Assembly: GCA_040754335.1 (NCBI GenBank)
Contig: JBFMCV010000003.1
Coordinates: 421,356 to 485,355 of the forward strand
Direction: 5' to 3'
DNA length: 64,000 nucleotides
Origin: Thermodesulfobacteriota bacterium
Lineage (GTDB): Bacteria > Desulfobacterota_D > UBA1144 > Nemesobacterales > UBA2774
Below, piece after piece: positions 1 to 64,000 of the stretch. The notes under the pieces were generated by a model. The model saw only the letters and a program-made list of their open reading frames with translations, was not told the origin of the DNA and ran no database searches. The position numbers were made by a program, and so were the translations under genes. Within the stretch, counting starts at the first letter, position 1. Each line of letters starts with the position of its first letter.

Positions 1-18
1 ATAGAGTATTCTCTTAAT

Positions 19-378
19 ATGGCAATCAAGCTAAAACGCGCCTACGATAAGCCCGAACCGGACGACGGAATCCGCATACTGGTAGAAAGGCTCTGGCCTA
101 GAGGGTTGTCCAAGAAAGACGCTCATGTTGATGAGTGGCTCAAGGATATAGCTCCATCAACAGAGCTCCGCAAGTGGTTCTCACACGACACAGCGAAGTG
201 GGAAGAGTTCAGGAGGCGATATCATAAGGAGCTGCATAACAACCGGGACGCGGTAAAGAAGCTCTTGGATATTACGGAAGGAAAAGATGTCACTTTCGTC
301 TACTCCTCGAAAGAAGAACGGTACAATAGCGCTTCCGCGCTGAAAGATTATATAGAAAAGCTCGGCAAATTTAAGTAG
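19..378 (+). CDS. DUF488 family protein
   Basis: 119-residue cytosolic protein matching the DUF488 family. The family signature is near the N-terminus (residues 19-29, RILVERLWPRG), followed by the typical WF/W-rich stretch and a C-terminal segment VTFVYSSKEERYNSA. The family is small, widespread and biochemically uncharacterised, so no reaction is assigned. The length is normal for the family. It starts 18 bases from the window edge, so its promoter is not visible. Its last 8 bases overlap the 3' end of the convergent phosphoesterase gene on the other strand. The family call is firm; the role is unknown. Confidence 0.88.
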   Translation: MAIKLKRAYDKPEPDDGIRILVERLWPRGLSKKDAHVDEWLKDIAPSTELRKWFSHDTAKWEEFRRRYHKELHNNRDAVKKLLDITEGKDVTFVYSSKEERYNSASALKDYIEKLGKFK

Positions 379-1096
379 CCTGCTGTGCTGCGAGTCTGAC
401 GCCTGTCTTGATAACCTGTTCGTATTCCGCGAGCTTTCTCAGACTCACTCCGTGGTTATCAACGACTACGTAATGACAATACCTGTCGTTCCAGCAGCCA
501 GTATTGAAATACTCGACCCCGTCCCGCCTCATATTGAAAGCCCTGTGCGTATGTCCGCAGAAAACGACATCGGCTTCCTGAAGTCTGCCGTACTCGAGAG
601 CCCCGTCGGTCACGATGTTCGACGACCGCTTCCACGCCCTGTTCTCGAAGCAGAGCCGGTGGAAAATGTCTTTTCCGAGCACGAGGTCTATCCTCTGCAG
701 CAATCTGTATAGCTCCCCCGCGCACGAGGCGAGAAACGTCTTGTTCCTGCTGTAGAAATCGAACTGGTGTCCGTGGATCGCCAGAAGTTTTTTCCCGTTC
801 GACGTCCACTCGAATTCTTTCTCGGCTCGAATATTCAGAAGAGAGGGGATCGTATCGTAAAGACCTTCGTCGTGGTTCCCTTCCACCCAGATTATCTCCT
901 TCCGGTGAGACATGCTCTTTACGAGATCGAGGAACTCCCATTCTTCGTCCCGTAGCCTTTCGATACTGGGCTTATCGAACAGATCCCCCAGGATTATCAG
1001 TCTGCTGTAACTCGCCGACCTGATAAACACGGACAACTCCCTGGCCCTGTTATAGAAGGAGCCGAGGTGTACATCCGAAACAATGAGTGTAGTCAT
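371..1096 (-). CDS. Calcineurin-like metallophosphoesterase (LpxH/YbbF-like)
   Basis: 241-residue metal-dependent phosphoesterase. The calcineurin-like motifs appear in order: SDVHLG at residues 7-12, GDLFD, GNHDE, GHQFD and GCGHTH-like FCGHTH, which supply the two-metal site. The arrangement resembles UDP-2,3-diacylglucosamine hydrolases of lipid A synthesis, but many relatives act on other phosphodiesters, so the substrate is open. I chose ATG at 1096 because the domain begins at once; an in-frame ATG at 1138 would add 14 residues. A GGAGG lies 14 bases before 1096, which is long. Upstream (1211-1250) is a striking tandem 11-bp repeat array followed by a possible -10 element, so the gene may be controlled by an OmpR/PhoB-type regulator. 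Confidence 0.85.
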   Translation of the reverse strand: MTTLIVSDVHLGSFYNRARELSVFIRSASYSRLIILGDLFDKPSIERLRDEEWEFLDLVKSMSHRKEIIWVEGNHDEGLYDTIPSLLNIRAEKEFEWTSNGKKLLAIHGHQFDFYSRNKTFLASCAGELYRLLQRIDLVLGKDIFHRLCFENRAWKRSSNIVTDGALEYGRLQEADVVFCGHTHRAFNMRRDGVEYFNTGCWNDRYCHYVVVDNHGVSLRKLAEYEQVIKTGVRLAAQQAT

Positions 1097-1194
1097 ATTC
1101 TTCCCGCCAACCTCCTTTTTTCGTATCTCCGACCGCATACCTTCACCCTTGTTGCCGCTTCATCCTCAAAACCATCATTTTTCATCATGCTAAT

Positions 1195-1250
1195 GTTATA
1201 AAGTACGCAGTTTAAGGGAGTATTAGGGTTGGCTTAAGGAATTGTTAAAA
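1195..1250 (-). promoter_or_regulatory. Tandem 7+4 bp operator array with -10 element (Pho-box-like)
   Basis: Read on the minus strand there are four 7-bp half-sites, TTTTAAC, CCTTAAG, CCCTAAT and CCTTAAA, each separated by exactly 4 bp (AATT, CCAA, ACTC). Ten bases after the last half-site is TATAAC (1200-1195), five of six matches to the -10 consensus. This spacing matches the known E. coli phoA layout, in which a PhoB box replaces the -35. A start near 1188 would lead into the phosphoesterase gene. Identity of the regulator is inference; the geometry is directly visible. Confidence 0.6.
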
Positions 1251-1340
1251 AGGGTAAAAAATTAGGAAAAACTCCTATTTTTCGGAATTATTAGAAGTGA
1301 AATTTAAGGTTGTACGAGAAGTTCGGAAGTCTGGTTCCCT

Positions 1341-1384
1341 GAAAAACGGAAAAAGAGGGCGCAGGGCTCAAACCCTCCGCCCTC
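1341..1384 (-). terminator. Rho-independent terminator of the 1397-2581 lipoprotein gene
   Basis: GAGGGCG (1355-1361) pairs with CGCCCTC (1378-1384), with a further AGGG/CCCT inside after one mismatch and a six-base loop. On the minus strand the stem is followed by TTTTTCCGTTTTT. It lies 12 bases past the stop of the minus-strand lipoprotein gene. Confidence 0.8.
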
Positions 1385-1396
1385 CAAAACTCAAAA

Positions 1397-2581
1397 TCAC
1401 TCCTGAAGCGTGAATACCTCCGTACACATATTCGGGGGATCTTCACAATCGAGCGTCAGCTGATCTTCCCCAGGACCGCATGTCAGTGTGCACTCATGAC
1501 CGTTCTGACCAAAAATTATCAGGTTGTCGCTGTTAGATGAAAAGACTGTAGGTTCCAGGGGAAGCTGCATGAACTTGACATCGCCAGGGTTCGCACCGAA
1601 TCCCGTAACTGTCAATTCGCCGCTGGTGATATCAGATACAGTAAAAGTCCCAATACCGCATCCGGCGCTCTGACTATTGTAAGTACCCACTTGAGCGCAT
1701 GGTTCAACTGGCGGAGGCGTAGGGCTAGGCGGTCCTTCGCACATAACACCTTTACTCACAAAAAAACGATACTCGTGAGCATTCGATTGTCCACCAAAAA
1801 AAAAGGTACGGAAAGTAATCGTGGTTCTAGAGGCATATTTCCCCGTCCCAGGTGGACCGCATTTATAAGGCAAAGGCGATTCAGCGGACGACCCGGTTGG
1901 GTCAGTACCAATCCTCAAAGGCTGTTCGCCGAGATACAAAACAGGGGCCACGGAAAAATCTCGATAAATAAGTTGTTCAGTTATTTGTATGTTGTCTTGT
2001 TGTCCCTGAGCAAGAAGATTGGCAGTAAATGGGGAATTAGCGGGATGTATATCAGGAACGCCGCTAACAGTTAAAATTAATCCGTCAGCTGCTTCCGAGA
2101 GGTCTGAAAAATGGCTCAGCTCACCCGAAACTGTAGTCGTGTTTTCATCCGCATTGACGTCCTGAGTAAGATTCGCCAGTACCTCGAACTCCCCGTTTGA
2201 AGAAGTGAAGAGCAAGGCTCCCTCTGTTGCAATCGAGCCGTCACCCTGCACCGGTTTCTCGTCCAGAAGAAAACTGGCGGTCACAGGGACATTAAACTCG
2301 ATGCCGTCGGGCTCAAGATTATATGTAAACTGCGGTTCCAAACCATCGGATTTGGCACGAGCTTCACCCCCATTAATGTCCGTTATCGTAATCTCCGTAT
2401 CTTCCGGGAGTGCCCCGGGCGGGAATGTAAGCATAAGCCTCCCGTCCTTGCTCGTTATAGTTCCCCCTTCGGGTCCGATCACTTCGCTAACACCCCCTCC
2501 CCCATTTCCTCCGTTTTCCTCACAGGCGAAGAAAGAAAATGCAAACAGGACAACAAAGCATATCAATGATAATTTTCTCAC
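1397..2581 (-). CDS. Secreted lipoprotein with ZU5-like domain
   Basis: 394-residue predicted lipoprotein. A hydrophobic signal peptide (residues 1-19) ends in a lipobox with Cys20 (SFFAC), followed by an Asn/Gly-rich linker. Residues about 35-75 (GPEGGTI ... LTFPPGALPEDTEITI) resemble the ZU5 fold found in many secreted bacterial proteins. The C-terminal third has several Cys residues and no recognised domain. The start is GTG with AAGGAGGGG eight bases upstream. A promoter TTGACA (2836-2831), 18-base spacer and extended -10 TGTGATAAT (-10 at 2812-2807) lie about 220 bases upstream, giving a long leader. It probably sits in the outer membrane or periplasm; its function is unknown. Confidence 0.8.
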   Translation of the reverse strand: MRKLSLICFVVLFAFSFFACEENGGNGGGGVSEVIGPEGGTITSKDGRLMLTFPPGALPEDTEITITDINGGEARAKSDGLEPQFTYNLEPDGIEFNVPVTASFLLDEKPVQGDGSIATEGALLFTSSNGEFEVLANLTQDVNADENTTTVSGELSHFSDLSEAADGLILTVSGVPDIHPANSPFTANLLAQGQQDNIQITEQLIYRDFSVAPVLYLGEQPLRIGTDPTGSSAESPLPYKCGPPGTGKYASRTTITFRTFFFGGQSNAHEYRFFVSKGVMCEGPPSPTPPPVEPCAQVGTYNSQSAGCGIGTFTVSDITSGELTVTGFGANPGDVKFMQLPLEPTVFSSNSDNLIIFGQNGHECTLTCGPGEDQLTLDCEDPPNMCTEVFTLQE

Positions 2582-2883
2582 GGTAATCCCCTCCTTAATT
2601 TTTTTTAGCTTTGTTTCCCGCGTAAAACGGGGAGGAATAACTCGGACAACTTCATCATATGAGCATAATACCGTCTGATAATTGAGCGAATACAGGGCGG
2701 TTTAGCAGATAGTCTGCTTTTAGTCCGTTATGCCGGATCGGAAGATGAGTAAATGGAATGTGGAACATGAACCTTGCCCTAAGCCGCGAATATCCCTCTT
2801 GCTCCAATTATCACACCTAAAGGGATTCAGTGTCAATATGGCATTTCTGCTTAATAAAAATTAAAGCTGAAAAGAGAATACTG
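2582..2883. other. 302-base intergenic region with minus-strand promoter
   Basis: No credible gene. On the minus strand it holds TTGACA (2836-2831), 18 bases, then GATAAT (2812-2807) preceded by TGn, which should drive the lipoprotein gene at 1397-2581. A small inverted repeat AGCAGA-TAG-TCTGCT near 2704 lies in the long leader. No terminator for ilvD is obvious. Confidence 0.5.
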
Positions 2884-4596
2884 TCAGTTTTTATCCGTCA
2901 CAGCACCTTCGGACGCCGAGGAAACGAGCTTCGCATATTTTGCAAGCGCGCCCCTCTCCGCCTTCGGTTTGGGCTTCTTCCATGCCGTGAGGCGCCTCTT
3001 TATCTCGCTTTTCGGGATTTCGAGATTTATCTCACGCTTCAGGGCGTCGATGGTTATGGTATCGCCGTTCCTGATTACGGCGATAGCCCCGCCGTCAACT
3101 GCTTCAGGCGTGATGTGTCCCACGACGAATCCGTGGGTCCCTCCCGAGAACCTCCCGTCCGTGATCAGGGCCACGTCCTTCCCCAACCCCTTTCCCATGA
3201 CCGCGGATGTCGGCGAGAGCATCTCCCTCATGCCGGGCCCGCCGCGGGGGCCTTCGTAGCGAATCACTATGACGTGCCCTTTTTTAACTTTCCCCGCCAG
3301 TATCGCTTTCAGCGCCTCTTCTTCGGAGTCAAAAACGATCGCCTTCCCGGTGAACGAAAGACCTTCCTGTCCGGAAATCTTCGCGACCGCTCCCTCGGGG
3401 GCCAGGTTCCCCCTCAGTATGACGATATGGCTGTCCTTCTTGAGGGGATTGCCGACGGGCCTTACTATCTCCTGACCCTTCGGATAAGTCCCCGCCCCTT
3501 TCAGGTTCTCCTTCACCGTGTTACCTGTTACCGTAAGGCAGTCCCCGTGAATGAGCCCTTCGTCGAGAAGGGTTTTCATGAGCGGGGTAAGGCCTCCGAT
3601 CCTGCAGAAGTCGGCCATCATGAACCTGCCGCTCGGCTTGAGGTCGGCGAGCACAGGAACCCTCTTTCCTACGCGCGTAAAGTCGTCGATAGTGAGCCTG
3701 ACGCCGGCCGCGTTGGCCATCGCAAGGAGATGCAGCACCGCGTTCGTAGAGCCGCCGAGTGTAATGACCACAGTAATCGCGTTCTCGAACGCCTTGCGCG
3801 TCATGATGTCGCGCGGGCGTATATTATTCTTTATCATGTTAAGCACAGCCGCTCCGGCATTGATGCAGTCGTTTTTCTTCTCCTCGGATATCGCAGCCTG
3901 GGCTGAGCTGTTAGGCAGGCTCATACCGAGAGCCTCGATCGCGGAAGCCATGGTATTAGCCGTGTACATGCCGCCGCAGGAGCCGGGACCCGGGATCGCA
4001 TGGGTCTCGATGCTCTTCAGCTGGCTGTCTGAAATATCGTTATTCGCGTGAGCGCCCACGGCCTCGAAGACCGATACGATATCGACGGGCTTGCCGTTAT
4101 AAAACCCAGGCATGATAGTCCCGCCGTAGACGAACACGGAAGGCCTGTTGAGACGCGCCATTGCGATTACGCACCCGGGCATGTTTTTATCGCATCCCCC
4201 GATCGCGACTACGCCGTCGAACCCTTCCGCCCCGGCGACCGTCTCTATGGAATCCGCTATCACCTCTCTCGAAACGAGCGAATATCTCATCCCGGGCGTG
4301 CCCATCGATATACCGTCCGAGACGGTAATGGTGTTGAATATGATTGCCTTCCCGCCCGCTTTGTCGGCCCCGTGCGCGGCGTCGAGCGCGAGCTTGTCTA
4401 TATGCATATTGCAGGGTGTCACCATGCTCCAGGTGGACGCTATGCCGATCACGGGTTTTAAAAAATCCCTGTCCTTGAAACCCACCGCCCTCAGCATGGA
4501 GCGGTTGGGTGCCCTGTCGGCTCCTTCGACCACTATAGAGGAAAACTTCCGCAGCTTATCCGGCTTGCCCGCCGGACCCGGTATCTTTTTCAACAC
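2884..4596 (-). CDS. ilvD: Dihydroxy-acid dehydratase
   Basis: 570-residue IlvD/EDD-family enzyme that dehydrates 2,3-dihydroxy-isovalerate and 2,3-dihydroxy-3-methylvalerate to the 2-keto acids in valine/isoleucine synthesis. The three conserved Fe-S cysteines are visible: TPC (Cys62), [10 protein letters not shown] (Cys135) and [14 protein letters not shown] (about residue 208). The C-terminal [21 protein letters not shown] block is typical. The full length is normal. The start is GTG 4596, or the next codon TTG 4593, behind an AGGAGG. A strong promoter, TTGACA (4660-4655), 17 bases, GATAAT (4637-4632), lies just upstream. It is a single gene with divergent and convergent neighbours; no other ilv genes are in the window. 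Confidence 0.97.
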
Positions 4597-4631
4597 GAGC
4601 CTCCTGTCTAAACTGTCACGAAGATTAAGTT

Positions 4632-4660
4632 ATTATCAACGCAATCTTTTTTTATGTCAA
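4632..4660 (-). promoter_or_regulatory. Sigma-70-type promoter of ilvD
   Basis: TTGACA at 4660-4655, 17-base spacer, GATAAT at 4637-4632 (five of six). It points at ilvD, whose start is about 36 bases downstream. This is one of the clearest promoters in the window. Confidence 0.75.
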
Positions 4661-4800
4661 TTTTGACTCCCGCGCAAAAACTAATTGAATCTGTGCCCCT
4701 GCGCGGGCTATCATGTTAATAGAGGGCGTATTAATGAATGGACGAAGGTTCTCCGGCAAATTCGGAATCTGAATCCAATCCAGTGCCGGGGAGGCATGCC

Positions 4801-5256
4801 ATGAATGCACTTATAGTGACCGTTCTTGCGGGAGTCATCGGTACTGCGGGCATGAGCTTGATTCTGTGGGGTATAACGCGCTCCGGAATCGCAAACGCCG
4901 CGATGATAAGGGCGATCGGGAGTTTGTTCACACAGTCCTATGAAAACTCTTTCGGACCCGGCCTCGCCGTACACTTCATCGTCGGTATAATCATCGCATT
5001 CATTTATGTCGCATTGATAAGTCTGTTAGCGCCGACTTCTCTCGCCGGCACGATCGCGCTCGGAGGTATGATAGGGTTCGCACACGGGATCGCGTTCGGA
5101 TTTACTCTCGTGGTCGCCGTAGCCGAACACCACCCTTTAGAGCAGTTCAGGCGGGCGGGCCTCGAGGTGGCAGTGGCGCATTTGTTCGGGCATGTCGTAT
5201 ACGGAGTCCTGGTGGGAGCGGTCGTCGGCCTGACGGGTGTAAGGTTTTTCGGCTGA
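4801..5256 (+). CDS. Small integral membrane protein
   Basis: 151-residue protein with about four transmembrane helices (for example ALIVTVLAGVIGTAGMSL at the N-terminus, FIVGIIIAFIYVALISLL, and the C-terminal GHVVYGVLVGAVVGLTG). Histidines in the last third (GFAHGIAFG, AEHHPLEQF, AHLFGHVVYG) could bind metal or haem, but no family signature was recognised. I chose ATG 4801 because GGGGAGG sits six bases before it; an in-frame ATG at 4738 would add a polar 21-residue tail with a poorer ribosome site. It stands alone, divergent from ilvD. Real gene likely; function unknown. Confidence 0.7.
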   Translation: MNALIVTVLAGVIGTAGMSLILWGITRSGIANAAMIRAIGSLFTQSYENSFGPGLAVHFIVGIIIAFIYVALISLLAPTSLAGTIALGGMIGFAHGIAFGFTLVVAVAEHHPLEQFRRAGLEVAVAHLFGHVVYGVLVGAVVGLTGVRFFG

Positions 5257-5336
5257 TTGAGCGGAGGGACGAATACCCGCGTCACGGATTATTAGAAACC
5301 GCCGACCGTATATCGTGAGCGGTCGTTCAAACTGCG

Positions 5337-5933
5337 CTATTTACCCACCGTGATCTCGACCCTTCTGTTCTTCTGTCTGCCTTCGGGGTTATCGCTTCCG
5401 TCGGGGTTTGTATTCGGGGCGACAGGCTCGGCTTCTCCGAGACCTTTGGCGATAATTCTGGCTCCATCGACTCCACCAGACTCAACAAGCCAGGTTTTGA
5501 CCGAATCCGCACGCTTCTCCGAGAGTTTCAGGTTATACGAGTCGGAGCCTTTCGAATCCGTAAAACCCTCGACGACGACCTTCGAGTCGCCGTACTTGTT
5601 AATAACCTCGGCCACGTTTTTTAGAGTAGGCTCGGCTTCCTTGCGTATATCCCACTTATCGAAATCAAACAGTATGTCTCCCGAAAGCTCTATTTTGATT
5701 TCGGTGTCTGTTTCAGTCATCTCGAGTTCCTGCACCCCGCCCTTCGTATCAATGACCTCGCCGCCGATGTCCTCCGTTTTAAACTCGAGGTCAACCGTTT
5801 CAAAAACAAGACCGACCGGCTCACTTTTTAACTCCGATTGTGCGGCGGAATCACGGGATAAAATAAGTACGCCTGGAATTGCGGACACCAGGAATATTAA
5901 CGATATTAGTAACGACAGCGGGGACCTCAACAT
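5337..5933 (-). CDS. OmpA-family peptidoglycan-binding protein
   Basis: 198-residue exported protein with an N-terminal hydrophobic signal (about residues 5-30) and a C-terminal OmpA/MotB-like domain (about 88-196). Visible motifs are LFDFDKWDIR, VVVEGFTDSKGSDSYNLKLSEKRADSVKTWL and GRQKNRRVEI, which carry the conserved Asp/Arg that bind diaminopimelate in peptidoglycan. There is no beta-barrel domain, so it is a periplasmic anchor. It starts 10 bases after the secreted protein upstream (5944-6480), so the two form an operon. AGGAGG sits three bases before the ATG. Confidence 0.88.
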   Translation of the reverse strand: MLRSPLSLLISLIFLVSAIPGVLILSRDSAAQSELKSEPVGLVFETVDLEFKTEDIGGEVIDTKGGVQELEMTETDTEIKIELSGDILFDFDKWDIRKEAEPTLKNVAEVINKYGDSKVVVEGFTDSKGSDSYNLKLSEKRADSVKTWLVESGGVDGARIIAKGLGEAEPVAPNTNPDGSDNPEGRQKNRRVEITVGK

Positions 5934-5943
5934 AAGCCTCCTG

Positions 5944-6480
5944 TCATTTCACTATCGCTACGTCTTCGATTGGCGGCGCGCCGGGGAGGTATATGGTAAT
6001 TGTCTCTACGCCTTCGGGAGGCGCAGGGAATTTGGCCCAGGCGTTCTTCGATTCGCCCGCGCCGAGAACAAAATACTTAAGATTGGTCCCGAGAGGCTTC
6101 CCTTCGGTGTCTTTGACTACAAGGTACTTCTTGTTATTGGCAGTATCCACGAAATAGACATGCTCTATTACGTCATCGTGATCGAACTTGCCCACGCGCG
6201 AGATATCTATCGGATCTGACCCGCTGTTCGAGTATTTAAACTTGAGGGTTAAAGTGCCTCCCGACGTGAGCTTGGCCTCCTTGAATTCGACAGTGACGTT
6301 ATCCCATTCCGTATCCTCGACAACCGGTTCCGGGGCTGCCTTTTGCGTCTCCTCTTTAGAATCAGCCGGAGGCGCCTCGTCCTGCGCTTTTACGGCCGCC
6401 TGGACTCCGGAGAAGCAAAGAAACAGAGTAAAAAATAATAAATACATTCTGCAATGCGTATTCGATATTATTAAGCTCAT
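5944..6480 (-). CDS. Secreted protein of unknown function
   Basis: 178-residue protein with a signal peptide (hydrophobic core MYLLFFTLFLCFSG, cleavage near AQDEAP) followed by an acidic Pro/Glu-rich linker. Then comes a beta-rich domain (residues about 58-175) with phrases such as LTLKFKYSNSGSDPIDISRVG that resemble DUF4352-type immunoglobulin-like folds. GGGAGG lies six bases before ATG 6480. It is co-transcribed with the OmpA-like gene 10 bases downstream, suggesting both act at the cell envelope. No enzyme motif is seen. Confidence 0.72.
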   Translation of the reverse strand: MSLIISNTHCRMYLLFFTLFLCFSGVQAAVKAQDEAPPADSKEETQKAAPEPVVEDTEWDNVTVEFKEAKLTSGGTLTLKFKYSNSGSDPIDISRVGKFDHDDVIEHVYFVDTANNKKYLVVKDTEGKPLGTNLKYFVLGAGESKNAWAKFPAPPEGVETITIYLPGAPPIEDVAIVK

Positions 6481-6644
6481 TTGTTCCCTCCCGAGTCTCG
6501 GTTTAAGACCCGCCTAAACTCCGACCGCAAGACCGATTATGTGTTCATTATACTACTTTTGCAATCACAATTGATATACTTTATTTCTGTTTCAAGAACG
6601 GATTATCCGGGATAGGAGGAAAATCTTGAAAAGTCATATAACCC

Positions 6645-7814
6645 TCACAAGAGCGCTAATATCCTGTCGATCTCTCCGAAAGTCTTTATAATTTCTTCTT
6701 CGGTGTTGTAAAAATGAGGGGCGAGCCTGAGAGCTCCGCCCCTGTTGTTGACCACGATATACGATTCCCTTAATTTCTTCTTCAGCTCCACAGGGTCGAA
6801 ATCCCCCGAAAACGACACTATCCCTCCCCTTTCATTCCGGCCGCGCGGCGTCCTGAGCCGGAAGCCCCTGCCCTCCGCTTCATCCATTATCAGATCGCAA
6901 AGGTCCCTGACCCTGTCCCCTATCCTCTCGATGCCTATTTCGAACAGCATGTCCAGGGCCGCTCCCAATGCCCTGATGCCCATTACGTTGAACGACCCTT
7001 CCTCGAACCTGAGTGCGTTCTCCTTTAGAGTGAAATCTATATTCTCAAAGTCGTAATCGCTCTTTACCGATTTCCACCCGATCAGATTCGGCATTAATTC
7101 CGATGCCAGCTCCATACGACAGTAGAATATGCCAGTGCCCTCGGGAGCAAGGAGCCACTTATGGCCGTCGGCTGCAAGGAAATCGATTCCTGATTCCCTC
7201 ACGTCCATGGGGACGACGCCCAGGCTCTGGATGGCGTCCACAAAAAAGAGCGCCCCGTGACTGCGGCATATGCGGCCTAATTCCCGGAGGTCGATCATGA
7301 AGCCGTTTAAAGATTGAACGGAGCTCATCGAGACGAGCCTCGTGCGCTTGTCAATCAAGCCCTCGATGGCTTCTAGCCGTACGCGGTCGTCCTCGAGCGG
7401 GACAAGCCTGACCTCGACCCCTTTTCTTTTCAAATCGAGCCAGGGATAGACGTTTGACGGAAACTCCTTCTCGAAGACAATAACATTATCCCCTTCCTTC
7501 CAATCGAGCCCGCCTGTGACTATGGAGATGCCGTGGGAAGTGTTTTTTATGAATGCGATTTCGTCTTTCCCGGCGCCCACAAGCCTCGCCGACAGAGCCC
7601 TCACCTCCTCTACCCTTTCCATCCACCGATCATAGCCGAGAATGGCTCTTTCGGAGGCTTCTATCAGGAATTTTTCGACCTCCTTTATCACCCTGGCCGG
7701 CACGGGCGCGACGCCTGCATGGTCAAGATAAATGGCCGTCTTCACAATAGGAAACTCCTCCCTGTATCTCACGGTCCAATCCCTGTCAGCACCTTTGTGC
7801 CCATTATCGTTCAT
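6645..7814 (-). CDS. Class V aminotransferase (cysteine desulfurase/epimerase-like)
   Basis: 389-residue fold-type I PLP enzyme. The PLP lysine lies in AADGHKWLLAPEGTGIFY; FIKNTSHGISIV, MSSVQSLNGFMIDL and ALFFVDAIQSLGVVP form the cofactor pocket. Sequence layout resembles SufS/isopenicillin-N-epimerase-like proteins, but the catalytic cysteine loop typical of SufS (RxGHHCA) is absent. The C-terminus reads NNRGGALRLAPHFYNTEEEI, so desulfurase activity is doubtful and the substrate is unknown. It stands alone, divergent from the cold-shock gene; no clear ribosome site precedes ATG 7814. Family confident, reaction not. Confidence 0.85.
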   Translation of the reverse strand: MNDNGHKGADRDWTVRYREEFPIVKTAIYLDHAGVAPVPARVIKEVEKFLIEASERAILGYDRWMERVEEVRALSARLVGAGKDEIAFIKNTSHGISIVTGGLDWKEGDNVIVFEKEFPSNVYPWLDLKRKGVEVRLVPLEDDRVRLEAIEGLIDKRTRLVSMSSVQSLNGFMIDLRELGRICRSHGALFFVDAIQSLGVVPMDVRESGIDFLAADGHKWLLAPEGTGIFYCRMELASELMPNLIGWKSVKSDYDFENIDFTLKENALRFEEGSFNVMGIRALGAALDMLFEIGIERIGDRVRDLCDLIMDEAEGRGFRLRTPRGRNERGGIVSFSGDFDPVELKKKLRESYIVVNNRGGALRLAPHFYNTEEEIIKTFGEIDRILALL

Positions 7815-7876
7815 AGGAGGATAAACCTAACGCATACATTGCCCCCTATCAATTGCATAATACAAAAAAATTCTAT

Positions 7877-7905
7877 TTGACAAAGTACAAAAAACGTGCA
7901 ATAGT
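7877..7905 (+). promoter_or_regulatory. Promoter of the cold-shock gene
   Basis: TTGACA at 7877-7882, 17-base spacer, AATAGT at 7900-7905 (four of six to the -10). Transcription would start about 30 bases before the ATG; AGGAGG (7928-7933) is the ribosome site. Confidence 0.55.
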
Positions 7906-7944
7906 AAGCTCTTTGAAGTAGATTCTTAGGAGGAATCGAGCTTT

Positions 7945-8160
7945 ATGCAGGGTAAAGTAAAGTGGTTCAACAGTTCCAAAGGTTACGGGTTCATCCAGTC
8001 GGATGAAATAGGGAAGGACGTATTCGTTCACTACAGCGTTATCGAAGGCGACGGATACAAAAGCCTTACCGAGGGTGAAACCGTAGAATTTGATATTACA
8101 GAAGGGCCGAAAGGACCCCAGGCTACAAAAGTAGTCAAATTGAGCTCGGGCCAGGCCTGA
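7945..8160 (+). CDS. Cold-shock protein, CspA family
   Basis: 71-residue single OB-fold nucleic-acid chaperone. The two RNA-binding motifs are intact: RNP1 as KGYGFI (residues 12-17) and RNP2 as VFVHY (27-31). [14 protein letters not shown] is the classic start. It binds single-stranded RNA/DNA and melts structure in the cytoplasm. Length is typical. AGGAGG lies 11 bases before ATG. Several family members are cold-induced through long leaders; here the predicted leader is short, so cold regulation is not evident. Confidence 0.95.
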
Positions 8161-8321
8161 TAGACATAACGATTTACGAATAGCAAGCGCGTTCTCTTTC
8201 CAAGAAGGCTCCATCAACATTGCTAAGACGTATTTCTTTGTCCGTTTTTTTTGACGTAAACGGACACGCCTCTCGCCGCTTACTTGACAGAGTAATCGAA
8301 TGCCCGCAATATTTTAATAGT

Positions 8322-9080
8322 GTGCTTACGAGAAGGGAATTCCTTAGAAACATCCTTGCGGGAACAATCGGAGCGTTATCAGTTCCGATTCTAGGCCTCT
8401 ACGAAGGCTCCAGATTCAACTTCGCCCAGCTCGAATACAATGGGGAGTGGGACCCGAGACCGAGGGATTACAAGAGGCTTATGAGCGCACTCGAGCTGAG
8501 GACGAGCATTATCGCCTCATACGAGAGAAAGATCCTGAGGCTCGCCGACGCCGACCTTTTTAATTATCCATTCCTTTACATGGCGGGCGACGAAAGCTTC
8601 GAGCCGTTCACGGAAGATGAAAAAAGGAGATTGAGGAAATACCTCAAGCTTGGGGGGACGCTCGTAATAGACGATGCGTCGGGCACCGAAATATCGCCAT
8701 TCGATACGACCATCAGGGAGGAATTAAAGAAAATACTCCCCGAAACCCCTCTTATGCGCCTGAATCAGGACCACGTCGTCTACAAATCCTTTTATCTCCT
8801 CTATTCGGCGAGCGGGAGGATAATCCTGAACCCTTATCTCGAAGGCATCACGTTCGGGGATGAGGACAGGACGGCCGTTATTTATTCGAGGAACGACCTG
8901 GGCGGGGCGTGGTCTGAGGACGAGTTCGGGAAATGGGAGTTCGAGTGCCTGCCGGGCGGCGAATCCCAAAGGGAGCTCGCGTTCAGGCTGGGGATCAACC
9001 TCATACTTTATGCGCTTACCGGAAATTATAAGGAAGACCAGATACACATCCCTTTCATAAAGAGAAGGCAGCTCTTATAG
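8322..9080 (+). CDS. DUF4159 domain protein with twin-arginine-like signal
   Basis: 252 residues from GTG 8322. The N-terminus (TRREFLRN then a hydrophobic run GTIGALSVPILG) looks like a Tat signal. The DUF4159 domain follows: FNFAQLEYNGEWDPRPRDYKRLM, LFNYPFLYMAGDESF and LGGTLVIDDASG. The family is related to class-I glutamine-amidotransferase-like folds and is exported, but has no assigned reaction. The frame stays open to TTG 8220 (34 more residues); I prefer GTG because the twin-arginine then lies close to the start and a TTGACA (8284-8289) falls inside the longer version. Neither start has a good ribosome site. Starts are uncertain; the family is firm. Confidence 0.78.
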   Translation: MLTRREFLRNILAGTIGALSVPILGLYEGSRFNFAQLEYNGEWDPRPRDYKRLMSALELRTSIIASYERKILRLADADLFNYPFLYMAGDESFEPFTEDEKRRLRKYLKLGGTLVIDDASGTEISPFDTTIREELKKILPETPLMRLNQDHVVYKSFYLLYSASGRIILNPYLEGITFGDEDRTAVIYSRNDLGGAWSEDEFGKWEFECLPGGESQRELAFRLGINLILYALTGNYKEDQIHIPFIKRRQLL

Positions 9081-9138
9081 GAGCCGGCCCGCCGCCGCCG
9101 CAAGTGGAAAAGGGTCCGGAATCCGCGGTGACGGCACA

Positions 9139-9924
9139 TTACATCGGTTCGAGCTGAATCACGGCGAATACGGCTTCCTGGGGATCCGTCATAACGGCAA
9201 ACCGTCCGACTCCGGGTATGTCCATCGGCACTTTGCATATTCCACCGCCGAGAGACCGGGCCTGATCGACAAAAGCGTCGCAGTCGTTAACCGCGAAATA
9301 AACGAGCCAGCTGGGAGGCACGTCTCCCCGGTTCTCGTCTATTTTCATCATTCCGGCAGCTGGCTTTCCCCCGTTCATGAAAACCGTATAGATCATACCG
9401 CCCATATCGTGCTCCTGCGCCGTCCACCCGAAGAGCCCGGTATAGAATGCTCCTGCTTTCCCAGTATCGTTCGTCATGAGCTCGTTCCAGCATAGAGCAC
9501 CGTGTTCGTTCACGATACGGGCGCCTATGTGCTTCACCGGCTGCCACAGTGACAGGGCAGCACCCGCAGGATCGAGGATCATAGCCATTCTCCCGGCATC
9601 GAATACATCCATCGGTCCGACTATCACCTCGCCGCCCAATGACTTGGTTTCTTTAACGGATTCATCGACATTTGAGACGGATACATAGCTTGCCCAGTGT
9701 GTTGGAACGCCTCGTTCCTCCTGCTCGTCCCACATCTGGTACATTGCGCCAACCTCTTTTCCGCTGAGGGAAGCCATTGTATATACCTTATCGTCGCCGA
9801 TCGGCACGTCCGTATAACTCCAGCCGAAAAGCTTCGAATAAAACCCCTTTGCTATATCGGCGTCTTTCGCCACAAGCTCCGGCCAGCAGAAAGTCCCCGG
9901 CGCGTATCCTGTCATTTCACTCAT
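9139..9924 (-). CDS. Two-domain VOC (glyoxalase-like) protein
   Basis: 261-residue protein with two tandem vicinal-oxygen-chelate domains (about residues 8-125 and 135-258), each starting with FCWPELVAKD / LCWNELMTND and containing FYSKLFGW / FYTGLFGW. This pattern matches CFP32/27-kDa-antigen-like members with no proven substrate; they are often annotated as glyoxalase or bleomycin-resistance-like. The metal-ligand pattern is not clearly complete, so enzymatic activity is open. GGGAGG lies nine bases before ATG. It stands alone. Confidence 0.85.
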   Translation of the reverse strand: MSEMTGYAPGTFCWPELVAKDADIAKGFYSKLFGWSYTDVPIGDDKVYTMASLSGKEVGAMYQMWDEQEERGVPTHWASYVSVSNVDESVKETKSLGGEVIVGPMDVFDAGRMAMILDPAGAALSLWQPVKHIGARIVNEHGALCWNELMTNDTGKAGAFYTGLFGWTAQEHDMGGMIYTVFMNGGKPAAGMMKIDENRGDVPPSWLVYFAVNDCDAFVDQARSLGGGICKVPMDIPGVGRFAVMTDPQEAVFAVIQLEPM

Positions 9925-10019
9925 TTCTGGAAGCCTCCCGGATATTCAGGATTTCAATACGTCAAACGATAACACAAACAGGTTAACGCGATATGAAGCT
10001 CAATGAGTATAACTCACCC

Positions 10020-10057
10020 AAAAAAAGACTGGGGGTGATTTTTGAATCACCCCCAGT
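10020..10057 (-). terminator. Perfect 13-bp hairpin terminator
   Basis: ACTGGGGGTGATT (10028-10040), four-base loop, AATCACCCCCAGT (10045-10057), then on the minus strand C and seven T (10026-10020). It lies upstream of, not after, the VOC gene. Therefore it ends a separate minus-strand transcript. Confidence 0.85.
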
Positions 10058-10105
10058 AGCCAAGAAGGACCCAAGGTGTTAGGGAGGGTATTGGCCCGGA
10101 TAAAA
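10021..10105 (-). ncRNA. Predicted small RNA with C-rich anti-SD stretch
   Basis: Inferred about 85-nt minus-strand transcript. A GATAAT -10 (10117-10112) gives a start near 10105. The body contains ATACCCTCCCTAACACC, a C-rich stretch complementary to Shine-Dalgarno sequences, and ends in a perfect 13-bp hairpin plus T7. No open reading frame with a ribosome site is seen. Upstream is a five-half-site operator array. The combination of promoter, C-rich seed and strong terminator is typical of trans-acting small RNAs; expression is untested. Confidence 0.5.
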
Positions 10106-10111
10106 GGTGGC

Positions 10112-10186
10112 ATTATCAGTACACCATTCCATGATTAAGGAGATATTTAGAAATAATTAAGGCTGTGTTAATGTTTGAGTTAAGGT
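10112..10186 (-). promoter_or_regulatory. Five-half-site tandem operator array and promoter of the small RNA
   Basis: On the minus strand there are 7-bp half-sites CCTTAAC, CATTAAC, CCTTAAT, TCTAAAT and CCTTAAT, with spacers of 5, 4, 4 and 4 bp. Sixteen bases after the last is GATAAT (10117-10112); TGTACT at ten bases is a weaker alternative. The half-sites match those at 1211-1250, so the same OmpR/PhoB-type regulator probably binds both. Confidence 0.55.
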
Positions 10187-10316
10187 ACTTATCCCTCGCC
10201 GGGATCCGAATTGAGTATGAATACAATCAGTCGCGGTCTTCCGCACAGGCTCGGAAGGATGATAGGCTACTCACCCGGACGGCCTGATCGTCCGGTAAAG
10301 AAAAAGGAGAAATCAG

Positions 10317-10727
10317 ATGGAAAGATGGTATGTTCTGACTTTGCTTGCCCTTGTTTGTTTTTCTCTCGGCAGTTTTCTGGGGAAGGTCGCGTCCTTTAAG
10401 GACATCCCGTATCGCGTTTATTTCTTTGAAGCCGTCGGCACGCTTACAGTGTTCACGACATTCGTCGTCTGGAACAGGAACGCCATATTCAGCAACTTTT
10501 CCGTGAACTTCCCTGCCCTCCTCATGGGTCTTACCTGGGGCGTCGGCACGGTGCTCTTTATCGTCGCTATCAAATACGCGAAACTTTCAGTCCTCGTACC
10601 TCTGTCCGCGGTCTATCCCGCGCTGACGGTAATACTGGCGTTCGTATTCCTCGGCGAGAGGCTCGGGCCGAGGGAGATAACCGGAGTGGTATTCGCAGTC
10701 GTCTCGGCGGCGCTCCTGGCGAAGTAA
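10317..10727 (+). CDS. EamA-domain membrane protein (single-domain DMT transporter)
   Basis: 136 residues with about five transmembrane helices and one EamA domain. The C-terminal signature VLVPLSAVYPALTVILAFVFLGERL is typical of drug/metabolite transporter repeats. Most EamA transporters carry two repeats, so this is a half-size protein that would need to dimerise, as in related single-repeat families. AAGGAG lies about eight bases before ATG. It stands alone; the substrate is unknown. Confidence 0.85.
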   Translation: MERWYVLTLLALVCFSLGSFLGKVASFKDIPYRVYFFEAVGTLTVFTTFVVWNRNAIFSNFSVNFPALLMGLTWGVGTVLFIVAIKYAKLSVLVPLSAVYPALTVILAFVFLGERLGPREITGVVFAVVSAALLAK

Positions 10728-10856
10728 TAGAGTCTTATATAAGATGACCCGTAAGGTTAAAAAAGAGCCAGAACATTAGATACCGACTCATCGTGGAAAT
10801 CCAGGCTCTCAAGAATGATCCGGTTCCTCGGCGTCTATGCTTCCAACAACTACGGC

Positions 10857-11777
10857 TTATTGTCTGTAAGAATATTTTCTTCGTACGGCGTAACAGAACG
10901 AAATAACTCCCAACACGCCAGCCAGGATCATCATTCCCCATTCGCTAACGGCAGGAATTGTAGTACGCTGACTCAGTTCGAAGGGTGAAAACACCAATGC
11001 GTCGGAACAAACCGGCAGCTCCGATATTATCTCAACACCGCCGTCTCCGGGATTCAGGGTTGCAAGGAGCCGATCCGAGGGAGTATCCAGAACAGAACCG
11101 TACAGAACTCCGGTTATGGGATTAAAATCCAGCGCATTGAACAGCGAAGATATATTTGTAAGAAATGTCCCCTGACCGGTATTACGGTTGATATTTATTA
11201 GATTAAAAATTTGCGCGCCAAACAGCGTCCCGTCTTCTCTTATCGCCAATCCGACTTCAACACCGTTAAAACCTATCGGACCGATTATCGCGCCCTGACC
11301 CGTACTCGTGTCAATTTGAAGAAGTCTGTCCGAACCGCCGGGACAAGCGTCCCCCCAGCCGTATAAGATATCTTGGTCATTGTAATAGGTTAGATCGGGT
11401 ACTCTGCCGCATTCATTCGGATCGCCTTCGCGTCCGATCTCTCCTATCACGTTCCCCTGACCGCTGAACGGGTCTATTTCAATCAGGACTGCAACACGCG
11501 TTCCGTTCTCGTCCGCTTCGGCACTTCCCACCAGCCGGCCGTCGGTCAAAAAAGCCAGACCGCTCACACCAGCGAAACCTATCGGACCGATTACTGTTGA
11601 TACCCCTGTCACCGGGTCTATTCTGTATAATGTGCTATTTCCGAAGCCCGGGTCGAAACCACAATCGTCAGGCATAGCGACAAAGAGTGTTCCGGCCGGA
11701 AGCACCTGAGAATAGGAAGACTTGTAGCTGATTATTAACGCACAGAAAATAAGGAATACGGTTAGCAGCTTACGCAT
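10857..11777 (-). CDS. IPTL-CTERM sorted secreted protein, propeller-like
   Basis: 306 residues with a signal peptide (cut near SYSQ, residue 24) and repeats such as STVIGPIGFAGVSGLAF and GAIIGPIGFNGVEVGLAI, which suggest a beta-propeller. The C-terminus carries a sorting signal: IPAVSEWGMM, a transmembrane helix ILAGVLGVISFCYAV and basic RRK. This is an IPTL-CTERM variant; that class is predicted to be processed by exosortase-like XrtH and anchored at or released from the surface. No such protease is in the window. GGGAGGGG precedes ATG; a TTGACA-17-TATCAT promoter is upstream. Role unknown, probably surface-exposed. Confidence 0.85.
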   Translation of the reverse strand: MRKLLTVFLIFCALIISYKSSYSQVLPAGTLFVAMPDDCGFDPGFGNSTLYRIDPVTGVSTVIGPIGFAGVSGLAFLTDGRLVGSAEADENGTRVAVLIEIDPFSGQGNVIGEIGREGDPNECGRVPDLTYYNDQDILYGWGDACPGGSDRLLQIDTSTGQGAIIGPIGFNGVEVGLAIREDGTLFGAQIFNLININRNTGQGTFLTNISSLFNALDFNPITGVLYGSVLDTPSDRLLATLNPGDGGVEIISELPVCSDALVFSPFELSQRTTIPAVSEWGMMILAGVLGVISFCYAVRRKYSYRQ

Positions 11778-11809
11778 GGGGAAGCCCCTCCCGGAAAAAA
11801 ATTTTAAAA

Positions 11810-11838
11810 ATGATATTTAATATATGTTATTTTGTCAA
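11810..11838 (-). promoter_or_regulatory. Promoter of the IPTL-CTERM gene
   Basis: TTGACA (11838-11833), 17-base AT-rich spacer, TATCAT (11815-11810), five of six. It lies about 30 bases before ATG 11777. Confidence 0.6.
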
Positions 11839-11926
11839 TCCTTAAATCAACTTATCTCTGATTTCTATGCTGGAAATTATTCAAATCCGATCAGTGATTC
11901 CGTCTTAGGTGGTACGCATATGCGTT

Positions 11927-12604
11927 TCAATTCACTATGCGGTAAGTTGTATTCTCGTTTTTTGCCTTTTCAAGCTCCTCTTCCAGAAATGCAATCCTGT
12001 CTTGAAGCTGTCTGACACGTTCCGTCAAGGATTCGACAGGGTCTGGCAGCTTGTTATGCTCGAGGCCTGAATAGTAGGGAAAAACCTCTCCGGGCACGAC
12101 ACTGCCCGGTATGCCTACTACGGTCGAATTCGCCGGCACGTCTCTGATAACGACGGAATTCGCCCCGACCTTGGAGTTATCTCCGATCGACAGCGGTCCC
12201 AGTATTTTTGCGCCCGCGCCTACAGTCACGTTGTTCCCGACGGTCGGATGGCGCTTGCCCTTTGTAAAACTCGTACCGCCGAGTGTGACGCCGTGATAGA
12301 TCGTCACGTTCTCCCCTATTTCGGAAGTCTCGCCAATGACTACCCCCATCCCATGGTCTATGAAGAACCCCTTACCTATCTCGGCTCCCGGGTGGATCTC
12401 GATCCCTGTGAAGAACCGTGAGAGCTGAGACATCACCCTCGCTGCGAATTTGAAGTTTTTCTTCCAGAGGCGATGCGCAATACGGTGGGATACGATAGCC
12501 TGAAAACCGGGATAGGCGACGATTACCTCGAGCGAGTTCCTCGCTGCGGGGTCCCTATCGAATACCGCCGCAAAATCAGTCTTTATGTCGTTTAGAATTC
12601 CCAT
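11927..12604 (-). CDS. cysE: Serine O-acetyltransferase
   Basis: 225 residues. It acetylates serine with acetyl-CoA to O-acetylserine, the substrate of cysteine synthase. The N-terminal helical domain is short (SAT/EpsC type), followed by a left-handed beta-helix of hexapeptide repeats (about 70-170): [30 protein letters not shown] and [13 protein letters not shown]. Conserved catalytic His residues are in IDHG and YHGVTLGG. A coiled tail (about 195-220) ends it. It lies 45 bases downstream of the GDPD gene start region on the opposite order, with no clear ribosome site. It would feed the cysteine synthase encoded at 50661. Confidence 0.93.
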
Positions 12605-12649
12605 AATTATTCAGTTATCGGGAAGAGAGCATCTATTATACAATATCCG

Positions 12650-13348
12650 CTACAGTAAATCGGGTTTATTCGTCACTATGCCGCTGACCCCTATCTCCCT
12701 AAGCCTTTCGGCGCTATGCCTGACATCCACGGTCCAGGTGAATAGAAGCATCCCGGCGTCACGGGCCCTCTCGGCGAGGCCCCTCGTAATAAACCACCTG
12801 AACGGCGCGACAGCGTCGGCGCCGCACTCTTTTGCAGTTCTCAAGGGGTCGGCCGAGGCAACGAGAATGAGCCCGGTTTTTAAACCCCTCTCCAGCTCCT
12901 TTACGGCCCTGAGCCTGACGGATTTGAACGAGACGATGAACACGTCGTCCATCACGCCGTAATCTCTTATGACCTTTATCACCCGCTCCTCGAGCATATC
13001 CTCCTTGAGCTCGATCACGAACTTCGTCTTTCCCGCCGCCGACTCGATCGCCTCTTCAAGCGTCGGTATCTTCTCTCCCATGCCGGCATCGAGCTCCTTA
13101 AGCTCATCGAGGGACTTCAACCCTACGAGTCCTTTCCCGTCGGTCGTCCTGTCGACCCCCCTGTCGTGGATAACCACCAGACGACCGTCGAGTGACTTTC
13201 TCACGTCGAACTCGACCATATCCGTCCCGAGCTCTATTGCTTTCCTGAAAGAACGGAGAGTATTCTCGGGCTCATAAGCGCTCGCGCCCCTGTGCGCTAT
13301 CTTTATAAAGAACCGTTCCGGCGAGCTCACCACCTGAGTAATATACAC
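12650..13348 (-). CDS. Glycerophosphodiester phosphodiesterase
   Basis: 232-residue GDPD-family enzyme that hydrolyses glycerophosphodiesters to glycerol-3-phosphate plus an alcohol. Catalytic motifs are visible: IAHRGASAYEPENTLRSF, EFDVRKSLDGRLVVIHD (metal ligands and general acid/base His) and KFVIELKE. There is no signal peptide, so it is cytoplasmic (UgpQ type). The start is GTG 13348; other GTGs seven or eight codons in are possible. Its start faces the divergent prenyltransferase gene. Confidence 0.92.
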   Translation of the reverse strand: MYITQVVSSPERFFIKIAHRGASAYEPENTLRSFRKAIELGTDMVEFDVRKSLDGRLVVIHDRGVDRTTDGKGLVGLKSLDELKELDAGMGEKIPTLEEAIESAAGKTKFVIELKEDMLEERVIKVIRDYGVMDDVFIVSFKSVRLRAVKELERGLKTGLILVASADPLRTAKECGADAVAPFRWFITRGLAERARDAGMLLFTWTVDVRHSAERLREIGVSGIVTNKPDLL

Positions 13349-13399
13349 AGTAATAACAGGTCTTTGCTAAAATACCGAAAAATAGTAGAATGCTTAGGA

Positions 13400-14284
13400 A
13401 TGCAGGCTTTCTTGAGAGACATCGCGTACACACTGCGGCCCCAGCAATGGGTGAAGAACTTCCTGGTCCTGGCTCCTCCTTTCTTCGGCGGCGCTCTTTT
13501 CACGAACACCGACTTGTTTATAAAAATGTTCTTTGCTTTTATTGGGTTCTCTCTCGCCTCTTCAACAGCTTATATCATAAACGATATATCCGACATCGAG
13601 TACGACCGCCTGCACCCCAAAAAGAAGGAAAGGCCGCTGACTTCGGGCAGAATAAACATATTCACGGCGGTCGTCCTGGGAGTAGTGACCCTCGCGCTGT
13701 CGTTGTGGGCGTCCTTTACAATCGGCATCGATTTCCTTGTCATAACGGGGCTGTACCTCATGCTCTCACTCTCGTATTCGTATTACCTTCAGAAAATAGA
13801 AATAATCGACGTATTTTGCATCGCTATCGGCTTTGTCCTGAGGATCGAAGCCGGCGGCATAGCCTCCGGCATAGAGGTCTCCAACTGGCTTCTCCTCACG
13901 ACCTTTCTCCTGTCTCTGCTCCTCGGATTCGGAAAGAGGCGCCACGAGCTCGCCCTGCACAACGGCCCGCAAAACTCTTTCAGGGAGGTGCTTTCCCGGT
14001 ACAACACGAGCTTTCTCGACACAACGCTCAGCATCTTCGCAACCACAGCTATAGTTACATATGCCATATATACGGTCGAAATCGAGTCGAGGATATTCCT
14101 CATCACGGTCCCGCTTGCGGTCTTCGGAGTGCTCAGATACATGTACCTCGTTCAAACGGACACGAGAGGAGACCCGACCGAGTCACTTTATAAAGACAGG
14201 CCGTTATTGCTGACCGTATTACTGTGGTTCCTGATAACTACGGTTATCATCTATTTCCAGAATATCGCGGGCTTCTTCGAGTAA
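13400..14284 (+). CDS. Decaprenyl-phosphate phosphoribosyltransferase-like UbiA enzyme
   Basis: 294-residue polytopic membrane prenyltransferase. The opening LRPQQWVKNFLVLAPPFFGG and the Asp-rich NDISDIEYDRLHPKKKERPL match the DPPR-synthase branch of the UbiA family, which moves phosphoribose to polyprenyl phosphate for arabinose or related glycan building. A second loop FGKRRHEL is also typical. The frame is open to 13292, but ATG 13400 matches the family start. It overlaps the convergent TPR glycosyltransferase gene by 66 bases at the 3' end. The glycan it serves is not known here. Confidence 0.85.
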   Translation: MQAFLRDIAYTLRPQQWVKNFLVLAPPFFGGALFTNTDLFIKMFFAFIGFSLASSTAYIINDISDIEYDRLHPKKKERPLTSGRINIFTAVVLGVVTLALSLWASFTIGIDFLVITGLYLMLSLSYSYYLQKIEIIDVFCIAIGFVLRIEAGGIASGIEVSNWLLLTTFLLSLLLGFGKRRHELALHNGPQNSFREVLSRYNTSFLDTTLSIFATTAIVTYAIYTVEIESRIFLITVPLAVFGVLRYMYLVQTDTRGDPTESLYKDRPLLLTVLLWFLITTVIIYFQNIAGFFE

Positions 14285-16021
14285 GTTTTCCGGAAGTCCT
14301 ATACCTATAGCAGCCTGCGCCGCTTTTCTGGCTTTGTCCGTATCGCCTGTCTTGAGATATATCTTCGCCAGGAGGAGGTTCGCCCTTCCGTAATATTGAT
14401 AGCGTTTCAATGCCTCTTTGACATATCTTTCCGCTTCAATATAACTATCGGCAGAGCCTGTCATCTCGCCGTTGATGTAATAAATAAGACCCAGGTGGTA
14501 GTAGGTCTTCCCGTAACCCGGATCGTACCCCAGCGCCTTGCGAAACCAAATTTCGGCCCTCTCGTACTCTCCCTTGTCCAGATAAACGAGCGCCATATTG
14601 TTCGCGGTAATCGCCAGCCCCCTCGGGCTGTCCTTAAGCTCCGGGGAAAGCGCTATTTTGAATTCCCTTATCGCCCCGTTGTGATCGCCGTTGTTGGACA
14701 GGGCGAGCCCGTAGTTCGAATGAGGGAGCGGATGATGAGGGGATTTGAGTGACGTATCTCTCCAGAGAGCCAGGTCGTCCCTCCAAATGCCCTGCCCTTT
14801 ATATGCGACGACCGCGTACGAAACAATCAAAAGAAAGCCTAACCCCCATGCAACGGCCCTGAAATGCGCCCTTCTCGCGGCTTCCACCAACCAATAGCCG
14901 GTTAGAAGACAGAACCCTGCCGAGGGAATGTATAGATAGCGCTCCGCGAGGGGGGTGGGGGAAATCGAGACTATGGCTATCAGCATCGAAGGCGCGAGCG
15001 TAACCAGAATCCAGAATATGCCGAAGGCGGTGATATTTTCCCTCTTGTTTATGGATATGAAGCTCAGCGCCGCCAGCACCGCAAGCAGGACGATGGAAGA
15101 GATTATATAAGGGAATTCTTTCGGGACGCTGGTGATAAAAGGGTTAAAGCCGAAGGGAAATACCAGCTTGTCCATATACGCTAGGAATGAGCCCAGAAGG
15201 GTCTTGCTCAACCCGATATATATCGGGATACTTGATATTTGCTCCCCCGGGATTACCGCCTGTTTCACGCCCTCGCTTGCGAGTCCCTGATTTATCTCGG
15301 GGATCTCGAAAGCGAGTCCCCTGAGATACAGATAGAGCAGTGTTACGCCCAGATAGACCGCATATTTTGGAAGGTTCTTCCAATTGAAGAGCCTCCGGTT
15401 CATGAGGTCGAAGACGAGTGCCAATAGCGGAAAGACTATCGCGACCTCCTTTGAAAAAAGGGAGAGCAAGAGACTCAGTCCCGTGAGCGCTAAATACCAT
15501 GCGCGCCTGTATGAAAGAATATGGCAAATAAAAGCGAGGAAGAGGAAAAGCGCGCAGAGTACGTCCGACCTTCCGGCAATCCAGGAAACGGACTCCACAT
15601 GCATCGGATACAGGGTAAAGAGGAGTGCCGCCAGGAAAGCCGCCGCCTCACTTCCGGCGGCGCCGGATTCCCTCAATAAGAGAACTGCAAATACGTAAAA
15701 AAGGACCACCGAAAGAGAGTGGAACAGGAGGTTGCTCAGGTGATAACCGAAAGGCGATATCCCCCATAACCCGTTGTCCGCAACCCACGATATATATACG
15801 ATGGGGCGGTAATAACGCTCCTGCTTGTTCTCAATATCCCCGGGTATCACGTAATATATAATGCTCGAAGGATCGTAATTGACGTTCTGCTTCGTTATCA
15901 TCTCAATGTCGTCCCAGACAAAATCGTTTCTGAGCGATGGTGAGTAAAGGGCAAAGGAAAGGAGAAACAGGAAAAGAGCCGATAGCAGCCTGCTGGCTAT
16001 GAGTTTGGATAACAATTCCAT
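14219..16021 (-). CDS. TPR-containing membrane glycosyltransferase (TMTC-like)
   Basis: 600-residue protein with about ten or more transmembrane helices, then a TPR solenoid (about residues 430-590). The first loop has FVWDDIEMI (Trp36-Asp-Asp), the acidic pair seen in GT-C glycosyltransferases, and YYRPIVYISWVADNGLWG and HVESVSWIAGRSDVL are TMTC-like hallmarks. It probably moves sugar from polyprenyl-phosphate donors to proteins or glycans on the outer face of the inner membrane. Its 3' end overlaps the prenyltransferase gene by 66 bases on the other strand. Together they suggest a polyprenyl-linked glycan pathway. Confidence 0.83.
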   Translation of the reverse strand: MELLSKLIASRLLSALFLFLLSFALYSPSLRNDFVWDDIEMITKQNVNYDPSSIIYYVIPGDIENKQERYYRPIVYISWVADNGLWGISPFGYHLSNLLFHSLSVVLFYVFAVLLLRESGAAGSEAAAFLAALLFTLYPMHVESVSWIAGRSDVLCALFLFLAFICHILSYRRAWYLALTGLSLLLSLFSKEVAIVFPLLALVFDLMNRRLFNWKNLPKYAVYLGVTLLYLYLRGLAFEIPEINQGLASEGVKQAVIPGEQISSIPIYIGLSKTLLGSFLAYMDKLVFPFGFNPFITSVPKEFPYIISSIVLLAVLAALSFISINKRENITAFGIFWILVTLAPSMLIAIVSISPTPLAERYLYIPSAGFCLLTGYWLVEAARRAHFRAVAWGLGFLLIVSYAVVAYKGQGIWRDDLALWRDTSLKSPHHPLPHSNYGLALSNNGDHNGAIREFKIALSPELKDSPRGLAITANNMALVYLDKGEYERAEIWFRKALGYDPGYGKTYYHLGLIYYINGEMTGSADSYIEAERYVKEALKRYQYYGRANLLLAKIYLKTGDTDKARKAAQAAIGIGLPENLLEEARDILEIDDNRSYQEPQ

Positions 16022-16138
16022 GAGCTGACTAATTATATCACCCTGGTGCGCGTTATATCGGCAGCCGGGGGAAGGAATTTCCGGGCAGTTATATCTTTAA
16101 GCCAGCGCCGTTTCCGGGTTAAGCCCCGACAAGCGCTG

Positions 16139-16918
16139 TCAGCGGAAGAGATCGTCTTCGGGACTTCTTATAATCTCCCTGGCCCCTCCGCCGCCCTTCT
16201 CAAAGACGTACCCACGGATAACTACGACGGGGACCGAATCAGCCTTTTCCATCGCGAGGCCGGCCGCAGAGGCTATCTCGTCTGCTACAGCCATTACCGT
16301 CGCGCTAAGGACGAGGCCCTTCGAATCCTTCCCACCCCTGTAGTCCTTGAGCGGCTTTATCCCCGAGCATCCTATCGCGATATCGACAAGCCCCTCCCTC
16401 CACGGTCTTCCGACGGTGTCGGTTATAATGACCGCCACGTCCGCTCCGGACTCCCGTTTAAACCCCTTTACGAGGTTCCCGGCAGACATGTCCGAATCGA
16501 GCGGCAGGAGCGTCACCGAATCTCCCCCCGACACGTTCGAGGCGTCGACTCCCGCGTTCGCCGAAATAACCCCGCCTCTCGTCTCGACGATCAGCCTGCC
16601 CTTTTCCGGCTTCCGCTGGTCCATCCTGATGATTTTCGTAGTCTCGCCGAGTATCACCTCGACGAGGCGGGGGTCCTTGCTCACCTCCCTCGAGAGCGTT
16701 AAAGCGAACGGGGACGGCTCCACTTCGCTCAGTTTAACTATGCGGTTCTCAGCCTTGGATACAATCTTCTGAGCGAAAACGACTATATCCCCGTCGAGCA
16801 ATGAAAGCCCGTTGTCCTCAAGCGCTCGGGATAAGATCTTCACGAGATCGTCTCCGGGCTTGATCTCCGGGATGCCCCGTACCGGGATTATAGAAATTGA
16901 GCCTTGGGTGTTCGCCAT
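16139..16918 (-). CDS. cofE: Coenzyme F420-0:L-glutamate ligase
   Basis: 259 residues matching CofE, which adds gamma-linked glutamate to F420-0 using GTP. Visible family blocks: ISIIPVRGIPEIKPGDDL, GDIVVFAQKIVSKAENR, GGVISANAGVDASNV, IITDTVGRPWREGLVDIAIG and the Gly-rich tail EKGGGGAREIIRSPEDDLFR. There is no C-terminal FMN-reductase domain as in actinobacterial FbiB. ATG 16918 is chosen: AGGAAGG sits a few bases upstream and the family start follows. An open frame extends upstream over the next gene but is a shadow. It suggests F420-dependent redox chemistry in the host. No other cof genes are in the window. Confidence 0.92.
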   Translation of the reverse strand: MANTQGSISIIPVRGIPEIKPGDDLVKILSRALEDNGLSLLDGDIVVFAQKIVSKAENRIVKLSEVEPSPFALTLSREVSKDPRLVEVILGETTKIIRMDQRKPEKGRLIVETRGGVISANAGVDASNVSGGDSVTLLPLDSDMSAGNLVKGFKRESGADVAVIITDTVGRPWREGLVDIAIGCSGIKPLKDYRGGKDSKGLVLSATVMAVADEIASAAGLAMEKADSVPVVVIRGYVFEKGGGGAREIIRSPEDDLFR

Positions 16919-17077
16919 ATGCCTTCCTGTAAAAAATCTAAGCCGATCGTTCAAAGATAATAGTATAGAGCGAAACTTATGCAAGAAACGATATTTGCGG
17001 CGTATGCCGAACCCAGACTCGGTCTGGAGGGCGGTTCGGATATTTAGACGCCTGTCCGTTATACTTACATACCGAAA

Positions 17078-17509
17078 ATGAAAGTCCCGAAGCTGATACA
17101 TTCGATAGAGGAGCTGGTCAGGCTTGCGGACAAGGAGTTCTACTATAGGGAGAATAACCTTCAGCTGACGTTCTCCTCCGAGGACTCCGTCTTCGTAATA
17201 GGAACGAGGGAAGACGGAGCGGTTTATCTCTCCGTCTATTACGGCTCCGAGATGGGGTTCAAATTCTATATGGAGAAAGACGGAACGCTGCTTATGGAGG
17301 AAGGCAGCATTCCGGGGCTCCTCGAGCATTCCGGCCCTGAGCATTTACTTAACATGATAAACGACTCGGGCGAGTTCCTGCTCCGTTTTGGCAGGGAAGC
17401 AATAGAATGGGGGAGCTACGAGTTTAAAACCATGGATCAGGTCAGGGAGGAATTTGAACGACTCAGACAGGGGGATAAAAAGAAAGACACGGAGAGGGAG
17501 TGGCATTGA
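17078..17509 (+). CDS. Hypothetical protein
   Basis: 143-residue soluble, acidic protein with no recognised domain. It has no signal or membrane segment; the composition is ordinary (VFVIGTREDGAVYLSVYYG) and the C-terminus is charged (RQGDKKKDTEREWH). Base composition matches the surrounding genome. It is divergent from cofE and is the last native-looking gene before the AT-rich island. No clear ribosome site precedes ATG 17078. Probably a real gene because codon use is coherent; no function can be given. Confidence 0.6.
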   Translation: MKVPKLIHSIEELVRLADKEFYYRENNLQLTFSSEDSVFVIGTREDGAVYLSVYYGSEMGFKFYMEKDGTLLMEEGSIPGLLEHSGPEHLLNMINDSGEFLLRFGREAIEWGSYEFKTMDQVREEFERLRQGDKKKDTEREWH

Positions 17510-17517
17510 TATGGAAC

Positions 17518-17541
17518 ATTGGAATATCCGATATTGCCAAT
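17518..17541. repeat. Imperfect palindrome at the left edge of the AT-rich island
   Basis: ATTGGAATAT (17518-17527), CCG, ATATTGCCAAT (17531-17541): an inverted repeat with one extra base in the right arm. It begins eight bases after the last native gene and marks the switch to AT-rich DNA. There is no T-run, so it is a poor terminator. It could be a boundary or operator site; no matching copy was found at the right edge. Confidence 0.35.
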
Positions 17542-17670
17542 AATTGCAGAGAGTTGTTTACACTATGTGACGATAATAACCCGTGAAAACACGTAAATTT
17601 AGAATTAAGATATAGAGCATTCTTTCATTCCTTGAAAACCCGCCAAAACTTTAAACTACTGCAAGTCACC

Positions 17671-17700
17671 TTGATAATTTTATCGCACGCATTTTATATT
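17671..17700 (+). promoter_or_regulatory. Candidate promoter of the defence-like island
   Basis: TTGATA (17671-17676), 18-base spacer, TATATT (17695-17700). An alternative perfect TATAAT (17714-17719) lacks a good -35. Both precede the ParB-like gene and could drive the four genes together. Confidence 0.45.
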
Positions 17701-17761
17701 TACATTAACATTATATAATTACAAATAGCATTGGTACAGATATATGTTCGGAGAAACGAAT

Positions 17762-19168
17762 ATGAACAATCCAGATCTCATTACAAAAACAGCAACAAGG
17801 GAAATAATTGATGATTTCGCTGGCGAAATAAATAAAAGGAAAGCGGAAGGGGCAAAACCTACAAAGGAAGTTATTTACTTCAGAAGAGATCACATTGATG
17901 GTATTGAAAGAACTGTTTGCCTTGTCCCAATAGAACTACTAAGGTTTAGAAAAGATAATGGACGAATAAGATCGGACGTTGAAAGTTATGAAAGACTGCA
18001 TGAACCCCTATTAGAAAGAAGTGAAAAAGCACAAGAAATTATAAAAAATTTTCTAAAGGAGAAAGACCCAGAACTTACAAAAATTTTACAAAATTCTATC
18101 TTGCATGCCGGACAACGAGAACCGGCAATAATAACCTGTGATGGATTTTTAATAAATGGTAATAGAAGAAAGCTGGTTCTCGAAGAATTATCAAAAACTG
18201 ACGACAAATTTAAATGGATGAAAGTCGTGGTCTTACCAGGGAGAACCGATCCTGGTGGACCTCCGACTCTACTTGAAATTGAACAAATAGAAAATAGATA
18301 CCAACTTCAAAGTGAGGGCAAAGCAGAATATTATAAGTTTGACAGAGCACTATCAATCAGGAGAAAAATTCAGCTGGGTATGTCGTTAGAAGAACAGTTA
18401 AGAGACGATCCAAGTTATATTGATTTGCCAGAAAAGGAATTTAACAAAGTAGTAAGAAACTATCAAGAAGAATATTTGGAACCATTAAAATGCATTGATA
18501 GATATTTAGATCACCTAAAAAGACCGGGACTATACGACACTATTTCTAAAGGAATCTCTGATAGAGAAGGAAGATGGCAAGCATTTCTCGATTATTACAA
18601 TCACGTACGTAAAAAGTTAGATGATGATTCCAAAAGAATTGAATTAGGTATTGATGAAGATGAAAAAGGTGATGTCGAAGAAATAGCATTTAAAATTATT
18701 AGAAAAAGAGAATTCCCAGACTTGCCTAAAGCACATAAAATGATGAGAGACTTGCCCAAGTGGCTAGAAAATAAGGAATCCAAAAAGGAATTGTTCAAAT
18801 TATTAGATATCGATCCAGATTTGCCAGAAGAAGAGTGTTTCGATGAAGATGGAAACGAATTTGATGAAAGAAAAAAAGATCAAAAATGGAGTGCTATTAA
18901 TCAAGAGACGCTTATTAATCAGGTAAAAAAAGCCAAACGCTTATACGATAATCAGAAAGAACGTGAAACACCTTTATCATTACTTGAAGATGCATTAAAA
19001 AAGTTAGAACATGGAAACATGGACCCTAAAGCGGTTTATGTCCATGATCTTGAGAAAGCAATGAAACTAGCATGTAAGGTAAAAGAGGCCGCAGACAAGC
19101 TTGAGAGTACGTTTTACCATCTTAATAAAGAATACTCAAAGAAAATCAATAGACTCCAAAAATCATAG
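17762..19168 (+). CDS. ParB/Srx-fold protein of a defence-like island
   Basis: 468 residues. The N-terminal region (about 55-145) has ParB/sulfiredoxin-superfamily features: VPIELLRF early on, then a delayed GQREPAI (117-123) and the nucleotide-site motif NGNRR (132-136). This order matches ParB-like nucleases/NTPases, but the ParB DNA-binding helix-turn-helix is not obvious. The rest is charged and helical with a probable coiled coil at the C-terminus. ATG 17762 is favoured over 17744 because GGAG lies eight bases before it. It is the first gene of an AT-rich operon with SNF2, DUF3883 and methyltransferase genes, so a sensing or regulatory role is inferred. It is distinct from the chromosomal ParB at 53180. 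Confidence 0.72.
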   Translation: MNNPDLITKTATREIIDDFAGEINKRKAEGAKPTKEVIYFRRDHIDGIERTVCLVPIELLRFRKDNGRIRSDVESYERLHEPLLERSEKAQEIIKNFLKEKDPELTKILQNSILHAGQREPAIITCDGFLINGNRRKLVLEELSKTDDKFKWMKVVVLPGRTDPGGPPTLLEIEQIENRYQLQSEGKAEYYKFDRALSIRRKIQLGMSLEEQLRDDPSYIDLPEKEFNKVVRNYQEEYLEPLKCIDRYLDHLKRPGLYDTISKGISDREGRWQAFLDYYNHVRKKLDDDSKRIELGIDEDEKGDVEEIAFKIIRKREFPDLPKAHKMMRDLPKWLENKESKKELFKLLDIDPDLPEEECFDEDGNEFDERKKDQKWSAINQETLINQVKKAKRLYDNQKERETPLSLLEDALKKLEHGNMDPKAVYVHDLEKAMKLACKVKEAADKLESTFYHLNKEYSKKINRLQKS

Positions 19169-19186
19169 ATTCTATGCTACTTAAAA

Positions 19187-21076
19187 ATGCATCTAGATAT
19201 CCTTGACAACATATTAGTAATTAAAGGAATTGATTCAAACCTTAAGCCAAGACACAAAAGTCAACTCAATGATTGGGGATTTACGAAAGATACAAGGGAA
19301 AATGATTTAAGACTAAACGATAATATTGAGACAGTACTACCTAAAGTCCTAAAATATTTTACTAAGTCAAACATCAACTATACCATTTCAGATTCGTGCA
19401 ATAATCTAATCGAGGAAATATCAAAAAAAACGAATAGATTCAGGCAACTAATGGAAAGGGGGAAAGATTTTAAAGAAGGTAAATTTGATAGAGATGACTT
19501 CGCAAAGCATTTAAGTTTTCTCAGTACAAACATTCCGAGAAAGCTAAAAGAACATCAAATAAAAGCTGCATACCATCTCTACTTGGTAGGCAATGGAGCG
19601 AATTTTTCCGTCCCAGGTAGTGGTAAAACAACAGTTGTTCTATGTGCTTATGAACGATTAAAATCAAAGGGAGACGTCAACACCTTGTTTGTAGTAGGTC
19701 CAACGGCCTGTTTCGGACCATGGAAGGATGAATTTAAATTAGTGTTAGGCAGAAATCCTTCATGTTGCATTTTAGCTGGCGGAGACAAATTACAAAGAAA
19801 ATTAGAATACTTCAAATCACATAACACTTACGAACTCTATCTAACAACCTTTCAGACACTATTAAATGATCAGGACGAAGTCTGCTCTTTTTTCAAAGAA
19901 AGAAAAGTAAATGTTTTCCTTGTGATTGATGAAGCTCATTATATCAAACAAGTTAATGGGAATTGGGCCAATGCTGTCCTAAAGATTGCGAACTATTCTA
20001 AGTATCGTTGCATCTTAACTGGTACACCCATACCTAGGAGCTATGTCGATTTATACAATTTGTTTGATTTCCTCTGGCCTAACTCAAATCTCATTACCTC
20101 CGAAGATAAAGCCAAACTGCGCATTTTAGAGGAAAAGAAAGAATACAAAACAGCACGAAAAGTGTTGGAACCAGCTGTGGGGCCATTATTTTATAGAGTC
20201 AGGAAATCGGAATTAAATCTAAGCCCACAAGTATTTCACGAGCCGATAATCATTCAAATGAATACTTATGAACGGAAAGTCTACGATGCCATCATGCAGA
20301 AAATAATAACCTATGCTAAAGAGGACTTTCTTAAAAATATCGAGTTGGTTTTGAAACTGAGGAGAGGAAGGATGATTAGATTAAGGCAGTGCTTATCATA
20401 TACAAAACTACTAAGAACAGCGATCACCGACTACACAGAAGATATAATAGAAGACGACAATGATCTAAGATATGTGATTCGCAACTATGATAACTTAGAA
20501 ATGCCGGCAAAACTACATTGCTTAGTAAAGCTTGTCAAAGAATTTCAAGAAAAGCAAGAAAAGGTCCTAATATGGGCAAATTTTATAAACACAATCAAAT
20601 TGATTGAAACAACCTTTAAAGATTTAGGATTCTATTCTAAGAAGATCATTGGCGAAACACCTATAGAAAAAACTTCGCTAGAGGAAGAAGAGACTAGAGA
20701 AAAGATAAGAAACGAATTCGTAGATGAAGAAAGTGGACTTAACATATTACTAGCCAATCCTGCTGCTTGTGCCGAATCAATCTCACTACACAAAACTTGT
20801 CATAATGCGATCTATTACGATTTGTCATATAACTGTTCACAATATCTACAATCACTTGATAGGATTCACAGAGTTGGGGGATCAGAAGAAAATCAATCAA
20901 ATTATTTCTTCCTCCAATACGAGAATACCATTGATCCAGATATCTTAAAGAACCTAAAATCAAAAGCCCGAAAAATGTATGATGTAATTGAAGGAGACTA
21001 CAATATATATTCATTGGATATGTTCGAAGATAGTGACGAATTAGCTGCTTATGAAAGATTGTTTCTTGAACAATGA
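19187..21076 (+). CDS. SNF2-family DEAH helicase/translocase
   Basis: 629-residue superfamily-2 ATPase. Walker A PGSGKTT is at residues 143-149, DEAH at 248-251, motif III as TGTPIPRS, and a C-terminal lobe with motif VI QSLDRIHRVG. The PRKLKEHQIKAAYHL block before Walker A matches the SNF2 Q-motif region. SNF2 proteins translocate on double-stranded DNA and occur in restriction and DISARM-type defence. The N-terminal 110 residues are unrecognised. It starts 18 bases after the ParB-like gene with no strong ribosome site, and overlaps the nuclease gene by four bases (ATGA). AT-rich codon use. Confidence 0.9.
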   Translation: MHLDILDNILVIKGIDSNLKPRHKSQLNDWGFTKDTRENDLRLNDNIETVLPKVLKYFTKSNINYTISDSCNNLIEEISKKTNRFRQLMERGKDFKEGKFDRDDFAKHLSFLSTNIPRKLKEHQIKAAYHLYLVGNGANFSVPGSGKTTVVLCAYERLKSKGDVNTLFVVGPTACFGPWKDEFKLVLGRNPSCCILAGGDKLQRKLEYFKSHNTYELYLTTFQTLLNDQDEVCSFFKERKVNVFLVIDEAHYIKQVNGNWANAVLKIANYSKYRCILTGTPIPRSYVDLYNLFDFLWPNSNLITSEDKAKLRILEEKKEYKTARKVLEPAVGPLFYRVRKSELNLSPQVFHEPIIIQMNTYERKVYDAIMQKIITYAKEDFLKNIELVLKLRRGRMIRLRQCLSYTKLLRTAITDYTEDIIEDDNDLRYVIRNYDNLEMPAKLHCLVKLVKEFQEKQEKVLIWANFINTIKLIETTFKDLGFYSKKIIGETPIEKTSLEEEETREKIRNEFVDEESGLNILLANPAACAESISLHKTCHNAIYYDLSYNCSQYLQSLDRIHRVGGSEENQSNYFFLQYENTIDPDILKNLKSKARKMYDVIEGDYNIYSLDMFEDSDELAAYERLFLEQ

Positions 21077-22032
21077 ACTCTATATTTGATAATATTACCT
21101 TTCGGCAGATAAAGACTTTCATCGAAATTGTACACGCCTCATTGGGCAAGGAATACGAAGTCGTAAAACGCAACTATATGTCACAAGCTGAAAACTTTGA
21201 TAATGTTATAGATTATTTTAAAGGATTAGGATTGATCAGAACTACGGAAAGTACAATAATAGAGAGTGATAATCTTAAAAGAATGCTAGATAAAAACGGC
21301 TCTGATGAAGGTGTGATTAAAAACTATCTGTTAGAAAAATCACTAAATTCCACTAACTCTTTTTCCAGTGAAGTTTATAGGTATTTGAAAAATTTCAGGG
21401 TCTCTAAAGAAAATATGTTTGAATACAAACCAACAACTGAAGCAAGATTGCGAGAAAGCGGCATACGCAATCTCTTTGTTGAATTAGATTTGGTCAAATA
21501 TGACAAAAGAAAGAACAATTACAAAATAATGGATAATTACCTCGCAATTTTCGCCAGATATCTAGAAACAAAAAAAGTTACCCAAAAGGAACTGTCGTAT
21601 TTAATTATTAAAAAAGAAGAGCTAGGATTGGCCGCAGAACTTGAAATATTACAATATGAAAAAAAGCGACTCGTAAACCATCCAGAGTTGTTGGAACATT
21701 TGAAACATGTTTCACAATCAGACGTTAATGCAGGTTATGATATTATGAGCTACGAGATAGAATCATCTAATAAAGAAACAGTACAACAGAGATACATAGA
21801 GGTAAAAGCCGTTTCTAAGCTCAACTATAAATTTACCTGGACAAGAGGTGAAATTGATACGTCCAAAGCTCTCAGTGGTCAATATTATTTATACCTATTG
21901 CCAGTAATAAGCAATAAGAAATTTGATATAGCCGGCTTAATAATTATTAAAAACCCTTATGTAGAAGTTTTTAAGAACAGGAAGAAATGGCAGATGAAAG
22001 AAGAGCAGTATAGTTTTTGGAAACAGACATGA
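21073..22032 (+). CDS. DUF3883 (NOV C-terminal) nuclease-like protein
   Basis: 319 residues. The C-terminal about 110 residues match DUF3883/NOV_C: AGYDIMSYEIE (Asp223), YIEVKAV (Glu243-Lys245) and FTWTRGEIDTSKALSGQYYLYLLPV. The D...ExK spacing is that of PD-(D/E)XK nuclease folds, so DNA cleavage is plausible but unproven. The N-terminal 200 residues are helical and unrecognised and may bind DNA or the helicase. It overlaps the helicase stop (ATGA) and the methyltransferase start (ATGA at 22029), so the three are translationally coupled. It is the likely effector of the island. Confidence 0.78.
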   Translation: MNSIFDNITFRQIKTFIEIVHASLGKEYEVVKRNYMSQAENFDNVIDYFKGLGLIRTTESTIIESDNLKRMLDKNGSDEGVIKNYLLEKSLNSTNSFSSEVYRYLKNFRVSKENMFEYKPTTEARLRESGIRNLFVELDLVKYDKRKNNYKIMDNYLAIFARYLETKKVTQKELSYLIIKKEELGLAAELEILQYEKKRLVNHPELLEHLKHVSQSDVNAGYDIMSYEIESSNKETVQQRYIEVKAVSKLNYKFTWTRGEIDTSKALSGQYYLYLLPVISNKKFDIAGLIIIKNPYVEVFKNRKKWQMKEEQYSFWKQT

Positions 22033-22928
22033 GAAAGAACCATAATTCAAAAAAAGACCAGCTACGAGCTAACAAAGTCTATCTTGGCAATTGTCAAGAA
22101 ATTCTCACAGATAATATTAGATTCCCGGACAAATCAATTGATTTTATTTTCACATCACCTCCATACGCAGATAAGAGAAAGAGATTTTATGGCAGCGTAC
22201 ATCCAGATAAATATGTAGAATGGTTCTTGCCGATCTCACTCGAACTATATCGCATTTTAAAGGACGATGGATCGTTTATTTTAAATATAAAAGAACATCC
22301 TAGGAATGGCGAAAGGGATACGTATGTAATCGAATTAATACTCGAACTAAAAAAACAAGGATGGTTATGGGTAGAAGAATATTGTTGGTACAAAAAGAAT
22401 TCGTTTCCCGGCAAATGGTCTAATCGATTTAGAGACGCTTGGGAGCGATGTCTGCATTTCACAAAAAACAAAAAATTCAAAATATATCAAGATGCTGTAA
22501 AAGTGCCTATTGGAAAATGGGCAGAAAAGAGATTTAAATCTATGACTGATAATGATTTTAAAAGACACTTATCTCGAACAAACGGTACACTAGGTCGAAA
22601 TGTATCCAATTGGTTAAATAGAAAGAGGGTATATCCACATAATGTTATAGTATTTGAAGAAGAGCACTACATATCAAACGTAATAGAACTAGCTACCGTT
22701 TGTAACAATAGAAAACATAGCGCTGCCTTCCCCTTAGAATTACCAACTTGGTTTATAAATCTTTTCACCAAGCAAGGAGATATCGTGCTAGATCCGTTTC
22801 TTGGATCCGGGACAACAGCTTATGCATCATTAGCAATGCAACGTAAGTACATTGGAATAGAGCTAATTGACTCTTTTGTAAAAGAGTTTGAGGAGCAAAT
22901 ACAAGAATTAGTTAATGATACTCGATAG
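22029..22928 (+). CDS. Beta-class DNA methyltransferase (N4-cytosine-type motif)
   Basis: 299 residues from the ATG that overlaps the preceding stop (an in-frame ATG at 22017 is possible). Catalytic motif IV TSPPY is at residues 42-46 and the SAM-binding motif DPFLGSGTT is near the C-terminus (about 256-264), which is the beta-class order. SPPY is most often associated with N4-cytosine methylation, whereas N6-adenine enzymes usually have DPPY; the target base is inference. The middle (about 130-200) is probably the target-recognition region. It would mark host DNA against the nuclease encoded just upstream. It is the last gene of the AT-rich island. Confidence 0.88.
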   Translation: MRKNHNSKKDQLRANKVYLGNCQEILTDNIRFPDKSIDFIFTSPPYADKRKRFYGSVHPDKYVEWFLPISLELYRILKDDGSFILNIKEHPRNGERDTYVIELILELKKQGWLWVEEYCWYKKNSFPGKWSNRFRDAWERCLHFTKNKKFKIYQDAVKVPIGKWAEKRFKSMTDNDFKRHLSRTNGTLGRNVSNWLNRKRVYPHNVIVFEEEHYISNVIELATVCNNRKHSAAFPLELPTWFINLFTKQGDIVLDPFLGSGTTAYASLAMQRKYIGIELIDSFVKEFEEQIQELVNDTR

Positions 22929-23017
22929 ATTTCACAACGGGAAAAAACCTTTTAATCCGCACAACAAATCGGTTAGTATTTTAAGTGTAATTCCACACAT
23001 AGGAGGCTATACACAGA

Positions 23018-23659
23018 ATGACCAGGAACAATATCGTGAAATCAGTGGTAGTTGCGATTTTTGCTATTTATTTGATAGCCGGAATGGGTACAGCACAAGT
23101 GCTCGCGCAGGACAATACCGAGCCCGCTAAAACGGATGCTATGGATAAAATGCATCAGGAGATGATGGCGAAATGGCAGGAATTCGCAATGCCGGGCGAA
23201 GGCCATAAGGCGCTTGAGTCCCTTGTCGGCACCTGGGAGTATACGGTCACATGGTGGGAAACCCCGGAATCCCAGCCCCAGAAATCGACAGGGACGAGCG
23301 AAGTGAAATGGATAATGGGGAGCCGTTTCCTCGAGCAGACGGCGATAGGCACAGCTATGGGCCAGGAATTTCAGGGCATGGGGATCATGGGCTACGACAA
23401 TATGAAAAAAGAATATACCGGCGTCTGGATAGATAATATGGGGACGGGGATGATGACGAGCACCGGAACCTATGACGCGTCCGCGAAATCGTTTACGGAA
23501 AAGGGCTCCTTCTCATGCCCTCAGGAAGGCGGGGAGAAATCATTCCGCGGCGTAACCACTATCGACGGACCTGATAAATACACATACGAGATGTATGCCG
23601 CCGGTAAAGACGGGAAAGAAGTCCGGATGATGGAAATCGTATATACGAGAAAGAAATAA
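23018..23659 (+). CDS. Secreted DUF1579 protein
   Basis: 213 residues with a signal peptide (VVVAIFAIYLIAGMGTAQVLAQ) and a DUF1579 domain (about 60-210), marked by LVGTWEYTVTWWE and the tail VRMMEIVYTRK. The family is a lipocalin-like beta-barrel of unknown role. AGGAGG lies 13 bases before ATG. Base composition returns to that of the host, so the AT-rich island ends before it. Probably periplasmic. Confidence 0.82.
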   Translation: MTRNNIVKSVVVAIFAIYLIAGMGTAQVLAQDNTEPAKTDAMDKMHQEMMAKWQEFAMPGEGHKALESLVGTWEYTVTWWETPESQPQKSTGTSEVKWIMGSRFLEQTAIGTAMGQEFQGMGIMGYDNMKKEYTGVWIDNMGTGMMTSTGTYDASAKSFTEKGSFSCPQEGGEKSFRGVTTIDGPDKYTYEMYAAGKDGKEVRMMEIVYTRKK

Positions 23660-23673
23660 CCGGAAGCCGTGCC

Positions 23674-24552
23674 TTAACCCTTTTTCCGGTATTTATCCCA
23701 GATAAACGGCGCAGCCAGCTGGCCGAGGAACGCCTTGGGCATTTCTTCTTTAATGCCCAGCGGTCCTACGTGCCGGTCCCTGGGATGATAGTACGTCCCG
23801 AAGAGGATGTCGAAAATCGCGAGATTCTCACCGAAGTTGTTGTTCCCCTCCTCCACTTTTTTGGAGTGGTGCCACCTGTGGACGTTGGGTGTGATGAATA
23901 CATAGTTCAGAATCCCGCCGTGCATGTATACGTTGCAGTGCGTTAGCAAGCCTACGAACGCGGTGATCGAGCTGAAGTATATAAACACATCCCCCGGTAC
24001 GCCCATTATAAAAAGTAGGGGTATGCTGAAAAGCAGGCCGCCGAAGGTATCGACGAAATGGAACCTCCCGGTGTTGAAGAACCAGAGCTTCTCGACGCTG
24101 TGGTGCACAGAATGGAATCGCCACATGAAATCCCACGTGTGCGCGAGACGGTGCTTCCAGTAAAGCCCGAATTCGCTTACGACCATGGCTATCACGACCT
24201 GGACCGCCATAGGAAGACCGGACGGCCAGAAAGAGTAGGCGGATTTATGCCCCATCGTCTCTATGATCCCGCTGATGAGCAGAAGGAAAAGCGCAAGCTG
24301 GATCAGCCCTTTGTTCAGGATGGTATGGGCGAAGTCGGGGAATTCCTGCCCGTCAGATTGTACCCACTCTTCACGGTACGGCATGACCCTCTCGAGTATG
24401 AAGAGCGAAACTGCGAGGCTAAGATATGCAATATTGAAATAGAGAGTCGGCCTGCCTGCTTCTATCCCGAGATAAACGACGTAAATCGGCACACCCAGCA
24501 GTAGGGGCCACAGGATGTATGACAGAATCTCTTTAGCGGTATTCCTTACCAT
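23674..24552 (-). CDS. Sterol desaturase / fatty acid hydroxylase family protein
   Basis: 292-residue integral membrane protein of the fatty-acid-hydroxylase superfamily. The di-iron histidine clusters are present: HRLAH, HSVHH, HCNVYMHGG and HRWHH. About five transmembrane helices flank them. It uses O2 and two irons to hydroxylate or desaturate a lipid; substrate unknown (fatty acid, sterol, carotenoid or alkylglycerol). AGGAG sits six bases before ATG. It ends 14 bases from the convergent DUF1579 gene. Confidence 0.88.
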   Translation of the reverse strand: MVRNTAKEILSYILWPLLLGVPIYVVYLGIEAGRPTLYFNIAYLSLAVSLFILERVMPYREEWVQSDGQEFPDFAHTILNKGLIQLALFLLLISGIIETMGHKSAYSFWPSGLPMAVQVVIAMVVSEFGLYWKHRLAHTWDFMWRFHSVHHSVEKLWFFNTGRFHFVDTFGGLLFSIPLLFIMGVPGDVFIYFSSITAFVGLLTHCNVYMHGGILNYVFITPNVHRWHHSKKVEEGNNNFGENLAIFDILFGTYYHPRDRHVGPLGIKEEMPKAFLGQLAAPFIWDKYRKKG

Positions 24553-24779
24553 AGGCAGCTCCTTTTGTCTCTCGGTATAAGTTCCATGATCTCCGGATCA
24601 AAAGCCGTGTTCGTTAAGGACAATCCATCGGAAACCGTCATTCTTAATAATCATACATCGGATTTTTTAAGATATTTTGAAGACCTCGCTCTCAATAAGA
24701 CAGCAGCCAATTTGGCCTGACCGTATGCCAATCGCCTGTAAGTAACATGTCGACCGCCCCTTTCCGGTATTATCGCGTA

Positions 24780-25334
24780 CTACTTCCACTTGATATTACA
24801 GCCGATGCTCGGCACCTGGTCCCCGCCGACCGCCTCGCCTTTTAAAATCCTGTCGAGCGCTTCCCTTATATTCCTGCCGGTTACGGGCTTACCGCTTCCC
24901 GGTCTCGAATCGTCCATCTGTCCCCTGTACACCAGTCTCAGAGAAGCGTCGAAGACATAAAAATCAGGCGTGCACGCGGCATCGTAGGCCCTCGCCACTT
25001 CCTGTGTCTCATCGAAGAGGTACGGGAAAGGGTAGCCGAGCCTGAGAGCGACGCTCTTCATGTTGGAGGGGGAGTCATCGGGATACTTATCGACGTCGTT
25101 CGAATTAATGGCGATGAAGGTTACTCCTTTCGGCATGTAATCGTTCGCCAGCTCTACGAGCCCCTTCTGTACATGCTTCACGTAAGGACAGTGGTTACAA
25201 ATAAACATTATGACAGTCGCCTTGTCCGACATCAGCTCATCGAGACTATACTCTTTCTCATCGACCGGACACCAAAGACTGAAATGCGGGGCTTTAGTGC
25301 CCAAGGGCAGCATGTTGGAAGGTGTAAGGGCCAT
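24780..25334 (-). CDS. Thioredoxin-fold redoxin (AhpC/TSA-like)
   Basis: 184-residue redoxin with the active-site motif CNHCPYVKHV (about residues 46-55), a variant of CxxC followed by cis-Pro later (CTPDFYVFD). The pattern is that of resA/TlpA-like family members often called thioredoxin family proteins. No signal peptide is present, so it is cytoplasmic. GGAGG precedes ATG by about nine bases. Stands alone; the partner is unknown. Confidence 0.88.
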   Translation of the reverse strand: MALTPSNMLPLGTKAPHFSLWCPVDEKEYSLDELMSDKATVIMFICNHCPYVKHVQKGLVELANDYMPKGVTFIAINSNDVDKYPDDSPSNMKSVALRLGYPFPYLFDETQEVARAYDAACTPDFYVFDASLRLVYRGQMDDSRPGSGKPVTGRNIREALDRILKGEAVGGDQVPSIGCNIKWK

Positions 25335-25652
25335 ATCTATGCTCCTCCGAATTCAATTCTTTTCGTCATTAAAACTTATAACGCTGTATGAGCTGCCGTC
25401 AAGCACAGCTTTGCAGACATTTCAGTCATCTTACCCTCCCGGGACTCCGTATGTAAGAGCCGCGAACGGTCCGGATTCCGCAACGGCGACCCGGATACCG
25501 ACAAACTCAAGACCGAGCGGGAGCATTACAATTAGACACTGTGGAATTTCCAAAAAGCCCGTTTCCGGGGGACGGCATTGTTCCGTGCGTATACAAATAT
25601 CCTAGGGCGTATTACCGTTTATACAGTCTTAACCCGAATTTCTAAATATAAC
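25335..25652. other. Gene-free stretch before the TetR promoter
   Basis: About 320 bases with host-like composition. No reading frame with a ribosome site, no RNA motif and no repeat was recognised. It could be a decayed gene or a long leader region. The TetR promoter and operator begin right after it. Confidence 0.4.
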
Positions 25653-25681
25653 TTGACAGACCAGTCTGTCTAGTTTATATT
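25653..25681 (+). promoter_or_regulatory. Promoter with TetR operator (O1)
   Basis: TTGACA (25653-25658), 17 bases, TATATT (25676-25681). Within the spacer is the palindrome GACAGAC-CA-GTCTGTC (25655-25670), which overlaps the -35. The same arms recur at 26290-26305, so this is almost certainly the operator through which the adjacent TetR protein represses its own gene. Confidence 0.8.
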
Positions 25682-25689
25682 TCCAATTC

Positions 25690-26271
25690 ATGCAGAAAAG
25701 ACGGGATATGACGAGCAGAGAGAAGATAATAAAAACCGCAACCGGCCTCTTCTATAGACAGGGGTATCATCAGACGGGTATCAACCAGATTATCGAGGAA
25801 TCGGGTGTAGCGAAAGCCACCTTTTACAGCAACTTCAAATCCAAGGAGGAGCTGTGCATTGCATACCTGAGGGAGCTCGACCGCACCGACACAGACGCAG
25901 TAAAGAACATGCTCAACGCTATAACCGACCCGCATGAGAGATACATGGCGATTATTAAAGGAGTTAAGGATTATATCGAAGAGACGGAATTCCGCGGATG
26001 CGCATTTGGCAATATAGCGGTGGAGATAACCGAGCCCGACCATCCCATCAGGAAAGAGGTCAAGCTGCACGAAGACAGGTTCCGCTCGATCCTGAAGGAC
26101 GTCGTACGGGATTTAAAAAACTCGAGGGCTGACTATAAACATATAAACGTTGAGCAGGTCACTGATAACTACTATCTGATTTTAGAGGGAGCTATATCGG
26201 CCAGCAAGAACTACAACGACACTTGGCCGCTTGAGCGAGCCGTAGAGGCTGTCGAGAGAATAATCGAATAA
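25690..26271 (+). CDS. TetR/AcrR-family transcriptional regulator
   Basis: 193-residue repressor. The helix-turn-helix is at about 14-55 (IIKTATGLFYRQGYHQTGINQIIEESGVAKATFYSNFKSKEELC split across the usual helices), ending in the typical FYxxFKSKEEL. The C-terminal ligand domain contains FRGCAFGNIAVEI, as in TetR_C members that sense small electrophilic or aromatic compounds. ATG 25690 follows the -10 closely; ATG 25708 is an alternative. Twin palindromes in front of this gene and of the next gene indicate autoregulation and control of the methyltransferase. Confidence 0.9.
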   Translation: MQKRRDMTSREKIIKTATGLFYRQGYHQTGINQIIEESGVAKATFYSNFKSKEELCIAYLRELDRTDTDAVKNMLNAITDPHERYMAIIKGVKDYIEETEFRGCAFGNIAVEITEPDHPIRKEVKLHEDRFRSILKDVVRDLKNSRADYKHINVEQVTDNYYLILEGAISASKNYNDTWPLERAVEAVERIIE

Positions 26272-26288
26272 AATTTTTGCGAAATTGC

Positions 26289-26306
26289 AGACAGACTAGT
26301 CTGTCT
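26289..26306 (+). promoter_or_regulatory. Second TetR operator (O2) before the methyltransferase gene
   Basis: Perfect palindrome AGACAGAC-TA-GTCTGTCT. It shares the arms GACAGAC/GTCTGTC with the operator at 25655-25670 and lies 17 bases after the TetR stop. No strong -35/-10 pair was seen, so the site may regulate an internal promoter or block read-through. Confidence 0.75.
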
Positions 26307-26336
26307 CATCAAACCATTCAAGGAGGAGCACTAAAA

Positions 26337-27416
26337 ATGTGCAGTGCATGCAATACGGGTATTAACCAGGCAAGATCGGACCAGTTCGCCGAAAAAATGT
26401 TCAGCCTGCTGAACCACGGCGCCCTCACCATAATGATTTCCATCGGGCACCGTACAGGACTTTTCGACGCCATGAGCGACCTGCCGCCTTCTACGAGCGC
26501 CGGGATCGCCAAAGCGGCGGGACTCAACGAGCGCTATGTGCGCGAATGGCTGGGAGCTATGGTAACGGGCGGGGTTGTCGAGTACGACCCGCAACAGGGG
26601 ACATATCATTTGCCCGCTGAGCACGCCGCCTGGCTCACCAGAAAGGCGACGCCGAACAATTTCGCGGTATCGACTCAGTGGTTTTCCATAGCAGGCTCGG
26701 TCGAGGACAAAATAGTCGAGTGCTTCCAGAAGGGCGGAGGAGTCCCTTATGAAGAATTCAAACGATTCAACGAAGTCATGTCCGAGGAAAGCAACCAGAC
26801 GGTCGTTGTCCCGCTGCTCGATCATCTTCTCCCCCTGGTCCCGGGGATCAAGGACTGGCTCGGCGCCGGTATCGAGGTGCTCGACGTCGGGTGCGGAAGC
26901 GGTTTCGCACTCGTCGAAATGGCAAAAACCTATCCGAACAGCAGATTCACAGGCTACGACCTCCTTCCGGAGGCTATAGAGCGTGGAAAGACGCGCGCAA
27001 AAGAGAACGGCCTGACCAATATCTCATTCGAATCCAGGGACGTATCCAAATTCGATGACATAGAGAGGTTCGATCTTATCACAACCTTCGACGCAGTTCA
27101 CGACCAGGCGGACCCTGCCCGCGTCTTATCCAACATATATGAAGCATTGAAAGACGACGGCGTATATTTTATGCAGGATATAAAAGGATCGAGCCATGTC
27201 GAGAAGAATATGGACAACCCGCTTGCTCCATTCCTTTATACCGTATCGTGCACGCATTGCATGACGGTCTCGCTCGCGCAGGGCGGAAAGGGACTGGGCG
27301 CTATGTGGGGAAGGGAGCTCGCATGCGAGATGCTCAGGGAGGCCGGGTTCAGGGAGGTCGACGTAAAGGAGCTCCCCCACGACCCGATTAACTATTACTA
27401 CATCGTCAGGAAATGA
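26337..27416 (+). CDS. Class I SAM-dependent methyltransferase with winged-helix N-domain
   Basis: 359 residues. Residues about 20-110 form a winged-helix dimerisation domain (GLFDAMSDLPPSTSAGIAKA, NERYVREWLGAMV). The SAM-binding motif VLDVGCGSGFAL is at about 182-193, and YDLLPEAIERGK and FDLITTFDAVHD follow. Similar proteins are widespread and of unproven substrate (small-molecule O- or S-methylation is likely). The N-terminus CSAC and a late CTHC could bind metal. AGGAGG precedes ATG 26337. It is controlled by the adjacent TetR through operator O2, which suggests a detoxification role. Confidence 0.85.
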   Translation: MCSACNTGINQARSDQFAEKMFSLLNHGALTIMISIGHRTGLFDAMSDLPPSTSAGIAKAAGLNERYVREWLGAMVTGGVVEYDPQQGTYHLPAEHAAWLTRKATPNNFAVSTQWFSIAGSVEDKIVECFQKGGGVPYEEFKRFNEVMSEESNQTVVVPLLDHLLPLVPGIKDWLGAGIEVLDVGCGSGFALVEMAKTYPNSRFTGYDLLPEAIERGKTRAKENGLTNISFESRDVSKFDDIERFDLITTFDAVHDQADPARVLSNIYEALKDDGVYFMQDIKGSSHVEKNMDNPLAPFLYTVSCTHCMTVSLAQGGKGLGAMWGRELACEMLREAGFREVDVKELPHDPINYYYIVRK

Positions 27417-27475
27417 ACGAATACGGAGCTGAGAGCTCAGAGTTAAAACGGAGAAGACCCGGGAACAGGATAGGA

Positions 27476-28132
27476 TTATGAGGGGCCGGGCGTAACCGGG
27501 GACGAATCGAGAATCGGAATACAATTCGATCCGCTCCACTTGCCCTCGGTCACGGTAATCCCGCCTGTCGGAGACACGCTGAGCACGCCGCAGCTTTCTA
27601 TCTTTGAATCGATTGTCGGTCTTATCGTTAACGTTTCAGAGTTGGCGTCGGTCACGAAATCCCTCCGCATGCCCGTGGGGACGAACGTGAAATTCAGAGG
27701 CTCTCCCGCCTGTCCCAGGTTTGCGGAGGCGACCAGATCGAGATCGGATTGGAACCTCTTCGAATGGGCGGATTGCATGCACCATACGGTGGACCCTACG
27801 TTGCTGTCCCCTCTTTCGAGAATAAGCGACACTTCTTCGTCCCCGGCCTGATACTGTGCATAATTGTCACACCGGGGACAGTCAGGGTCTGTTTCGTCGA
27901 CATCATTGCAGCGGGCCAGGACGACCCTGTATTCTACCCCGTCTCTTACTGACCTCAGCTTGCCCAGCTGGAGCATTGAAGAAATATTATTCGTCACGCC
28001 GTCTACGGAGCGGCGGAGGGCGAATTTATCCGTGATATACGACGAACCTATCACGATAACGGTGATCATGACCGAGATCACGATCAAAATTTCAACGATA
28101 TTATATCCGTCGGAGTTGCGTAAAGACCTCAT
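27476..28132 (-). CDS. FimT/GspH-like minor pseudopilin
   Basis: 218 residues with a prepilin leader and hydrophobic helix: DGYNIVEILIVISVMITVIVIG, in which cleavage after Gly puts Tyr at +1 and the conserved Glu at +5. The +1 residue is Tyr and position 2 Asn rather than FT, a variant of the GFTLIE motif. The globular part has paired cysteines (RCNDVDETDPDCPRC). It is the last gene of the pilus operon, 14 bases after pilY1. It would be processed by PilD and join the pilus tip complex. Confidence 0.82.
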   Translation of the reverse strand: MRSLRNSDGYNIVEILIVISVMITVIVIGSSYITDKFALRRSVDGVTNNISSMLQLGKLRSVRDGVEYRVVLARCNDVDETDPDCPRCDNYAQYQAGDEEVSLILERGDSNVGSTVWCMQSAHSKRFQSDLDLVASANLGQAGEPLNFTFVPTGMRRDFVTDANSETLTIRPTIDSKIESCGVLSVSPTGGITVTEGKWSGSNCIPILDSSPVTPGPS

Positions 28133-28146
28133 TGATCGATTTCTCC

Positions 28147-31100
28147 CTAAAGGAGCTCCTCCCAGAATAGCGTCTGTGTCCTCGTCGGAAGAGGCGGCAG
28201 CTCCCAGACTATGAACTGGGACCCGCCTGCTACAGGACCCCCCGTGAAAGCAACCGACATGAGCACCGAGCCCCGGGCCCCGAAGGTAAGCTGCGCCGGA
28301 GTAGGCATTCCCTCGGCGACCGTCGCTCCGCCGGCAAGACTCTGCTGTACGGCCGACCCCTTAAGAATATCGCTGTCCTTAACCCCCGGTATTCGGGAAA
28401 GGGCCGCCGTTCCTGTAATGAAATCTAGGGCGAAAATTCTTCCCAGACCCGTCCCTCCGCTGCAGGGGTTCGAATTATCGACCTCGGGCGCGTAAGTGGT
28501 GAATATAAGGACCCTGTTTATTACCACCGGCACTCCGAACCCTTTCTCTCCGAGCTCGGGGTTGCCCAGGTTGCTCGGGAATTTAACCAGAAATTCTCCC
28601 TGGTCCGAGCTGAAATTGTTGGATGCAGTCGAGACGAACTGCCCTTCTACACCCGACTGGGCCGTGAGCTCAATCACCTGCCCGTCCGTGGTCAATGTAG
28701 AAGCGGTCTTTATGACATCCCCGCCTACGGCCGTTCCGCCCGCTAGAAACGCCGGTATGTAGTCGTCTATAAAGTTGTAGAGCTTTCCGGACTTCAATAT
28801 GCTGCTGGGGTCTCTCCTGTCCCCGGTTACGAAAATTACATGGCGCCGCCCCAGGTCGTCGAGGACGATGGTCGGCGCAAAATAGATCGGCTCTACGTTG
28901 GTATTGGGGACCGCCGGTTGATCCTGAGCGTCGAAACATTCACCGTCCGTATTCGCGCAGAACGCTATACCCCCCGTCCAGTCTTCCGCGACCAGCACGA
29001 GGTTCCCACCCGGGCCGCTCTCCGAAATGCTCCCGTCGACCTCGATCGGCATCGAGATGTCGAACCTCCACATCCTGCCGCACGTGTCCCCGAAGTACGC
29101 GAGGTCCATATATCCGTCCGAATTAATGTCCACCGATGCGACCCTGCTCGGAACGTCGCAGACCATGTCCTCTATATTCGCCGGTGCCGAATTCCCCGAA
29201 GGTAACGGGTTGTCGGGATGGAATTTGTATATTTCCTTGCCTGTGCTTATGTCGATCACGACAAACGCATTGCCGAAATTGACGCCGTTCGTGGGATCCG
29301 TATCGAGAGGGTCGAGACCTCCGCCGACGAACATCACCCATCTGTCGACTGTACTGGTCTCATCACCCGTTGTAATTTTAACCCTGATCCTCCCCATAGA
29401 AGGCGTAGACCATGAGTTTCCGAAGTCGTTGTCGAATACCGTCCAGAGGTGTTTCGGGTATTCGAGGGTATCGGCTCCGTTAGTTATATGTTCATGAAGC
29501 GAGTCGGACGTGCCGCAACTTTCCCCGCAGGCGGGATTCGTCACATCGAGCGCGACATACGCCCCGCCGCCGTTCTGCGAGCCCGAGATGAGGACTGTGT
29601 GCCATTCCCTCCCGCAAAGGTCTATCACTCCGTCAGCCGTGCTCACCGATCCTTCGCATACATCCGGGTTCACATCAATCCCGTTTGGAAACCCGTCTAT
29701 AAAGACATCCCCGATCACGGGCGAACCGTCAGAGAACGACCTCTGCGCAAAATTATCGAGTACGAATGTCTTAAAGTCGCCGGTCCTGTAATCAGGCGGG
29801 GCCGGAGTGCCGAAAACTATTTCCGCCGGCGAATTTGCCGAGCTCGACGGATTGGCGAGAGAGTCAGCCAGGTAAGTGGGCATCGCAATTCCGAACAGCT
29901 CGAACCCCGTACCTTCACTGAAGAAGGGGAATATCTCCTCTTCGAGAGTGAACGGATTTATCTTATCGTCCGCCTGGGCGCCCTCGGCGTTGGGGTCCTT
30001 GAACTCACCCGCGTGGAACGCGTGGAGGAATCCGTCATTAGCACCTACATAAACCACGGCCGATCTGTCTTTATAATTGACCGCGAACTGCTGGTAACCG
30101 GCATCGAAAAACAGCGGCGAGGGCGAGCCAACGACGACAGGGTTTGAATGGAAAATGTCCCCGAGCCTGATCGAGCATGTATCCAGGCTCCCGAAGTCCG
30201 CGTCCCCGTCCTGATCCTCAGGGTCAGGGCAGTTATACCCCATGGACGTGAAAGGCTCCGAGCCGTCGTCCTGAGCGGGGGCAGGGTCCAGGGAGGGCGA
30301 ACCCATGGGATCGCCCACTGTCGGTATGCCCGTGTTTCCGACCAGGAAGTCGATTACCTTGTCCCTCATACATTCCTTGACGCACGTTCTGCATTCGGTC
30401 GTCGTCACGTTTGTACAGTCGACTATTCCTGTAGACCCGTCACAATCCGTAGGATTACCTGCGGGCGGTATGCAATAATCCGGTATAGGGTCGGTTACAT
30501 CGCCGTCCGCGATACCGAACTGTCCCGGATTGATCGGCTCGTCTTCGTTATCGAGAGGCACGAGAGGTCCTTTGTACTTGATGACGTTCCCTGTAGTCTC
30601 AAAGTCAGGTCCGCTGTAAGGCGGGTCTTCCACATTATCACCATCGATAAGATCGGGAGCCTTGACCGTGTAGAGATTCCTCGCGGAAGAGATGATGTCC
30701 CTCTCTGCGAGCTCTTTCCCGGCCTCCCAGAAGAACTGCTTTGCGTTGTCATTCAGCGTCCCCTCTTCGTCGAATATCGCGAGTCCCTCGACCACGTCCG
30801 GGTCGGTAAGGTCAGAGCCTGCGGGGGGTCTTCTTATGACTTCTTTACTCCCTGTACTCTCGGGAACGTCTACAAATCCGTAGAGCGCGAGCCTGCCCTG
30901 CCAGTATCTTTCGGTCGTTATAGGTGTCAATATCGAGAGGAATATTCTGTCTCTGAGCGCAATGGCCGTTGAAGACTGAGGAGCCGTAGGAGATACTCCG
31001 GAAGTGCTGAAAATCTTTATCTGGCCTGCTATGTCGTGAAGGGCATCCGCTAGCTCTTCCGGGCTGTTAACGAAAAAGGCAAAATCTTTAAGCTGTTTAT

Positions 31101-33078
31101 CAGTATCGTTAAACGGTGCCCCGGTATTGAAAAAAGTATTGTCAAAAATATTCACGCTCTGAAACTGGCATTGCCCGTTCTCACTCCTGTTCGACGCAGT
31201 GTTTTTACATCCCTGGAGTTGAGACGTCGCGGGAGCGGTATCTATATCTTTAACCCTCCCCAGATTCTTGAACACATCGAATTCAGTACCCTGTGGGAAT
31301 ATGAGCGGGTCATCGAGGTCGACAGACCCCGGCACTTCAACTCCGTTGGGAGCCGTGTGCTGTATTATCCCTTCGGTATGAGTCCCTCCGGCAAGCGCCA
31401 TAGCATTGAGTGTCCTCCGTGCCTCCGGGCTCTCTATACCGAGTCCGATTACAAAGACAAGGACTTCCTTTTTATACGAATTTCCCTGGTTCGGGACAGG
31501 ATTCCTAGAGTAGTACGTCCGCAGGTTGCTGACCGCCTGTATAGAGCTTCTTCTGTTTGCGTTGGTCGTCAATCCGCCCGTCGTCTGGTTGTTGCCCGAA
31601 GGACCGTTAGTCTCTCCTGCACACGTATCCTCACCGTCAGTAATGATTATCACAAACTCGGGCCTGCACTCGATGGATGGGTCCGACTGGAGCTCCACCT
31701 TGAATGCGCCGAGTGCGTCGTCGTTTATCACGTTCCCGCCAGAGTTGCCGCTGTTCGGGTTGTCATCGAACCCGAGGACCCACGCGAGCGGCGTACCCCC
31801 ATCTCCCCGCTCCCTCCTGTAGAATGACCATATATTCCTGAGGTTCGCCTCGCTCGCCCCTGCGAAACCACCCTGAGCCAGCCTGTATGTATCGGGGTCG
31901 GTGCATCCGTCCCAATGGCCTTTCCCTGAATAGGAAAGCGGACGTATTCTAATGCCCAGCTCGTCCCCGTCAGCATCAGTCAGCTCGCTTGCAAGTTTTG
32001 TGTCGGTGGCGCCCGTAATCGGCAGGTACCTGTTCGAGCTCGGGTTCCCGTCGTCCCTCACTATCTGTCTCACGTTCCTGAACGGTGTGAACATATAGTC
32101 CTGACACGTGATGGAGTTGCTCGTCCCGTCGAACAGTTCATTGGGGTCGTCGCACATCTGTCCTGCTAAAGAATCGTCTGCATCGAGAAAGTCGAAGAGC
32201 ACGCTGTGGAGTATATCCATCCTGCTGCTCCCGTATTGGGGCTTCCCGTCGCAGTCCGGATTTCCCGGGATTTTGCAGTTTTCGGACTTGTTTTTGGTTA
32301 TGGCCTGTGAGGTTTGAACACAGGTTTTTACATTATTGTATCCCGTTGTATTATCACAGCCGGGGCTGGTCCCCCCTATGCAGTACTGAGAAGCGCATTG
32401 AGTAAAACCGGCCAGCGAGTCCATGGCCGCGGCAGCCTGAGAATACTCATTATCCTGAACGCCGTTGTTGTCGCAATTCGCTATTGTTTCCGTGAGAACG
32501 TTGTCGTTGTTCCCGCAAACGTCGTCAAAGATCGTATTCATCTGATCCTGGGTCAAAGCGGGAGCACCGCCGCCCGGCGGGGCCGTGATGCAAGCTATGT
32601 GTGAGAGTAGATCTTGTTCAGTTCCTACTATTCCGAACCCGTTGTGGTTCTTCGAGCCGCACACAGAGAGGTTCGAGATATTCTCCATGCAGTGAGCGGC
32701 TGACCTTGTGCACTGGGAATACGCAGGGGTATTGGCCGCGAAAGAATCGCAGTTGAATAGCTCTTCGCAATCCTCTATGACGCCGCTATCGTCCTCCTCG
32801 TCCCAGTTCCCTACCTGCCCTCCGCCCCAGCTCCTCAACATGGAGCCCGAGTAGTCCGTTATAAGCAGCACGTTCGGCTCACCGCCGACTATCTGGGAAA
32901 TTATGATGTTGAGGTCTTCTATTTCGTTCTTTTTGATAGGCTCCCCCTGTGCCCCCTTTACGAAAAGGAGGAGGAGCATCAGGCAAAATATTTTCACCCT
33001 GTTGATCCCGAATTTCTTTTTAATATTCACTCTCGCATCCCGCATACTATTAATTTCACTCCACAATTTCATCTTCAC
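28147..33078 (-). CDS. pilY1: PilY1-like pilus tip adhesin
   Basis: 1643 residues. A signal peptide ends near GAQG (about 45). A von Willebrand A-type domain follows with the MIDAS motif TDYSGSM (about 75-81). The C-terminal half is a PilC/PilY1 beta-propeller: VYVGANDGFLHAFHAGE and SVDINSDGYMDLAYFGD, then GRMWRFDI, a calcium-binding EF-like loop. PilY1 sits at the type IV pilus tip and is needed for assembly, adhesion and surface sensing. The start is GTG 33078 overlapping the pilX stop (GTGA). Very Cys-rich N-terminal half, suggesting disulfides. Confidence 0.93.
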   Translation of the reverse strand: MKMKLWSEINSMRDARVNIKKKFGINRVKIFCLMLLLLFVKGAQGEPIKKNEIEDLNIIISQIVGGEPNVLLITDYSGSMLRSWGGGQVGNWDEEDDSGVIEDCEELFNCDSFAANTPAYSQCTRSAAHCMENISNLSVCGSKNHNGFGIVGTEQDLLSHIACITAPPGGGAPALTQDQMNTIFDDVCGNNDNVLTETIANCDNNGVQDNEYSQAAAAMDSLAGFTQCASQYCIGGTSPGCDNTTGYNNVKTCVQTSQAITKNKSENCKIPGNPDCDGKPQYGSSRMDILHSVLFDFLDADDSLAGQMCDDPNELFDGTSNSITCQDYMFTPFRNVRQIVRDDGNPSSNRYLPITGATDTKLASELTDADGDELGIRIRPLSYSGKGHWDGCTDPDTYRLAQGGFAGASEANLRNIWSFYRRERGDGGTPLAWVLGFDDNPNSGNSGGNVINDDALGAFKVELQSDPSIECRPEFVIIITDGEDTCAGETNGPSGNNQTTGGLTTNANRRSSIQAVSNLRTYYSRNPVPNQGNSYKKEVLVFVIGLGIESPEARRTLNAMALAGGTHTEGIIQHTAPNGVEVPGSVDLDDPLIFPQGTEFDVFKNLGRVKDIDTAPATSQLQGCKNTASNRSENGQCQFQSVNIFDNTFFNTGAPFNDTDKQLKDFAFFVNSPEELADALHDIAGQIKIFSTSGVSPTAPQSSTAIALRDRIFLSILTPITTERYWQGRLALYGFVDVPESTGSKEVIRRPPAGSDLTDPDVVEGLAIFDEEGTLNDNAKQFFWEAGKELAERDIISSARNLYTVKAPDLIDGDNVEDPPYSGPDFETTGNVIKYKGPLVPLDNEDEPINPGQFGIADGDVTDPIPDYCIPPAGNPTDCDGSTGIVDCTNVTTTECRTCVKECMRDKVIDFLVGNTGIPTVGDPMGSPSLDPAPAQDDGSEPFTSMGYNCPDPEDQDGDADFGSLDTCSIRLGDIFHSNPVVVGSPSPLFFDAGYQQFAVNYKDRSAVVYVGANDGFLHAFHAGEFKDPNAEGAQADDKINPFTLEEEIFPFFSEGTGFELFGIAMPTYLADSLANPSSSANSPAEIVFGTPAPPDYRTGDFKTFVLDNFAQRSFSDGSPVIGDVFIDGFPNGIDVNPDVCEGSVSTADGVIDLCGREWHTVLISGSQNGGGAYVALDVTNPACGESCGTSDSLHEHITNGADTLEYPKHLWTVFDNDFGNSWSTPSMGRIRVKITTGDETSTVDRWVMFVGGGLDPLDTDPTNGVNFGNAFVVIDISTGKEIYKFHPDNPLPSGNSAPANIEDMVCDVPSRVASVDINSDGYMDLAYFGDTCGRMWRFDISMPIEVDGSISESGPGGNLVLVAEDWTGGIAFCANTDGECFDAQDQPAVPNTNVEPIYFAPTIVLDDLGRRHVIFVTGDRRDPSSILKSGKLYNFIDDYIPAFLAGGTAVGGDVIKTASTLTTDGQVIELTAQSGVEGQFVSTASNNFSSDQGEFLVKFPSNLGNPELGEKGFGVPVVINRVLIFTTYAPEVDNSNPCSGGTGLGRIFALDFITGTAALSRIPGVKDSDILKGSAVQQSLAGGATVAEGMPTPAQLTFGARGSVLMSVAFTGGPVAGGSQFIVWELPPLPTRTQTLFWEELL

Positions 33079-33734
33079 TGCGAATACATCTGGTTCGCAT
33101 TTCCGGGTATGAATGTCTCAAAACCAGCGGCTACCTCGGTGCCTGTATTTATCGTATCCTTAACGTCGTCTATATCCTTGTCCCCTTCGTCCTTACCTGT
33201 TACCCGAAATGTGACAGGAACGAGACCCGCCCCTCCCGAGGCGCTCGTTGACATGCTCGTATTCTTAAGCGGCCTCTGTATCGTTTTGGTTATAGGCGGT
33301 ATTTCGACGATCTGGCCTGAACCTTCAGTAGCGCTGTCGAGGAGCCTTGGGCCCGACCTGCACCTGGCTCCGTTCCCCAACTCCTCGTCCAGTATCAGCA
33401 GCTCGCTCGCGCCGCCCTGCCCCAGAAGCACCGTGTCTTTATTCTGGAGGAGGAAGTACAGGACCTCTATCCCGATGATTTCGAACCTGTTCCTCCCCTC
33501 CCGTACGCAGTCCTCGGCCGCGAGGAAAGCCTCCTGGCCCTGCTTGTAATTGGACATGGCGCGGAAATCGTTATTCGAATTGAAGGACACAGTTGTCGCA
33601 AGCACGGACATCACAAGGAGCATTATCAATGCCATTATGATCGCGACGCCCTCTTCATTCCTACATATGTCTAAAGGGGCATTTTCCGCGATTGCACTAT
33701 CTTTCTTTTCATCAAGTGATTTAAGCTTCATCAT
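33075..33734 (-). CDS. PilX-like minor pilin protein
   Basis: 219 residues. After a 25-residue polar stretch comes NEEGVAIIMALIMLLVMSVLA, the PilX_N-type helix, followed by SFNSNNDFRAMSNYKQGQEAFLAAEDCVREG, as in PilX family proteins. It belongs to the tip complex with PilV, PilW and PilY1. It starts four bases after the pilW stop and overlaps pilY1 by four bases. Confidence 0.85.
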   Translation of the reverse strand: MMKLKSLDEKKDSAIAENAPLDICRNEEGVAIIMALIMLLVMSVLATTVSFNSNNDFRAMSNYKQGQEAFLAAEDCVREGRNRFEIIGIEVLYFLLQNKDTVLLGQGGASELLILDEELGNGARCRSGPRLLDSATEGSGQIVEIPPITKTIQRPLKNTSMSTSASGGAGLVPVTFRVTGKDEGDKDIDDVKDTINTGTEVAAGFETFIPGNANQMYSQ

Positions 33735-33738
33735 AAGA

Positions 33739-34983
33739 TCAGCCGAACTCCTCTCTTGAATGATTCCTCATATAAACGGTCGTGGATAATATGCGGTACG
33801 TGTAACCTTCCTCAGGCTCGTTTGTCGTAGCCGACGGCGAAGCGACGGTCCTCTGCAATACGTCCGCTATGGCGGGGATTGTCTGTGTGTATTCTCCGCC
33901 CTGCATCTTTTGCGGCTTTATCTTGGATTTGACGACTATATATATTTCGACAGACCTTATGTCCTGCTCCCTCCCGTTCAAAGCCGTAGCCGTGAAGTCC
34001 GGGTACTTACCGTTGTTCGCGGCAAGGGGAACTCCGACTTTGGTAATCCCGCCGTTTGAGTCCTGTAGATTGAACACGAGCTGGAAATCGACGATGCCGG
34101 GCGCGTTCACCCCTCCGGCGATCGGGAGTACCTGGCCGCCGTTCCGCTGAAGAAGAAGCTCGTTATCTGCGAGGTCCACCATCAATGTCTTGGACGTGAC
34201 TATGGTCATTTCGGACGTCTGCGAAGAAAAAGTAGGAAGGAACCCGTAGTCCACACCGTTCACAGCAGTACCGTTTATAAAATCCGAAAACCCGCCGAAT
34301 GTTGACACAGGAAGATTATGGACTTTTATATCCTCGAGCGAATCTATAGTCGCAGTCTTGGTGCTTCCGTCGACGCTCGCACGCAGAATAACCGAGCATT
34401 CGGTGCATTTTTCCGGTTCCAGGTTGCAGTTAACCGTACTATCGGGGTTGCAGAGAGCCGTGCGTGACCTGAGACCCAGAAGTATTTCCGGATTTGCGGC
34501 GATCTCCCCTATCAAATTATTCGTATCCTCGTCGAACCACTGGGAAGGTAATCTTAGCTGGAGCGGATCGTTTTGAACGACCTCGATCAGGCCGGGTACC
34601 GACGGCAGATCGGTTCCGTCCTGTCCCCGTGTGATATCCCATGTGTATAAAGTAATGCAATCTGGAGGGGAGTTGGCGGAACCATCTTTATCTGTATCGA
34701 CAGTACAGGGATTATTCCCTTCGCTTCCACCGTTAACAAATTGAACAGCAAAAGTCTTACCCTGGCGTGATCCTGCGTTCCTTATCTCCGTCGCCAGGTA
34801 ATCCAGAGTCGCTCTTCCGGTCTGGTCCATGTCGACCGCTTCCTTCGTCATCTTGAACTGCCTCTGCTGCTGCTGGAGAGCGATCGTCATGCCCGTGATG
34901 ATGATTGCAAGAATCGATACAGAGATCATTAGCTCGATCATCGTGAAACCCTTACTACCCGTTAACCGTGGCGTTCTTTCCAT
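33739..34983 (-). CDS. PilW-like minor pilin
   Basis: 414 residues. Prepilin motif SKGFTMIELMISVSILAIIITGMTIAL: cleavage after Gly, Phe at +1, Glu at +5. The body resembles PilW (RATLDYLATEIRNAG). I chose ATG 34983, with GAGG nine bases upstream; a TTG at 34998 overlapping the pilV stop is the alternative. Processed by prepilin peptidase and assembled at the tip of the type IV pilus. Confidence 0.88.
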   Translation of the reverse strand: MERTPRLTGSKGFTMIELMISVSILAIIITGMTIALQQQQRQFKMTKEAVDMDQTGRATLDYLATEIRNAGSRQGKTFAVQFVNGGSEGNNPCTVDTDKDGSANSPPDCITLYTWDITRGQDGTDLPSVPGLIEVVQNDPLQLRLPSQWFDEDTNNLIGEIAANPEILLGLRSRTALCNPDSTVNCNLEPEKCTECSVILRASVDGSTKTATIDSLEDIKVHNLPVSTFGGFSDFINGTAVNGVDYGFLPTFSSQTSEMTIVTSKTLMVDLADNELLLQRNGGQVLPIAGGVNAPGIVDFQLVFNLQDSNGGITKVGVPLAANNGKYPDFTATALNGREQDIRSVEIYIVVKSKIKPQKMQGGEYTQTIPAIADVLQRTVASPSATTNEPEEGYTYRILSTTVYMRNHSREEFG

Positions 34984-34994
34984 GTATATAATCC

Positions 34995-35702
34995 TCAAGG
35001 CACATGCGGAACAATTATTTCAGTCCAGGCGGGAATAAACTGACTCCAGTCTTCCTCGTGTGCGCTGAAAACCATGTTCTGCACGGCGAGTGCGTCTCTT
35101 TTGTTTAAGCCGCTTAATCCGGTTTCCGCAAACTGGCCCTTTGTCTTGATGCCGTAAGTCACGCTCAAAATAGTCTCAGGAGGGTCGGCCGACGCATCCG
35201 TATCCGAAGCCACCCGCTTGACCACGATCAGTGAATCACCTGCTCCCCCCGAACACTGCGCAGCGTTGCTCTTGAATGAGACCTTTTTAGGATCAAAGTC
35301 GTGCACGTCGATAACAGCACACGTCGTCTCGAGGGCCTGGTCCGGATCCGGGGTTACTTCGGCCAGCGGATTGCAGGGACATGTGTCGCATATCCTGTTT
35401 GAGTTGCTCGTCTTGCAGTACTGGAGGTGCGGCTCCGAATCGCTGCCAGGATTGAGCCTCCCGGCCTGCGCCTCGACGAATGCAATCGAATTTAGAATGT
35501 GCGCCCTCTTCACCTCTTCCATATCCCTGTCGGCTATGAACTGTATAATATTCGCTGCGTACGTTCCCTCCTCAGCCAGCTGTTTCTGCCTTAGAGAGAG
35601 GAACTGCATCTGAGCCATCGCAAGGAACCCCAGGGCCATGATGGTCACCGCGATCATTAACTCGGTAAACGTAAACCCCTTCTCGTTCGAAAGTGTAGTC
35701 AT
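34995..35702 (-). CDS. PilV-like minor pilin
   Basis: 235 residues. Prepilin motif EKGFTFTELMIAVTIMALGFLAMAQMQF; cleavage after Gly, Phe at +1, Glu at +5. Resembles PilV. I chose ATG 35702, since the sigma-54 promoter upstream would start RNA near 35729 and leave a GTG at 35726 with almost no leader. First gene of the operon pilV-pilW-pilX-pilY1-fimT. Confidence 0.85.
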   Translation of the reverse strand: MTTLSNEKGFTFTELMIAVTIMALGFLAMAQMQFLSLRQKQLAEEGTYAANIIQFIADRDMEEVKRAHILNSIAFVEAQAGRLNPGSDSEPHLQYCKTSNSNRICDTCPCNPLAEVTPDPDQALETTCAVIDVHDFDPKKVSFKSNAAQCSGGAGDSLIVVKRVASDTDASADPPETILSVTYGIKTKGQFAETGLSGLNKRDALAVQNMVFSAHEEDWSQFIPAWTEIIVPHVP

Positions 35703-35726
35703 ATCGACCCCGACTTTGTAAGACAC

Positions 35727-35738
35727 ATCTCATGAGAT
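35727..35738. promoter_or_regulatory. 12-bp palindrome at the pilus operon start point
   Basis: ATCTCATGAGAT is a perfect 12-bp palindrome between the -12 element and the first codons, overlapping the predicted RNA start. It could be an operator that blocks the sigma-54 promoter. No second copy was noted. Confidence 0.4.
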
Positions 35739-35739
35739 T

Positions 35740-35755
35740 TGCAAGTATTATGCCA
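35740..35755 (-). promoter_or_regulatory. Sigma-54 promoter of the minor-pilin operon
   Basis: Minus strand TGGCATAATACTTGCA: GG and GC are separated by exactly ten bases, and the sequence aligns with TGGCACG-N4-TTGCA. A start near 35729 puts ATG 35702 at about +27. Sigma-54/PilR control is established for pilA in several bacteria; here it is inferred from the sequence for a minor-pilin operon. Confidence 0.7.
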
Positions 35756-35939
35756 GTGCAAAATTATGGGTAACTATCTGAGATTACTAAATATATCATT
35801 ATATAAATTGAAGGAAACTATGGGTGGAAATGCAAAAATTGCCCTAATTGCGCAAAAAATGCATATAAAAGACAAATTATAGGTTCAGATTCCCTATAAA
35901 TCGAAAAGTAAGGGTGGGAAATCCGGGTAACCCGAATTA

Positions 35940-37481
35940 TCAGAATTTTTCTTCGTACCTGGGGAAGAGGCTGCTCCCCTTGACCACGGTCTGACCGGGT
36001 TTGATGAGATCCGCGCGCCCGGCGTCGGCGAGCCTGAGAGAGGAGAAGGGCTCCCCTGAGCCGAGCCTCCTCCATATCTCCTCCGAAGACGCAGGCATAA
36101 AAGGGTGAATCAGTATGGAGACAACTCCGATCGAGCGTGATATCGTAAAGAGCACGGTATCGAGCCTATCTTCTTTCTTCTCTTTAGCGAGCGACCACGG
36201 GGCCTCTTCGTCGACGTATTTATTGACGAGCGCTATGAAATCCCAAATCGCGCCGAGCGCCTTATGAAACGCTATTTCGTTCATCGCGTCCTCGACCTGT
36301 CCTAAAAGAGATGACGTCGCACGCTCTATAGAATTCTCGCTCCCGCCGAGTGGGCCGGGCGCAGGTATCTTCCCTCCCCTGTATCTCTCGAGCATTCCGA
36401 GAGTACGGCTGACCAGGTTTCCGAGCCCGTTCGCTAGGTCGCCGTTCACCCTGGTTATGATCGCGTTTTTGGAAAAGTCCCCGTCCTGCCCGAAGGGTAT
36501 TTCCCTGAGAAGAAAATATCTGAAGACGTCCGCACCGAACTCTTCCGCCATCTGATAGGGATCGACGACGTTGCCGAGGGACTTTGACATCTTCTCCCCC
36601 TCGACCGTCCACCAGCCGTGGGCGAATACGGTTTTGGGCAGGGGTATGTTCGCCGACATGAGGAACGCCGGCCAGAAAACAGCGTGGAAGCGGAGAATGT
36701 CCTTACCGACAAGGTGTATGTTGGCCGGCCATATGCCTGCGAACCTTTCGGGGTCGTCGGGGAAACCGGCTGCAGTGATATAGTTTGTCAGTGCGTCGAA
36801 CCATACGTATATGACGTGCCTCGGGTTACCGGGCACGGGGATTCCCCAGTTGAACGTAGTGCGGCTTATACTGAGGTCTTTAAGCCCTCCCTCCACGAAA
36901 CGAACGACCTCGTTCAGTCTGTATCCCGGCTGAACGAATTCCGGGAATTTTCTGTAGTGCTCGAGAAGCCTTTCCTGATACCGGGAAAGCCTGAAAAAAT
37001 AACTCTCTTCCTTGACCCTCTCGATTATGGGCCTCTTCTCTTCGGGGAGCTCCATTATCTCTTCATACTGTGTATCGGTTATGTACGCCTCGTTCCTCAC
37101 GTCGTACCAGCCTTCATACTCATCGAGGTAAATATCGCCCGCGTCCTTGATCCTCCTGAAAATTTCCACTACGGCCCTCTCGTGGCGTTTCTCGGTCGTT
37201 CTGATGAAGTCGTCGTTCGTTATATTGAGGGCCTGTGAAAGGTTCTGGAACCGCTTGACGACGCGGTCCGCGAGCTCTATCGGTTTTTCACCGTGGGCCT
37301 CGGCAGTCCTCTCGATCTTCTGTCCGTGCTCGTCCGTGCCCGTAAGGAAAAAGACCCTGTCTCCCTTGAGTCTCCTGAACCTCGCAATCGCGTCGGCGGC
37401 TATCGTAGTATAGGCGTGCCCTATGTGAGGCACGTCGTTTACGTAATAAATCGGTGTTGTGACGTAAAAAGCTTTAGACAT
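35940..37481 (-). CDS. metG: Methionyl-tRNA synthetase
   Basis: 513-residue class I aminoacyl-tRNA synthetase that charges tRNA-Met. HIGH is HIGH at residues 19-22 and the KMSKS loop is at 297-301. The zinc knuckle region reads GWYDVRNEAY (about 124-133), so the cysteines of a usual CxxC are replaced by Asp127 and Asn130; this is a zinc-less type like that of mycobacteria. There is no C-terminal tRNA-binding (OB) domain. Its stop is about 230 bases before the sigma-54 pilus operon. Confidence 0.97.
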   Translation of the reverse strand: MSKAFYVTTPIYYVNDVPHIGHAYTTIAADAIARFRRLKGDRVFFLTGTDEHGQKIERTAEAHGEKPIELADRVVKRFQNLSQALNITNDDFIRTTEKRHERAVVEIFRRIKDAGDIYLDEYEGWYDVRNEAYITDTQYEEIMELPEEKRPIIERVKEESYFFRLSRYQERLLEHYRKFPEFVQPGYRLNEVVRFVEGGLKDLSISRTTFNWGIPVPGNPRHVIYVWFDALTNYITAAGFPDDPERFAGIWPANIHLVGKDILRFHAVFWPAFLMSANIPLPKTVFAHGWWTVEGEKMSKSLGNVVDPYQMAEEFGADVFRYFLLREIPFGQDGDFSKNAIITRVNGDLANGLGNLVSRTLGMLERYRGGKIPAPGPLGGSENSIERATSSLLGQVEDAMNEIAFHKALGAIWDFIALVNKYVDEEAPWSLAKEKKEDRLDTVLFTISRSIGVVSILIHPFMPASSEEIWRRLGSGEPFSSLRLADAGRADLIKPGQTVVKGSSLFPRYEEKF

Positions 37482-37559
37482 TCTATTCAGGTCTCCGTTC
37501 CGAACCCGCGTAACCGGGGAGGAATTTTTTCCGGCATTAAATTTTACACCGATTGCGGA

Positions 37560-38567
37560 TCAGTCGTTGCCCGCATCGACAGCTAATTTCAAGAAAAGGT
37601 TGTCCAGAACGAGCTTCGCATTCGCATTCGCCCGGACTATATCATACCAAGCCGTCTCGACGCTCCTCTCCATTTCGAGTAAATGTTCCACATCCCATTT
37701 CCCGGACATGCTTTTTATAGATTCCCCGAAGTCCGTATTAGTCAGACAGTCGGAGCCTATCCTGGCAAGGGCGAGGTCGCGGAGCCAGAGTAATATAAAC
37801 GTGAAACCGAGCTCTAGCCCGTCCGCTTCCTCCTGAGACGACCCCGAAGAAATATGCTCGGAGAGGCTCGATATATCGGAGGCTGAATTCTTCCTTATGT
37901 TTCCGAGCCTGGTTATCAATTCTTTTCTCCACTCCATCAGGTCACTGTCAAACCCCAACGCCTTTCCTATGCTCCCGCCCGAGAGCTTCGAGGTGAGGAG
38001 CGCCTGTTCCGAAGACATATTGCTCCGCTCTTTCAGAACCCCGGCGACGAGATCTTCGGGCAAAGCATTGAATTCAATCGTCTGGCACCTCGACCTGAGC
38101 GTGGGGAGAAGGGAACCGGGACGCGAAGATACGAGAATAATCACCGAGCCGGGCGGCGGTTCCTCGAGGGTCTTCAGAAACGCGTTCTGAGCGCTCTGAT
38201 TCATCCTTTCCGCTTCATCGACGATCACGACTTTATACCTGCCTTCGAACGGTCTCAGGTAAAGCCTCTCCTCGATCTCGTCGCGGACCTGCTCGACTTT
38301 GATGTTTTTAACGCCGGCGAACTCGATGAGAATTACGTCCGGGTGAATCCCTTTCTCTATTTTCCTGCACGAGGCACATTCGCACCTTTCATCCGATACA
38401 CGCGCGTCCCCGACACAGTTAAGGAGCTTGGCAAACTCGATCGCCGCCAGCTTCTTCCCCACGCCGTCAGGGCCCGTGAAGAGATACGAATGCGACACCA
38501 GATTTTCGCGCGCTGCGCGGCGGAGAATATTTTTTTGAAAATCGTGACCTGTTATTCCTTCGAACAT
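37560..38567 (-). CDS. holB: DNA polymerase III delta' subunit
   Basis: 335-residue AAA+ clamp-loader subunit. The P-loop is GPDGVGKK (about 32-39); a zinc module CVGDARVSDERCECASC follows, then the DEAERMNQSAQNAFLKTLEEPPPG block and SRPGSLLPTLRSRCQ. It helps open and load the sliding clamp. It lies next to tmk, a common pairing. The two share orientation, with 55 bases between them. Confidence 0.92.
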   Translation of the reverse strand: MFEGITGHDFQKNILRRAARENLVSHSYLFTGPDGVGKKLAAIEFAKLLNCVGDARVSDERCECASCRKIEKGIHPDVILIEFAGVKNIKVEQVRDEIEERLYLRPFEGRYKVVIVDEAERMNQSAQNAFLKTLEEPPPGSVIILVSSRPGSLLPTLRSRCQTIEFNALPEDLVAGVLKERSNMSSEQALLTSKLSGGSIGKALGFDSDLMEWRKELITRLGNIRKNSASDISSLSEHISSGSSQEEADGLELGFTFILLWLRDLALARIGSDCLTNTDFGESIKSMSGKWDVEHLLEMERSVETAWYDIVRANANAKLVLDNLFLKLAVDAGND

Positions 38568-38622
38568 TGCCCTCTAGCTGTCCCTGCGGGTAATCCGGGT
38601 CACATGCGATCCGGCATATCCG

Positions 38623-39237
38623 CTACGACGAAAGACGCTCCATCACGAGAGTCCTTATCTCCTCGTGCACTGCCGGTATATCTCTCGCCGCGTTTATACT
38701 CTTGATCCTTTCCGGCTCCCTCCTCGCGATGAGCATATATCCCTGCCTTATCATCTCGTGGAACTCGATCGGCTCCTCGTCCATCTTTGTGATAGACCCC
38801 CTCTCCTTGAGCCTCGTCAACCCCTCCCTTACCGGCAGGTTGAGGAGGAACGTGATCTCCGGTGTGACGTCAAGCGCCGAGGCTTTCGCGGCCTTGTTGA
38901 CGAGCCTCATGTCGAGCTTCCTCCCGTAGCCCTGATACACGATTGTGGAATCGTAAAACCTGTCGCAGATCACGATCTCGCCGTTTTTCAGCCTGGGTTC
39001 TATAAAGTCTTTTACGTGCTGAGCCCTGTCGGCGCAAAAAAGAAAAAGCTCGGCCATGGGAGAGAGCACGAGGTCCCTCTCTTCCAGTATGATCGTCCGT
39101 ATGAGGTTTCCCAGCTGCCCCCAGCCGGGCTCCCTCGTCACCGTGACATTGTACCCCTTGCCGGACAGATACTCGCTGAGGAGATTAGCTTGTGTGGATT
39201 TGCCGCTGCCTTCTATACCTTCGAATGTAATAAGCAT
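38623..39237 (-). CDS. tmk: Thymidylate kinase
   Basis: 204 residues; phosphorylates dTMP to dTDP. P-loop FEGIEGSGKST at residues 4-14, TREPGW (LID/DR region), CDRFYDSTIVYQGYGR (DRY/DRF signature) and ARREPERIK complete the family. Length is typical. Same strand and upstream of holB. Confidence 0.95.
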   Translation of the reverse strand: MLITFEGIEGSGKSTQANLLSEYLSGKGYNVTVTREPGWGQLGNLIRTIILEERDLVLSPMAELFLFCADRAQHVKDFIEPRLKNGEIVICDRFYDSTIVYQGYGRKLDMRLVNKAAKASALDVTPEITFLLNLPVREGLTRLKERGSITKMDEEPIEFHEMIRQGYMLIARREPERIKSINAARDIPAVHEEIRTLVMERLSS

Positions 39238-39365
39238 ATATTTGGATCTATCCTCGCGGATGAGAGAATCGGGTTACGGGGACACCGGAATGCCCGTCAA
39301 CTGGTTTTAAGTTTCAATTCACCGCAGAATCCTACCATAATATCAATAACTGATACAGACCGGCT

Positions 39366-40094
39366 TCAATCCCCCTTTTCGAGAGCGCGGTTGAGCATTT
39401 TAAGCTCGGAGGCGGTGAGGTCTCTCCACTTGCCTCTCTCCAGATTTCCTATCTTAACTGGGCCTACGGACATCCTGGTCAGCTGCATGACGGGATGGCC
39501 GAATTTAGCGAAAAACCTCTTTACGAGGTGGTTCCTCCCTTCGTGAAAAGAGAGCTCGACCGTGGTCGATTCCCTGTCGTGCTTAACTATCTTTATCCAG
39601 TCGGGCTTCGCAGGACCGTCCTCAAGCTCCGTCCCGGCCTTCATCCTCGTATATGCGTCGCTGTTTACGATGCCCTTTACCCTCGCCCTGTAGACCTTGG
39701 GAAGCTCATATCTCGGATGGAGTATCCTGTTGGCAAGCTCCCCGTCGTTAGTCAGTATGATCAGCCCCTCGGCGTCGTAATCGAGCCTCCCGACGGGGAA
39801 TACCCTCTCCGGTATGCCCTTTATGAGCTCCTCTATCGTTTGTTTCTTGTCCTGCCCCTCCCCGAGCGCCGTTATGAAGAGCTTGGGCTTGTAGAGCATA
39901 ACGTACCTTTTTAATTCAGGCTCGAGCACGTTCCCCATCACCTCGACTCTGTCTTTGTCCGTATCGACGGTGCGCCCGAGCTCTTTCACGACCGCACCGT
40001 TTACCTTCACGCCGCCTGACTCTATGAGCTCGTCCGCCTTTCTCCTCGAAGCGACCCCGCACATGGAGAGATATTTATTCAGTCTGACAATCAA
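39366..40094 (-). CDS. 23S rRNA pseudouridine synthase, RluB/RsuA family
   Basis: 242 residues. N-terminal S4 RNA-binding domain (about 3-60: RLNKYLSMCGVASRRKADELIESGGVKVNG), then the catalytic domain with VGRLDYDAEGLIILTNDGELANRILHP carrying the nucleophilic Asp (about residue 105). Such enzymes modify rRNA uridines; RluB, RluE, RluF or RsuA-like specificity cannot be separated by eye. Start is TTG 40094, with GGAGAAAGAGGG upstream. Confidence 0.9.
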   Translation of the reverse strand: MIVRLNKYLSMCGVASRRKADELIESGGVKVNGAVVKELGRTVDTDKDRVEVMGNVLEPELKRYVMLYKPKLFITALGEGQDKKQTIEELIKGIPERVFPVGRLDYDAEGLIILTNDGELANRILHPRYELPKVYRARVKGIVNSDAYTRMKAGTELEDGPAKPDWIKIVKHDRESTTVELSFHEGRNHLVKRFFAKFGHPVMQLTRMSVGPVKIGNLERGKWRDLTASELKMLNRALEKGD

Positions 40095-40241
40095 TCCCTC
40101 TTTCTCCCTGACAATAGTAACGGGGTTTTACCAAATGGAACGACTGGAACCGCCGATATTCCGATAACAAGCACGATTTGTCGGAAGCCCGTTCGTCGAC
40201 ATCCCCTGCCGCATTCAATCCCGAAATGTTATATTGATCGC

Positions 40242-40652
40242 TCAATTCGCGTAAAGTGCCTCTCTCTTTGCCCAGAGCGTCTTGTTGCTTCCCCTCAGCA
40301 CGAACTTGACGAACCCCTGGCTCTTATCCATCATCGCAGCCTTTTCGTTCCCGTTGAGCTTAACGCAGCGCGCATCGTCCGATATGATCCCTTCCGCGAG
40401 CCCTGTCTGCCCCTTCTCCGTAAATTCATAGTACTTCTGGATATCCACTTTATTGTAGCAGGCCGGATAACCCGCCTCGGTAAAGCACTCCCTGTTCTGA
40501 AAATCACAGACTGTCTTTTCGGCAAGGGCGTATTCCGTCTGAGCCAAGGTGAAGCCCGCGATGATAAGTAACGCGAGGAAGCCGGTAAATTTTTTCGTAA
40601 CTAGATTTTGCAGCTTTAACTTGTCATCAATAATCACGGTGCTTATCTCCAT
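40242..40652 (-). CDS. Secreted hypothetical protein
   Basis: 136 residues. A hydrophobic segment (TGFLALLIIAGFTLAQ, about 23-38) with AEK near 45 looks like a signal peptide. The mature part is Cys-containing (CDFQNRECFTEAGYPACYNK) and ends in FVKFVLRGSNKTLWAKREALY. No recognised domain. It follows the DUF4412-like gene by 36 bases on the same strand, so they may be co-transcribed. Start uncertain because no good ribosome site precedes ATG 40652. Confidence 0.6.
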   Translation of the reverse strand: MEISTVIIDDKLKLQNLVTKKFTGFLALLIIAGFTLAQTEYALAEKTVCDFQNRECFTEAGYPACYNKVDIQKYYEFTEKGQTGLAEGIISDDARCVKLNGNEKAAMMDKSQGFVKFVLRGSNKTLWAKREALYAN

Positions 40653-40688
40653 TTGCGGCCGGTTGAGTGGTCACCACACCCGGAATTG

Positions 40689-41507
40689 TCAATTCATACC
40701 CGTACTCTGCTGTGCATACCCTGCCGGCGGCTCCATTTCAGATGCATCGACGTTTGCATTCTCGGACGATTTGAACGTCGCCTCCGCTTCCACTTTCCCT
40801 TCGTCGTACTCTATCGTCTCAATGGGAAAGCCGTTAAGCTGTCTCAACTGGTTAAAAACGTTCTTCTCGAACTGCGCCTGCTCTCCAACGAAGCTCCCGC
40901 CTTTGGAAAACGATTTGGCCATCTGATCCATGAAATCCGCCATGCGGAGCATAACGGTCATCATTTCCTCTCCGCCCTGGATGCTGTTCCAATTGGCGAC
41001 GCAGTGCTGTCTCACCTTTTCATTGCCTTTGAAAACGTCGTATTTCGTACACGAGACTCCATTCACCTTCCCCTCCCCCGCTTTTTTCAGCACGGGCTCG
41101 ACATATTGACCGCCGCCTGCTCCCGGCATCTTCTGCTTCATCATCTCCTTCATTTTTTCCTGCTGGTCGGGGGGCATGTCCTTCATGGCAGCCTCCATCT
41201 GGCTCATCGCCTGCTCGAGCTGCGTAGCGAGCGAGTTCATCGCCGCTTCGTCCATGATCATGTAGGTCTTATCATCGTGGTTGATCATTATCATTTCGTT
41301 CTTGTCGCCCCGGAACACCATCGAGCCCTCGAGCTCGGTCCCGTTCTCGTAAAAATCCATGCGCAGGTTGTTGTCCTTCACCTTGCCTTTTATCTGGCCG
41401 ACAGATTGGGGATCCATCTCCTTCTGCTCCATCACGAAAAGAACGTCGGCGCGGGAATTATACGCAACCAGGAATGCAAATACGGAAGCCGCCATTATTT
41501 TTAACAT
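40689..41507 (-). CDS. Secreted DUF4412-like protein
   Basis: 272 residues with a short signal peptide (MAASVFAFLVAYNSRA). The mature part starts DVLFVMEQKEMDPQSVGQIKGKVKDNNLRMDFY and has the DUF4412-like MVFRGDKNEMIMINHDDKTYMIMDE. A long Met/Gln-rich amphipathic stretch follows (about 88-130). AGGAGGG lies six bases before ATG. A periplasmic or envelope role is assumed. Function unknown. Confidence 0.75.
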   Translation of the reverse strand: MLKIMAASVFAFLVAYNSRADVLFVMEQKEMDPQSVGQIKGKVKDNNLRMDFYENGTELEGSMVFRGDKNEMIMINHDDKTYMIMDEAAMNSLATQLEQAMSQMEAAMKDMPPDQQEKMKEMMKQKMPGAGGGQYVEPVLKKAGEGKVNGVSCTKYDVFKGNEKVRQHCVANWNSIQGGEEMMTVMLRMADFMDQMAKSFSKGGSFVGEQAQFEKNVFNQLRQLNGFPIETIEYDEGKVEAEATFKSSENANVDASEMEPPAGYAQQSTGMN

Positions 41508-41608
41508 TTCTGCCCTCCTTTCAGTTTAAAATTAATTCTAACATATAAGACCCGACATTCATCTTCCGATCGGGGTCCGGTATTTAGCGGCAGATACCCT
41601 TCAAATTC

Positions 41609-41636
41609 TTGACAATTCCCCATCACATCTTAATCT
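41609..41636 (+). promoter_or_regulatory. Candidate promoter of nuoABCD
   Basis: Perfect TTGACA (41609-41614) with a weak TAATCT at 16 bases (41631-41636). It leaves almost no leader before the GTG start, so either the operon is near-leaderless or the true start is further upstream. Confidence 0.4.
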
Positions 41637-41642
41637 AATTCA

Positions 41643-41999
41643 GTGCTCAGCGGTTATGTCCCCATACTGATAATAATGATCCTCGCTATCGCGCTCGCGG
41701 CGGCGATGCTGGGGCTGTCGGCCGTGCTCGGACCCAGGCGGGAATCCAAAAGGAAACTGTCCCCCTACGAATCCGGCATACCCCCTACGGGAGACACACG
41801 GGGCAAGTTTTCCATAAAGTACTATCTCGTAGGCGCGCTGTTCATACTCTTCGACGTGGAAGCGGTTTTCCTGTTTGCCTGGGCCGTGGTCTTTAAAGAG
41901 CTCGGCTTACTGGCGTTCATAGAAATCATAGTGTTTCTGATAATCATCCTGGGCGGTTATTTTTATATAGTGAAGAAAGGAGCGCTCGAATGGGAGTAA
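41643..41999 (+). CDS. nuoA: NADH-quinone oxidoreductase subunit A
   Basis: 118-residue membrane subunit of complex I. Three transmembrane helices and the conserved loop [40 protein letters not shown] with acidic residues (DVE) of the quinone channel. Start GTG with no good ribosome site. It overlaps nuoB by ten bases. Confidence 0.96.
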
Positions 42000-42475
42000 A
42001 TTCGAATTCCCTTCTGGGCGGCGACGGCTTCATCACGACGACGATCGAGGCGTTCGCCAACTGGGGGAGAAAAAACAGCCTCTGGCCGATGCCTTTCGGA
42101 ACGGCGTGCTGCGCTATCGAGATGATGGGCGTATTCGCTTCGAGGTTCGACCTTTCGAGGTTCGGCGCCGAGGTAGCGCGCTTCTCGCCGAGACAGGCGG
42201 ATCTCATGATCGTATCGGGCACCATCACCTACAAAATGGCCTCCGTCTGCAGGAGGATATACGACCAGATGCCCGAGCCTAAATGGGTGATCGCTATGGG
42301 CTCATGCACCTGCGGGGGCGGCCCCTTCGACAGCTACGCCGTAGTCCAGGGAATAGACGAGTTCCTCCCGGTGGATGTGTACATAGGGGGATGCCCGCCG
42401 AGGCCCGAGGCCGTTATAGACGCAGTCATGAAGATACAGAAAAAGATAGACCTCGAAGGTGCTCCGATACTATGA
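41990..42475 (+). CDS. nuoB: NADH-quinone oxidoreductase subunit B
   Basis: 161-residue peripheral subunit holding cluster N2. Cys40, Cys41, Cys106 and Cys135 ([24 protein letters not shown]) are the ligands; N2 hands electrons to quinone. Length is normal. It overlaps nuoA by ten bases and nuoC by four (ATGA). Confidence 0.97.
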
Positions 42476-42993
42476 GCCTCGATATCGAATCCCTTATAGA
42501 AGCTTTAAACAATGAAAACCCGGCGCCCGTCAAAGAAAGGATCACCTTCCGGGGGGAAACGACCCTCGTCATAGACAAAGACAGGATTTCCGACGTTTGC
42601 AGGCGGCTTAAGGAATTATTCGGATTTACATTCTTGGCGGACCTCACGGCCGTCGATTATTTAGAAGTCAAGTCGCCCCGATACGAGGTCGTCTATCATG
42701 TCCACAGGTTCGGCCCGGAAATCGATGAGAATATAAGAATTAGGCTCAAGGCCGAGCTCGACGGAGACGATCCCAAAATAGATTCCGTAACCGATATATG
42801 GAGCGGGGCCGACTGGCTCGAAAGGGAGGTCTACGACATGTTCGGCATTGTATTCACGGGCCACCCCGATTTGAGACGGATCCTCATGCCTGAGGACTAC
42901 GAGCCCTACCCGCTGAGGAAGGACTTCGACGTGAGGGACCGCGAGGCTTCCAGGCGCTCGTTCGAACGGGCGCTCAGGGAAGGGACCGAGTAA
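42472..42993 (+). CDS. nuoC: NADH-quinone oxidoreductase subunit C
   Basis: 173-residue subunit of the 30-kDa family, stand-alone rather than fused to NuoD. The signature [43 protein letters not shown] is present. ATG 42472 overlaps the nuoB stop and is clearly the start; a longer open frame is a shadow. It ends at the base where nuoD begins. Confidence 0.96.
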
Positions 42994-44222
42994 TGGAAAG
43001 AGTGGAATTCATCAGTACCGATACCGACTATAACCCCGACACCGGCATCAGGACCGAAACCATGATGCTCAATATGGGGCCCCAGCACCCGTCAACACAT
43101 GGGGTGCTGCGCGTGGTGCTTTACCTCGACGGCGAGACGGTGGTGAAGGCGGTCCCGTACATCGGCTATCTGCACAGGGGCATCGAGAAGCTCTGCGAGC
43201 ACATTACTTATCAGCAATGCCTGCCGTACACGGACAGGATGGATTACCTCGCCTCCATCTGCAACAACATAGGCTTTATACTCGCGGTCGAAAAATTGCT
43301 CGGGATCCAGGACGCGATCCCGGAGAGAGCTAAGACGGCGGAAGTAATACTCTTCGAGCTCGGCAGGATCGAGTCGCACCTGGTCGGAATAGGTACGAAC
43401 GCGCTCGACCTGGGGGCGATGAGCGCATTTCTTTACTGCTTCAAGGAGAGGGAAAGGATATACGACATACTGGAGACCGTATGCGGCGCGAGGCTCACTA
43501 CGTCGTATCCCAGAGTAGGCGGGCTCCCGCTCGACCTCCCGGAGGATTTCGAGGAAAAGGTCAGGAACTTTTTGAAGGTCTTTCCGGGCACGCTCGATGA
43601 AGTGGACAAGCTCCTCACAAGGAACCGCATATGGATCGAGAGGACGAAAGGTGTCGCCACGATAAGCGCCGGGGACGCGATAGATCTGGGTCTCACGGGC
43701 CCTGCCCTCCGGGGAAGCGGGGTTCCCTATGACGTGAGAAAGGCCATGCCTTATCTCGGTTACGAGAACTACGATTTCGAGATACCCGTAGCGAACGAAG
43801 GGGACGCGTATTCGAGGTTTCTCTGCAGGATGGAGGAGATGCGCCAGAGCCTGAGGATAATCGAGCAGGGCATAAACAACCTGCCGGACGGCCCTTACGC
43901 GGCTGACCTGCCAGACGTAGTGTTGCCCGAAAAGCAGCTCACGTACACGAGAATGGAATCCCTCATAAGGCACTTCGTTCTGGTCTATGAGGGCTTCAAG
44001 CCCCCCGTGGGAGAGGTCCAGCATGCTGTGGAAAACCCGAAGGGCGAGCTCTCTTATTACCTCGTGAGCGACGGAACGGGGAAGCCCTACAGGATGCGCG
44101 TGAGAGGGCCTTCTTTCGTAAACATGCAGGCGCTTCCGCAAATGGTCCAGGGGAGACTTCTCGCGGACGTCATCGCCGCCATCGGAAGCCTCGATATAGT
44201 GCTCGGAGAGATAGACCGGTAG
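42993..44222 (+). CDS. nuoD: NADH-quinone oxidoreductase subunit D
   Basis: 409-residue 49-kDa subunit, homologous to [NiFe]-hydrogenase large subunits. GPQHPSTHGVLR and YIGYLHRGIEKLCE near the N-terminus form the quinone site; the C-terminal RMRVRGPSFVNMQALPQMVQGRLLADVIAAIGSLDIVLGEIDR is typical. No NiFe cysteines, as expected. The nuo run ends here; nuoE-M are not in the window. Confidence 0.97.
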   Translation: MERVEFISTDTDYNPDTGIRTETMMLNMGPQHPSTHGVLRVVLYLDGETVVKAVPYIGYLHRGIEKLCEHITYQQCLPYTDRMDYLASICNNIGFILAVEKLLGIQDAIPERAKTAEVILFELGRIESHLVGIGTNALDLGAMSAFLYCFKERERIYDILETVCGARLTTSYPRVGGLPLDLPEDFEEKVRNFLKVFPGTLDEVDKLLTRNRIWIERTKGVATISAGDAIDLGLTGPALRGSGVPYDVRKAMPYLGYENYDFEIPVANEGDAYSRFLCRMEEMRQSLRIIEQGINNLPDGPYAADLPDVVLPEKQLTYTRMESLIRHFVLVYEGFKPPVGEVQHAVENPKGELSYYLVSDGTGKPYRMRVRGPSFVNMQALPQMVQGRLLADVIAAIGSLDIVLGEIDR

Positions 44223-44344
44223 GCCTTATCACCTCGATCCAAATCTTTCCCCGATTTCACCGGAAATTAATAACGAAATAAAACGCCCCATGACATTGTC
44301 TCACGGGTTTGTGTGCAGCTTCCTGGAATTTTAGGAGTGCAGTA

Positions 44345-44677
44345 TCAGAGAGACGACCAGCATTTGGTTGCTAGGGGATTGAAGTCGCCGTTATGCACGT
44401 GGACGCATAGGCTCTGTCCCAGGTCGGTCTGCGCGAGGAGTATCACCTTCTCCGCAACCGACTGGGCGTTTTCCTTGCTCACTCCGTCGGCATATACCCA
44501 CAGATCGAGCTGCGACTGCCATGAAGCCTGTATGACGTCGGGGAGCGACTTCACTTCCTGGGCGAAATTCTGCTGCGCCATGGTAGGGCTGAACCCCTGG
44601 TCCTGGGAATATGCGGGCATAGTTACCGAAAGCATTAATGCCGCGGCCAAAGTTAAATTAAGAAGCATCCTCCTCAT
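44345..44677 (-). CDS. Small secreted protein
   Basis: 110 residues. Signal peptide MLLNLTLAAALMLSVTMPAYS, then an acidic soluble part with one Cys pair near the end (SLCVHVHNGDFNPLATKCW). ATG 44677 is chosen for GGAGGG about eight bases upstream; GTG 44692 would add five residues. It lies 24 bases after the lolA stop, so it may be in the ftsK-lolA transcript. No family recognised. Confidence 0.65.
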   Translation of the reverse strand: MRRMLLNLTLAAALMLSVTMPAYSQDQGFSPTMAQQNFAQEVKSLPDVIQASWQSQLDLWVYADGVSKENAQSVAEKVILLAQTDLGQSLCVHVHNGDFNPLATKCWSSL

Positions 44678-44701
44678 TGCCAAACCCTCCACCCAGGTCT
44701 C

Positions 44702-45379
44702 TTACTGGCCGGCGGTTGACGTCGGAGGTTTTATTACCTCGACGCCGCTCGGCGCCGTGAAATTGAACAAGGAATCCGAAACCCCTTTATCGATCTCAAT
44801 ATTCTTCAATAAAACCTTGGTCAGATTCCCGAAAGGATCGTAGAGATAGAGCGTATTCACCATCATGGTGCTCTTATTTATGGCCAGGGTTACCTTGTTG
44901 TAATCTTCCCCTTCCTCCTTCGGCCTGAGGTCTATAAGGTAGCTCCCGTCCGACTCGAATTCACCCGATTCGGAGAAGCTTGTTCTGTAGAGCTCCTTTA
45001 TTTTCCCGAGCCCTGAAAGGAGGGTCGAGGTGGTTTCTGTTTCCGAGACCTGAGTTAACGGGGATTCTATCACCTGCTTTTCCTCTTCGTTATAGAACCA
45101 GAGAGTACGCCCGTCGGACACTATCTGGTCCTTGTAAGGCTCATAGTAATTCCACCTCATCTTGCCCGGCTTCTTGAACCAGACTTCGCCGTCCGATTTC
45201 TGCACGGTGTTGAGTGCCTTCACCGTTGCCTCCTGAGTGAAATCCGCATGAAAATCCTCTATCTCCTCGTACTTCTTCTGTATCCTGTCGACCACGACAT
45301 CGATACTTTCCGTCTGACCGGAATACCCGGCGCTCGACGTAAATAATAACCCCAAAATGACTAAAATGATCTTTTTCAA
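44702..45379 (-). CDS. lolA: Outer-membrane lipoprotein carrier protein
   Basis: 225 residues with a signal peptide (cut near SAGYS). The mature protein has the LolA pattern: FHADFTQEATVKAL, GEVWFKKPGKMRWNYYEPYKDQIVSDGRTLWFYNEEEKQVIE. It ferries lipoproteins across the periplasm from LolCDE to LolB. Start TTG 45379 overlaps the ftsK stop by four bases, an ftsK-lolA coupling seen in many proteobacteria. Confidence 0.92.
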   Translation of the reverse strand: MKKIILVILGLLFTSSAGYSGQTESIDVVVDRIQKKYEEIEDFHADFTQEATVKALNTVQKSDGEVWFKKPGKMRWNYYEPYKDQIVSDGRTLWFYNEEEKQVIESPLTQVSETETTSTLLSGLGKIKELYRTSFSESGEFESDGSYLIDLRPKEEGEDYNKVTLAINKSTMMVNTLYLYDPFGNLTKVLLKNIEIDKGVSDSLFNFTAPSGVEVIKPPTSTAGQ

Positions 45380-47679
45380 CTCGTATGCCTCTCGCTTATC
45401 TGACTTAAATCAATATATACTTCCCTGGGCTTCCCCGCTACTTCCTGTGGTCCTACAACGCCCTCTTTCTCCATTATTTCCACAATCCTGGCAGCTCTAT
45501 TATAACCTATTTTGAGCTTCCTCTGGAGCATGGATATTGAGGCCTGACGGGTCTCGGCTATCGTCCTGAGCGCTTCATAGTATAGCTCGTCCTTTTCGCC
45601 CTCGAGGTCTTCGCCTCCCTCGGATTCCTCTATATACGTAATCTGCTCGTTATAAACAGGCGATCCCTGGGATTTTACATACTCCGTGATCCCCTCTCTT
45701 TCCTCATCCGAGATTAGCGCCCCCTGCACCCTGAGCAGCTTCGACGTCCCGGGCTCGAGGAAGAGCATGTCCCCTTTCCCGAGGAGCCTCTCAGCCCCGC
45801 CCGTGTCGAGGATTATGCGGGAGTCTATCTTTGACGATACGAGGAACGATATCCTGGCCGGGAAATTCGCCTTGATCAGACCCGCTACTATATCGGCTGA
45901 CGGGCGCTGCGTCGCGACGATCAGGTGGATACCCGCAGCGCGCGCCTTCTGAGAGAGCCTCGTGATCGATTCTTTTATTTCGCTCGGCGCGATCATCATC
46001 AAGTCCGCAAGCTCATCGAGCACTATGACTATGTAGGGGAGGAGCCTGTCCCACTTGTCTTCGGACTTGAGCCTTTCGACGTTCCTGTTGTGCGTCTCTA
46101 TATCCCTTACGCCCTCCTCGGACAGGATCCTGTACCTCTTCTCCATCTCCTCCACCGCCCACCTGAGCGCGGCTGCGGCCTTTTTCGGCTCCGTGACCAC
46201 AGGGTGGAGCAGGTGCGGGATGTCTTCATAGACCGAGAGCTCGAGCATCTTTGGGTCGATCATTATAAATTTAAGCTCGTAGGGGCTCGCCTTATACAGC
46301 ATGCTTGTAATGACGGCGTTAAGGAGCACGCTCTTGCCCGAGCCTGTCGTGCCCGCTATCATCAGGTGGGGTGCCTTCCTCAAGTCCATGTAAAACGGCA
46401 GTCCCGATATGTCCTTTCCGAGGGCGAGCGTCAGCATCGACTTCCTCTTCGAAAATTCCACGTCCTCGAGGAGCTCCCTCAGCACTACGGTCTCCCTCTT
46501 TGCATTCGGAACCTCTATCCCGATAACGTCTTTCCCCGGAATAGGGGCTATTATCCTTATGCTTAGCGCGCTCAGGCCCATTGCCAGGTCGCTTTCGAGG
46601 GAGGCGATCCTGTTGATCTTTATGCCGGGGGCTGGCTTGTATTCAAACATCGTAATCACGGGGCCGGGCCTGATTTCAGTAACCTTCCCCGAAACCCCGA
46701 AGTCTCGCAACTTTTCCTCGATGAGCCTCGCCTTCTCGTAAACGGCGTCCCTGTCTATCTCCACTCCGGATTCCATCTTCGGGTCGAGCAGGTCGAGCGG
46801 CGGTATCTTATAGTCCTTATGAATTACCTCTTTCTTGGGGAAGAAGTCCTCGAGCCCCTTCAACTTCGGCTGCTCGACGACTATCTCGGGCTTGTCGTCC
46901 TCGTCAGGTTCATCGTATTCCTCTTCCTCTTCTTCGGGGAGATCGTCCTCGAAAAGCGCTATGTCTTCTTCTGCCTTTTTCCTGCCGTTGAGCTTGATAA
47001 TACCGTTTCCTTTTTGTCTCGCGGGCCTGGCGTCTGCGCGCACCTTAGGTTTGGTCAGCAATCTTGTCATATATACTAAAAATTCCCCGCCCGTCATCAC
47101 GACATACTTCGATACCGCGTACGATTTCTCGGCCACCCACATTGAAACGCTCCCGAGCGCTCCCAGCAAGTCCGAAAGTGTAATTCCCGATATTATTATT
47201 AAACTGACGAGAAGGACTATGGTTACAATGAGATAGGAGCCGATAGTGCCGGCTATGCTGTCCCTCATAATGGAAGCAGCCGTGTCTCCCACCCACCCCC
47301 CGCCGGGCGTGAATCCGAGGAGTTCTGTATCAGGGTAGAGGAGCCCGAGGAAAACCATCACCGATATGAGCAGAAGGAATGCGGAAGCTGTTTTTCTGTA
47401 GAGGCTGCCCCCGGCCTTGTTTATGAAAACGACGACAGAGGTGTAAAAAAGAACCAGCGGAACGACGAAGGCGCATACCCCGAAGGCCATACCGAGAATG
47501 CCCGATATGTAAACGCCGATCGATCCCATGGCGCCTTTGACATCGACGCCTGTCTTTCCGCTGTAGAATATGAGGCTCAGGGCCGAGAAAAGCCCTGCCG
47601 TGAATAAAAAGGCGGCTATTATCTCCCGGACTATGTAGTCAGGGGACTCCTGTCTGGCGCTAACTTTTCTTTTAGCCAT
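45376..47679 (-). CDS. ftsK: DNA translocase FtsK/SpoIIIE
   Basis: 767 residues. About four transmembrane helices in the first 200, an acidic linker (EEEEEYDEPDEDD near 250), then the RecA-like motor with Walker A GTTGSGKSV and Walker B IVIVLDELADLMM, and a C-terminal gamma winged helix (about 705-765). The linker is short compared with E. coli FtsK. It pumps chromosome ends to the septum. A TTGCAT-17-TATAAT promoter lies close upstream. Confidence 0.96.
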   Translation of the reverse strand: MAKRKVSARQESPDYIVREIIAAFLFTAGLFSALSLIFYSGKTGVDVKGAMGSIGVYISGILGMAFGVCAFVVPLVLFYTSVVVFINKAGGSLYRKTASAFLLLISVMVFLGLLYPDTELLGFTPGGGWVGDTAASIMRDSIAGTIGSYLIVTIVLLVSLIIISGITLSDLLGALGSVSMWVAEKSYAVSKYVVMTGGEFLVYMTRLLTKPKVRADARPARQKGNGIIKLNGRKKAEEDIALFEDDLPEEEEEEYDEPDEDDKPEIVVEQPKLKGLEDFFPKKEVIHKDYKIPPLDLLDPKMESGVEIDRDAVYEKARLIEEKLRDFGVSGKVTEIRPGPVITMFEYKPAPGIKINRIASLESDLAMGLSALSIRIIAPIPGKDVIGIEVPNAKRETVVLRELLEDVEFSKRKSMLTLALGKDISGLPFYMDLRKAPHLMIAGTTGSGKSVLLNAVITSMLYKASPYELKFIMIDPKMLELSVYEDIPHLLHPVVTEPKKAAAALRWAVEEMEKRYRILSEEGVRDIETHNRNVERLKSEDKWDRLLPYIVIVLDELADLMMIAPSEIKESITRLSQKARAAGIHLIVATQRPSADIVAGLIKANFPARISFLVSSKIDSRIILDTGGAERLLGKGDMLFLEPGTSKLLRVQGALISDEEREGITEYVKSQGSPVYNEQITYIEESEGGEDLEGEKDELYYEALRTIAETRQASISMLQRKLKIGYNRAARIVEIMEKEGVVGPQEVAGKPREVYIDLSQISERHTS

Positions 47680-47694
47680 CTTTTCTTAAAGCTA

Positions 47695-47723
47695 ATTATA
47701 CAATAGTCGGGATAAGTATGCAA
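47695..47723 (-). promoter_or_regulatory. Promoter of ftsK
   Basis: TTGCAT (47723-47718), 17-base spacer, perfect TATAAT (47700-47695). The RNA start would be about 9 bases before the ATG, leaving a short leader. Confidence 0.6.
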
Positions 47724-47860
47724 AATTGTTGATTTTCAAATAAATGCTTCTATTGATGCGGAATAAACATAACAGACCGTCAGGGTGGAATAATGCGAAG
47801 CGGAGGGAACCATCGATGACGGTGACTAATTATCTAATATAGGCAGGATGTTAAGAATCA

Positions 47861-49324
47861 TCAGCCGCCGTTAAACGCCATAAGGACCGAGCTTGCAGCC
47901 TTTATCGCCAGGTCCCACGAGTCGAGCGGAAACACGCCGAGGACGAGTGTCCCCACGGAAAGTACGATTAGCGCGACCGAGGATGCGATCTTGAACGAAG
48001 GGAATGCGGCCGTCTCTTCCTTCATGTAAGCGAAGACTAGAACCTTCAGATAATAGTACGCCGACACCACGCTGCTAAGTATGCCTATCACCGCAAGCCA
48101 GTAGAACCCCGCCTGTACCGCGGACAAAAACACCCTGTACTTGGCGAAGAAGCCGATCGTAGGAGGTATGCCTGCAAGCGAGAACATGAACACCCCCAGC
48201 GCAAGCGCGAGGAAAGGCCTCCTCCCCCAGAGCCCCGCAATGTCCTCGAACGTCTCGCACTCATGCCCCTCACGTGAGAGATACGCAAGTACGCCGAACG
48301 CCCCAAGGTTCATGAACGTATAGGCGAAGAGGTAGTAGATAACGCTGCCGACGCCGAGCTCTTTCCCGCCGTAGGCAGCTACCACGCCCACGAGGGCGTA
48401 CCCCGCGTGCGCGATGCTCGAGTACGCGAGCATCCGCTTTATGTTCTTCTGCGTAATGGCGGCGATGTTGCCGACTATCATCGTGAATATCGCGACTATC
48501 CAGAGGACGGGCATTATGCTCACCTGGAGCTCGTAGATACCCTCGAAGATCACCCTCAGCAGGATAGCGAAGGCGGCGGCCTTCACGCCCACCGACATAA
48601 AGGCGGTAGCCGTCATAGGTGCCCCTTCATAGACGTCGGGCACCCACTGGTGGAGGGGGAATGCGCCTATCTTGAATATGAACCCCGCGAGCACGAGCGC
48701 GCTCCCGGCTACGAAGAGGGGATTCGCCATGTCGAAGTTCTTGAATATTTCACTCAGGTATATAGAGCCCGAGGCCCCGTAAAGAAGGGCAATCCCGTAA
48801 AGGAGTATCGCCGAGGAGAACCCGCCGAGAACGAGATACTTTATGCCCGCCTCGGTAGAGCGCGCGGACTTCCTGTTAAAAGCCGACATCACGTAAACGG
48901 AAATGGACATTATCTCGAAGCCCAGGAAAAGGGACATGAATTCCGTGGCCGAGGCCAGTATCATCATCCCCGAAGTGGAAAAAAGAATGAGCGCATAGAA
49001 TTCGCTCGTGTAATGTATGACGCCTGTCAAATAGTCCTTTGAGAAAGCGACTGCGACCGCCGCGCCGAGCAGGAAAATGAGGTTGAAATACGCTGCAAAC
49101 TGGTCGAGCGACAGCGCGCCCGAGAAAGCGGACATATCGCCGCTGAACCTCTTTAGATTGAGAATAAAAGCGAGGGCGAGACCGGCGAGCGCGACCCAGA
49201 AGAGGTTCTTTTTCACCTCTCCCTTGCTTACAGGGTCGAGTATCATCAATACAATGCCGGTAGCGATTAGAGATATTTCGGGGCCTAAAAGTAGGGTGCT
49301 GCTGACCGCTTCGCTCAAATCCAT
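47861..49324 (-). CDS. nuoN: NADH-quinone oxidoreductase subunit N
   Basis: 487-residue antiporter-like membrane subunit with 13-14 transmembrane helices. Key lysine/glutamate motifs of the antiporter family are visible: FKIGAFPLHQWVPDVYEGAPMTATAFMSVGVKAAAFAILLRV and NIKRMLAYSSIAHAGY. It pumps protons in complex I. It is separated from nuoABCD by about 3.6 kb and in the opposite orientation. GGAG lies nine bases before ATG. Confidence 0.95.
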   Translation of the reverse strand: MDLSEAVSSTLLLGPEISLIATGIVLMILDPVSKGEVKKNLFWVALAGLALAFILNLKRFSGDMSAFSGALSLDQFAAYFNLIFLLGAAVAVAFSKDYLTGVIHYTSEFYALILFSTSGMMILASATEFMSLFLGFEIMSISVYVMSAFNRKSARSTEAGIKYLVLGGFSSAILLYGIALLYGASGSIYLSEIFKNFDMANPLFVAGSALVLAGFIFKIGAFPLHQWVPDVYEGAPMTATAFMSVGVKAAAFAILLRVIFEGIYELQVSIMPVLWIVAIFTMIVGNIAAITQKNIKRMLAYSSIAHAGYALVGVVAAYGGKELGVGSVIYYLFAYTFMNLGAFGVLAYLSREGHECETFEDIAGLWGRRPFLALALGVFMFSLAGIPPTIGFFAKYRVFLSAVQAGFYWLAVIGILSSVVSAYYYLKVLVFAYMKEETAAFPSFKIASSVALIVLSVGTLVLGVFPLDSWDLAIKAASSVLMAFNGG

Positions 49325-49422
49325 TAAGGAATTCTCCGGCTCAAGTGCTTGAAAAACGCGAGGTGGATTTTCGGGAGTTTAGTATGTGGGAGCTACAGGG
49401 GGTTGTCAAGTTTAAAAATCAG

Positions 49423-50244
49423 TCAGGAAACGGGGGAGCCTTCGACGTCGCAATCAGGCTGAGAGACCTCTTCGATACTGTGTATGGAAGGGTTCTCGCC
49501 GCAGAGAGGGCAGCGAGGGTCTTTCTTTATGGCGACTGTGTTGAACGACATATTGAGCGCGTTGAATACGAGGAGCCTGTCCGTGAGCGGCTCGCCTATC
49601 TCGAGAATCTGTTTCAGCGTCTCCAAAGCCTGCATCGTCCCAATCGTGCCCGCAGCGGCGCCGAGAATACCGACTTCCTGGCAGGTCGGTACGAGCCCCT
49701 TGGGCGGGAGATCGGGATAGAGGCACCTGTAACAGGCCCCTCCCGCATGGGGCTTGAATACCGCCACCTGTCCTTCGAACTGGAAAATAGCGCCCGAAAC
49801 GAGCGTCTTCTTCTCGAAATAACACGCGTCGTTCGCGAGGTATCTCGTCGGGAAATTGTCAGACCCGTCGACGACTATCTCGTAGTCCCTTATCATGTCG
49901 CGTATGTTGTCCTTGGTCACATGCCCGTCGTGAAGCACGATGTCCACGTCCGGGTTAAGCCTTTCGAGCTTTTCCCCTGCAGATTCCGTCTTGGGCTTTC
50001 CTATGTCTTCCGTGTAATGAAGCACCTGTCTGTGGAGGTTCGATATATCCACGCTGTCGGAGTCGGCTATGCCTATGGTTCCCACACCGGCCGCGGCTAG
50101 GTAGAGGGCAATAGGCGAGCCGAGCCCTCCCATGCCCAGGCAAAAGACCCTCGCTTTAAGGAGCTTCTCCTGCCCCGCGCCGCCTACTTCAGGGAGGAGG
50201 ATGTGCCTGCTGTACCTGTATATCTGCTCTTCTGTCAACCGCAT
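49423..50244 (-). CDS. E1-like adenylyltransferase (MoeB/ThiF/HesA family)
   Basis: 273-residue E1-like enzyme that adenylates the C-terminus of ubiquitin-like sulfur carriers. ATP site GMGGLGSPIALYLAAAGVG; DSDSVDISNLHRQ and DNFPTRYLAND are typical. Cys in PTCQEVGILG is the usual catalytic or thiolating Cys; zinc pairs are CYRC and CPLC. No rhodanese domain. It follows the JAMM gene and the cysteine synthase in one operon, as in the CysO pathway of mycobacteria, where a carrier delivers sulfur. No carrier is encoded here. Confidence 0.9.
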   Translation of the reverse strand: MRLTEEQIYRYSRHILLPEVGGAGQEKLLKARVFCLGMGGLGSPIALYLAAAGVGTIGIADSDSVDISNLHRQVLHYTEDIGKPKTESAGEKLERLNPDVDIVLHDGHVTKDNIRDMIRDYEIVVDGSDNFPTRYLANDACYFEKKTLVSGAIFQFEGQVAVFKPHAGGACYRCLYPDLPPKGLVPTCQEVGILGAAAGTIGTMQALETLKQILEIGEPLTDRLLVFNALNMSFNTVAIKKDPRCPLCGENPSIHSIEEVSQPDCDVEGSPVS

Positions 50245-50253
50245 TTTTCCCTC

Positions 50254-50667
50254 TCAATCCTCGACTAATTCTACCGCATCTTCTATAAACCTGGAATCGA
50301 AGTCCTCGAGCACCCACGCCCTCGCGTCGTTATACTTTCCGCTGTTTATTGAGAATATCATGTACACCCATTCGGGCCACGCCCTCTGCCTGTCCGTTTC
50401 GGACGCGATCGACGGATGGTCGGGGTGCGAATGGTATATGCCCACTATCTCTAGGCCGTTCGCACGCGCCCATTCGTCGGCTTCCTTGAACGATACGGGG
50501 TCGAGGTCATACCTGTCGTGGGCCCTTTCGGTGTTCAGGTTCCTGCATTCCCTGAAGTGCATGATCTTGCCGTCTTTACCTATGAGCACGCCGCAGACCT
50601 CGTGAGGGAAACCCGCCTCGGCGTGTTTTATTATTCCGCCGTAAACCGACTTCAGTATCCTTACCAC
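50254..50667 (-). CDS. JAMM/Mec metalloprotease
   Basis: 137-residue JAB1/MPN protein with a full metal site: Glu23, His79, His81 and Asp92 (HSHPDHPSIASETD). In the CysO system, Mec cleaves cysteine off the carrier C-terminus. Start GTG 50667 overlaps the cysteine synthase by seven bases. The gene ends ten bases before the E1-like gene. Role in cysteine formation is inferred from the neighbours. Confidence 0.88.
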   Translation of the reverse strand: MVRILKSVYGGIIKHAEAGFPHEVCGVLIGKDGKIMHFRECRNLNTERAHDRYDLDPVSFKEADEWARANGLEIVGIYHSHPDHPSIASETDRQRAWPEWVYMIFSINSGKYNDARAWVLEDFDSRFIEDAVELVED

Positions 50668-51608
50668 CAGATACCCCCGCTCAGATACCGGTACCCGCCG
50701 TCGGGGAAAATGGTGACGAGCACGCCCTCTTTAAGCCTCTTAGCGTACTCGAGGGTTGCGTAAGCGACGGCTCCGCCCGAATGACCCACGAAGATACCCT
50801 CCTTCTTGAGAAGCTCCTTCATGAAGTCATAGGCGTCTTCCGTCGTGACTCTTACCAGTTCATCGGGGTAAGTGGCATCGTAAATGCCGGGGACTATAGA
50901 GGTAGGCATGTGCTTCATGCCTTCAAGCCCGTGCAGAGCCTCCGCGGGCTCGACCGCTATGGCAACTATTTCCGTGTTGAATTCCTTAAGTCTCTTCGAC
51001 GTGCCCATGAAAGTGCCGCTCGTGCCGAGGCCCGCCACGAAGTGGGTCACCCTCCCCTCCGTCTGCTCCCATATCTCAACCGCCGTAGAGTCGTAATGTG
51101 ATTTCGGGTTCTCGGGGTTGTTGTACTGATCGGGCATGAAGTATTTATCCGGGTTTTCGGCCTTCAGCTTCCTCGCGAGCCTTATCGCCCCGTCCGATCC
51201 CTCGAGAGGGTCCGAGTATATTATCTTCGAGCCGAAAGCCTGGAGGGTCTTTTTTCTTTCGATATTGATATTCTCAGGTATTACGAGCTCCACTTTATAG
51301 CCGAGCGCGGCCCCTATCATGGCATATGCGATAGCCGTATTGCCCGAGGAAGAGTCCATCAGGATCTTATCCGGCGTAAGCTTCCCCGTGCGAATACCGT
51401 CGAGTATCATCCAGAGGGCGGGCCTGTCCTTTACGGATCCCCCGGGATTAAACCACTCCGCCTTGGCATATACCTCGACGCCCGGAGAGAGGCCTTCCGT
51501 TATGTGCGTGAGTTTGATAAGCGGGGTATCCCCCACCAGATCGATTACGGAATCTGCTTTCTTAAGTCTCGTTTCGAGTGATTTTTTTCTTGCCAGGGAA
51601 TAATCCAT
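50661..51608 (-). CDS. PLP-dependent cysteine synthase (CysM-like)
   Basis: 315 residues, beta-family PLP enzyme. The PLP lysine is in NPGGSVKDRPA (about residue 60); SSSGNTAIAYAMIGAALGY, GTSGTFMG and SGGAVAYATLE bind phosphate and substrate. The C-terminus YLSGGIWW differs from usual CysK. It forms cysteine from O-acetylserine (supplied by CysE at 11927) or O-phosphoserine and sulfide or a thiocarboxylate. Its start overlaps the TusA-like stop (TGATG). Sits with JAMM and E1-like genes, suggesting a carrier-dependent route. Confidence 0.88.
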   Translation of the reverse strand: MDYSLARKKSLETRLKKADSVIDLVGDTPLIKLTHITEGLSPGVEVYAKAEWFNPGGSVKDRPALWMILDGIRTGKLTPDKILMDSSSGNTAIAYAMIGAALGYKVELVIPENINIERKKTLQAFGSKIIYSDPLEGSDGAIRLARKLKAENPDKYFMPDQYNNPENPKSHYDSTAVEIWEQTEGRVTHFVAGLGTSGTFMGTSKRLKEFNTEIVAIAVEPAEALHGLEGMKHMPTSIVPGIYDATYPDELVRVTTEDAYDFMKELLKKEGIFVGHSGGAVAYATLEYAKRLKEGVLVTIFPDGGYRYLSGGIWW

Positions 51609-51844
51609 CAACGGCGCTCAATAAGGAGTTTGTAGAACTCGCCATCTTGTCTGACGTCGAGAATCTTGTGCCCTTCGGCCTGGATGCTCTTCGGGACGTT
51701 GTTCAGTGGCTCACCTTCCCTGAGTATGACCTCGAGCACCTGGCCCGAGGACATAGTCTCAAGCTTGAGCTTGGTTTTTACATACGTCATCGGGCAGATC
51801 TCTTTAGTAATATCTATCTGATTATCGGCCTTGCGAGTCTCCAT
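51608..51844 (-). CDS. TusA/SirA-like sulfur-transfer protein
   Basis: 78 residues with the TusA fold. The motif is CPMTYVKTKLKLE with Cys17; the usual CPxP is CPM-T, as in the TusA-like proteins of sulfur-assimilation operons. It carries persulfide sulfur on that Cys. It is first in the operon with cysteine synthase, JAMM and E1-like protein. It lacks a C-terminal Gly-Gly, so it is not the ubiquitin-like carrier. Confidence 0.85.
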   Translation of the reverse strand: METRKADNQIDITKEICPMTYVKTKLKLETMSSGQVLEVILREGEPLNNVPKSIQAEGHKILDVRQDGEFYKLLIERR

Positions 51845-52015
51845 CTTCTACAAACCTCTCCCACTATCCCCCTCTAAAATTTAAATAATTCCAATGAAAA
51901 GATTACCATAGGGGCAAAACCTTCACAAACCAGCCCCCTTTTCAAGAATTTCCGGGATTAATGCGAGGTTGAGTTAAACGCGGGGTTTATCGTATCAAGC
52001 ACCGTATTGACAGGA

Positions 52016-52162
52016 TCATTTGTCCTCGGCTTTAATATCGATGACAGGGTTCTCAGGCCCGGAGCTTCTTCTCGCGATGTTTTTCCTCCTCCCCTCGGCG
52101 GACATTTTTCCGAGCCAGAAAGCGATCAGTATTATCAACACTATCAACAGTATCTTGGTCAT
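52016..52162 (-). CDS. 48-residue single-span membrane protein
   Basis: Encoded protein starts MTKILLIVLIILIAFWLG, a single transmembrane helix, then a basic tail (EGRRKNIARRSS) and acidic end (DIKAEDK). It begins 20 bases after the purQ stop on the same strand, so it is probably co-transcribed with purSQ. No ribosome site of full strength (GGGACGAAAG about 5-13 bases upstream). Resembles small PP0621-like membrane proteins in general shape. Moderate confidence that it is translated. Confidence 0.55.
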   Translation of the reverse strand: MTKILLIVLIILIAFWLGKMSAEGRRKNIARRSSGPENPVIDIKAEDK

Positions 52163-52181
52163 ATTTCTTTCGTCCCGCCCC

Positions 52182-52901
52182 TCAAGCCTTGCTTTTCGTT
52201 TTCTTTCCCAGACCGAGCCAGGAGATCACTGATTCGAATACGAATCTACCGTCTGTGCCTCCGAGCACGCCCTCCGAGCACCTCTCCGGGTGGGGCATCA
52301 TCCCTATCACGTTTCCCGACTTGTTGCATATACCCGCGATGTTACCGATAGAGCCGTTCGGGTTAGACTCTTCCGTCAAGTTCCCTTCACCATCGCAGTA
52401 CCTGAACACGATCTGCGAATTATCCTCGAGCGCCTTCAGCACGTCCCCGGTACAATAATAACTCCCTTCGCCGTGAGCGACCGGTATCCTGAGCACGTCC
52501 CCCACTTTGAGATTCCCCGTAAACGCGGTCTTGTTGTTCTCCACCCTTATATTAACCCATTTGCATACGAACCGGAGCGAGGAGTTCCTGATAAGCACGC
52601 CCGGAAGGAGGTCGGCCTCGACGAGTATCTGAAACCCGTTGCAGGTCCCGAGCACGGGCCCGCCTCGCGATGCGAATTTTTCGACGGAATCCATGATGGG
52701 AGACAGGCTCGCTATGGCGCCCGTCCTCAGATAATCGCCGTACGAAAAGCCGCCCGGAATGATGATGCAGTCGAACCTGCCGAGGTTCGTGTCCTCGTGC
52801 CACACGAACTCGCAGCTCTGCCCCATCACGTGCTTGATTACGTGGTAGCTGTCGTGATCGCAATTGGACCCCGGGAACACGATAACGCCGAATTTATACA
52901 T
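52182..52901 (-). CDS. purQ: Phosphoribosylformylglycinamidine synthase, glutaminase subunit
   Basis: 239 residues, class-I glutamine amidotransferase. The catalytic Cys is in [11 protein letters not shown] (Cys near 88); His/Glu in [10 protein letters not shown] complete the triad. It hydrolyses glutamine to ammonia for PurL. PurS and PurQ pair here indicates the small-PurL arrangement; PurL itself is not in the window. Overlaps purS by eight bases. Confidence 0.96.
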
Positions 52902-53154
52902 GCTGCTCCTCTACATTCACGACGAAGTCCTCTATCACGGGATTCGAAAGGAGCTTCCTGCACATCTCGTCGACCCTCTTCCTTACGCTCTCCGCGCTCC
53001 CGTCCTTTATCCTGAGCTCGATCAGCTTCCCCACCCTGGCGTCATGCACTTCTTCGAACCCGAGGTTCGCAAGCGCCGAGAGCACCGATTTTCCCTGCGG
53101 GTCCAGGACGACGGGCTTAAGCCTCACCTCTACTTTGACTTTATATTCTTTCAT
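52894..53154 (-). CDS. purS: Phosphoribosylformylglycinamidine synthase subunit PurS
   Basis: 86-residue small subunit that docks PurQ to Pur[30 protein letters not shown] is the standard PurS opening. Overlaps purQ by eight bases. Confidence 0.94.
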
Positions 53155-53179
53155 ATGCGTTCCAAGGATGTAGTTTCCG

Positions 53180-54019
53180 CTATTTATTTCCCAATAGCGT
53201 CGATACGAGCCTCTCGAGCTCGTCGTCGGAATAGTAATCGAGCTCGATCCTTCCCTTACCTTTATTATATATAATCCTGACCTGGGTGCTCATCGCCCCC
53301 TTAAGCTCGTCGGTAAGCCTCTCCAGATAAGGGTCCGTGCTCGCGGGCTTAACCTCCGCCCGTTTTTCCCTGGTCATATTCCGGATAAGGCTTTCAGTCG
53401 TTCTCACGGAGAGCTTTTTCTTCTTTATCGCATGTAGAACGAGATTCGCCTCCGAATGCGACTCGATGCCGAGTAAAGCCCGGGCATGCCCCGCGGTTAT
53501 TTCCCCCTCTATGAGCGCCCGCTTGGCTTCGTCAGATAACCTGAGCAGCCGGAGATGGTTCGTAATCGTCGACCTGTCCTTACCTATCTGTACGGACACC
53601 TCTTCATGCGTGAGTCCGTACACCTCTATCAGGTGCTGGTATCCGGATGCCTCTTCGATCGGGTTCAGGTCCTCCCTTTGGAGATTTTCTATGAGCGCGA
53701 GCTCGAGGGCCTCCCTGTCGGAAGCGTCTTTGACTACGACCGGGACTCTCACGATTCCCGCCCTCTGCGCAGCCCTCCACCTCCTCTCACCCGCGATTAT
53801 CTCGTACCCGCTCCCCGCCTGGCGCACGACTATGGGCTGAAGGATGCCTTTCTCCTTTATGGAAGCCGTCAGCTCGGAAATGGTGTCGTCATCGAAATCC
53901 TTCCTCGGCTGAAGCGTGTTGGGCCTGATCTCATTAATGCTGACCATCGTAGTCCCCTCCCCCCTGCTCTCTTTCGGTATCAGGGCATCGAGTCCTCTAC
54001 CCAACGTGGCTTTCTTCAA
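53180..54019 (-). CDS. parB: Chromosome-partitioning protein ParB
   Basis: 279 residues. N-terminal ParB/CTP-binding domain with LQPRKDFDDDTI and GERRWRAAQRAG; the central HTH region (LTHEEVSVQIGKDRSTITNHLRLLRL) binds parS; C-terminal dimerisation domain follows. TTG 54019 is chosen because GGAGGGG precedes it and the product then starts MKKATLGRGLDALIP, the family pattern; TTG 54043 is less likely. Overlaps parA by 23 bases. Confidence 0.93.
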   Translation of the reverse strand: MKKATLGRGLDALIPKESRGEGTTMVSINEIRPNTLQPRKDFDDDTISELTASIKEKGILQPIVVRQAGSGYEIIAGERRWRAAQRAGIVRVPVVVKDASDREALELALIENLQREDLNPIEEASGYQHLIEVYGLTHEEVSVQIGKDRSTITNHLRLLRLSDEAKRALIEGEITAGHARALLGIESHSEANLVLHAIKKKKLSVRTTESLIRNMTREKRAEVKPASTDPYLERLTDELKGAMSTQVRIIYNKGKGRIELDYYSDDELERLVSTLLGNK

Positions 54020-54803
54020 TTCTTTCCCCTCCGTTCTTTGCAATTATTTCCTGCGCGAGCGATATATATGTCTGCGCTCCGATCGACTTCACGTCGTAGA
54101 GCAAAATAGGTTTGCCGTGACTCGGGGATTCGGCGAGCCTCACGTTCCTGTAGATGATCGTTTCGAACACCTCTTCACTGAAATAGGTCTTGAGCTCGTT
54201 GGCGACGACGTGACAGATCTTGTTCCGCGAATCGAACATGGTGAGCAGATAACCCTCGATCTTGAGCTCGGGATTGATCCTCTGGCGTATCAGGGATATA
54301 GTGCGTTTCAGCTGGCCGAGACCTTCGAGCGCATAGTACTCGCATTGTACCGGGACGAGGACTGAATCCGCGGCCGTAAGCGCGTTCACCGTGAGGAGGC
54401 TCAAGGAAGGAGGGCAGTCAATAAAAATATAGTCATACTCACGGGCTATATCGCTTATTGCCTCTTTGAGCTTCCACTCCCTGTTCTCAAGATGTATCAG
54501 CTCGACCTCGGCTCCCGTGAGATCGGGGCTCGCCGGGACCACCGTTAAATAACCTTTGAGAGATTCGGGCTCGATTTCAATCGTGATGTCCCTGATACTC
54601 ACGTCACCGATGATCGCGTCGTAGATGGTTTTTTTGATTTCGTCCTTATTGATCCCGACCCCGCTCGTTGCATTCGCCTGCGGATCGAAATCGATGAATA
54701 AGGTCTTTTTTTGTGCGGCTGCAAGAGACGCGGCGAGGTTAATGACAGTAGTAGTCTTACCTACGCCGCCTTTTTGATTCGCCACACATATAACCTTTCC
54801 CAT
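53997..54803 (-). CDS. parA: Chromosome-partitioning ATPase ParA/Soj
   Basis: 268 residues. Deviant Walker A KGGVGKTT at residues 11-18, DFDPQANATSGVG and DCPPSLSLLTVNAL (Walker B). Drives origin segregation with ParB. In many bacteria it is near the replication origin. No consensus parS was seen in the window. Confidence 0.95.
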   Translation of the reverse strand: MGKVICVANQKGGVGKTTTVINLAASLAAAQKKTLFIDFDPQANATSGVGINKDEIKKTIYDAIIGDVSIRDITIEIEPESLKGYLTVVPASPDLTGAEVELIHLENREWKLKEAISDIAREYDYIFIDCPPSLSLLTVNALTAADSVLVPVQCEYYALEGLGQLKRTISLIRQRINPELKIEGYLLTMFDSRNKICHVVANELKTYFSEEVFETIIYRNVRLAESPSHGKPILLYDVKSIGAQTYISLAQEIIAKNGGERIEESHVG

Positions 54804-55064
54804 ATCCCTCTCCCCCGGTTACTTAAAAACTTCCCCCGTGTGATCTTTTTGGATATTTCTATAAATGAAATCCTTTTTACGGTTTCGAGCGACTCGCAAT
54901 CCAAGATAGATAGTACCATATTATCCATTTATCATCTTGAGCCGCAAGACCGGAGCCTTATAATAGTCCGAATCCCGCATGCAACGCCCATAAAATCGAT
55001 TACATACATAATCCTTTATCATGACAGCGTTTTTCGAATGTTGTGGAAGAAATTAAATACGGGG

Positions 55065-55093
55065 TTGAATTTGCCGGGGAATATATGTATGAT
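55065..55093 (+). promoter_or_regulatory. Promoter of the M23-bactofilin operon
   Basis: TTGAAT, 17-base spacer, TATGAT (five of six). RNA start near 55100. Confidence 0.55.
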
Positions 55094-55107
55094 TGGAATC
55101 CTGGAAA

Positions 55108-55164
55108 ACGGAAACTGATCAGCGATTTCCGTGCCTGGTAACCCGAGGGGTCTGGTTGCCTAAC
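55108..55164 (+). promoter_or_regulatory. Two-hairpin leader of the M23 gene
   Basis: ACGGAAA pairs with TTTCCGT (11-base loop CTGATCAGCGA), then GGTAACC pairs with GGTTGCC (one G-U), loop CGAGGGGTCT. The hairpins are tandem, separated by GCCT. No known riboswitch was matched. A regulatory leader is possible. Confidence 0.45.
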
Positions 55165-55182
55165 AATTGTGAAGGAGGGGAT

Positions 55183-56013
55183 ATGGATAAGGATAGCCTT
55201 ACTATAATGCTGATTACTCCGGGCGGTAAAGGTCCCAAAGCCCTTAACTTAAAAATTGCACATCTCAAAATAATATCTTTCACCTTCGTGTTTTTTACTG
55301 TCGTCTCTCTCGTTTCGTTCGTATCCACTTACACCTTCTACAAGGCATCGGAATCAAAAACCAGGTCAGTAAAACACCTGGCCAATACGATCGATACGCT
55401 GAGCCAGGATTTAATAGTAAACAAGTCGAGCGAGGCCGGCCTCAGGGTGAGAATGAAGGACATCGAGAACAAGCTCCTTGAAATGCAGGAAATGCTCGAC
55501 AAGAAGGGTATCAAGAAAGACCTGGCCGTCGGGGGCGAATTCATCCCAGCTGACAGGCTGAGCATATCGTATGTAGATTTCATGCAGAAGGATATCGACG
55601 AGCTGTTCAACACTATGAAAAACCTGCCGGTCGGAACACCGCTCGAAGGAAAGATAAATTCAGGGTTCGGCTACAGGAAGGACCCGTTCCGTTCGAGGAT
55701 CGGATTCCATTCGGGCGTAGACATCGATGCGAAGTTCGGAGACCCGGTGGTCGCGACCGCGGACGGCACGGTAAAAGAGACCGGATGGCAGGGGAGCTAC
55801 GGGAAGACCATAGTGCTCCGGCACGAGGACGGGTTTGAAACGATATACGGACACCTCTCGAAAATCTCGGTGGAAGAAGGACAGGAAGTGAAAGTGGGGG
55901 AAGTGATAGGAAAGGCCGGAAATACCGGGAGGTCCACCGGTACGCACCTCCATTACGAAGTGATAAAAGACGGCAAGAGGGTGAATCCCTCCAATTTCCT
56001 GTCGCTGAAATAA
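55183..56013 (+). CDS. M23-family (LytM) peptidoglycan endopeptidase-like protein
   Basis: 276 residues. One N-terminal transmembrane helix (ISFTFVFFTVVSLVSFVSTY, about 27-46), a coiled coil (60-120), then the LytM domain (about 150-275). The zinc site is intact: HSGVDID (His, Asp) and HLH in GTHLHYEV. It cuts peptide cross-links in the wall from the periplasmic face. GGAGGGG precedes ATG 55183. Two bases before bactofilin, so they form an operon, a pairing linked to cell shape. Confidence 0.92.
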   Translation: MDKDSLTIMLITPGGKGPKALNLKIAHLKIISFTFVFFTVVSLVSFVSTYTFYKASESKTRSVKHLANTIDTLSQDLIVNKSSEAGLRVRMKDIENKLLEMQEMLDKKGIKKDLAVGGEFIPADRLSISYVDFMQKDIDELFNTMKNLPVGTPLEGKINSGFGYRKDPFRSRIGFHSGVDIDAKFGDPVVATADGTVKETGWQGSYGKTIVLRHEDGFETIYGHLSKISVEEGQEVKVGEVIGKAGNTGRSTGTHLHYEVIKDGKRVNPSNFLSLK

Positions 56014-56015
56014 TC

Positions 56016-56483
56016 ATGGGCATGTTCGACAACAAGCGCGGCGCAAGAGCCGTAAAGCCCGAAACAAGCCATTTCACCACATCAATAGGAGAAGAGTGTG
56101 TTTTCGAGGGGAACATCTCCACCTCCTCCTCGACAAGGATAGACGGGAAGCTCATAGGCAAGATATCCGGGGAAAACACGTTGATAGTAGGCGAGCGAGG
56201 GGTAATCCTGGGAGAGGTCAAGGCCTCTGAAGTCATAGTCTACGGAAGGATCGAGGGTATCATCGATTCGGAGAGGCTCGAAATAAAAGGGAGCGGCATC
56301 GTAACGGGCGATATATTCATTGACAGGCTTGTGATCGAGGAAGGCGGCGTCTACAACGGCAGATGCGGGATGAGCGAGCGCGTCGGGCAATACGTATCCG
56401 AGCCGGGTGCGATCGAACCTAAGAAAGCCGACTCAGAGACAATCGAGCTCGAACCACCGCAGATCAGAGCGAAAGAGCTTTAA
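56016..56483 (+). CDS. Bactofilin
   Basis: 155 residues, DUF583 polymer-forming protein. The core is a beta-helix with repeating Gly/Ile units (TRIDGKLIGKISGENTLIVGERGVILGEVKASEVIVYGRIEG). It makes membrane-associated filaments that recruit peptidoglycan enzymes such as the M23 protein encoded immediately upstream. Short polar tails flank the core. Confidence 0.92.
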   Translation: MGMFDNKRGARAVKPETSHFTTSIGEECVFEGNISTSSSTRIDGKLIGKISGENTLIVGERGVILGEVKASEVIVYGRIEGIIDSERLEIKGSGIVTGDIFIDRLVIEEGGVYNGRCGMSERVGQYVSEPGAIEPKKADSETIELEPPQIRAKEL

Positions 56484-56525
56484 TACTTCTGCAACGTTCA
56501 CGCGCAAGATTCGCGCGATAATAAT

Positions 56526-57134
56526 TCATAATATCCTTTCCACGTCTTTCGCTATTTCCTTGGGATCCATTTTGCTCTGAGGGTATCTCAAAACAATCCG
56601 GCCTTCGGGGTCGATCAGATATATGGATGAAGTGTGGCCCATCAGGTATCCCGAGTCAGAGCCGGTTTCCTCTTTCATATAGAACGCGTGATAAGAGTCG
56701 GATACATTCTTAATCTCTTCGGGCGTGCCGGTGAGCCCGATAAAGTCCTTGTTAAAAAAGGTTACGTATTTCTTGATCTCCGCCTGGGTATCTCTCTCGG
56801 GGTCTACCGTCACGAACAGTACCTGCACTTTGTCCCCGTCCTCCCCGAGCTCGTTTACGACGTTATTCAGTGTCGATAACGTAACGGGACAAATATCCGG
56901 GCAGTGGGTATAACCGAAGAACATGAACACGGCCTTCCCTTTGAATTGCCCGAGCGATACCTTCTCCCCGTCCTGGTCGGTGAGCGTGAAGTCGGGCGCC
57001 CTCATGTCGTAGGAGCTGCCGTAAAAGCTCTCCTTGCTCTTGATTGAGAAAATCTGATAAATAATTACTGCCCAAATGACGAGCACCAGGGACAGCACGG
57101 TAACGGATGCGATCAGTATCTTTTTTCTTTTCAT
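56526..57134 (-). CDS. SCO1/SenC-family copper protein
   Basis: 202 residues, anchored by an N-terminal helix (ILIASVTVLSLVLVIWAVIIYQIF). Copper ligands are CPDICPV and the later His in MGHTSS. It delivers copper to cytochrome oxidase CuA or reduces its thiols. ATG 57134 matches the family start. No cytochrome oxidase genes are in the window. Confidence 0.92.
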   Translation of the reverse strand: MKRKKILIASVTVLSLVLVIWAVIIYQIFSIKSKESFYGSSYDMRAPDFTLTDQDGEKVSLGQFKGKAVFMFFGYTHCPDICPVTLSTLNNVVNELGEDGDKVQVLFVTVDPERDTQAEIKKYVTFFNKDFIGLTGTPEEIKNVSDSYHAFYMKEETGSDSGYLMGHTSSIYLIDPEGRIVLRYPQSKMDPKEIAKDVERIL

Positions 57135-57299
57135 GATTGTCTGGTTTGATAAACGGGATATAGGTTCCAAAAACGTAGAATATATTACCCGCTAATCCGG
57201 CGGTGCGCATGAAAAATAAGCGCCGTGCGAAGTCATCTGCACAGTCGCGAGAAAGAAGGGTTTATTAATGGGCATCTATTAATAACGAGGAATGTATAT

Positions 57300-57391
57300 A
57301 AAAACAAAAGGGAATGCCCGGACCTTGTCGCGAGCATTCCCTTTTTAAAGGAGGATGGAGGATGACTTGTTAAGCCTTACGTTTAAGATTA
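57300..57391 (-). ncRNA. Predicted small RNA with duplicated CCTCC
   Basis: Minus-strand promoter TTGACA (57426-57421), 17 bases, TATTTT (57403-57398) predicts a start near 57391. The RNA contains CATCCTCCATCCTCC (two anti-SD CCTCC units) just before a terminator hairpin GGGAATGC/GCATTCCC extended by an A4/T4 pair, followed by TTTTGTTTTT. No gene is encoded. Expected length about 90 nt. Confidence 0.5.
57306..57346 (-). terminator. Terminator hairpin of the second small RNA
   Basis: GGGAATGC (57310-57317) pairs with GCATTCCC (57334-57341), extended by AAAA/TTTT. T-rich tracts follow on both strands, so it could work in either direction. Confidence 0.75.
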
Positions 57392-57397
57392 GTAATA

Positions 57398-57426
57398 AAA
57401 ATAAAGTATTCTACTTAAAATGTCAA
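57398..57426 (-). promoter_or_regulatory. Promoter of the second small RNA
   Basis: TTGACA, 17-base spacer, TATTTT (four of six). Confidence 0.5.
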
Positions 57427-57702
57427 GGGGATATTTTTCGGCAGTTCAAAATCGTCGTATCCGGCCGTATTTATACGATTATTTAACGAGGACAAAGCGG
57501 CCGGCCCGGTGAATTTTCTCATTTATTTTAGATATTTAAATCCTGATACGATCCGTATAGAACGGCCGCGAGTGAGCGTAAATCTTGAAAGTTAACCGGC
57601 CCGTGATATATTTTTCCACTTTAGTTTGAGCTTGCCGGGCTGCTAATTTCACCGGAAACTGCACCCGATTTCGGCAAAAGTCGATATTTTAACTCAAAGA
57701 AA

Positions 57703-57777
57703 GGCGACGTAGCTCAGGGGCAGAGCAGGGCTCTCATAAGGCCCGTGTCGGTGGTTCGATTCCACCCGTCGCCACCA
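57703..57777 (+). tRNA. tRNA-Met (anticodon CAT)
   Basis: 75 bases with encoded CCA. Acceptor stem GGCGACG/CGTCGCC, D loop AGCTCAGGGGCAGAGC, anticodon stem GGGCT/GGCCC with loop CTCATAA (anticodon CAT) and T arm GGTGG-TTCGATT-CCACC. The acceptor begins with a G-C pair, so it is elongator Met or tRNA-Ile2 (lysidine), not the initiator. It is the only complete tRNA found. Confidence 0.93.
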
Positions 57778-57900
57778 CAATATTTAACCGAGCCGAGTCT
57801 ATCAATTCCACTATCCTGTCTTCACATATGTTTCTCAGGAATGGCGGTTGATTAAAGTCCGTATATATACTTAACAACATTAGTACACAGAGGAGAGTGA

Positions 57901-58905
<1,005 letters not shown>

Positions 58906-58912
58906 CGGGATG

Positions 58913-58968
58913 GGCAAAGCGGGGCTCCACTAAGACCCCCCGCACCGGCTCGATTCCACTTGCCGCCA
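58913..58968 (+). pseudogene. Decayed copy of the 3' part of the tRNA
   Basis: 56 bases align without gaps to the 3' 56 bases of the tRNA (before CCA) at 39/56 identity by my count, with identical TCGATTCCAC and near-identical 3' end GCCGCCA. U33 is lost, the anticodon loop reads CCACTAA and the T stem no longer pairs, so it cannot function. The 5' half is absent. Confidence 0.55.
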
Positions 58969-59077
58969 TTCATATAAATCTCTTACTTACCACTAAAGTT
59001 TAACCATTTTCTTCACCGGAAATTAATATTCCTCCGATACCATCATTTATACTCTTTATTGTGTTCAAGGTGATGGT

Positions 59078-61000
59078 ATGGAATCCCGGAACAAGCACGA
59101 TGAAGCCCCGGCAATAAATATTTCGGCGGGGAAAAAACCCGGCAAGTCCCAACACGAGCTCCTGCGTTTGATCAAACAGTTAAGCGAGATACGCGACGAG
59201 ATGACGCGCTTCGCCGACAGATTCAGCGGCTCGTTGCGCGCAATCGACCCCGCGTACAAAGAAAGCGCAATAAACCTGCTCAATTATCTGGCTTTCAGAC
59301 GGCACGACCTGAGAGCGCTTCAGTCGGAACTGGCCGAGCTCGGTCTCTCGTCACTCGGACGCTCTGAATCGCACGTCCTGGCGACGATAGACGCCGTGCT
59401 CCACACCTTATCCCGCCTCGCCGATCTCCCCGTTCAGGTTCCGGGCAGCGGGGGAGACGGTCTCGACTTCAAATCCGCGCGGCAACTGCTGGAGGAGCAT
59501 ACGAAGACCCTTCTGGGCCCGGCGCCAGGGGGAAGGAACGTCCATATAATGGTGACGATGCCGAGCGAAGCTGCTCGCGATTACGGGCTCGTCCGCGGAC
59601 TACTTGAGAACGGTATGGACTGTATGCGCATCAACTGCGCTCACGACGACCCGGAGATATGGTCGCTAATGATCGGGAACCTCGGCCGTGCGATGGAAGA
59701 AACGGGGAAACCCTGCAGGGTAATTATGGATATACCCGGCCCCAAGCTCCGCACAGGCCCGGTCAGCCCCGGCCCCTCGGTAATAAAATACCGTCCGCAA
59801 AGGGACGCATACGGCAAGGTAACGAAACCCGCGAGCGTGCTTCTCGCCGCCGAAGGGTCCGAGCCTCCGCTCCCGAACGCCTACGGCGCGGTTTTGCCCG
59901 TTCCCGCGGATTGGCTTTCAGGGTTGTCGATCGGGGACGAAATAAGATTCGTCGACGGGCGCGGGGCGAGGCGCACTATGACGATTACGGCAAAATCAGG
60001 AGAGGGGTTAAGAGCCGAGGCCATGAAAACGGCCTATGTAACACCGGACACAATGCTCCGATGCAGGAAATACGGCAGGTCCCGGAAACACGACGTCAGG
60101 GTATGCAGCTTCACTCCTCAGGAGAACCACATATCCCTCCGGCAGGGGGATATGATAACTCTCACGCCGAACCTCAATCCCGGGTGTCCAGCGGAATACG
60201 ACGAGGCGGGCAATCTTTTATCGCACGCGGCTATCGGCTGCACTATTCCGGAGGTGCTGGCAGATGTGAAGCCGGGCGAGCACGTCTGGTTCGACGACGG
60301 GAAGATAGGCGGAGTAGCGGAAGGAAGAGATTCCGGGGGCATTCTGATCCGCATCACGCATACGAGCTCCTCGACCGGCAAGCTTACTTCCGATAAAGGC
60401 ATAAACTTTCCAGAGAGCAAGCTCGATCTGCCGGCGCTTACCCCAAACGACATACCGATTCTAGAGTTCATAGCGGAGAATGCCGACATAGCGGCGCTGT
60501 CGTTCGCGAATACCCCGGACGATGTAAAAACTTTGTTGTCTCACCTGAAACACCTTGGCAAAGATAAGCTCTCCATCGTGCTCAAGATCGAAACGCGGCG
60601 CGGCTTCGAGAACCTTCCCGCTATGCTCTTGGAAGCCATGAAAAACCCGAGCTGCGGCGTGATGATAGCGAGAGGAGACCTTGCGGTCGAGATGGGTTTC
60701 GAGCGCCTGGCCGAAGTGCAGGAGGAAATATTATGGCTCTGCGAAGCCGCTCATATACCGGTAATATGGGCGACGCAGGTGCTCGAAAGCCTCGCGAAGC
60801 AGGGCTCGCCGACGAGGGCGGAGATCACGGACGCCGCCATGGGGCACAGAGCCGAATGCGTCATGCTCAACAAGGGCCCTCATATACTCGAAGCGTTAAA
60901 AGCGCTCGACGACATACTGAAGCGCATGGAAACCCATCAGCTTAAAAAGATGTCGATGCTCCGCGAGCTCAGGCTCGCATATAATTTCCCGCACGAATGA
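59078..61000 (+). CDS. Pyruvate-kinase-like protein with long N-terminal extension
   Basis: 640 residues. Residues 1-165 are a helical extension with no match. The PK-like barrel follows: MVTMPSEAARDYGLVRGLLENGMDCMRINCAHDD, MDIPGPKLRTGP, DDGKI, INFPESKLDLPALTPNDIPILEFIAENADIAALSFA, IVLKIETRRGF, GVMIARGDLAVEMGFERLAEVQEEI and ATQVLESLAKQGSPTRAEITDAA. The barrel keeps catalytic-lysine KIE and ARGD. The usual RLNFSHG is MRINCAHDD and the C-terminal allosteric domain (after VMLSGET in canonical enzymes) is missing; here it reads MLNKGPH. It may be a kinase with a different substrate or regulation. Confidence 0.8.
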   Translation: MESRNKHDEAPAINISAGKKPGKSQHELLRLIKQLSEIRDEMTRFADRFSGSLRAIDPAYKESAINLLNYLAFRRHDLRALQSELAELGLSSLGRSESHVLATIDAVLHTLSRLADLPVQVPGSGGDGLDFKSARQLLEEHTKTLLGPAPGGRNVHIMVTMPSEAARDYGLVRGLLENGMDCMRINCAHDDPEIWSLMIGNLGRAMEETGKPCRVIMDIPGPKLRTGPVSPGPSVIKYRPQRDAYGKVTKPASVLLAAEGSEPPLPNAYGAVLPVPADWLSGLSIGDEIRFVDGRGARRTMTITAKSGEGLRAEAMKTAYVTPDTMLRCRKYGRSRKHDVRVCSFTPQENHISLRQGDMITLTPNLNPGCPAEYDEAGNLLSHAAIGCTIPEVLADVKPGEHVWFDDGKIGGVAEGRDSGGILIRITHTSSSTGKLTSDKGINFPESKLDLPALTPNDIPILEFIAENADIAALSFANTPDDVKTLLSHLKHLGKDKLSIVLKIETRRGFENLPAMLLEAMKNPSCGVMIARGDLAVEMGFERLAEVQEEILWLCEAAHIPVIWATQVLESLAKQGSPTRAEITDAAMGHRAECVMLNKGPHILEALKALDDILKRMETHQLKKMSMLRELRLAYNFPHE

Positions 61001-61167
61001 ACCATAGCGGAACTGCGCCACATAAGTCTCCTCCTCTCGCGTAAGAGCAAATCCGGATTCCTGACACCGGCTCCGGCTCATCGGAATTCATTAATCTCTG
61101 GTTTTCGTCAATCGGGATTATAATTTTCAGACTATAGCCGATAACCAGCTTGCAGGGAGGAAATGAC

Positions 61168-62046
61168 ATGCCTGAGAAATATACCGCTTTAAATAAACCG
61201 CTTTATTGCGCCTTTTGCATAACGCTTCTCATATTGTATTTATTGAGTATTTCCTGCGACGAGGGCTCGGGCCGAGAGCCAGGACGGGAAGCTGTCGCGG
61301 TTATCGTCGAGAAGTCGCGGGATACAAACGAGACGAATGATTTCTTAAGAATAGTATTCCTGCCGAGGGACGTCGTACCCACGCAGCTCGGAAGGCCGAG
61401 CGCTCTCAGGGTCTTCGTCGGTGCTTCGGTATTCTATGAACCCCCTGTCTCTCTCGAAAAGACCGCGGCGTTTTTGGGCATCCCCGTCGGGCAAAACGAA
61501 CGCGGCCTCGACCTCGTGGCCTTCAGATGCATACCCGGCGACCCCGCCGCGATCGAGCCGAGTCTCGCGACATGGCCGAATGTATTTACAAGAGTGGTGG
61601 ATGACCTGGGAGGGCAGTTCACGTGTCCGTCTGCGGATCCATCGCCTGAGAACGAGCTCCTTTGTCTCGCCGAGGACTTCACGAACACCCCGAGCGAGGT
61701 CGTCACCAAAAGCATAGCGAATGCGGTTGTTCTCGGGGCGCTCATAATGACCGATCCGGACCTGGCCGGGGTCCTCGGGAATTTATACGGCATTTCACCC
61801 GCATTCAGCGGACTCGGCCTCTCCGTGAACGCCGGGAGCGGAAGCGCCCTTACGGCCGAGGAAGCTCTAGCGAGGTCGGTCGTCCCCGAATATCTGATGA
61901 AGAACGCGACTCTCGGGGAGGCAGGGTGCTTCTGCATTCGTGTCCCTCCCTACGAAGGAAGGGAGGAAGACCCTCTCGACATGGATTTTATTATGAAACA
62001 GGGCGGCTTCGGCGAATGCAATTTCGTGGACAGGCTGGGATTATGA
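61168..62046 (+). CDS. Predicted lipoprotein
   Basis: 292 residues. A hydrophobic segment then LSISC gives a lipobox (Cys near 29). The mature chain has no recognised domain; Cys pairs (FRCIPG, FTCPSA, LLCLAED, CFCIRV) may form disulfides. GGAGG lies seven bases before ATG 61168, so it is preferred over 61150. Outer-membrane or periplasmic protein of unknown role. Confidence 0.7.
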   Translation: MPEKYTALNKPLYCAFCITLLILYLLSISCDEGSGREPGREAVAVIVEKSRDTNETNDFLRIVFLPRDVVPTQLGRPSALRVFVGASVFYEPPVSLEKTAAFLGIPVGQNERGLDLVAFRCIPGDPAAIEPSLATWPNVFTRVVDDLGGQFTCPSADPSPENELLCLAEDFTNTPSEVVTKSIANAVVLGALIMTDPDLAGVLGNLYGISPAFSGLGLSVNAGSGSALTAEEALARSVVPEYLMKNATLGEAGCFCIRVPPYEGREEDPLDMDFIMKQGGFGECNFVDRLGL

Positions 62047-62071
62047 GACCAAACAGCGCTGAAGAAAAAAG

Positions 62072-62482
62072 CTATTTCTTCTTTCCCTCGTCCTTTTCGA
62101 AGTCAAGCGCGCATGAGTTTATGCAGTAACGGAGCCCGGTAGGCCTGGGACCGTCGGGGAAGACGTGGCCCAGGTGCGCGCCGCAGTTGCTGCAGACGAC
62201 CTCCGTCCTCGCCATGCCGTAGCTCCTGTCGTCCTCTTCTTTTATCTTCCCTTCCTCGGCGGGCTTATAGAAGCTCGGCCATCCGGTGCCGGACTCGTAT
62301 TTCGTATCGGAACTGAAAAGTTCTTCCCCGCAGCAGACGCACTTGTACATGCCTTTTTCCTTGTTCTCATAGTACTTCCCTGTAAAAGGCCTCTCAGTCC
62401 CCTTCTGCCTGGTTACGTAATACTGCTCGTCCGTGAGCTCTTTCTTCCATTCCTCGTCCGTTTTCTTCATTTTCTCGGTCAT
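62072..62482 (-). CDS. msrB: Peptide methionine-(R)-S-oxide reductase
   Basis: 136 residues. Zinc pairs CVCC and CSNC; the catalytic Cys is in [16 protein letters not shown] and [11 protein letters not shown] are the family core. It repairs oxidised methionine. ATG 62482 follows GAGGAGG at six bases; a longer frame to 62548 is unlikely. Confidence 0.95.
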
Positions 62483-62656
62483 ATACGCCTCCTCGTGCAT
62501 CGCCTTATAACAGCGCCCGGCAATAACTATAGGATACAGACCGGGCAAAACCTAATCAATACGCAAAACTTGCCCACCGCCAACGGCGGCTCCTGAATTG
62601 AACAGACTGTTATACGGTATAAACGGGAAAAAGGATTTTTCGGGGAGGGACGATTA

Positions 62657-64000
62657 CTACATTTCTCCGACTGGAAACTGCGGCTCTCCGCCCAGCCTCA
62701 GCTTCTCAATAGTAAGCCAGGCGGTCAGAGCGCCCAGGAAGACGAGCCCGGCCGCGATCTTCATCATGAGCCTGAAAGAGCCGAGAAACGAGTCCGTTAT
62801 CGCGGTGCGTATCTCTTTTTTGGTCGCATCCGGAAGCGACTCCGGTATGTCTATAGCGGCCAGCTTTATGCGCTGGGAGTCTATGATCTCGATCGTGTCC
62901 TCGTTCAGATTGAGGGCCCTCAATTCCTTGTCGAGGTTTTTGTTAAACCCGGATAGGGCGAACACGCCCAGTATGGCGACCGAGAGCAGGCCCGCGATCC
63001 TTCCGACCGTATTATTTATCCCCGAGGCGACGCCCGAGTGCTCGAGGTCGATCGAGCTCATCACGGCCGTAGTGAGAGGCGATATGGTTATCGCCATCCC
63101 GAGGCCGAGGACAGCGATTGCGGGGAAAAACGTAGTCCAGTAGCTCCCCCCGATGCCGGGAAGAGTGAATAGAAGGAATCCCGCACCGGCAAGGAGCGTC
63201 CCGATTATGAGCGGAGGCTTTGCACCGTAATTGATCACGAGCCCGCCAGCCCATCTGGAGAAGAGGAACAGCGCCAGCACGAGAGGCAGGAACGCAATAC
63301 CTACGCCTGCGGCGGAATACCCCTGGAGCTGGATGAGATTAAACGGTATGAAGAACACCCCGCCCACCCAGGCCGCCCAGAACAGTATCGAGATAAAATT
63401 CGCCCCGCTGAAGGTTTTGGATTTGAAGAGTCCGAGGGGCATCATAGGCGACGGAGTGTATGACTCATACGCAAGAAACGCGATGAGGGCAAGGCCCCCG
63501 GCTACGAATGGCACGATTACCTTGGGGTGTCCGAACCCCGAGTTGCCCGACTCGATCAAAGCGTAAACGATGCACCCGAGGCTCATAATCGCGAGAAAAG
63601 AGCCTATTATATCGAGCCTCCCTTCACCATTGTCCTTCCTGCTTTCGGGTATCCGCCAGAATAGACTCGTGAGCACGACTATGCCTATCGGTAGGTTGAT
63701 GAAAAAAACGAGCCGCCAGGAAACGTTCTCAGCGAGCCATCCCCCCAGAATAGGACCGAGGGCAGTCGTTATCGCGGTGAACGCGGACCACGTGCCGATT
63801 GCTCGGCCGCGCTCGGCCTCGGTGAACGAGATATTGATGATTGCGAGACTCCCGGGAACGAGAAGGGCCCCCCCTACCCCCTGGAAAGCCCTCGCTACAA
63901 TGAGCTGCGGAGTGTTCGCGGAAAGACCGCACCACACAGAGGCACCGGTGAACAAAACCACGCCAAGCGCGAATATGCGCTTCCTTCCGTACTTATCCCC
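62657..64000 (-). CDS. MFS drug transporter, DHA2/EmrB-like, partial
   Basis: The N-terminus is beyond the window end. About 447 residues are visible: reading leftwards it opens GDKYGRKRIFALGVVLFTGAS, the conserved loop between helices 2 and 3. Ten or more transmembrane helices follow. LVPGSLAIINISF and ERGRAIGTWSAFTAITTALGPILGGWLAE are typical of the 14-helix drug/H+ antiporters. An extended basic/acidic loop lies near 390. The substrate is unknown. Ends with a hydrophilic tail after helix 14. Confidence 0.88.
   Translation of the reverse strand, partial: GDKYGRKRIFALGVVLFTGASVWCGLSANTPQLIVARAFQGVGGALLVPGSLAIINISFTEAERGRAIGTWSAFTAITTALGPILGGWLAENVSWRLVFFINLPIGIVVLTSLFWRIPESRKDNGEGRLDIIGSFLAIMSLGCIVYALIESGNSGFGHPKVIVPFVAGGLALIAFLAYESYTPSPMMPLGLFKSKTFSGANFISILFWAAWVGGVFFIPFNLIQLQGYSAAGVGIAFLPLVLALFLFSRWAGGLVINYGAKPPLIIGTLLAGAGFLLFTLPGIGGSYWTTFFPAIAVLGLGMAITISPLTTAVMSSIDLEHSGVASGINNTVGRIAGLLSVAILGVFALSGFNKNLDKELRALNLNEDTIEIIDSQRIKLAAIDIPESLPDATKKEIRTAITDSFLGSFRLMMKIAAGLVFLGALTAWLTIEKLRLGGEPQFPVGEM

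Follow-up and report, generated by a model that had tools for sequence, protein, structure and literature searches.

A predicted small-RNA gene on the minus strand, between positions 10186 and 10020 of the 64,000-nucleotide stretch of Thermodesulfobacteriota DNA analyzed here (the window), is quite probably an independent member of the Pho regulon, activated by PhoB and likely to act in trans. As judged from sequence comparison, the best-supported step is activation by PhoB under phosphate limitation, which we infer from a box shared with pstS; since the promoter switch is that of the phosphate-uptake genes, the cell probably makes the RNA when phosphate is short. As a conserved sRNA gene driven by a Pho box, and found in an uncultured class, it would define both the Pho box of this lineage and part of its regulon. 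The RNA represents a family of sRNAs that is new but of a known kind: a search of Rfam gave no family at gathering score for it, with two sub-threshold matches at the locus and a tRNA elsewhere in the window.

Layout, conservation and structure of the gene

From 10186 down to 10020, the unit opens with an array of half-sites and a promoter element, continues with an RNA of about 90 nucleotides and closes with a perfect 13-bp terminator and its T-tract. An earlier note, made from the letters of this sequence, had proposed just such a combination of array, promoter, short RNA and perfect 13-bp terminator; all of these parts were found on the minus strand, and the unit is conserved in relatives. 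It sits between a divergent gene for an EamA-like membrane protein (10317-10727, plus strand; Pfam PF00892), which is its neighbor in all 14 sRNA-bearing genomes, and a VOC/glyoxalase gene downstream on the same strand (9924-9139). The 5' end was placed at 10113-10111 from the position of the -10 element, giving a predicted small RNA of about 90-94 nucleotides (10113-10020) that draws on an alignment (A5), a covariance model (R1) and the stability of its fold.

BLASTN recovered the unit in 13 relatives within its Candidatus Dadabacteria family (E-values 1e-70 to 1e-12), with array, -10 element, RNA and terminator retained; 45 genomes from outside the family gave no match. This comparative evidence shows the unit to be more than chance and backs the earlier proposal of a regulated small-RNA gene. 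The search for homologues by covariance that the note had suggested, using a model built from 14 sequences, matched the same 14 of the 16 family genomes at E of about 1e-16 or better, with 0/42 matches among other genomes of the class; phage records gave no match to the unit. Homologous records located by pattern are labeled Candidatus Dadabacteria in 8 of 11 cases and Deltaproteobacteria, Thermodesulfobacteriota or Thermodesulfobacteriales in the rest, Dadabacteria being a class within Thermodesulfobacteriota in the NCBI taxonomy. Two family genomes lack the gene. One of them, G009, has a completeness of just 59%, and a contig end truncates its EamA copy. In the other, G004 (97% complete; locus L099, G004:C11), the EamA and VOC genes are intact and side by side, and the sRNA and its box are missing. 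This is a natural loss, and it offers a comparison. Because neither box nor terminator accompanies the EamA homologues of other families, the sRNA gene appears to be specific to this family.

The VOC gene begins about 95 bp beyond the terminator in this genome and also lies downstream, on the same strand, in several relatives, an arrangement that would fit a 5' leader of the VOC/glyoxalase gene whose terminator serves as an attenuator or riboswitch platform. However, in four relatives (L006, L009, L010 and L013) the neighbor on that side is instead a DUF4159 gene running in the direction opposite to the sRNA, and the box, RNA and terminator are all kept. No alternative antiterminator helix is backed by covariation. 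Because the VOC gene has been replaced in these four genomes while the RNA persists, the RNA is independent of it, and we give the leader reading a slim chance.

Comparison of the 14 sequences shows that conservation is concentrated in the four proximal half-sites, the element TGTA(A/C)T, the start ATGCCAYC, the stretch GGGTCCTTCTTGGC and the terminator. The fold predicted for the RNA (-34.8 kcal/mol, z = -5.1 versus shuffled sequence) owes its good z-score mainly to the Rho-independent terminator at 10057-10020, which has a 13-bp stem and a 4-nucleotide loop (10057-10028) followed by a C and seven T residues (10027-10020). Compensatory changes affect 6 of the 13 stem pairs, and 99.5% of cells are paired; for the whole RNA structure the value is 97.6%, versus 30-53% for slid versions. 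Extra 5' helices (GCCA/UGGC and AUCC/GGGU) are compatible with most sequences, with no two-sided covariation among them. In the two g5 genomes (L014:1560-1674 and L015:1514-1628), the RNA contains an additional hairpin of about 14 bp just before GTCCTTCTTGGC, with one compensatory change between the two.

The most conserved unpaired stretch, GGTCCTTCTTGGC at 10071-10059, is a candidate pairing region. The C-rich octamer ACCCTCCC at 10089-10082, which the earlier note had taken for a seed pairing with Shine-Dalgarno (SD) sequences, is replaced in genus g2, for example by ACCCACCC or ACAAACCC. It is ruled out as a conserved seed, and the claim of SD pairing through it is unsupported. Of the conserved hairpin and C-rich stretch on which the note had staked its proposal, the hairpin part stands, but the exact octamer is lost in g2.

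An invariant ATGCCA at the inferred 5' end, in a frame whose first nine codons are similar among relatives, raises the question of whether the transcript opens with a leaderless small protein or a leader peptide. The frame ranges from 10 to 50 codons across relatives and is broken by indels, its variable sites fall 6/4/6 by codon position with no third-position excess, and the strongest conservation lies in the terminator and the unpaired stretch. On the basis of frame length, indel shifts and codon-position pattern, a protein product is unlikely, and we hold out little hope for it.

The Pho box at the sRNA promoter and at other genes

The array at about 10184-10134 comprises five half-sites with an 11-bp period (CTTAAC, ATTAAC, CTTAAT, CTAAAT and CTTAAT). 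The earlier count of five is therefore correct for this genome, but the alignment of 14 genomes retains four, which form the Pho box proper at 10173-10134 (CATTAACACAGCCTTAATTATTTCTAAATATCTCCTTAAT); the most upstream half-site, CTTAAC at 10184-10179, is unique to this genome and absent from its congeners. The -10 element is TGTACT (10123-10118), which starts 10 nucleotides after the box and appears as TGTA(A/C)T in 14/14 genomes. GATAAT (10117-10112), previously named as the -10, was dropped since it is not conserved in relatives. A scan with the sigma-70 consensus called no promoter at the sRNA locus, as expected where a promoter has no -35 element.

Phosphate control had been a guess in the earlier note, and it now has strong sequence support. 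We built a 40-nucleotide weight matrix from the 14 sRNA-promoter arrays alone, and located pstS loci independently of it through the TIGR02136 family model. At every canonical pstS locus of the family (13/13), the best-scoring place was a single site shortly upstream, at 10.8-33.3 bits, and box and -10 are spaced as in the sRNA promoter. None of 268,040 positions of background genomic DNA reached 10.8 bits (maximum 8.9), and 2 of 3,900 dinucleotide-shuffled pstS promoters did so. Paralogous or diverged pstS loci scored 2.6 or less. The TGTAMT of the sRNA aligns with the TTTAMT-type -10 of the pstS promoters, both starting 10 nucleotides past the box, and in the strongest cases the spacing is exactly that seen in E. 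coli PhoB promoters. In this genome, the pstSCAB-phoU operon itself (L032:3762-10972, G000:C5) carries a gene resembling low-molecular-weight phosphatases or arsenate reductases between pstB and phoU, and the products of its two permease genes are unusually long, at 541 and 765 amino acids.

The matrix also marks other promoters with this geometry. The note had implied another array with the same motif elsewhere in the window, and one of the same box type is indeed present at 1250-1211 on the minus strand; the matrix marks it, and together with TATAAC at +10 it spans 1250-1195, ahead of a calcineurin-like phosphoesterase (metallophosphoesterase) gene at 1138-371, minus strand. A further match falls in the intergenic DNA that separates a phosphate-selective porin gene (PF07396) from phoBR in this genome, where the porin promoter has TATGAT at the same offset after the box as the -10 of the sRNA.

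Other sites are weaker or stand apart. Sites beside genes for an OlsB-like acyltransferase and a glycosyltransferase are marked weakly in this genome: two divergent boxes of 4.3 and 3.9 bits lie between these genes (L036:5200-5420, G000:C3), with TATTAA and TATCGT at +10, and could possibly reflect phosphate-controlled replacement of membrane lipids. An 11.2-bit box with TATGAT at +10 stands ahead of a short, unnamed frame some 64 codons long (L033:1900-2540, minus strand, G000:C10), a candidate phosphate-controlled small protein. A looser pattern search turned up arrays beside a 5'-nucleotidase gene and between genes for a sensor kinase and a glycerophosphodiester phosphodiesterase. The nearly palindromic TTAA array upstream of the 5'-nucleotidase gene (G000:C8:45763-45799, L034) may be a different arrangement, given its score of -9.6 with the sRNA-derived profile. 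Such loose arrays numbered 16 genome-wide versus 14 in the control, so these weaker sites are suggestive at most.

The constancy of the EamA gene, 60-150 bp from the box, might be taken to mean that the box is the operator of that divergent gene and that the hairpin belongs to something else. Yet the box is oriented, with its -10 at +10 facing the sRNA, whose body and terminator are conserved and covarying; outside the family EamA occurs with neither element, and in G004 it stays although both are gone. We regard an EamA operator as having a very small probability.

Regulators, candidate targets and a proposed mechanism

The genome has two full-length regulators of the PhoB/OmpR type, at C5:200275 and C8:118224. 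The former matches the PhoB model TIGR02154 at 242 bits, under the cut-off of 296, so that its naming rests on context: it adjoins a PhoR-like HisKA/PAS kinase, beside the phosphate porin. Repeats of TTAA with an 11-bp period are used by several OmpR/PhoB-class regulators, and with a second such regulator present at C8:118224, a genuine sRNA gene might be run, in common with pstS, by another member of this family or by a general stress signal. The box, however, is common to pstSCAB-phoU and the phoBR-adjacent porin, the usual targets of PhoB, and its half-site resembles the SphR box CTTAACCT (PMC1906773). We attach a correspondingly slight probability to a different regulator and favor PhoB as the likely binder.

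Neither Hfq (PF17209) nor ProQ (PF04352) was detected in the 16 family genomes, in which control proteins were found. Any sRNA-based regulation in this family (f1) must then rely on other helpers or none, which raises the question of how an sRNA works in such a group. Complements of GGTCCTTCTTGGC with at most one mismatch did not clearly outnumber those of the reversed control across the 16 genomes once self-matches were set aside, and the non-self complements examined lie inside, or antisense to, reading frames. The motif AAGAAGGAC is not enriched ahead of ATG, and duplex energies with the start regions of pstS, EamA and VOC are not consistently better than those of shuffles. With no target found and no Hfq or ProQ detected, pairing in trans is something we infer.

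The following sequence of events would account for the conserved features. When phosphate is limiting, PhoB in its phosphorylated form, probably the product of G000:C5:200275 beside the PhoR-like kinase, would bind the tandem half-sites and replace the -35 contact, recruiting RNA polymerase to TGTACT 10 nucleotides downstream. An RNA of about 90 nucleotides would be synthesized and released at the strong terminator. It would most likely pair in trans through the conserved unstructured GGUCCUUCUUGGC, perhaps also through the adjacent C-rich stretch, probably near translation starts and without Hfq or ProQ. A bolder version, in which this PhoB-driven RNA pairs with the SD regions of many mRNAs through its conserved CCUUCUU and C-rich stretches, independently of Hfq and ProQ, and lowers translation broadly during phosphate starvation, strikes us as improbable; if true, it would spare phosphate.

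Comparison with known phosphate systems

The interest of the gene lies in clean Pho-box evidence, family-wide conservation, an uncultured class and the undetected Hfq and ProQ. The literature searched contains few sRNAs that PhoB controls directly, and one of them, EsrL, is disputed; the search found no sRNA study for the class Dadabacteria.

In E. coli, the -10 follows the PhoB box at a distance of 10 bp; in cyanobacteria, the SphR box consists of tandem CTTAACCT repeats with 3-bp linkers and an 11-bp period (PMC1906773). The Dadabacteria promoter shares with both the direct tandem repeats, the 11-bp period and a -10 located 10 bp downstream, and its box can be described as SphR-type, with a CTTAAC-like half-site, in PhoB geometry. 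Unlike those promoters, it combines four half-sites in a consensus specific to the lineage (ATTAACA-N5-TTAAC ... CTRAATA ... CTTAA), and it drives an RNA instead of a gene for a transporter or phosphatase.

Among RNAs of the phosphate response, the phosphate-induced E. coli sRNA EsrL was reported to be controlled by PhoB (Jia et al. 2023, as cited in PMC10294691), although ChIP-seq in K-12 did not confirm the PhoB site (PMC10294691). The likeness to EsrL is that of an sRNA with proposed PhoB control. In S. meliloti, transcripts that rise in phosphate starvation have been described with no evident PhoB site (PMC2573895). The archaeal sRNA132 of Haloferax volcanii builds up when phosphate is low, and phosphate ABC transporters depend on it for their rapid induction (PMC6560208); the RNA described here is likewise predicted to be an sRNA of the phosphate response, but a bacterial one. 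PsiR1, the phosphate-stress-induced RNA of Synechocystis 6803, is missing even from Synechocystis 6714 (PMC5386190). Like PsiR1, the Dadabacteria RNA is predicted to belong to the phosphate-depletion regulon of a bacterium whose Pho box is of the CTTAAC type; unlike PsiR1, it has been kept family-wide.
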